Source of the DNA: an uncultured SAR324 cluster bacterium
GTDB lineage: Bacteria; SAR324; NAC60-12
Assembly (NCBI GenBank): GCA_902513935.1
Contig: CABXOR010000026.1
Location: 1 to 25,930 of the forward strand
DNA: 25,930 bases
Direction of reading: 5' to 3'
Positions 1-25,930 of this stretch are shown in pieces. Position 1 is the stretch's first letter. Every line of letters starts with the position of its first letter. Both the position numbers and the translations under genes were made by a program. The notes below the pieces were generated by a model. The model saw only the letters and a program-made list of their open reading frames with translations, ran no database searches and had not been told where the DNA came from.

Positions 1-771
1 TCCCAAATCATAGTTGTAGATGTCAGCATTACCCTGCTTCATCAACGTCAGCAATATTGATTCGCCATCCAGATTCCAGCTTGCGCTCAGCGGTTGAAAT
101 CCGGAAGGAAATGAAAGAATTTTGGCACGAAGACGTTTTGAAGGCTGAATGGCCAGTTGTGCGCTGGAGCGTGTGAGTGTTGTATAAAGGATGTTATTAC
201 CGTCGAAAGACCAACTTGACAGATTATTGGAACCAAGATTGTATGAAAATCGCTTTAGCACAGTTCCATCAAAACTACTAAGAAAAATGTTTTTTCGCCA
301 ATTCGATTTTTGTGCAGTGTAGGAAATTCTGCTGGTGGAGACCCCTTCAAATCCTAGCGTGTTTTCTACAAACCAGTCAGCCAGTTTTAACCCGAGTTTT
401 CTCAAATCCTGATTTGTTCCGTCCGGAAACAATTCTTTGGAAACAGGAGTTTTTTCTCCCTGGGACCAGAGCATAATTTTTAATAGAAACGGCTTACTTT
501 TTAGTTCCAGATCAAGGTGAAAGATAACCTTTTCGGACTGATCAAACTCTTCTTTTGATTCACTAACAAACTGAAAATAAAGTACTTTTTCTAAATTAGT
601 TTTGAATACATTCTGCAAAAATACGACTTCAGGACTGCTCTCTTTTGAAAGTCCGACTTTGATAGGAATGAACTTTGGATTTGTGATTTCGAAATAATCT
701 ATGGCGGAAACACTGCCCCCGCAAGTAAGCATGATCAATCCCAACAGCAGAAAAAATAAACCAGCCCGCAT
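1..771 (-). CDS. tolB: TolB-like periplasmic protein, N-terminal part (runs off the left edge)
   Basis: The visible 257 residues begin with a hydrophobic signal segment (RAGLFFLLLGLIML), then a mixed alpha/beta N-terminal domain (about residues 25-150). Beta-propeller repeats follow, with TolB-like phrases such as WSFDGNNILYTT and WNLDGESILLTL. TolB is the periplasmic partner of Pal and TolA in the Tol-Pal system, which maintains the outer membrane during division. The gene directly downstream of a TolA/TonB-type gene supports this. The rest of the propeller lies outside the window. The start is uncertain. ATG at 771 gives a clean signal peptide but has no clear ribosome binding site. An in-frame GTG at 810 would add 13 residues and lie 10 bases after the upstream stop, which suits translational coupling. 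Confidence 0.85.
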   Translation of the reverse strand, partial: MRAGLFFLLLGLIMLTCGGSVSAIDYFEITNPKFIPIKVGLSKESSPEVVFLQNVFKTNLEKVLYFQFVSESKEEFDQSEKVIFHLDLELKSKPFLLKIMLWSQGEKTPVSKELFPDGTNQDLRKLGLKLADWFVENTLGFEGVSTSRISYTAQKSNWRKNIFLSSFDGTVLKRFSYNLGSNNLSSWSFDGNNILYTTLTRSSAQLAIQPSKRLRAKILSFPSGFQPLSASWNLDGESILLTLMKQGNADIYNYDLG

Positions 772-820
772 GCGTAATTTTAGCTGAAAAACATAATTTG
801 TCGACTTCACTGGAATCTTA

Positions 821-1582
821 TTATTTGAAGTTAGCTGGACTGAAGCGGATACCAAATTTGTATGAATCTTCTGGATAGGACTTTGGCAAGGCTGGGAGAA
901 ATTGCAAGTTTTTCAGTAAATTTTTCACAGATTTGTACAGTAAAGAATTACCGGTTTCTGCATGGTACCATTTTGAAATTCGGCCGTCTTTGTTAATTTC
1001 AAACTTAATCACAACGGTATTTGTACTTCCAACCAAATTGATTGGAACTTTCCACTGTTCAGACAAAAACACTTCCAGTTCCTTACGGTAATTCAACAAT
1101 TCTACCGGATTTAAATTGGTAGTTCCAATATCCACTTTCTGGTTTTGCAGCCCAACCGGTTTCAAAAGTGTTAATAGTGAAACCACTTGGCCGGAAAACG
1201 GTTTTTTTGAATCTTTGGATACTTTCAAACGTTCAGGAAATTTTTCTATTTGGCTGAGTATGTTCTTAAAAGACAGTTTTGGTTTAGATTTTTTCTTTTT
1301 GCTGGGAGTAATAATCAGGGGCTTTTTTTGTTGCCTGTAAAAAACAATATCAGGAAAAATCAAAGAAGTAGTTGTCATTTTTGCTGAAGTCTCCGGAGTT
1401 GTTTTGCTGACTGCACCAGAAGAGAGTAGTATTTTTTTAGCTAAAAACTGAGACCATTCCTGCCAAGGTTTGTCACCCCTTCCGATCATTCCAGGATACC
1501 AGTATAGCAAGGCAGATAACAAAAAAAAATGTAATAACAATGAAAACAGGATTCCACCTGAAAAACGCCATTTAAACGTCAT
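821..1582 (-). CDS. tolA: TolA/TonB-type periplasmic energy transducer
   Basis: This protein of about 253 residues has one N-terminal transmembrane anchor (about residues 9-28, rich in Leu and Phe). A Lys/Pro-rich central stretch follows, then a C-terminal TonB/TolA-like domain containing VVIKFEINKDGRISKW and a terminal FLPALPKSYPED segment. Such proteins couple the inner-membrane proton motive force (via TolQR or ExbBD) to the outer membrane. The next gene is tolB-like, so a TolA role is preferred over TonB. It is shorter than enterobacterial TolA and lacks the long Ala/Lys helical domain. An in-frame TTG at 1594, abutting the nadK stop, would add four residues. ATG at 1582 is preferred because GGATCGG lies just upstream. 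No tolQ or tolR is visible. Confidence 0.72.
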   Translation of the reverse strand: MTFKWRFSGGILFSLLLHFFLLSALLYWYPGMIGRGDKPWQEWSQFLAKKILLSSGAVSKTTPETSAKMTTTSLIFPDIVFYRQQKKPLIITPSKKKKSKPKLSFKNILSQIEKFPERLKVSKDSKKPFSGQVVSLLTLLKPVGLQNQKVDIGTTNLNPVELLNYRKELEVFLSEQWKVPINLVGSTNTVVIKFEINKDGRISKWYHAETGNSLLYKSVKNLLKNLQFLPALPKSYPEDSYKFGIRFSPANFK

Positions 1583-1594
1583 AAACCGATCCAA

Positions 1595-2416
1595 CTATTT
1601 TTCACTGCTGTGGAACCAGGACAGTCGTGAAGAAAGATTGTGAAAAAAATAATTCTTTCCCATGAAAACTAATTTTGCCTGTCTTGCCGACTCCTGAATG
1701 AGAACTTCATCTCCAATTTTAAGCGGCACCTTTTCTTTCCCATCCGCAGAAAGATAAATTTCTTTTTCATGAGTCTGTTCTGATATTACAAGCCTGATTT
1801 TGGACTCTCCGGTGACAACCAGATGTCTGGACCTGAAATCATACTCGTTCAAGCCTGCGATTATCATACAACGCAGTTCCGGAATTACAATTGGAGATCC
1901 GGCGGCAAGTAAATATGCAGTACTTCCGGTTGCAGTCCCCACGATAACTCCGTCTCCGCGAACCCGTCGTATATGCTTCCCGTTGATGCTTAACTCAACT
2001 GCGATTAGTCGAGTTGCACCACGGACTACGATTTCATTCACTGCATAGTCAGTCCCAAGAGAATGAAGGCACTCTAGTACTGAACGTTCACTGATTATAT
2101 AATTTCCGTCAAGTACACTTTGAAGCATATCAGTCAAATCTTCACGGTCTCCCGCAGTTAAAAAACCGACATTTCCGAAATTGACTGCCAAAACCGGACA
2201 CTCCGGAAAAAGACTTAATGCTGCAAGTACAGTCCCATCTCCGCCAAATGAGACAATTAAATCCAAACCGGTCTCACTTTTTTCCCCATCAGCGAGAGTG
2301 GTAATTTCAATACCGTGAGGAACAAACCACTCTTGCAACAACTCCGTTACCGGAAGCACCAGTTGCTGAGAAAAAATACCGACTTTGCGTAGCTTGATTT
2401 TATTTTCGTTCACCAC
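1595..2416 (-). CDS. nadK: NAD kinase
   Basis: The 273-residue product phosphorylates NAD to NADP in the cytosol. Family motifs are clear. GGDGT lies at residues 58-62 (ATP/NAD site with catalytic Asp60), the GNVGFLT variant of the NxGxLGFLT motif at about 81-87, and the conserved NE pair at 127-128. The GDG...TATGSTAY block is at 154-168, where the usual TPTGSTAY has Ala for Pro. Length is typical. Start is a GTG (two GTG codons in tandem at 2416 and 2413) preceded by an A/G-rich AAAGA. It is the first gene of the leftward cluster nadK-tolA-tolB, and its stop abuts the next gene. Confidence 0.95.
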   Translation of the reverse strand: MVNENKIKLRKVGIFSQQLVLPVTELLQEWFVPHGIEITTLADGEKSETGLDLIVSFGGDGTVLAALSLFPECPVLAVNFGNVGFLTAGDREDLTDMLQSVLDGNYIISERSVLECLHSLGTDYAVNEIVVRGATRLIAVELSINGKHIRRVRGDGVIVGTATGSTAYLLAAGSPIVIPELRCMIIAGLNEYDFRSRHLVVTGESKIRLVISEQTHEKEIYLSADGKEKVPLKIGDEVLIQESARQAKLVFMGKNYFFHNLSSRLSWFHSSEK

Positions 2417-2634
2417 TCTTTATATAAAAAATTTCTATGTCTTTACAGTATCTTCGGGCACTATCGGCTTTCTTGTCAAGTAAAAAACCCCGGCTGGTTG
2501 TCTTCTGCATAAATTGATTATAAAAAATTATTAAAATAATGCTTAAAATCCGGTTTTCAGTCTCAGGCTTGCGTTTCCTGTGTATATATGTGATGATTTA
2601 CAAGTTAAAACAATAACATTTATTTCAGACAACT
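2417..2634. promoter_or_regulatory. Divergent promoter region between nadK and ftsH
   Basis: This 218-base AT-rich gap separates two divergent genes, so it must carry promoters for both. On the minus strand a perfect TTGACA lies at 2479-2474, with only a poor -10 match at standard spacing. On the plus strand TTGCGT followed by TATATATG near 2570-2590 is suggestive but off-spacing. No hairpin or known riboswitch was recognised. Exact promoters are not determined. Confidence 0.35.
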
Positions 2635-4440
2635 ATGAATACATTCTTACGTAATATCGGCATCTGGCTTGTGATCGGCCTTGTAATGCTGATGCTCTTT
2701 AATCTGGTTGGGCCAAGAGAATCAAACGAGAGGGAAATTTCTTTTTCAGAATTTATTTCTCAAATCGAATCCGGTTCTGTGCTGGAAGTTATAATCCGTG
2801 GGAGTCAAATTCATGGTGTCAGCGATACAAATGGTTCTTTTCAAACTCAAGTTCCGAATTACCCTGCACTGTTCAAAATATTGGACAGCCATCAAGTACG
2901 TGTTAAAGTTGAGCCAACCGATGAAACTAATTTATTTATGGCCATCCTGAGCAGTTGGCTTCCTATGATCCTGATTATTGGTATCTGGCTCTTCTTTATG
3001 CGTCAGGTCCAGGGTGGAGGAAACCGTGCCATGGGTTTTGGAAAAATCCGCTCACGAATAACCACCACGGAAGACAATCCGATAAAATTTGAAGATGTTC
3101 AGGGAATTGATGAATCACGGGAAGAATTGGAGGAAATCGTAGATTTTCTGAAAGACCCCGGAAAATTTGAAAGACTTGGAGGAGAAATCCCAAGAGGTGT
3201 TTTATTAATGGGAGAACCTGGAACCGGAAAAACCCTCCTGGCCAAAGCAATTGCAGGTGAGGCTGCAGTTCCTTTTTTCAGTATCAGCGGTTCCGATTTT
3301 GTGGAAATGTTCGTTGGTGTCGGTGCCAGCCGTGTCAGGGACATGTTTGTGCAAGGTAAAAAACACGCACCGTGTATCATTTTCATTGATGAAATCGATG
3401 CAGTCGGGCGCAGCCGGGGTGCCGGTCTTGGAGGGGGAAACGATGAACGTGAACAGACTCTGAACCAGTTACTGGTTGAGATGGATGGTTTTGAAGTAAA
3501 TGAAGGCATTATTGTTGTAGCTGCAACTAATCGACCGGATGTGCTGGATCATGCTTTGCTGCGTCCAGGACGTTTTGACCGGCATGTAGTTGTACCTTCT
3601 CCGGATATCAAAGGTCGTGAAAATATTTTGAAAACGCACAGTAAAAAGATTGAACTGGATAAAAAAGTAAGTTTGAACAAAATAGCACGTGGAACTCCAG
3701 GATTTACCGGTGCAGACCTGGCTAATCTTGTCAATGAAGCAGCACTTTGGGCTGCGCGTCAGGATAAAGAAACAGTGGATAATGATGATTTTGAATATGC
3801 AAGAGATAGAGTAATGATGGGCGCAGAGCGGCGCAGTATCTTAATTAGTGATGAAGAAAAAGAGACTACAGCCTATCATGAGGTTGGACATGCTCTAGTT
3901 GCAGCCAGTATTGAAGAAGTTGACCCCGTGCATAAGGTGAGTATAATTCCGCGAGGACGAGCTTTAGGAGTTACAATGCTCCTACCGGAAGAAGATCGAC
4001 ACAGTCATAACAGGCGTTCTTTGCTAGGGCAAATAACCATGACGATGGGAGGACGTGCGGCAGAACATTTAGTATTTAATCGCTTCACTACAGGTGCCAG
4101 CGATGACCTGAAAAGAGCTACAGAATTAGCCCGAAAAATGGTTTGCCAGTGGGGAATGAGTGAGAAACTGGGTCCACTGACTTATACTGAAGATGCGGGG
4201 CATGTTTTTCTGGGGCGCGATTTACAACAGCATTCTGAATTCAGCAATGAGTCCATACGTATGATTGATGAAGAAGTGCTTGAAATCCTAAATTCATCTT
4301 ATGAGCGGGCAAAAGCGATTTTAAAAACTTACCGTAAAGCACTTGAATCGCTTGCCCTGACATTGCTGGAAAAAGAAACTATTGATGGAGAAAATGTGCT
4401 GCAGGTTATGGAGGAGTTTACACCAAAAACTAAAAAATAG
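2635..4440 (+). CDS. ftsH: ATP-dependent zinc metalloprotease FtsH
   Basis: The 601-residue product is a membrane-anchored AAA+ protease that degrades misfolded membrane proteins and regulatory substrates. Two transmembrane segments (about residues 8-25 and 104-123) flank a periplasmic domain. The AAA module has Walker A GEPGTGKT at 193-200 (Glu in place of the commoner second-position Pro), Walker B IIFIDE at 248-253, and the second region of homology [18 protein letters not shown]. The zinc protease site is HEVGH at 415-419, with Asp491 (in [10 protein letters not shown]) as the expected third ligand. Length is slightly short because the C-terminal tail is short. The gene is followed by a 110-base gap and then cdaA. 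No strong ribosome binding site precedes the ATG. Confidence 0.97.
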
Positions 4441-4550
4441 TGTCTGAATATTTTTTGATTTTCAAATGACTTTGAGCTCACAAATTATACTCATCTTTTC
4501 CTAATATCGAGATAACCTAAAACTCCCCTTTCCCTTTTCGGAGACTTTCA

Positions 4551-5456
4551 GTGGAAACACTTTTGCCAATTTTTACAGGTAACTTTACCTTTCGCTGGCA
4601 GGATCTGTTTGATATTGTCCTCTTATCGATAATTTTTTATCGCATTCTTCTCCTCATCAGAGGCACACGTTCCATTCCCATGTTAATGGGTTTTATTTTG
4701 CTGCTGGCACTTTATCTTGTTTCGCTGATTTTGAATTTGGAAGCCACACAGCTACTCCTTGATAATTTGGGGCAGTCACTGGTGCTGGTACTCGTTGTAC
4801 TGTTTCAGACGGATATTCGTAACGGACTGGCACAAATTGGGGTTTTCACTCTTTTCCGTGAAAACAGTCAGCAAAAAAGAAATTTGGTAGAGAGCATCCT
4901 GCATGCTTGTCTGCAGATGTCACAGCAGGGTATAGGAGCCCTGATTGTTCTTGAACAGGAAGTTGGATTGAAAAATTTCAGTGATCGGGGTACACAATTA
5001 AACTCAACTGTCAGTGAACAGCTTTTGCTGAGTATTTTTCATCCATCATCGCCTTTACACGACGGCGCCGTTATTATCAGCAACAAGGGTGATTTGTTGG
5101 CCGCACAGTGCATTTTACCTGTTTCGATGAACAGTCGTCTCAGCTCTTCTCTCGGAACCAGGCATCGTGCTGCAATTGGTCTGACAGAAGAAACGGATGC
5201 AGCAGTCCTGATTGTTTCTGAAGAACGCAGGGAAATCAGTCTTAGTTACCGCGGTCAGTTAATACGCGGTGCAAATGAAGATATTCGCAAAGCCCTCCTG
5301 GATGTGCTTGAAGGCAACATTCCTGGTGCCATCAAGGAAAAGGAAACAAAAGACACCTATATAAAAACTAAGTTGAAGAAAACAAAAAATACCAAGGAAA
5401 CGTCCGATGATTTTAAAACTCCGGATAATACTCCTGTAGAAACAAACAAAGGTTGA
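4551..5456 (+). CDS. cdaA: Diadenylate cyclase CdaA (membrane-bound DAC)
   Basis: This 301-residue enzyme condenses two ATP to cyclic di-AMP. Hydrophobic helices span about residues 20-37, 41-62 and 70-88. They are followed by a DisA_N (DAC) domain with the catalytic DGA at 171-173 and the RHR ATP-binding motif at 204-206 (TRHRAAIG). The C-terminal 40 residues form a Lys/Thr-rich, probably disordered tail. Start is GTG at 4551 with a good upstream GGAGA at 4540-4544. The stop lies three bases before the cdaR start, so the two are coupled, matching the usual cdaA-cdaR pairing. In many bacteria glmM follows this pair; here pdxJ does. Confidence 0.95.
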   Translation: METLLPIFTGNFTFRWQDLFDIVLLSIIFYRILLLIRGTRSIPMLMGFILLLALYLVSLILNLEATQLLLDNLGQSLVLVLVVLFQTDIRNGLAQIGVFTLFRENSQQKRNLVESILHACLQMSQQGIGALIVLEQEVGLKNFSDRGTQLNSTVSEQLLLSIFHPSSPLHDGAVIISNKGDLLAAQCILPVSMNSRLSSSLGTRHRAAIGLTEETDAAVLIVSEERREISLSYRGQLIRGANEDIRKALLDVLEGNIPGAIKEKETKDTYIKTKLKKTKNTKETSDDFKTPDNTPVETNKG

Positions 5457-5459
5457 CAG

Positions 5460-6365
5460 ATGCGAATAAATGTCTACTTCAAAGTGCTTGCAGTTGTTTT
5501 AGCTGTCTTTGTCTGGTTTCTTGCCCGGAAATCTGGAGAACCTATTCAAATGAGTTTTTATGCTCCGGTTGTTTTCAAAAATGTTTCTCCGTCCTTTCAG
5601 GTCACTTCCGATCCGCCGCAGGTCAACATAGTGGTACACACCAACAGCAGGGATGCATTTAATCCTCAGGAGATCCAGGCTGTTCTTGATCTCGACAAAG
5701 CGCAGGAAGGAACGCTTTCGTATGTGCTGACTGAGAATCACATTTTATCACCGGTGAAGGTAGAGATAACACGCATTCATCCTTCACAAATCACGGTTAG
5801 AATAGAGGAGTTGATTGAAAAATCTTTTGTGATAAAACCACGTTATCAGGGTACTCCACAGAAGGGGTACCTGATGAGGAAAATCATAATCATTCCGGAC
5901 TCCCTTACAATGCGCGGGCCACGCTCAGTACTGGAAAAACTCGACTATGTTTCTGCTCATGAAATTGAGCTGGAAGGACTTAAAGAAAGTGTCACAATGC
6001 GGGTTGATTTGGATTTGCCAAGAGGGAATGTGCAAATCATCAATCAGAATGTTGATTTTTATTCTGCAGAAATAACTATCGACAGTTTGCCGATCAAGAA
6101 ACGATTTTCCAAAATTCCGGTTTTTTTACGGAACATGGATTATGTCAGTGTAATAAATCCTAGTACTTTCAATGTTTTCGTTGAAGGTCCTGAAGATTTG
6201 ATTGAGGGTTTAAATCTGAATAAACTTTATGGTGAAATTGATCTTTCAACATTTGAACCCGGAGAGTATCCTAAAGTAACTCCAAAAGTTGTAAAACCGG
6301 ATGGAATAACCGTCCTTCAACAGTGGCCTATAGTTTCAGTTTGGGTTAAAAATGAAAGAAACTAA
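5460..6365 (+). CDS. cdaR: CdaR, YbbR-domain regulator of diadenylate cyclase
   Basis: The 301-residue protein has one N-terminal transmembrane helix (about residues 6-22), with the remainder outside the cytoplasm as repeated YbbR-type beta domains (about residues 35-110, 120-200 and 215-298). CdaR binds CdaA in the membrane and modulates c-di-AMP synthesis. The start lies three bases after the cdaA stop, and AAAGG upstream serves as ribosome binding site within the cdaA tail. Identification rests on domain layout and the cdaA neighbour; YbbR sequences are poorly conserved. Confidence 0.88.
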   Translation: MRINVYFKVLAVVLAVFVWFLARKSGEPIQMSFYAPVVFKNVSPSFQVTSDPPQVNIVVHTNSRDAFNPQEIQAVLDLDKAQEGTLSYVLTENHILSPVKVEITRIHPSQITVRIEELIEKSFVIKPRYQGTPQKGYLMRKIIIIPDSLTMRGPRSVLEKLDYVSAHEIELEGLKESVTMRVDLDLPRGNVQIINQNVDFYSAEITIDSLPIKKRFSKIPVFLRNMDYVSVINPSTFNVFVEGPEDLIEGLNLNKLYGEIDLSTFEPGEYPKVTPKVVKPDGITVLQQWPIVSVWVKNERN

Positions 6366-6477
6366 ACGACTGGCAGCAGTCATTTAACGAATAACAGAAA
6401 AAAATCGGCAGCAGTTTTTGAATTTTGAATTTGTTTGAAAGAACTTTGAATACAGTAAAGAACTGTAAACCAAAAAA

Positions 6478-7200
6478 ATGATTGCTTTACACATTAATAT
6501 TGATCACGTGGCGACTGTCAGGCAGGCCCGTCAAATCAGCGAACCGGATCCTGTTACCGCAGCAGGATTAGTAGAACTGGCTGGAGCGGATGGTATCACA
6601 ATTCATCTGCGTGAAGACCGTCGACATATTATTGACCGGGACGTCCGGATTTTACGGGAAACCATTAAAACTCGAATGAACCTGGAAATGGCTGCAACAG
6701 CAGAAATGTTTGCTATTGCACTGGATATTTGTCCGGATATCGTGACCCTTGTTCCTGAAAAACGGGAGGAAGTGACTACGGAAGGAGGACTGGATATTGC
6801 CGGTACAGCAGAAATTATGCATAAAGGAATAGCCCAACTCCGGGATGTGGGAATCCGGGTGAGTTTATTCATTGATCCGGATGCAGAACAAATCAAGGCA
6901 AGTCAAAAAGCTGGTGCTGAGGATGTTGAACTGCACACTGGCTGTTATGCAAATGCAGAAAATTCTGAAGAACTGGACAGGGAATATCAGCGTCTGGTTT
7001 CTGCAGCAGAATTGGCACATCAGGAAAAACTACAGGTAAATGCCGGACACGGACTTAATTACATCAATACCCAGCGTATTTGCGGCCTGCCGCATTTACG
7101 TGAATTGAACATAGGACACAGCATTGTCAGTCGGGCGATTTTTGTTGGTATTTCTCAAGCAGTGCAGGAAATGAGAGAAATCATAATTCGAAACTCATAA
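6478..7200 (+). CDS. pdxJ: Pyridoxine 5'-phosphate synthase
   Basis: This 240-residue TIM-barrel enzyme of the DXP-dependent vitamin B6 route condenses 3-amino-2-oxopropyl phosphate with 1-deoxyxylulose 5-phosphate to give pyridoxine 5'-phosphate. Diagnostic motifs are present: NIDHVATVRQAR at residues 7-18, HLREDRRHI at 43-51, the catalytic Glu70 in MNLEMA, PEKREEVTTEGG at 93-104, and AGHGLNY at 189-195 with the conserved His191. Length is normal. It lies 112 bases after cdaR and 8 bases before rng, suggesting cotranscription with the latter. Confidence 0.97.
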   Translation: MIALHINIDHVATVRQARQISEPDPVTAAGLVELAGADGITIHLREDRRHIIDRDVRILRETIKTRMNLEMAATAEMFAIALDICPDIVTLVPEKREEVTTEGGLDIAGTAEIMHKGIAQLRDVGIRVSLFIDPDAEQIKASQKAGAEDVELHTGCYANAENSEELDREYQRLVSAAELAHQEKLQVNAGHGLNYINTQRICGLPHLRELNIGHSIVSRAIFVGISQAVQEMREIIIRNS

Positions 7201-7208
7201 ACTATTTA

Positions 7209-8678
7209 ATGGCAAAAGAAATTATTATAAATCACACTTCTCACGAAACCAGGGTTGCCGTGATTGAAGGTGGAGAACTATCAGAGCTTTATCACGAACG
7301 CGAAAAAACGATACGTCTTGTGGACAATATTTACAAGGGAAAGGTATTGAATGTTCTGCCTGGAATGGAGTCTGCCTTTGTTGATATTGGTTCTGAGAGG
7401 GCGGCATTTTTACATATTGATGACATTCTTCCGGAAAATGAAATTTTTGGGGAAACTCCTAATAATAATTTAGAACAACAAAAGATTGGTCAGTTGATTA
7501 AAGAAGGACAGGACGTTTTGGTGCAGGTTTCAAAGGGTCCAATTGGTACAAAGGGTGCCCGCATAACCAGTCATGTTTCAATTCCTGGGAGGAATCTCGT
7601 TTATTTGCCTGCTACAAAAACTCTTGGGGTTTCCCGTCAAATAAATCAGGAAAAAGAACGTGAGAGATTGAGGGAGATTGTGGACCGTTTACGTCCGGAA
7701 AATGCTGGATTCATCATCCGGACGGTTGCAGAAGGACACAGTGAAGAAGATTTGCATTCTGACATCAATTATCTGGTTTCTATTTGGAATGATATTCTGG
7801 AAAAATATAAAACACTTCCTGCTCCCTCGCTTCTGCATTCAGATCTGAATGTGATTTTCCGAACGATTCGTGATCTTTTTTCAGCAGATATCAGCAAGTT
7901 GGTTGTTGACGACAAAAGTCAGTTTAATAAGGTTCGTCAGTTTGTGCGCTCTTACTTGCCGCGATATGGGTCTGTAATTGAAAATTATACTAAAGCAGAA
8001 CCTGTTTTTGATCATTACGGAATCGAAAATGAAATTGACCGCGCTCTCGGGAACAAAGTCTGGCTGCGCTCCGGAGGTCACCTTGTAATCGATCAGACTG
8101 AAGCATTAACTGCAGTTGATGTGAATACAGGACGCTTCGTCGGTAAGGAAAGTCATGAAAAAACAATTTTGCGTACAAACATTGAAGCTGCTGAGGAAAT
8201 CGTTTACCAGCTGCAGCTGAGAAATATTGGCGGAATTATTATTATTGATTTCATTGATATGGAGACACAGCAGCACCGGCAAATTGTTTATCAGACCCTG
8301 AAGGACCAACTTCGTTCTGATAAGGCACGCAGCAAAATTCTGCAAATAAGTGAGATGGGCCTCGTCGAAATGACCCGCAAGCGTGATCGCGAAAACCTGA
8401 ACCGCTATCTGTGTGACCCTTGTCCGTATTGTGATGGAACAGGCCAGATAAAATCTCCGTCCACAGTTTGTTATGAAGCTTTCCGCGAAGTCCGTCGCAG
8501 CTGCCGTAGAAACACAAAAGGATCTGTTGCAATATTTTTGCACTCAGATGTTTTTAAATATATCCAGGAGGAAGAACAGGAAGCCCTCAAAACGCTGGAA
8601 AATGAAGTGGGCCGCAGCATTACCATTAAATTATCTGATGATTTGCACCGCGAACAATTTGAACTTTACGAATACTGA
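7209..8678 (+). CDS. rng: Ribonuclease G (Rne/Rng family)
   Basis: The 489-residue endoribonuclease processes 5' ends of rRNA and decays mRNA. An N-terminal S1-like domain occupies about residues 35-130. Metal-binding catalytic aspartates are Asp304 in TAVDVNTG and Asp347/Asp350 in IDFIDME. The zinc-link CPYCDGTG motif follows near residue 406. Length matches RNase G rather than RNase E, since the long C-terminal scaffold is absent. It starts 8 bases after pdxJ without a clear ribosome binding site, so coupling is likely. The following gene starts almost at its stop codon. Confidence 0.95.
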   Translation: MAKEIIINHTSHETRVAVIEGGELSELYHEREKTIRLVDNIYKGKVLNVLPGMESAFVDIGSERAAFLHIDDILPENEIFGETPNNNLEQQKIGQLIKEGQDVLVQVSKGPIGTKGARITSHVSIPGRNLVYLPATKTLGVSRQINQEKERERLREIVDRLRPENAGFIIRTVAEGHSEEDLHSDINYLVSIWNDILEKYKTLPAPSLLHSDLNVIFRTIRDLFSADISKLVVDDKSQFNKVRQFVRSYLPRYGSVIENYTKAEPVFDHYGIENEIDRALGNKVWLRSGGHLVIDQTEALTAVDVNTGRFVGKESHEKTILRTNIEAAEEIVYQLQLRNIGGIIIIDFIDMETQQHRQIVYQTLKDQLRSDKARSKILQISEMGLVEMTRKRDRENLNRYLCDPCPYCDGTGQIKSPSTVCYEAFREVRRSCRRNTKGSVAIFLHSDVFKYIQEEEQEALKTLENEVGRSITIKLSDDLHREQFELYEY

Positions 8679-8679
8679 G

Positions 8680-9414
8680 TTGACCAGAGAAACAGCCAGA
8701 CAAAATTTCAAGAATCACATTGTAGAAAACGTCTATCCGGGACGCGGGATTGTGATCGGCCGCAACCAGAAGAATTCGTGGATTGTTATATACTGGATTA
8801 TGGGCCGCAGTTCAAACAGTCGAAATAGAATTTTCAGGCACGAAAACGGAATATTACATACTGAAGTCGTCGATCCTTCTCTGGAGGAAGATCCGTCACT
8901 AATTATTTACAACGCCGTTCGTGATGTCGATGATTGTGTAGTTGTCACAAACGGAAGTCAGACCGATACAATTTGTGAAGGTTTTATGCAGGGTGAAAGT
9001 TTTTACGATTCACTGCACAAGGAAAAACATGAACCGGATGCACCGAATTTTACACCCCGTATTTCCGGAATGATAGAGCAAAAAAAATCATCAGTGACTT
9101 TGGCCAAAATCAGTAAAAGTGATTTTTCGGCAGAGCAGTCTGTCTATCATTTTTATCGCTATAATGAAACTGGAGCTGGATTTGGATATTGCCTGACCAC
9201 ATACATGGGCGACGGGAATCCGCTTCCCTCTTTCAAGGGTGAACCAATTCTGCTTCCGCTGGAAGGTGATGCAGAACAAATTGCTGAAAAATACTGGGAG
9301 GCGCTGAATCAGGACAATCGTATTTCTCTTTCCGTTAGGGAATTGACTGTCTCTGGAAAGGACAGCATGAAAATAACTAATCGCTTTGATTCCCGCGACG
9401 GGGAGAAAAAATAG
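8680..9414 (+). CDS. IMP cyclohydrolase (PurO-type, IMP_cyclohyd family)
   Basis: The 244-residue product resembles the bacterial branch of the archaeal-type IMP cyclohydrolase family, which closes FAICAR to IMP in the last step of purine synthesis. The N-terminal YPGRGIVIGRN, then YWIMGRSSNSRNRIF, a central NGSQTDT, and GFGYCLTTYMGDGNPLPSF are characteristic. The reading frame stays open upstream inside rng, but family N-termini begin about 15-20 residues before the PGRG motif. That favours the TTG at 8680, immediately after the rng stop; ATG at 8638 (overlapping rng) is the alternative. No strong ribosome binding site is seen, so coupling with rng is expected. Most bacteria use PurH for this step; whether this genome also has purH cannot be told. 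Confidence 0.8.
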   Translation: MTRETARQNFKNHIVENVYPGRGIVIGRNQKNSWIVIYWIMGRSSNSRNRIFRHENGILHTEVVDPSLEEDPSLIIYNAVRDVDDCVVVTNGSQTDTICEGFMQGESFYDSLHKEKHEPDAPNFTPRISGMIEQKKSSVTLAKISKSDFSAEQSVYHFYRYNETGAGFGYCLTTYMGDGNPLPSFKGEPILLPLEGDAEQIAEKYWEALNQDNRISLSVRELTVSGKDSMKITNRFDSRDGEKK

Positions 9415-9532
9415 TCCGGATTAAATATTTCTCACCAGATCAAAGATATTTATCACAATCGCAGTCTCATCTCACTTTAATTAAAGAATTAATCGAAAAG
9501 GCAGGACAGGAGAGTTTTCACTTATTAAATGA

Positions 9533-9538
9533 TATAAT
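9533..9538 (+). promoter_or_regulatory. Candidate -10 element in the gap before the receiver-domain gene
   Basis: A perfect TATAAT lies in the AT-rich 214-base gap between the IMP cyclohydrolase gene and the next gene. No convincing -35 hexamer sits 16-18 bases upstream, so this is only a weak promoter candidate. No terminator hairpin was recognised in the gap. Confidence 0.25.
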
Positions 9539-9617
9539 TAAGTTTAATAAATTTTGCGAACATTACAAGTAAATAACAGAATCGGCTGATTGGCCCCATC
9601 AAGAGACGCTAATGGAA

Positions 9618-9621
9618 AGGA
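9618..9621 (+). promoter_or_regulatory. Ribosome binding site that fixes the start at 9629
   Basis: AGGA within GGAAAGGAACCCC lies seven bases before ATG 9629. It favours this ATG over the in-frame TTG at 9590, which has no such site. Confidence 0.7.
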
Positions 9622-9628
9622 ACCCCAA

Positions 9629-10498
9629 ATGGTAACTGAAGAGGAAATAAATCAGGAAACAAAAGCTGAAGTAGATGAAAATCTAACGGAAGATGCACTT
9701 GAGATTGATCTGGAAGATGACGATTTAACAGATTTGTTGGGATTGGAAGAGGAGGAAGAAGAAAATATAGATGCGCATATTGAAACTGCTGAGATCGTAG
9801 AACTACCTGAACTTGAAGAGGTCGGTTTGGAGCATTTCGAAGAAGTTGAGTTGAATGAAGAAACAATTGCTTCCGAGGGTTCTATTTTGGAGGAGGACTT
9901 TCTGCACAAATTTACTGAGGGTGACCTGAGTCCACTCAGTTTTGCCCGAACGCAGGTGGTGATCTTTGCAGTAGAAAAGAAACAGGCTGAGCTTTTGCAG
10001 CGCTACCTAATCGAGCGTGCAGGAATGGAGGTTGATTGCGTAACCAAAAGACAAAATCTTTGGCGGTTGCTAAAGTTGGATCCAATGGATTTGGTTATTA
10101 TTGAAACGGGAGCAGTTGAAAATCCTGACGCTTTGGAAGTTATGCAGCAAACAAAAGATCAATTCCCAGAGGTCCATTATATTTGTCTTTCTGGACCTGT
10201 CAATTTAGAAAGACGATTGCAGTTCCTGAATGCAGGTGCCCTGGATTACTTGACCCGCCCCATCCATTTATCTGCAATTGCCCAAAGTATTTTGGTGCAT
10301 TTGAGCCGCACTGATACTTATGAAAATGATGGAGAATTTGTAGATATTGATTCTGTGGCAGATGGTATTCCGGTGGAAGAAACTTTGGTAGATTCTGCTG
10401 ATAGTTATCATGATGAAGACTTAAGCGGCATTGAAGGTTTGCAGGAAGATGATTTAATACTTGGAGATGAGATTGATTTAATCGACGAGGATTTCTAG
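9629..10498 (+). CDS. Acidic protein with degenerate response-regulator receiver domain
   Basis: The 289-residue protein has three parts: a very acidic N-terminal region (about 1-100, Glu/Asp-rich), a CheY-like receiver fold (about 107-228), and an acidic C-terminal tail (about 235-289). The receiver is degenerate. The beta-1 acidic pair is lost (VVIFAVEKK where DDE is expected). The phosphoacceptor position at the end of beta-3 is Glu159 (DLVIIET). Ser188 stands at the Thr/Ser switch and Arg210 (YLTRPI) replaces the conserved Lys. It therefore probably cannot be phosphorylated and may be a constitutive or protein-binding pseudo-receiver. There is no DNA-binding or enzymatic output domain. 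Partners are unknown and no histidine kinase is nearby. Confidence 0.72.
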   Translation: MVTEEEINQETKAEVDENLTEDALEIDLEDDDLTDLLGLEEEEEENIDAHIETAEIVELPELEEVGLEHFEEVELNEETIASEGSILEEDFLHKFTEGDLSPLSFARTQVVIFAVEKKQAELLQRYLIERAGMEVDCVTKRQNLWRLLKLDPMDLVIIETGAVENPDALEVMQQTKDQFPEVHYICLSGPVNLERRLQFLNAGALDYLTRPIHLSAIAQSILVHLSRTDTYENDGEFVDIDSVADGIPVEETLVDSADSYHDEDLSGIEGLQEDDLILGDEIDLIDEDF

Positions 10499-10580
10499 AT
10501 ATTTATAAAGCCCTCACACAATTTACCCAAAAGCAGCTAAAATCAGATGCACTACAACAATCCATTTGAATAATAAATTA

Positions 10581-10660
10581 TCATTCCCTCGAAAGTAGGA
10601 ATCCAGATGCGATATTTCAAATCGTGTATGCAGCTCGATCTAGAATCTGGATCCAGGATC
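10581..10660. repeat. REP-like palindromic pair
   Basis: TCATTCCCTCGAAAGTAGGA is a worn version of the common bacterial intergenic palindrome (GTCATTCCCGCG-type), with ATTCC/GGAAT arms. The segment AATCCAGAT at 10600-10608 is mirrored by ATCTGGAT at 10645-10652, so a second, inverted copy lies about 40 bases on. Elements of this class sit in intergenic space and can form hairpins at mRNA ends; here they lie between convergent genes. Confidence 0.5.
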
Positions 10661-10693
10661 AAGTTTTGGATGAAAAGAGATTATTTTTAAGTC

Positions 10694-10987
10694 CTACTTA
10701 ATTTCTTCGACAATTGTCCGTACAATTGGTACCTGAACATATCCGCTTTCAACGCTCCAGAAATAGTAATATCCGCTTGTGGACCCCTGTTCATCTTTGT
10801 GCGTTGTTACTTTTCCGTCCTGCACTGTCCAGCTTTTTACAATAGCTCCGCTGTCAGCAACATAAGAAACCCGCAGATTCTTTCCTAAAACATTATCTGC
10901 CTGCTTGAAAATTTTATTTCGAGATTCTTCTGTGCAACCTCCCATAAACAACAGGAACAACAAAAATAGATAAAAAGGTTTTTGCAT
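10694..10987 (-). CDS. Small predicted lipoprotein of unknown function
   Basis: The 97-residue product has a short hydrophobic signal (FYLFLLFLLFMGG) followed by Cys18, which forms an imperfect lipobox (FMGGC). The mature part is about 80 residues with beta-like strands (LRVSYVADSGAIVKSWTV, GYYYFWSVESGYVQVPI). It is likely a lipid-anchored envelope protein. GAGG lies four bases before the ATG, supporting the start. It is convergent with the receiver-domain gene and divergent from the regulator at 11374. No known family was recognised. Confidence 0.65.
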   Translation of the reverse strand: MQKPFYLFLLFLLFMGGCTEESRNKIFKQADNVLGKNLRVSYVADSGAIVKSWTVQDGKVTTHKDEQGSTSGYYYFWSVESGYVQVPIVRTIVEEIK

Positions 10988-11283
10988 AGATCCTCTTTAA
11001 AGTGTTTTGTCGAAACTTGTTTAAAATATTTTTTTCAAAATAATTGTCCTAAAAACTTTTCTATGGGATTTCATTTCTTTGTCATTCCCGCGGAAGAGGA
11101 AATTCAGGAGTGTTCCCACAAAATGTATCTTCTTTCTACATCAGAAAAAATTTAAATCCAATATCCATTCTAGTATCACTAAACTTTTTCTGTATATCCT
11201 TGAACGAAATAGTTCCTACATAAAATTAACTTAAATTACAATGCAAGACAAGCAGGAAGATAAATAAAATTTAAAAAAATTGC
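10988..11283. other. AT-rich intergenic stretch with one decayed REP-like element
   Basis: No gene is seen here. GTCATTCCCGCGGAAGAGGA at 11081-11100 is a degenerate relative of the palindromes at 10581 and 12616, with its right arm damaged. The remainder is AT-rich sequence that should hold the promoter of the leftward lipoprotein gene. No clear -35/-10 pair for that gene could be picked. Confidence 0.4.
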
Positions 11284-11311
11284 TTGACAATATTTTTCAT
11301 TGGTTTATCAT
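11284..11311 (+). promoter_or_regulatory. Predicted sigma-70 promoter of the glycan-locus regulator
   Basis: A perfect -35 TTGACA at 11284-11289 is followed, after 16 bases, by TATCAT at 11306-11311, one mismatch from consensus. It is the best promoter match noticed in the window and lies about 60 bases upstream of the ATG at 11374. Confidence 0.65.
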
Positions 11312-11328
11312 GTTCAATATTTGAACAT
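11310..11328 (+). promoter_or_regulatory. Palindromic operator overlapping the -10/start region
   Basis: ATGTTCAATATTTGAACAT has perfect 8-base arms around a TAT centre. It begins inside the -10 hexamer and covers the expected transcription start, the classic position for a repressor site. The adjacent gene encodes a winged-helix regulator, so autoregulation is the simplest inference. Confidence 0.6.
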
Positions 11329-11373
11329 CTTTATCTTGAATATTAAATCACTCTAATCAGGATCTTTTTCAAG

Positions 11374-11955
11374 ATGACACCTGAAGAACTCCGTACACTG
11401 ACTCTGTTTAATTCTGTTGAGAGCAGCCCTGGGATAAATCAGCGCCAGCTGGCTCGGGAGTTGGATGTCTCTTTGGGGCTGACGAATACCTATTTTCAAA
11501 GAGTGCTCAAAAAAGGCTGGATTCGAGCCCAGCAAGTCAAACCACGGCGCTGGCTTTATTTTCTCACTCCAAAGGGAGCACTGGAAAAAAGCCGTCTCAG
11601 CCTCTCCTACCTGCACCGCACCCTTAACTCATTTCGTGCATTAAAAAGCAAGGGGGATGAACATTTGCGCAACCTGTCTAAAAAAGGGGTGCGTGGGATT
11701 CATCTGTGTGGAGAGAATGATTTGACTGAAGTCCTCAGTTTCTGTTTTTCCGGATTTGAGATTGAACTGCTTTCTGTGATTCCGGAAAAAGATTTGCTGG
11801 ATAATCCTGAACAAAGCGAGAATCCGATCTTGCCGGAACTGAAATCCAGCGAACTGATTCTGCTTGCATCGTTGGAGCATCGGGCTCCGCTTGCTGAATT
11901 GCTGGCTCAGCAGGGATTGCAGAAAAATCAGCACTGGGTTTTTTTTCATGAATAA
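11374..11955 (+). CDS. EPS-locus MarR-family (winged-helix) transcriptional regulator
   Basis: The 193-residue protein has an N-terminal winged helix-turn-helix (about residues 5-72). The recognition region is INQRQLARELDVSLGLTNTY, and the wing ends in RRWLYFLTPKGALEKSRLSL. This matches MarR-type regulators found at the head of exopolysaccharide loci. Those proteins are usually little more than the winged helix. Here about 85 further residues follow (about 105-193), including GVRGIHLCGENDLTEVL and ELILLASLEH, which look like alpha/beta segments and might bind a ligand such as a sugar nucleotide (inference). It lies just downstream of a promoter with a palindromic operator and 29 bases upstream of a NusG-like gene. 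Confidence 0.8.
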   Translation: MTPEELRTLTLFNSVESSPGINQRQLARELDVSLGLTNTYFQRVLKKGWIRAQQVKPRRWLYFLTPKGALEKSRLSLSYLHRTLNSFRALKSKGDEHLRNLSKKGVRGIHLCGENDLTEVLSFCFSGFEIELLSVIPEKDLLDNPEQSENPILPELKSSELILLASLEHRAPLAELLAQQGLQKNQHWVFFHE

Positions 11956-11984
11956 TTTGCATCGACGTTCATTCTGAAAATATT

Positions 11985-12530
11985 ATGCAATATTGTACTG
12001 AAAAAAGCTGGTATGTACTCCGGGTACGCTCCCAGGCGGAGCGCTTGGTACACGTGGGTTTGCACCAAAAACAATTTGAGGTCCTCAATCCAACTTATCA
12101 GGCATTGAGTATTCGCAGGGACCGCAGAAAGGTTTTGACACGGCCTATTTTTAATGGATACATGTTCGTTCGCACCCTGCACAATCCAGAATGTTATTTG
12201 GAAATTCTAAAAACACCTGGGGTGGTTGAGATTTTGAAAAGCCCCAGTGGACCAACTCCTGTTCCGGAAGACCAGATTGAAAATGTCCGTTTGCTAGAAA
12301 AACACGTGGGGGCCTGTTTTTTTGGAACAGATTTTGAGGTTGGCGATGTCGTTTTTGTACGCGAAGGCCCGTTGACCGGTTTACGAGGTGTGATTGACAG
12401 GCGAGACCGCAAAAAACTGCACATCCACGTGGATGCGATTCCTGGGTCAGTGATGATAGACGTTGAACCGCATCAGGTACAGTTGGAAATAGACGCAGTC
12501 TATCAATTGGTTACTAACAGATTGAAATAA
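11985..12530 (+). CDS. NusG-like transcription antiterminator (RfaH/UpxY type)
   Basis: The 181-residue protein has an NGN domain (about residues 8-108, opening SWYVLRVRSQAERLVHVGL, with FNGYMFVR at 56-63 and a TPGVVEIL segment at 77-84). A KOW motif follows at about 118-140 (VGDVVFVREGPLTGLRGVI). Specialised NusG paralogues at the head of polysaccharide loci (RfaH, UpxY, LoaP) bind paused RNA polymerase and suppress termination through long operons. Its place between a glycan-locus regulator and a run of more than 12 kb of biosynthetic genes fits that role better than the housekeeping NusG, which normally sits beside secE and ribosomal genes. Confidence 0.85.
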   Translation: MQYCTEKSWYVLRVRSQAERLVHVGLHQKQFEVLNPTYQALSIRRDRRKVLTRPIFNGYMFVRTLHNPECYLEILKTPGVVEILKSPSGPTPVPEDQIENVRLLEKHVGACFFGTDFEVGDVVFVREGPLTGLRGVIDRRDRKKLHIHVDAIPGSVMIDVEPHQVQLEIDAVYQLVTNRLK

Positions 12531-12615
12531 TGTTTTTGTAGACAGGATGACATTATTTTCACGATTAATCTTCTTGTGAAATTAGACTTATGATTTTAAA
12601 TATTAACATGACATT

Positions 12616-12645
12616 GTCATTCCGGACTTGATCCGGAATCCATGG
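12616..12645 (+). repeat. REP-like hairpin element
   Basis: ATTCCGGA (12619-12626) and TCCGGAAT (12632-12639) form a perfect 8-base stem around a five-base loop, preceded by GTC and followed by CCATGGG. This is the common intergenic 'attccggacttgatccggaat' palindrome. There is no T-run, so it is not an obvious terminator of the NusG-like gene. Confidence 0.65.
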
Positions 12646-12690
12646 GAATTACTTCAACCCCTGTGAAAAAAACTGATTGATGTTAAATTT

Positions 12691-12712
12691 CTCGTATCAA
12701 GTTCGGGATGAT
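12691..12712 (-). repeat. Second REP-like element, opposite orientation
   Basis: CTCGTATCAAGTTCGGGATG reads on the other strand as a CATCCCGAACTTGAT-type element, related to the 12616 copy but with a broken second arm. The two lie about 50 bases apart, head to head. Confidence 0.5.
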
Positions 12713-12879
12713 TTATTAGTATAACTTAGATTTTGATAGACAGTTGATTGGTTTCAATCTGTTTTTTCACTAATCCAATCTGAGTTTATTAAAGACAGTT
12801 GTTTCATTTTAATGCGGAACACTTACGTGACGCAAATAGCGGAGCGATCCCAAAAACTTTTTTTGTTCGTGTCTTTTTC

Positions 12880-12908
12880 GTGTATTTCGCGGTAGCAAAA
12901 AAATACAC
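12880..12908 (+). promoter_or_regulatory. Hairpin with ops-like loop (GCGGTAGC)
   Basis: GTGTATTT (12880-12887) and AAATACAC (12901-12908) form a perfect 8-base stem around a 13-base loop containing GCGGTAGC. That is the core of the RfaH ops element (GGCGGTAGC). It lies in the leader between a NusG-paralogue gene and the glycan genes, on the transcribed strand. The same bases also resemble a widespread intergenic repeat (CACGAAATACACGAA type), so the match could be chance. Confidence 0.3.
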
Positions 12909-12970
12909 CCAGCATCACACCCCTGCCTTTTTGTCTTTGCTTGAGACAACAGCGCCCTGCTTTGAATTAG

Positions 12971-13120
12971 AAAGGCCTGTTTCTGCCATTCATAATATTG
13001 ATTTGGATGTATTCCCAGATTCTCACATACTTGTGATACTGGAACTCCATCTTGGGAGTGAGGCAGGACTGCTTTTGTTTTTTGAACTTCTGAAAATTTG
13101 CGACGTGGACGTCTGGACAT
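12971..13120 (-). pseudogene. Broken IS3-family OrfA transposase fragment
   Basis: The first 50 codons read as an OrfA helix-turn-helix: SRRPRRKFS at the N-terminus, then GVPVSQVCENLGIHPNQYYE and WQKQAF, close to the usual 'PVSxLCxELGIHPNQFYRWQKQ' pattern of this family. After residue 50 the frame runs into unrelated sequence and ends at 12809. A short A/G-rich site (AAGAGATG) precedes the ATG. It is not functional; no orfB or DDE catalytic domain is present. Confidence 0.65.
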
Positions 13121-13280
13121 AAGGCATCTCTTTCAATTGGTTTAGGGTATGGTAACCAATTATAAACGATATGCCAATATTTCGTATTTCAAGTGAACCA
13201 AGACAGTTGTTAATAAACTTCGGAACCCCACTAATAAATGACGGTATCCAAAGAATAGTAAACAACCTCCCTGAATAACC

Positions 13281-13350
13281 GCTTTGCGCCTTAGGATCTT
13301 TGCGTGAGTAAGTAGCACCCAGTTTAGAATTTGTAGTTCTTTGCGCCTTA
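13281..13350. repeat. Short dispersed repeats (CTTTGCGCCTTA)
   Basis: CTTTGCGCCTTA occurs at 13282-13293 and again at 13339-13350, with a related TCTTTGCGTGAG between them. On the other strand this reads as the CGCAAAG-type intergenic repeat common in many bacterial genomes. No coding or known regulatory role is evident. Confidence 0.5.
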
Positions 13351-13502
13351 ACGTTTTTAGGGTCCACTATAAGGACTAAAATTTCAATTGATTAAGACAT
13401 TTGTTATTATCGTTTCTTTATTGCTAATTTGAAACGAGTTACAATTTACTGCTTCCTGAAACCTGTAATCAAATTGAGTCAACATTTTCCAAAAGGAACA
13501 AT

Positions 13503-14504
13503 ATGTTAAGAGATAAGAAGATATTAATAACGGGTGGGACTGGTTCTTTTGCCCATAAATTTGTTCCCATGACTCTCGCAAAATATAATCCGAAGAAGCT
13601 GATCATATTTTCCAGAGATGAGATGAAACAATGGGAAATGGCTAAATTATTTAATGGTGATGATCGGGTTCGATTTTTAATTGGTGATGTCAGAGATAAA
13701 GAAAGGCTATTTCGAGCCCTTGATGGCATTGACTATGTTGTCCATGCTGCAGCGACAAAAATTATTCCTACGGCAGAATACAACCCATTCGAATGTATTA
13801 AAACCAATATAAACGGTGCAATGAACCTGATTGATGCCTGTATAGATCAAAAGATAAAAAAGGTAGTCGCACTAAGTACAGATAAGGCGTGTAATCCGGT
13901 CAACTTATATGGGGCCACCAAACTGGCTTCCGATAAAGTGTTTATTGCGGCAAATGCCTATTCTGGAGAGCATCTGACTAGTTTTTCAGTTGTCAGATAT
14001 GGGAATGTAATGGGGAGTCGGGGTTCTGTTATTCCTTTTTTTCATTCTTTGAAAGATACGGGTGAAATTCCGATTACTGACACGCGAATGACGCGTTTCA
14101 TGATCACACTTGAACAAGGAGTTGAGCTTGTCTTCTCCGCTTTTGAGGATTCAATGGGAGGAGAAATTTATGTGAAAAAAATTCCTTCAATGAATATTGT
14201 TGATCTGGCAAAGGTCGTTGCTCCTGATGCAAAGCATAAAATCATTGGCATTAGACCTGGCGAAAAACTGCATGAACAAATGATAAGCACAGAAGACTCA
14301 TTTCATACATTTGAGTATGAGGATTACTATAAGATATTACCATCAATCTACAACTGTTCACGGGAATCCCAGCGAATTAATGGTGGCAAGAAATGTCAGG
14401 AAGGATTCAGTTATGCGAGTGATACCAATACAGAATGGATGAGTGTTGAGACGCTTCAAAAATGGATGGAGTCAGAATTAGGATCTGTTGTAAACAGTAA
14501 GTAA
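13503..14504 (+). CDS. pseB: UDP-N-acetylglucosamine 4,6-dehydratase (PseB-like)
   Basis: The 333-residue short-chain dehydrogenase/reductase catalyses the first step of pseudaminic-type synthesis, converting UDP-GlcNAc to a UDP-4-keto-6-deoxy-HexNAc by dehydration and C5 epimerisation. The NAD site GGTGSFA lies at about residues 11-17 (Ala where Gly is usual). Asp127-Lys128 in LSTDKA and Tyr136/Lys140 in YGATK are the expected catalytic residues. FSRDEMKQWEMA and the VRYGNVMGSRGSVIPFF segment are typical of PseB. Length is normal. AGGA five bases upstream supports the start. It opens the biosynthetic run, followed after 51 bases by the fused reductase/aminotransferase gene. The related capsule enzyme FnlA/WbjB is the main alternative. 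Confidence 0.9.
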   Translation: MLRDKKILITGGTGSFAHKFVPMTLAKYNPKKLIIFSRDEMKQWEMAKLFNGDDRVRFLIGDVRDKERLFRALDGIDYVVHAAATKIIPTAEYNPFECIKTNINGAMNLIDACIDQKIKKVVALSTDKACNPVNLYGATKLASDKVFIAANAYSGEHLTSFSVVRYGNVMGSRGSVIPFFHSLKDTGEIPITDTRMTRFMITLEQGVELVFSAFEDSMGGEIYVKKIPSMNIVDLAKVVAPDAKHKIIGIRPGEKLHEQMISTEDSFHTFEYEDYYKILPSIYNCSRESQRINGGKKCQEGFSYASDTNTEWMSVETLQKWMESELGSVVNSK

Positions 14505-14555
14505 TCCGGAACAAAATCAGGGAATTTTAAATTTAAACCGTGAATTAGTTGTAAA

Positions 14556-16667
14556 ATGATACCTTCAAAAATGCTGATCACTGGGGTGAGTGGCTTGTTG
14601 GGAAATAACCTGTCGCTTTATTTCAGGGATAAATTCAAAGTTCTAGGGCTTAGTCATCAAAATCCAGTTGTAATCCCAGGAGTTAGTTTTGAATTGGTCG
14701 ACTTAAGAAAAAAAGACCAGGTTGAAAGACTAATTTCGCAGTTTTCGCCTGATATCATAATACATTGTGCTTCGTTGACCAAAGTCGATTATTGTGAGGA
14801 AAACCCGGAGGAAGCAACGGCATCGAATGTCAACTCAACACAAAATCTCTTGGATTGTATCGAAAAGGATTCTCGTGTTAAATTTATTTTCATTTCAACA
14901 GACTCTGTTTATGGTGAAAACGAAGGCTCTCAACACACAGAAGAAATCACAGGACCCTGCAACGTGTACGGAAAGACAAAACTTCAAGGGGAGAATGTTG
15001 TAGTTGATATCCCAAATTCTCTCATCCTCAGGACAAACATTTTCGGCTGGAATATCCAGGACAAAAACAGCCTGGGAGAGTGGATACTTCATGAACTTAA
15101 GCAACGGAATCAAATCAGAGGATTTAAAGATGCATTCTTTTCGACAATCTACACCTTTGAATTAGCCAGGATTATTGATACATCAATTAGAAATAATATA
15201 GCCGGGGTGTATAATTGCGGAAGCCGGGATTCTTGTTCCAAATTTGATTTTGCGGTAAAACTGGCGGACATGTTCGGGTTTGATAGAAATCTAATAAACT
15301 CAATTTTTATAGATCAGCATAATTTCAAAGCCAAACGAAGTAAAGATCTCTCCTTGAGTGTTGACAAAATAGAAAAAGCATTGGGTTTTCAACTTCCTTC
15401 AATCGATTTTTCTTTGGAGCAGTTTTATCGCGACTATCAAAAAGGTTTACCTGCTGATATTAAAACAAACCACCAGCAGTCAAAGAACATTTTCAATGAT
15501 ATCCCCTATGGTCGGCAATGGATAGACGCCGAAGATATTTTGGCAATTGAGGAAGTTCTAACATCACAGAATTTAACTCAGGGACCGAAAGTAACAGCTT
15601 TTGAAGAAGCACTAAAAAACGTCACTGGTGCGGGTCATGCGGTTGCTGTAAATTCAGGGACATCCGCGCTTCACATCGCATGCCTAACCACAGGTGTTAC
15701 GGTTGGTGATGAAGTGATTACATCTCCAAACACGTTTGTAGCCTCTGCAAACTGTGCCGTATTCTGCGGGGCAAAACCTGTATTTGCAGATATTGATGCA
15801 AGAACATATAATATATCTCCGCAAGAGATCGAGAAAAGGATTACACCGAATACTAAAGCAATAATACCGGTTCATTTTGCGGGGCAGAGCGCCGATATGG
15901 AAAGTATTCACCAACTTGTTAAGACTGCTGAAAAAAAATATGGCCATAAAATTTACATTATTGAAGACGCAAGTCATGCTTTAGGCTCTGTGTATAGGAA
16001 TACCAATGTTGGATCGTGCACATATTCGGACATGACCGTTTTTAGTTTTCACCCGGTTAAACACATTACAACTGGAGAGGGAGGAGCAGTTCTTTCCAAT
16101 GATGAAAACATTGACAAAAGACTTCGGCTATTCAGTAGCCACGGTATCACCAGGGATCACGATCTCTTAAAAAATAATCTGGGTCCTTGGTATTATGAGC
16201 AGATTAATTTGGGATACAACTATCGAATCACGGATATTCAGAGTGCGTTGGGAATTTCTCAATTGAAAAAACTTTCAACTTTCAGGAATCGTCGCCGGGA
16301 AATTGTAGACCGCTATAATAATGAATTACAAAGTATCCCTCTTTTGCAAATACCGTTTGAATCAAAAGACTGCCAATCCAATTTCCATTTATATGTCATT
16401 CTGTTTGATTATGAAAAAGCAGGCAGGACGAGAAATAATTTTAAAGAAGCCCTACAAGCAGAAAATATATTGACTCAAATTCACTATATACCAGTTCATA
16501 CTCATCCATATTACCTGACAAATTTCGGGACAAAATGGGGTGACTATCCAAAAGCAGAAAACTATTTTGCAAAATGTCTGTCAATTCCGCTTTATCCCGC
16601 AATGAGCGATAATGATGTCACAAAAGTTATTGAAACTATAAAAGATACATGTAGAGGGAACAGATGA
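14556..16667 (+). CDS. Fusion: RmlD-like sugar-nucleotide reductase + PseC aminotransferase
   Basis: The 703-residue protein joins two enzymes usually encoded separately. Residues 1 to about 300 form an RmlD-type SDR: GVSGLLGN near residue 10, HCASLTKVDYCE, and the Tyr138/Lys142 pair in VYGKTK. Residues about 318-703 form a DegT/DnrJ aminotransferase of PseC type: PYGRQWIDAEDI, VAVNSGTSALHIAC, EDASHALGS, and SFHPVKHITTGEGGA with PLP lysine 502. PseC transaminates the 4-keto group of the PseB product. An RmlD domain would instead reduce a keto group to a hydroxyl, so both domains may act on the same intermediate. No stop or frameshift separates them. The end overlaps the next gene by four bases (ATGA). 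Confidence 0.88.
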   Translation: MIPSKMLITGVSGLLGNNLSLYFRDKFKVLGLSHQNPVVIPGVSFELVDLRKKDQVERLISQFSPDIIIHCASLTKVDYCEENPEEATASNVNSTQNLLDCIEKDSRVKFIFISTDSVYGENEGSQHTEEITGPCNVYGKTKLQGENVVVDIPNSLILRTNIFGWNIQDKNSLGEWILHELKQRNQIRGFKDAFFSTIYTFELARIIDTSIRNNIAGVYNCGSRDSCSKFDFAVKLADMFGFDRNLINSIFIDQHNFKAKRSKDLSLSVDKIEKALGFQLPSIDFSLEQFYRDYQKGLPADIKTNHQQSKNIFNDIPYGRQWIDAEDILAIEEVLTSQNLTQGPKVTAFEEALKNVTGAGHAVAVNSGTSALHIACLTTGVTVGDEVITSPNTFVASANCAVFCGAKPVFADIDARTYNISPQEIEKRITPNTKAIIPVHFAGQSADMESIHQLVKTAEKKYGHKIYIIEDASHALGSVYRNTNVGSCTYSDMTVFSFHPVKHITTGEGGAVLSNDENIDKRLRLFSSHGITRDHDLLKNNLGPWYYEQINLGYNYRITDIQSALGISQLKKLSTFRNRRREIVDRYNNELQSIPLLQIPFESKDCQSNFHLYVILFDYEKAGRTRNNFKEALQAENILTQIHYIPVHTHPYYLTNFGTKWGDYPKAENYFAKCLSIPLYPAMSDNDVTKVIETIKDTCRGNR

Positions 16668-17980
16668 GTATACAAAAAAGTTTAGCAATGCAGGAAAGAG
16701 CCAGGAATAGAATCCCAGGCATGACTCAATTGTTATCAAAACGACCCGATATGTTCGCAGAGGGCATATGGCCAGCTTATTACCAAAAAGCAGATGGGGT
16801 TGAAGTCTGGGATCTGGATGGAAATCGGTATATTGATATGAGTATTAGCGGCATAGGCGCCAATGTTCTCGGCTATGCCGATCCGGATGTTGATCAGGCA
16901 ATCTTGGAGGCCATATCAAATGGAACCAGCTGCTCTCTTAACTGTCCTGAAGAAGTTGAACTAGCTGAGTTATTGTGCGAATTGCATCCTTGGGCGGAGA
17001 TGGTTCGTTTTTCTCGTACAGGAGGTGAATCTATGGCAATTGCTGTTAGAATAGCGCGAGCTCACACGGGTCGAGATAAAATCGCGTTTTGCGGTTATCA
17101 TGGATGGCACGATTGGTATCTTGCAGCTAATTTAAATTCAGAAGAGGCATTAGATGATCATTTGCTTCCTGGTTTGAGTCCTCTTGGGGTTCCTAGCGGA
17201 TTATCAGGAACGGCTATTCCATTTCATTACAATCAACTTCAGGAATTGGAGGCGGTTGTATCTAAAAATCGTCAGGATATAGCTGCAATCGTCATGGAAC
17301 CGATTCGAAGTGAGAAACCCCACCCAGCATTTTTAGAAGGGGTTCGTTCCATTGCTGATGACATTGGTGCTGTGCTGGTTATCGACGAGATTTCAGCAGG
17401 TTTTCGAACCAATACGGGGGGGGCTCATCTGAATTTAGGGTTGGAGCCAGATATAGCCGTATTTTCGAAAGCGTTGGGCAATGGCTATCCCATCGGTGCA
17501 ATTATTGGGAATTCATCTGTGATGGATACCGTCCAAAAAACTTTTATTAGTAGTACTTGTTGGACAGAAAGAATCGGGCCAGTGGCAGCATTAGCTTGTA
17601 TCAAAAAGCATAAGGAAGTGAATGCAGGGGCTTGTTTAACGGCGATTGGTCAGCAAGTTCAAGACGGATGGCGGCGTTGTGGTGAACAAAATGAATTGAA
17701 GATTCAAGTCAGCGGAATTCCTCCGTTGAGCCACTTTACTTTTGAATATGAGAATGCACTGAGTGTAAAAGCACTCTTTATCCAACTAATGCTTGAAAAA
17801 GGTTTTTTGGCTTCGAATCTGTTCTATGCAATGGTCGCTCATCAATCAGAACATGTTGTAAAATATATTCAGGCTGTAGACGAATCTTTCTCTTTTATTC
17901 GAGAGGTGTTAGAGAATGGAACTCTAGAGACCCACCTGAAAGGAAAACCTTCAGGAAGTGGATTTAAACGTCTAACCTAA
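16664..17980 (+). CDS. Class III aminotransferase (glutamate-1-semialdehyde aminomutase-like)
   Basis: The 438-residue PLP enzyme has fold-type I features of the GSA aminomutase/class III family: VEVWDLDGNRYIDMSISG, FSRTGGESMAIAVRIAR, CGYHGWHDWY, the cofactor-binding Asp241 in VIDEISAGFR, and Schiff-base Lys269 in FSKALGNGYPIGA. Its four-base overlap with the upstream fusion gene and the aldo/keto reductase start four bases after it indicate a role in the sugar pathway rather than tetrapyrrole synthesis. Known pseudaminic and legionaminic acid pathways do not need this enzyme. It may install an extra amino group or make an activated side-chain (inference). The substrate is not deducible from sequence. 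Confidence 0.85.
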   Translation: MSIQKSLAMQERARNRIPGMTQLLSKRPDMFAEGIWPAYYQKADGVEVWDLDGNRYIDMSISGIGANVLGYADPDVDQAILEAISNGTSCSLNCPEEVELAELLCELHPWAEMVRFSRTGGESMAIAVRIARAHTGRDKIAFCGYHGWHDWYLAANLNSEEALDDHLLPGLSPLGVPSGLSGTAIPFHYNQLQELEAVVSKNRQDIAAIVMEPIRSEKPHPAFLEGVRSIADDIGAVLVIDEISAGFRTNTGGAHLNLGLEPDIAVFSKALGNGYPIGAIIGNSSVMDTVQKTFISSTCWTERIGPVAALACIKKHKEVNAGACLTAIGQQVQDGWRRCGEQNELKIQVSGIPPLSHFTFEYENALSVKALFIQLMLEKGFLASNLFYAMVAHQSEHVVKYIQAVDESFSFIREVLENGTLETHLKGKPSGSGFKRLT

Positions 17981-17983
17981 TTT

Positions 17984-18913
17984 ATGATGGCTTTGACCAT
18001 GCCAGATGCTTTAAATGGACGTCTTGTTTTAGGGACAGCGCAATTGGGAATGTCCTATGGAATTGCAAACATAACAGGACAGCCTGATCAACAATTGACA
18101 ACCAATATTATTCGAGAAGCTTGGACGAGTGGTATTCACGAATTTGACACAGCACAAGGGTATGGCATTAGTGAAAGCGTTTTAGGAAACGCTTTTTCCG
18201 CATTGAAGATTACAGAAAAAGTTCGGGTAATCAGTAAGTTTGATCCTAGCTTAGATCATTTAAATCATGATGTAATGTGGAATACTCTTGATGCCTCCTT
18301 AAAGGCGTTGAAGGTAGCAAAGCTCTATGGGATGCTCCTGCATCATCAGGAAACGATGATTTTATGGGAAAAGGGGTTAAAAGAAATTTGTCAGACTTTT
18401 ATCGATTCTGGTAAAGTGCAATATTTGGGGGTTTCGGTTTATTCTCCAACGGCTGCAATCAAAGCTTTAAATTCAGATGGAATTTATTTGATTCAGCTTC
18501 CATCCAATATTCTTGACCGACGTTTTGAAGAAGCAGGTGTTTTCGAAACTGCTCAAGAAAAAGGGAAACAGGTTTATATTCGTAGCGCCTTTCTTCAGGG
18601 ATTGATATTAATGTCTCTTGATAAGATTCCAGATAATATGGGTTATGCCAAACCAGTTCTTCAGCGACTTAACCAATTAAGGCTGGAAACAGGATTAACC
18701 TTGCAGGAAATTGCCTTGGGGTATTTGAAAATGGAAATGCCGGATGCTCGGATGGTTTTAGGTGTAGAACATATTTTTCAGTTAAAACAAAACTTGGAAT
18801 CTTGGGGCAAGACCTATTCTCCTGCTTTAATCCCAAAGATTAAAACAATGTTTACAAATATTGATGAAAACATCTTAAATCCAGTTTTATGGCCTCCTGT
18901 CATTTCTAAATAA
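17984..18913 (+). CDS. Aldo/keto reductase
   Basis: The 309-residue NAD(P)H-dependent oxidoreductase has the aldo/keto reductase layout and the likely catalytic tetrad Asp55 and Tyr60 (EFDTAQGYG), Lys85 (VISKFD) and His120 (LLHHQE). Further family signs are GTAQLGMSYGI at the N-terminus and VLGVEHIFQL near the cofactor end. It probably reduces a carbonyl on a sugar or side-chain intermediate. Its tight spacing with the class III aminotransferase suggests the two act in sequence (a reduced or aminated carbon), but the substrate is unknown. Two tandem ATGs start the frame, and no clear ribosome binding site is present. Confidence 0.85.
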   Translation: MMALTMPDALNGRLVLGTAQLGMSYGIANITGQPDQQLTTNIIREAWTSGIHEFDTAQGYGISESVLGNAFSALKITEKVRVISKFDPSLDHLNHDVMWNTLDASLKALKVAKLYGMLLHHQETMILWEKGLKEICQTFIDSGKVQYLGVSVYSPTAAIKALNSDGIYLIQLPSNILDRRFEEAGVFETAQEKGKQVYIRSAFLQGLILMSLDKIPDNMGYAKPVLQRLNQLRLETGLTLQEIALGYLKMEMPDARMVLGVEHIFQLKQNLESWGKTYSPALIPKIKTMFTNIDENILNPVLWPPVISK

Positions 18914-18949
18914 ATTTTTGAAACATTCACCATTTTATATAAGATTCGC

Positions 18950-20002
18950 ATGCAGGAAATAAAGATGGGTTCCAAGTTACTCAGTCATTCGAACCCAACT
19001 TATATTATTGCTGAAATGTCAGCCAATCATGGGGGCAGTTTTGACAAAGCTATTGCTATCATACATGCCGCAAAAGAATGCGGAGTAGATGCCATTAAGT
19101 TACAAACTTATAGAGCCGATACCATTACCCTTGATTCTGATAAAGATGACTTTCTAATTCCTTCTGAAAATCCATGGGAATCTCATAAAACTTTGTTTTC
19201 ACTTTATGAAAAGGCTTATACCCCATGGGAGTGGCATGAAGGTCTTATCTTGGAAGGTAAAAAATTAGGGCTGGATGTGTTTTCCTCCCCATTCGATTGT
19301 TCAGCGATCGATTTTTTGGAAAGTTTAGATGTTTCTGCCTATAAAATTGCGTCTCCAGAAATTACAGATATTCCATTAATCCAAAAAATTGGAGCAACCA
19401 AAAAACCGGTCATTCTTTCTACTGGGGTTGCGAATCTAGAAGATATAGCACTTGCAGTCAAAACTCTTAAGGGCCAGGGGTGCCCTGGAATTGTTCTATT
19501 GAAGTGTACAACCGCTTATCCTGCCCCTCCTGATGAACTTAATTTGCGAACCATTCCTCATATGGCAGAGATGTTCGATTGTTTAGTCGGTATTTCTGAC
19601 CATACTCTTGGTGTAGGGGTCCCCATAGCTGCTGTAAGCCTTGGGGCAAAGATGATTGAAAAGCATTTTACCTTGGCAAGAGATGATGGCTCTGTTGACG
19701 ATTTTTTTTCGTTGATTCCTGAAGAGTTTAAGCTAATGGTTGATGAAGTAAGAAAAGTGGAAAAAGCATTAGGAAAAGTGACCTATGATCCAACTCCTGA
19801 ATCCCAAAAAAATAGTTGGGTACGGAGATCACTCTATATTTCTAAAGCAATAAAAAAGGGTGAAAAATTAAATTTGGACAATGTAAAGTCGGTACGTCCA
19901 GGTTTTGGATTACACCCAAAGTACCTGGATGATGTTTTGGGTAAAAAGATAAACAGGGACTTGGAAAAAGGAGATCGACTTTCCTGGAATGTAATTGAAT
20001 AA
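18950..20002 (+). CDS. pseI: Pseudaminic acid synthase-like (NeuB/PseI family)
   Basis: The 350-residue enzyme condenses phosphoenolpyruvate with a six-carbon amino sugar to give a nine-carbon nonulosonic acid. The NeuB barrel (about 15-280) shows YIIAEMSANHGGSFDKA, AIKLQTYRADTIT, AYTPWEWH, FSSPFD, YKIASPEITD and STGVANLEDI. EKHFTLARDDGSVDDFFSL is typical of the PseI branch. A C-terminal SAF/antifreeze-like domain (about 290-350) completes the family layout. The second ATG at 18965 has AGGA seven bases upstream and may be the true start; the first gives the fuller N-terminus. The name PseI rests on phrase similarity, and a legionaminic-type substrate is not excluded. Confidence 0.88.
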   Translation: MQEIKMGSKLLSHSNPTYIIAEMSANHGGSFDKAIAIIHAAKECGVDAIKLQTYRADTITLDSDKDDFLIPSENPWESHKTLFSLYEKAYTPWEWHEGLILEGKKLGLDVFSSPFDCSAIDFLESLDVSAYKIASPEITDIPLIQKIGATKKPVILSTGVANLEDIALAVKTLKGQGCPGIVLLKCTTAYPAPPDELNLRTIPHMAEMFDCLVGISDHTLGVGVPIAAVSLGAKMIEKHFTLARDDGSVDDFFSLIPEEFKLMVDEVRKVEKALGKVTYDPTPESQKNSWVRRSLYISKAIKKGEKLNLDNVKSVRPGFGLHPKYLDDVLGKKINRDLEKGDRLSWNVIE

Positions 20003-20015
20003 GTTAGGGAGATAG

Positions 20016-20774
20016 ATGATTGGTGCTATTGTACAAGCAAGGATGACTTCGAGTAGACTTCCTGGAAAGGTTTTAATGGCCGTTCGAGGAAAAACCATGA
20101 TTGAGTACTTATTCGCTCAACTTCAACGGATTCAGAAATTAGACAAGATCATTTTAGCAACGACTATCAACTCAGAAGACGATCCTCTTGTGGAATATGC
20201 GGAAAAACATCAGATAGCTTATTTTAGAGGATCAGAACATGATGTTTTGGAAAGATATTATAAAGCTGCAACCGAGTATAATCTCCAACATATTCTAAGA
20301 ATTACAGGAGATTGCCCATTGCTTGATCCTGCTATTTGCGATCAAATCATTGATTTATATCTTAAGGAAAAAGCCGATGTAGTAGGAACAGGGCTAACTT
20401 TTGCGGAAGGAGAAGATTGTGAAATATTTTCTCTATCAGCGATAATAGAGGCACATCAGAAAGCAAAATTAAAATCGGAAAGAGAGCATGTCTCTTTGTT
20501 TTTATATAATCGAAAAGACCACTACAAAGTCATTGAAGTTCAAAATGAAACGGATGATAGTCAATATCGATTTACTTTAGATGAACCAGAAGATTTCCAA
20601 GTGATTGAGGCCATTATTAACGGCATTTCTCTGAAACCTTCAGAAATATTTACTGTGGAAAAAGTTAAATCTTTCTTGGATCTACATCCTGAAATATTCC
20701 GGTTGAATACCAGCATTGTTAGGAATGAAGGATTACTGATTTCATTGGGAAAAGATGAATCGGTTAATCAATAA
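20016..20774 (+). CDS. SpsF-like cytidylyltransferase (CMP-sugar synthetase family)
   Basis: The 252-residue nucleotidyltransferase has the nucleotide-binding QARMTSSRLPGKVL (7-20), YFRGSEHDVLERYYKAA (69-85) and LRITGDCPLLDP with Asp99, as in Bacillus SpsF and KDO/acylneuraminate cytidylyltransferases. It most likely activates the nonulosonic acid to its CMP form, the job done by PseF in Campylobacter. No separate pseF is visible. Start is supported by AGGGAG four bases upstream, 13 bases after the pseI stop. The pairing SpsE(NeuB)-SpsF-SpsG is known from spore-coat glycan loci. Confidence 0.85.
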   Translation: MIGAIVQARMTSSRLPGKVLMAVRGKTMIEYLFAQLQRIQKLDKIILATTINSEDDPLVEYAEKHQIAYFRGSEHDVLERYYKAATEYNLQHILRITGDCPLLDPAICDQIIDLYLKEKADVVGTGLTFAEGEDCEIFSLSAIIEAHQKAKLKSEREHVSLFLYNRKDHYKVIEVQNETDDSQYRFTLDEPEDFQVIEAIINGISLKPSEIFTVEKVKSFLDLHPEIFRLNTSIVRNEGLLISLGKDESVNQ

Positions 20775-20866
20775 CTATTCTAGAGGACAATGAAGCTTAA
20801 TGAGTTTTAGGAAAAATATTAAAACTTTTTAATCAATACAAAAACCTATTATCTTTACCAATTAGT

Positions 20867-21862
20867 GTGAATAAACGATTCCTTTTTAGATGCGATGCTG
20901 ATCAAAAAAATGGTTTTGGACATTTTTCTAGGTGTCTTAACTTGGCAAGGGGAATCAAAACAAAATATCCAAGTGCCGATTTATCTTTTTTCGGTAACTT
21001 TAATGAGTTTGCCACTAACTTATTAAAAAACTACCAGATTGATCAGATTTTAATTCCGCCCCGATTAAACAATGATCATAAGTATCAATTAGGCATAGCT
21101 AAGGAGTATGACTATTTCGTCCTGGATAGCTACCTAATTGAGCAAGATTATATAGATTGCTTTTCAAATCAAAGTTTTAAATTTGTCAAAATAGATGATT
21201 TCAATGACCTTAACTTAGAAGAGGTGGATTTAACGGTTAATTTTTGTTTTCAGGCACACAAATTTAGTTATCTATCTAAAAAAGTATGTTTGGGGGTATC
21301 CTATTTTCCGGTCCGAGAAGAACTAAAATCTATTCGCATTAAAAATGAGAAATACCTGAATGAAACGATAGAAAAGATTGTGATCTTTATTGGCGGAGCA
21401 GATCATTACAATGTCGGTGAAAAAGTCATTATCAGTTTGGATGAGATGTTTAGTAATATCAAAATCAACCTCATCACTTCAAAACCTTCAAACAATCATT
21501 TTGAGACCTTACATTCTAATGATATTTCCTGTTTGCCTGTTATTCCAGAAATAGAAACTTACTTAGCAGATGCTGATATGGTGGTTACTGGAGGAGGCTT
21601 GACCAAATATGAGTGTGCATACTGCGGCATTCCCAATGCCTCTCTAACACAAACCTCTGACGTCTATGCCGAAGCACAATCCTTTGCAGAAGCAGGATTG
21701 ACCTACGATTTAGGGATGGCTGTTGATTTTGAAAAACAGAAAATAATTAATGATATTACTCGGTTGAGTTCTTTTTCTTTGAGGAAAACGATGGTGGCTC
21801 ATTGCAATGAGAACTTTATCCTTAACTCTACTCAAAATTTTGTTGATTCAATCATAAATTAA
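20867..21862 (+). CDS. pseG: PseG/SpsG-like UDP-sugar hydrolase
   Basis: The 331-residue protein has a GT-B-like fold: N-terminal FRCDADQKNGFGHFSRCL, with His19 in the glycine-rich loop typical of PseG, and a C-terminal IGGADHYN, VVTGGGLTKYECAYCGIP. PseG hydrolyses UDP from the 2,4-diacetamido-trideoxy-altrose before the PseI step. The SpsG name applies to spore-coat homologues. Start is GTG at 20867 with no clear ribosome binding site; it lies 92 bases after the spsF-like gene. From here onward the locus becomes visibly more AT-rich. Confidence 0.8.
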   Translation: MNKRFLFRCDADQKNGFGHFSRCLNLARGIKTKYPSADLSFFGNFNEFATNLLKNYQIDQILIPPRLNNDHKYQLGIAKEYDYFVLDSYLIEQDYIDCFSNQSFKFVKIDDFNDLNLEEVDLTVNFCFQAHKFSYLSKKVCLGVSYFPVREELKSIRIKNEKYLNETIEKIVIFIGGADHYNVGEKVIISLDEMFSNIKINLITSKPSNNHFETLHSNDISCLPVIPEIETYLADADMVVTGGGLTKYECAYCGIPNASLTQTSDVYAEAQSFAEAGLTYDLGMAVDFEKQKIINDITRLSSFSLRKTMVAHCNENFILNSTQNFVDSIIN

Positions 21863-21877
21863 AAAATTTAGTCTTTC

Positions 21878-22549
21878 ATGAATCAAATTGAAATAAAAAA
21901 AACAGAATGGGATGATCAAGCAGATAGCACCGATAACCCTTGTCATCAGGTATGTAGAACGGTAGACAACTCAGAGTTGGCAGAACTGATCACTGACATA
22001 ACCATTAAACTGAGTATCCCCAATCAGCTACCCAGTATTCTAGATATTGGTTGTGGGAATGGGTTAGTATTAAGTCATTTTAAAAAAAACTTTACAACGG
22101 TTTATGGGGTCGATTTTTCTCCTAAGATGGTAGAAGCCGCTCAACAACTTATTCCTGATGGTAAATTTCAGCAAGGTGAAGCCACTACCCTCAAATTTGC
22201 GGATGATCAATTTGACAGGATTCTCTCTTATAGCATTTTTCATTACTTTCCTGATGAGGAATATGCGATCAATGCGATACAGGAAATGATTCGAGTTTGT
22301 AAAAAGGGTGGGGTTATCTTGATCGGCGATATGTTGGATCAAAATTATGAAAATGATATTAAGGGTGGCAGTAATTTGGAGTACGAAAAGAAAATTCCTA
22401 TTATTCAAAGGTACTCTCAGTGGATTTTCTATGATTTAGTAAAGCTACAACAAACTGTTGAACAACAAGGATATAAAGTTGAAATTCTCTCCCAATCCGA
22501 ACACTTTAAATGTGCCCACTATAGAAAAGATCTAAGAATTTACACATGA
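21878..22549 (+). CDS. Class I SAM-dependent methyltransferase
   Basis: The 223-residue protein has the SAM-binding DIGCGNG at residues 56-62, the acidic strand-2 end VYGVDFSPKMVEAA, and the later FDRILSYSIFHYFPDEE and CKKGGVILIGDM motifs of Methyltransf_11-type enzymes. It lies 15 bases after the PseG-like gene and overlaps the next gene by four bases (ATGA), so it likely O- or N-methylates the sugar or a substituent. The specific target is not deducible. Confidence 0.82.
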   Translation: MNQIEIKKTEWDDQADSTDNPCHQVCRTVDNSELAELITDITIKLSIPNQLPSILDIGCGNGLVLSHFKKNFTTVYGVDFSPKMVEAAQQLIPDGKFQQGEATTLKFADDQFDRILSYSIFHYFPDEEYAINAIQEMIRVCKKGGVILIGDMLDQNYENDIKGGSNLEYEKKIPIIQRYSQWIFYDLVKLQQTVEQQGYKVEILSQSEHFKCAHYRKDLRIYT

Positions 22550-23496
22550 CTGCTTTATTTGAAGAAGAATTACAAACGTTAACGCAAAGACAATTTGTTT
22601 TGCCGACCAGTTCCGGTAGCACTGCTATCATTGCTTCCTTGATCGCTTCTGGTATACCTCCTCACTCGGAGGTCATTATACCTTCGATTTGTTGTGCCGC
22701 TGTATTGTTTGCTATAAACCTTGCTGGTTTTACTCCTGTTTTAGCAGATGTCAGCAAAGAAGATTTTTGCATGGATACAGAAAATATAGCATCTGAAATG
22801 TCCTCAAAGACGAAGGCAATCATTGCTATACACTCGTATGGGCGATATTGTAAAATTCAAGAAATACAAAATTTTTCTGAAGAAAATGGATTATTTCTCA
22901 TTGAAGACGCATGTCTTGGTTTGGGAGGAATGATCAATGAAAAGCCATTTGGTAGTTTTGGGGGAATTAGTATATTTAGTTTTGGGTATGACAAAATTAT
23001 TGATGCTGGAGGAGGAGGTGCGCTGGTTACTGAGAATGTTGACCTATTTCAAAAAGCTCAGGCATTTTTAAGAAATAATCGTTATTTTTCTTATCAAGGG
23101 GACTCCGAACACTTAAATTTTATCAAACGAAAACTTAATACTCTTCCAGAAGCAATCAAGATCAGAAATACGAACGCAAAAATCTATCATGAACATCTGA
23201 GTCAAAAAAAGTTTTCCAAACCTCCATTTAAGGAAAATATTGTTTACTGGCGATATTCAGCCTTATATGAAGGAAATCGGAATTTATTGGTTGAAAGTGC
23301 AAAAAAAGAAGGTGTCATCATTACGGCGCATTATAAAGGGTTGCATCAACTTAGAACCGGAGAAGTTCTGCCGAACTCCGAACTGATTTCCAACCAGATC
23401 ATCAACTTATTCGTAAAACCTGAAACTCCTTCAGAGCAAATTCATAAAACAATCTCCTTTATTAATGAATTCGAAGATAATTCTTTAAGAGTATAG
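22546..23496 (+). CDS. DegT/DnrJ/EryC1 family aminotransferase
   Basis: The 316-residue PLP enzyme is shorter than the usual 370-400 residues, mainly at the N-terminus. It carries LPTSSGSTAIIASLIASG, EVIIPSICCAA, the cofactor Asp121 in LIEDACLGLGG, and the Schiff-base region SFGYDKIIDAGGGGA with Lys150 (SFHxxKxxxxGEGG in most members). The active site therefore looks intact. It is the second DegT enzyme in the locus and is translationally coupled to the methyltransferase, suggesting they add a methylated amino group. The missing N-terminus might narrow the substrate choice (inference). Confidence 0.83.
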   Translation: MTALFEEELQTLTQRQFVLPTSSGSTAIIASLIASGIPPHSEVIIPSICCAAVLFAINLAGFTPVLADVSKEDFCMDTENIASEMSSKTKAIIAIHSYGRYCKIQEIQNFSEENGLFLIEDACLGLGGMINEKPFGSFGGISIFSFGYDKIIDAGGGGALVTENVDLFQKAQAFLRNNRYFSYQGDSEHLNFIKRKLNTLPEAIKIRNTNAKIYHEHLSQKKFSKPPFKENIVYWRYSALYEGNRNLLVESAKKEGVIITAHYKGLHQLRTGEVLPNSELISNQIINLFVKPETPSEQIHKTISFINEFEDNSLRV

Positions 23497-23564
23497 GTGG
23501 GTTTGACGCATTAAGTTACTTTGAAGATATTTTTATCATTAATAAATTACAGCAGTGCTAAATT

Positions 23565-24266
23565 ATGAGAGGTTCAATACTCCAACCGACTTACCTACCC
23601 TGGTCTGGGTATTTCGAGATGATCGATGCTACCGATACCTTTGTTATCTATGATCATGTTCAGTTTGTGCGAAAAAGTTGGCAGAAGAGGAATAAAATTA
23701 AAAGTGCTGCGGGAATAATTCAATTATCCTTGCCTGTAAAAAAGGCACCTCGAAATGCTCCGATCTATGAGATTGAGATTTCATATGATAGGAGCAATCC
23801 GTTACTTGAGCACTGGAAAACCATTCAGCATGAATATCAGAAAGCTCCTTTTTTTGAAAACTACTGTGAGGAATTTGATAAGATCTACCAAAAAAAATAT
23901 GAATTATTACGAGACCTCAATGTTGAAATAATTCAAACAATTTGCAAAATTTTAGGCATTAAAACCACGTTTGTTTATGCTTCTGATCTTAACATAGATG
24001 ACGAGAATTTAGGAAAATCAGAGAGAGTGATCAACTTATGCAAGAAAGCGGGGCTTTCCTATCTATACGATGCAAAAGGTGCGGAGAGTTTTCTGGATGT
24101 GTCAATGTTTGAAAAAGAAAACTTGGAAATAAAATTTCAAAACTATCAACCTACCCATTATCCTCAACTATATAATGATCATGTGGAATACCTCTCCATC
24201 ATTGATATGCTTTTTAATATGGGAGATGAGACCCTAAACATGATTAGAGCAGGCAGATTAGATTAG
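23565..24266 (+). CDS. WbqC family protein
   Basis: The 233-residue protein matches the WbqC family found in O-antigen and exopolysaccharide loci: ILQPTYLPWSGYFEMID at the N-terminus, VIYDHVQFVRKSWQKRNKIK, and the C-terminal YQPTHYPQ with a LSIIDMLFNMG segment. The biochemical role of the family is not established; it usually sits beside DegT aminotransferases, as here. It follows a 68-base gap and lies 10 bases before the acetyltransferase frame. No predicted signal or membrane segment is present. Confidence 0.85.
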   Translation: MRGSILQPTYLPWSGYFEMIDATDTFVIYDHVQFVRKSWQKRNKIKSAAGIIQLSLPVKKAPRNAPIYEIEISYDRSNPLLEHWKTIQHEYQKAPFFENYCEEFDKIYQKKYELLRDLNVEIIQTICKILGIKTTFVYASDLNIDDENLGKSERVINLCKKAGLSYLYDAKGAESFLDVSMFEKENLEIKFQNYQPTHYPQLYNDHVEYLSIIDMLFNMGDETLNMIRAGRLD

Positions 24267-24276
24267 ACTTATTTGT

Positions 24277-24813
24277 ATGGTAGTTGTTAATATTGAAACA
24301 GATCGTTTAATTTTAAAAAATTTAGAAATAGAGGATCTTTCTATAGATTATGTTAATTGGCTAAACGATCCCGATATAAATAAATATTTAAATCCCTCTG
24401 AAAATATTCAGACTCTGGAAAGCTGTAAAGGATATGTTAAATCTTTCCAAAATACGAATGAAAAGGCTCTAATTGGAATCTTTTTTAAAGAGAATAAATT
24501 ACATATTGGGAATCTGACTCTTTCAACATTAGATTTTAGAAGAAATTTAGGAATTATTGGTGTCAGCCTAGGGAGAAAATAATATATGAGTAAAGGGTTA
24601 GCACTGGAAGCACTAATTGGATTAAGGAATTATTGCTTTCATAAAATAAAATTACACAGATTAGAAGCCTATACCTCTGAAAAAAATTTAGATTCAATCA
24701 AATTATTTCTAAGAAGTGGATTTAAGGTAGAAGGATTATTAAGAGAGTCCGAACTAATGGATGGTAAGTACCATGATACCTATTTATTAAGCGTTTTGGA
24801 ATCAGATTTATAA
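24277..24813 (+). pseudogene. GNAT N-acetyltransferase interrupted by one in-frame stop
   Basis: Two pieces lie in the same reading frame: 24277-24582 (101 codons) and 24586-24813 (75 codons). They are separated only by a TAA (24580-24582) and one sense codon. Together they make a 178-residue RimJ/RimL-type GNAT domain of normal length: IETDRLILKNLEIEDL at the N-terminus, GVSLGRK-stop-Y-MSKGLALEAL where the acetyl-CoA loop belongs, and LHRLEAYTSEKNLDSIKLF near the C-terminus. Family members read 'GDKxYWGKGYATEA', so the stop replaces one ordinary residue. In this setting it could do the PseH step (N-acetylation at C4). An AGGGAG lies ten bases before the second ATG, so the halves might still be made separately. 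A decaying pseudogene is the simpler reading. Confidence 0.75.
24570..24575 (+). promoter_or_regulatory. Ribosome binding site before the second half of the split acetyltransferase
   Basis: AGGGAG lies ten bases upstream of ATG 24586, immediately 5' of the interrupting TAA. It may permit reinitiation of the C-terminal half, or be a chance part of the original coding sequence (Leu-Gly-Arg-Lys codons). Confidence 0.35.
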
Positions 24814-25255
24814 GTTAACTTTATTGTAACAAAGTTTATTTTCTACTAGTAAGCATAGTAAATGCATAATTTGCTCACCAGATTGTTTAGATTTTTTAGA
24901 AGTATTACTATTAATTATTTTAGACAGCCCCATCAACCTAATTCGTAAGACAATCCCTAGACTTTTTCTCCAAGAGGTACCCACTAAAGTCTATTACTCC
25001 AACTAGATAATTACAAACTGGTGGAATATGGAGTATGCCTATCTTAAGGATGAAACATAGGAAAAAAACTGTTGGTTACCAAATTTGAATTATTACCACT
25101 GATTATAAGTGGCAGTAATTAGACGAATTAAAAGTGTATTTCAAGAATTCCACTTTAAATTAAAGATTAACAAAACTTTCAGGTTACTTTTTTGTTACTA
25201 GCAGACCAGCTGATTCTTTATTATGGAGAAGTAAAAACTCAAATACTAAAAAAAT
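24814..25255. other. AT-rich intergenic region before the ABC transporter
   Basis: No gene is seen in these 442 bases on either strand. AACTTT (24817-24822) and AAAGTT (24831-24836) form a weak stem directly after the acetyltransferase stop and precede TATTTT, a poor terminator candidate. The remainder is AT-rich and could hold a promoter for the exporter gene; no convincing -35/-10 pair was identified. A decayed gene is possible but no family was recognised. Confidence 0.35.
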
Positions 25256-25930
25256 ATGCTAGAAGATATTAAGAGAGTTCTGTTTTTGCTCTCTCAAAAA
25301 GAAAAAAGACAACTATTCGGAATTGGGATAATCATTCTCATCACTGCAATTTTAGACATGATAGGTGTAGCCTCAATTTTTCCATTTTTGTCTACTCTTT
25401 TAAACCCTGAGATAATTAGAACAAATGAAACCCTTAAATGGATCTACAACTTTTTAGGCTTAACCTCAGATAAAGATTTTTTTCTTATTTTAGGGGCTAT
25501 AACTTTTTTTATTTTAATTGCGGTGAACGTTTTTCGCGCACTTAGTGAGTGGCTCATCGCCTATTTTGCGATGAACAAATTCTATTCTCTGTCCAAAAAC
25601 TTGATCAGTTATTATCTTTTTCAGCCATATCCATTTTTTCTTAATCGCAATAGTGCAGATTTGTCAAACTCTTTAGTGATCCAAGTTAATGCTGTAATTG
25701 CAGGAGTTATAACTCCATGGCTCTTAACTATTACCAGGTCAGCAGTTGTAATATTGTTAATAATACTTCTGTTTATTACTGATCCTGTTTTAACAATTAT
25801 TTCTTCTTCTTTGGGAATAGGTGGTTACTTTTTAATTTTTAAAATATTTAAAAAAAAACTTACTTCATCTGGTCAAGAAGTTGTCAGTTCAAGCAAGGAA
25901 ATGATGAAGATAGCAAACGAAGCTTTTGGT
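25256..25930 (+). CDS. ABC exporter / lipid-linked glycan flippase, N-terminal part (runs off the right edge)
   Basis: The visible 225 residues start MLEDIKRVLFLLSQKEKRQL and contain about four hydrophobic segments (about 20-45, 74-100, 150-170 and 175-195). This is the transmembrane domain layout of type IV ABC exporters. The opening and the DMIGVASIFPFL segment resemble PglK/WlaB-type flippases that move lipid-linked glycans across the inner membrane. The ATPase domain lies outside the window. It follows a 442-base gap, so it may have its own promoter. Its place beside nonulosonate genes suggests export of a glycan carrying the sugar, but the link is inferred from position. Confidence 0.75.
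   Translation, partial: MLEDIKRVLFLLSQKEKRQLFGIGIIILITAILDMIGVASIFPFLSTLLNPEIIRTNETLKWIYNFLGLTSDKDFFLILGAITFFILIAVNVFRALSEWLIAYFAMNKFYSLSKNLISYYLFQPYPFFLNRNSADLSNSLVIQVNAVIAGVITPWLLTITRSAVVILLIILLFITDPVLTIISSSLGIGGYFLIFKIFKKKLTSSGQEVVSSSKEMMKIANEAFG

Follow-up and report, generated by a model that had tools for sequence, protein, structure and literature searches.

We identified a nonulosonic acid operon in which the genes for the sugar itself are accompanied by three further enzymes, and this gene set recurs in many other genomes. The operon lies in a 25,930-nucleotide stretch of DNA from an uncultured SAR324 cluster bacterium (hereafter, the window) and its predicted product is a bacterial sialic-acid-like sugar (nonulosonic acid, NulO). 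It is well supported that an oxidoreductase, a class III transaminase (AT3) and a CMP-sugar synthetase form one module, because these genes co-occur, because the oxidoreductase switches between an aldo/keto reductase (AKR) and a Gfo/Idh dehydrogenase, and because both AT3 and AKR are found fused to the SpsF-type cytidylyltransferase. Our model as a whole, a NulO operon with a three-enzyme late-modification module whose likeliest site is C8, is one for which we see the case as evenly balanced. Judging from the accessible parts of the literature, this type of cluster is already drawn in Aeromonas and Legionella, and in Vibrio for AKR-SpsF only. As far as the open-licence literature shows, what is new is its reading as an exchangeable redox/transaminase/CMP-synthetase module, together with the C8 proposal.

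Gene content of the operon

All genes of the operon lie on the forward strand. The first, PseB (UDP-GlcNAc 4,6-dehydratase, 5-inverting; 13503..14504), scored 534.8 bits against TIGR03589 (cut-off 407.75). The PseC gene (14556-16667, 703 aa) encodes a fusion protein that has a full RmlD-type NAD(P) reductase in front: the N-terminal half (14556..15470; PF04321, E = 3.3e-44, residues 5-294) carries the motifs GVSGLLG and YGKTK, and the C-terminal half is the PseC aminotransferase domain (15501..16667; TIGR03588, 501.3 bits, cut-off 423.5, residues 316-698). AT3, a class III (HemL-like) PLP aminotransferase (16664..17980; PF00202, E = 8e-45), is followed by its redox partner AKR (17984..18913; PF00248, E = 3e-27) and by PseI, the nonulosonic acid synthase with NeuB and SAF domains (18950..20002; TIGR03586, 479.2 bits, cut-off 340.25). 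Next come an SpsF-type cytidylyltransferase, the proposed CMP-nonulosonic acid synthetase (20016..20774; PF02348), and a PseG-like UDP-sugar hydrolase (20867..21862) with a TIGR03590 score of 121.9 bits, under the cut-off of 153.55. The cytidylyltransferase gave no match to PseF (TIGR03584) at E<=1e-3, and its top NCBIfam matches were KdsB models, all under cut-off. The gene run extends beyond position 21862 with a SAM methyltransferase (21878..22549; PF08241), a short DegT-family aminotransferase (22546..23496; PF01041, profile match from position 27 of 360) and a WbqC-like gene (23565..24266; PF08889). WbqC-like genes are present in some related loci too. Further downstream, a GNAT-like acetyltransferase (24277..24813) is split into two adjacent ORFs (24277-24582 and 24586-24813), the first of which reached 24.0 bits against PF13302 (cut-off 25.4); this pair is possibly a broken PseH-like gene.

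A sequence-only reading of the locus had named PseB, PseC, PseG, PseI and a cytidylyltransferase as its core. PseB, PseC and PseI are confirmed by scores above curated cut-offs and the cytidylyltransferase was found, PseG is PseG-like by a score below the cut-off, and the RmlD-PseC fusion had been overlooked. The tight coupling of AT3 and AKR between PseC and PseI that it described is indeed present, with an overlap of 4 nt between PseC and AT3 and a gap of 3 nt between AT3 and AKR. Compared with the pseudaminic acid pathway (PseB-C-H-G-I-F), the window has SpsF instead of PseF, an added AKR and AT3, an RmlD domain on PseC and, as acetyltransferase, the two short GNAT-like ORFs. AT3 and AKR are not known to have a step in the described pseudaminic or legionaminic acid routes, and we agree with the earlier reading on this point.

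Spread of the gene set across genomes

Scanning one genome per species with AT3 matched at least 587 stretches, 585 of them relatives, and the best 80 loci were used. AT3 loci span Deltaproteobacteria, Omnitrophota, Chloroflexi, Planctomycetota, candidate-phylum bacteria and archaea (Methanoregula, Methanothrix and Halovenus). By profile annotation, 63 of these best 80 loci hold at least two NulO genes, with PseB in 44, PseC in 52, PseI in 52, PseG in 35, SpsF in 57, PseF in 5 and GNAT genes in 27 of the 63. The AT3-centred loci themselves supplied the sequences for the family profiles, with seeds for Gfo, GNAT and PIG-L hand-picked from a clustering of which ten proteins were profile-scanned; frames were called from the first start codon and some ORFs are over-long at the front. 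Either SpsF or PseF was found in 62 of the best 80 loci (SpsF in 57 or 58 of the 80, by the handling of overlapping ORFs), and in 10 of these 62 neither AKR nor Gfo lies within 2.5 kb, which counts against our model. The same is true of the 17 loci among the best 80 with fewer than two NulO genes, which indicate that the AT3 family is wider than the NulO pathway. Outside the NulO context, AT3 partly adjoins Gfo/Idh (L028 and L039).

We also assembled a sample that was not chosen by AT3. PseI (TIGR03586) exceeded its cut-off in 28 of 297 genomes of one phylum and in 61 of 398 of another, and the best PseI place per genome yielded 89 loci (L150-L238) of ~16 kb where the contig was long enough. 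These longer stretches replaced 60 short loci (~4 kb), of which two (L118 and L119) were dropped with PseI scores below the cut-off. The AT3-centred and PseI-anchored sets overlap at one genome, reached via AT3, that of Pseudodesulfovibrio pelocollis SB368 (L022 and L159). Using a PseF profile built from 12 of 16 low-scoring cytidylyltransferases, we found SpsF in 31 of the 89 loci, PseF in 43, neither in 15 and both in none. AT3 was present in 16 loci: 14 with SpsF, one with PseF (L160) and one with neither, where the contig is cut (L230). At a threshold of 80 bits, AKR was detected in 11 loci and Gfo/Idh in 4, and all 15 are AT3 loci; the matches excluded by this threshold were one AKR at 55 bits and Gfo at 70, 63, 48 and 20 bits. 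The gene order PseB-PseC-AKR-SpsF-AT3-PseG-PseI recurs in L154, L157, L183 and L233. Fisher tests on the 89 loci, in which relatedness is ignored, gave 4e-16 for AT3 with a redox gene, 2.6e-6 for AT3 with SpsF and 6e-13 for SpsF against PseF.

The mutual exclusion of SpsF and PseF suggests that SpsF replaces PseF in role, as the sequence-only reading had supposed, with the correction that SpsF lies after PseI. That reading had also considered the locus and its SpsF unusual, which we cannot uphold: the gene set is common and has been drawn in Aeromonas and Legionella, and SpsF is a frequent alternative to PseF rather than an anomaly. The link between AT3 and SpsF is not strict, because 17 of the 31 SpsF loci lack AT3, which we count against the model, and because in L160 and L062 the cytidylyltransferase beside AT3 and Gfo is PseF-like. 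When three enzymes labelled PseF were compared with NCBIfam, L209 scored 339 bits (cut-off 205.7), and L160 and L062 had PseF as best match below the cut-off. The proposed search for the pair across genomes, which would have refuted the idea had the pair been missing from related loci, came out in favour of a conserved module, since the pair recurs in many bacteria and some archaea.

Exchangeable redox partner and fusions

In many loci, the slot of AKR is occupied by a different gene, and the three such genes that we scanned (L019, L048 and L061) are Gfo/Idh/MocA dehydrogenases. Across 97 AT3 rows, AKR accompanies AT3 in 47 and Gfo in 26, with neither in 24 and both in none (counted up to 2.5 kb from AT3 or SpsF; another count extended to 4 kb from AT3). 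On the AT3 tree of these 97 sequences, the redox-partner label switches 11 times and at least 6 of these switches are forced by well-supported branches; the tree was built with a quick method and 40 of its 93 inner branches are weak. The PLP lysine K269 and D241 of AT3 are kept in all 97 aligned rows, window included, and among 50 aligned AKR rows D55, Y60 and K85 are conserved in 49 and H120 in 48; E96 of Gfo is conserved in 29 of 29 rows. We take these to be the catalytic residues of their families, and both AKR and Gfo/Idh look active by this measure. That two unrelated NAD(P) oxidoreductase families swap beside the same transaminase points to a redox step feeding the transaminase. Together, co-occurrence in the 89 PseI loci and partner switching on the AT3 tree led us to reject the view that these genes are neighbours by chance.

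Fusions further connect the pair with SpsF. AT3-SpsF fusions were found in 6 of the best 80 AT3-centred loci and AKR-SpsF fusions in 2, and AT3 and SpsF form a single ORF in 5 of the 16 PseI-anchored AT3 loci. Both domains are present in 7 of 120 AT3 homologues among those listed, and a 2,034-base gene of Pseudosulfitobacter (L082), annotated as a class III aminotransferase, has a length that fits both domains. These fusions suggest that the pair most likely acts on the nine-carbon sugar near CMP transfer. The window itself shows the full set, with K269 and D241 in AT3, AKR without Gfo, and SpsF in the locus. In the accessible part of a study of Bacillus subtilis, spsF is described as needed for the transfer of legionaminic acid to the spore surface and not for its synthesis, and complementation of the mutant failed (PMC7439481); the phenotype is in line with a CMP-synthetase role.

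The RmlD-PseC fusion is tied to the AT3/AKR module, at least in the phylum where it was found. Searches scoring only a few best candidates in each genome detected the fusion at E<=1e-150 in 1 of 297 genomes of one set (already reached via AT3) and in 10 of 285 of the other (one already reached via AT3). The nine loci fetched by the fusion alone all carry AKR, and seven carry AT3; in the other two (L243 and L249), the contigs stop shortly past AKR. Both domains are present in all of the best 120 homologues listed for the fusion, and none of the 89 PseI-anchored loci has an RmlD gene above threshold. RmlD also occurs in loci that keep AT3 and lack PseC. Two of them, L073 and L078 (the latter from Dasania sp. 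GY-MA-18), carry AKR and have ~10 kb on both sides; two more have shorter flanks, L051 with AKR and L014 without a detected redox gene. For the synthases of L073 and L078, the NeuB score exceeds the PseI score, and each lies under its cut-off.

Class and structure of AT3

The AF2 model of AT3 has a pLDDT of 87 and its structural neighbours FumI and GSAM are nearly tied, at 25-30 percent identity in their rows of the structure search; the model would indicate the enzyme class only and carries no substrate information. C-6' aminotransferases are absent from the 50 structural neighbours listed. FumI acts on an amine adjoining a methyl group, as at C8. AT3 resembles HemL in its fold and in the same PLP lysine and aspartate, and reached 197.5 bits against the hemL model TIGR00713, far from the cut-off of 527.3; its best NCBIfam match was PRK06209, with 248.2 bits against a cut-off of 486. 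A housekeeping HemL is ruled out by score and gene context. We also rejected AT3 as a substitute for PseC in most loci, as PseC is itself present in 52 of the 63 loci around AT3 that hold two or more NulO genes.

Comparison with described clusters

Similar clusters have been published, and we compared them by description from the accessible parts of the papers. The Aeromonas flagellin glycosylation island of subgroup IA comprises pseB, pseC, a reductase, pseF, a class III aminotransferase, pseG and pseI; the reductase is printed as 'alpha/keto reductase' and is taken here as aldo/keto (PMC7874193). Subgroups IA-IE carry the pair, by addition 90 of 96 strains, and no such pair is described there for Group II; unlike in the window, the cytidylyltransferase of Group I is named pseF and no RmlD fusion is described (PMC7874193). 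The O-antigen cluster of Legionella pneumophila Sg6/Sg12 has PseG, a HemL-like aminotransferase, a cytidylyltransferase, an AKR, DegT, CapD and NeuB near each other, and it also contains HisF/HisH-type and further genes (PMC3694923). In the Pse-type nab cluster of Vibrio B9-25K2, AKR is fused to an SpsF-like cytidylyltransferase and a dehydrogenase follows; no class III aminotransferase, nor any aminotransferase besides PseC, is mentioned, and the authors suggested that SpsF may replace NeuA (PMC7371886). The Vibrio sugar has the mass of Pse5Ac7Ac with different retention and fragmentation (PMC7371886), so that AKR may serve isomer formation, a point against our model. The available text gives no biochemical step for AT3 or AKR in Aeromonas (PMC7874193), Legionella (PMC3694923) or Vibrio (PMC7371886), and neither such a step nor the biosynthesis of an 8-amino sugar was found in the open-licence literature, covered mainly as titles and the starts of abstracts.

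Published flagellin sugar data for A. hydrophila, as excerpted, give oxonium ions at m/z 404.4 for AH-1 and 377.2 for AH-3 at low resolution. The formula put forward by the authors contains no nitrogen; by the nitrogen rule, m/z 404 would imply an odd nitrogen count, to which we attach little weight. AH-1 is cited to exemplify Group I or III, and the listed Group I strains of A. hydrophila belong to subgroups IA and IB, both with the pair (PMC7874193).

Proposed mechanism and alternatives

In the mechanism that we propose, PseB, PseC (with an acetyltransferase), PseG and PseI would produce a 5,7-diamino-9-deoxy NulO. AKR (Gfo/Idh elsewhere) would act as an NAD(P)-dependent dehydrogenase on a free hydroxyl of the NulO, AT3 would use PLP and an amino donor to turn the resulting ketone into an amine, and SpsF would join the aminated sugar to CMP; the RmlD domain is assigned no part. 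A comparable route is that of Kdo8N, in which the dehydrogenase KdnB, the aminotransferase KdnA and KdsB oxidise, transaminate and CMP-activate a 3-deoxy-2-keto acid. The logic would be alike; KdnA and KdnB probably belong to other enzyme families and that sugar has eight carbons. Amination of the sugar is likely. The earlier reading had allowed for either an extra amino or a reduced carbon, and the amino alternative is the best reading, oxidation with subsequent amination being more probable than a reduced carbon.

We infer the redox direction, the substrate and the choice of C8 over C4. In NulO pathways, the nitrogen of GlcNAc ends up on C5 and the one introduced by PseC on C7, the ring oxygen belongs to C6, and C9 lacks a hydroxyl, which leaves C8 and C4 free. 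The likeliest position is C8, where CH3-CHOH would become CH3-CO and then CH3-CHNH2, giving a CMP-8-amino-NulO. Two facts favour C8: one O-antigen is known to contain an 8-amino nonulosonic acid, and FumI is among the closest folds of AT3. C8 is our best guess, with about an even chance of being right. Flexibacter maritimus, which we take to be Tenacibaculum maritimum, is the source of the known sugar. This 8-amino sugar of the NulO type is described in the accessible parts of two papers (PMC3210612 and PMC4052302), and the available text of the T. maritimum genome paper holds no mention of such a cluster (PMC5561996). The product need not be an undescribed sugar, as had been supposed, since an 8-amino nonulosonic acid is chemically known (PMC3210612). 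Amination of the hexose before condensation is disfavoured by pathway reasoning, as C3 has to provide the ring oxygen.

Other activities of the pair have to be weighed against this model. With C4 as the second free hydroxyl, the pair could aminate this position to a 4-amino sugar or oxidise it reversibly and so yield a C4 epimer, for example 4-epilegionaminic acid. From the text available, Legionella non-1 serogroups are reported to contain D-glycero-D-talo sugars, and the Sg6/Sg12 loci share the gene set; the O-chain sugar of the non-1 serogroups is described with nitrogen at positions 5 and 7 only, which we count against our model. However, that sugar could come from the neuABC-bearing region, said to occur in every L. 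pneumophila strain (PMC3766260), no 4-amino NulO was found in the portions of the literature examined, and the formation of an epimer requires no aminotransferase. We consider action at C4 unlikely. It is also improbable that AT3 and AKR or Gfo make or alter an N-acyl substituent that the acetyltransferases of the cluster put on C5 or C7. The acyl groups of NulO are diverse, with lactoyl in Psychrobacter and 3-hydroxybutyryl in Flexibacter according to the excerpts available, and GNAT genes are frequent in AT3-centred loci, but the fusions connect AT3 or AKR with the cytidylyltransferase, and the accessible text gives Aeromonas subgroup IA the pair but no pseH (PMC7874193).

A role of AKR or Gfo in epimerisation is suggested by the Vibrio B9-25K2 cluster, where an AKR-SpsF fusion and a dehydrogenase go with a sugar differing from Pse5Ac7Ac in retention and fragmentation, as far as the available text describes it. 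AKR or Gfo could oxidise C8 and another reductase reverse the reaction to yield an 8-epimer, with AT3 doing something separate; the window has a candidate reductase in its RmlD-type domain, and this fusion shares its locus with AKR in 9 of 9 cases. Yet AKR and Gfo above threshold are confined to AT3 loci (15 of 15 in the PseI-anchored set), which is unexpected if they act independently of AT3, and RmlD is above threshold in 0 of the 89 PseI loci, and we find this alternative doubtful. Finally, housekeeping-type enzymes could be adjacent by chance, the product being plain pseudaminic acid and the pair dispensable. This is strongly disfavoured by co-occurrence, exchange of the redox partner, fusions and conserved residues, and we regard it as very improbable.

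Implications

Our C8 model would define a third, post-condensation branch of NulO biosynthesis in bacteria and archaea, in which AKR or Gfo/Idh and a class III transaminase aminate C8 around CMP activation, a generalisation that we hold at slightly less than even confidence. If true, the module would supply the route still missing for the known 8-amino-pentadeoxynonulosonic acid, and amine-bearing sialic-acid-like sugars would be common on the cell surfaces of bacteria and archaea. AT3 is found in about one sixth of the PseI loci (16 of 89, from two phyla), nearly always with a redox partner, and where gene content has led to an annotation as pseudaminic acid, the sugar may in some cases be a different one. 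The module provides a sequence signature for predicting such sugars and a testable route to the 8-amino sugar.

Association of the inserted enzymes with the RmlD-PseC fusion

We collected nine loci by their match to the window's RmlD-PseC fusion, a protein with an RmlD-type reductase at its N-terminus and PseC at its C-terminus, and the class III aminotransferase was not used in this collection. The aldo/keto reductase accompanies the fusion in all nine loci and the class III aminotransferase in seven of them; the remaining two are contigs that end early. In two other related loci (L160 and L062), the class III aminotransferase, a Gfo/Idh dehydrogenase and a PseF-like enzyme adjoin each other, so PseF can perhaps replace SpsF in the module of redox enzyme, aminotransferase and cytidylyltransferase. 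The synthase match lies within ORFs of 888 and 924 aa in two further loci, L030 and L035, titled Burkholderiales and Betaproteobacteria.

Genes surrounding the operon

A NusG/RfaH-like protein was recognized by eye 5' of the operon (11985-12530). In Pseudosulfitobacter (L082), a NusG-family gene is likewise found upstream of the pse operon but on the opposite strand. A small transposase-like ORF, also identified by eye (12809-13120, minus strand), separates the NusG-like gene from PseB. Elsewhere in the window, two long ORFs in different frames (8473-9414 and 7209-8678) overlap by approximately 200 bases next to an RNase E/G-like gene assigned by eye, and the second ORF probably has its true start at a more internal position.

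A second DegT-family aminotransferase of 316 aa (22546-23496) resembles LegC/PseC with scores under the cut-offs, the profile aligning only from position 27 of 360. Further downstream, a GNAT-type acetyltransferase is split into two adjacent ORFs (24277-24813); the split may reflect a disrupted gene or an error in the sequencing.

Relatives outside nonulosonic acid loci

Relatives of the class III aminotransferase were also found in two loci (L028 and L039) with a Gfo/Idh gene close by and without nonulosonic acid genes, which suggests that the same chemistry is applied to other sugars.
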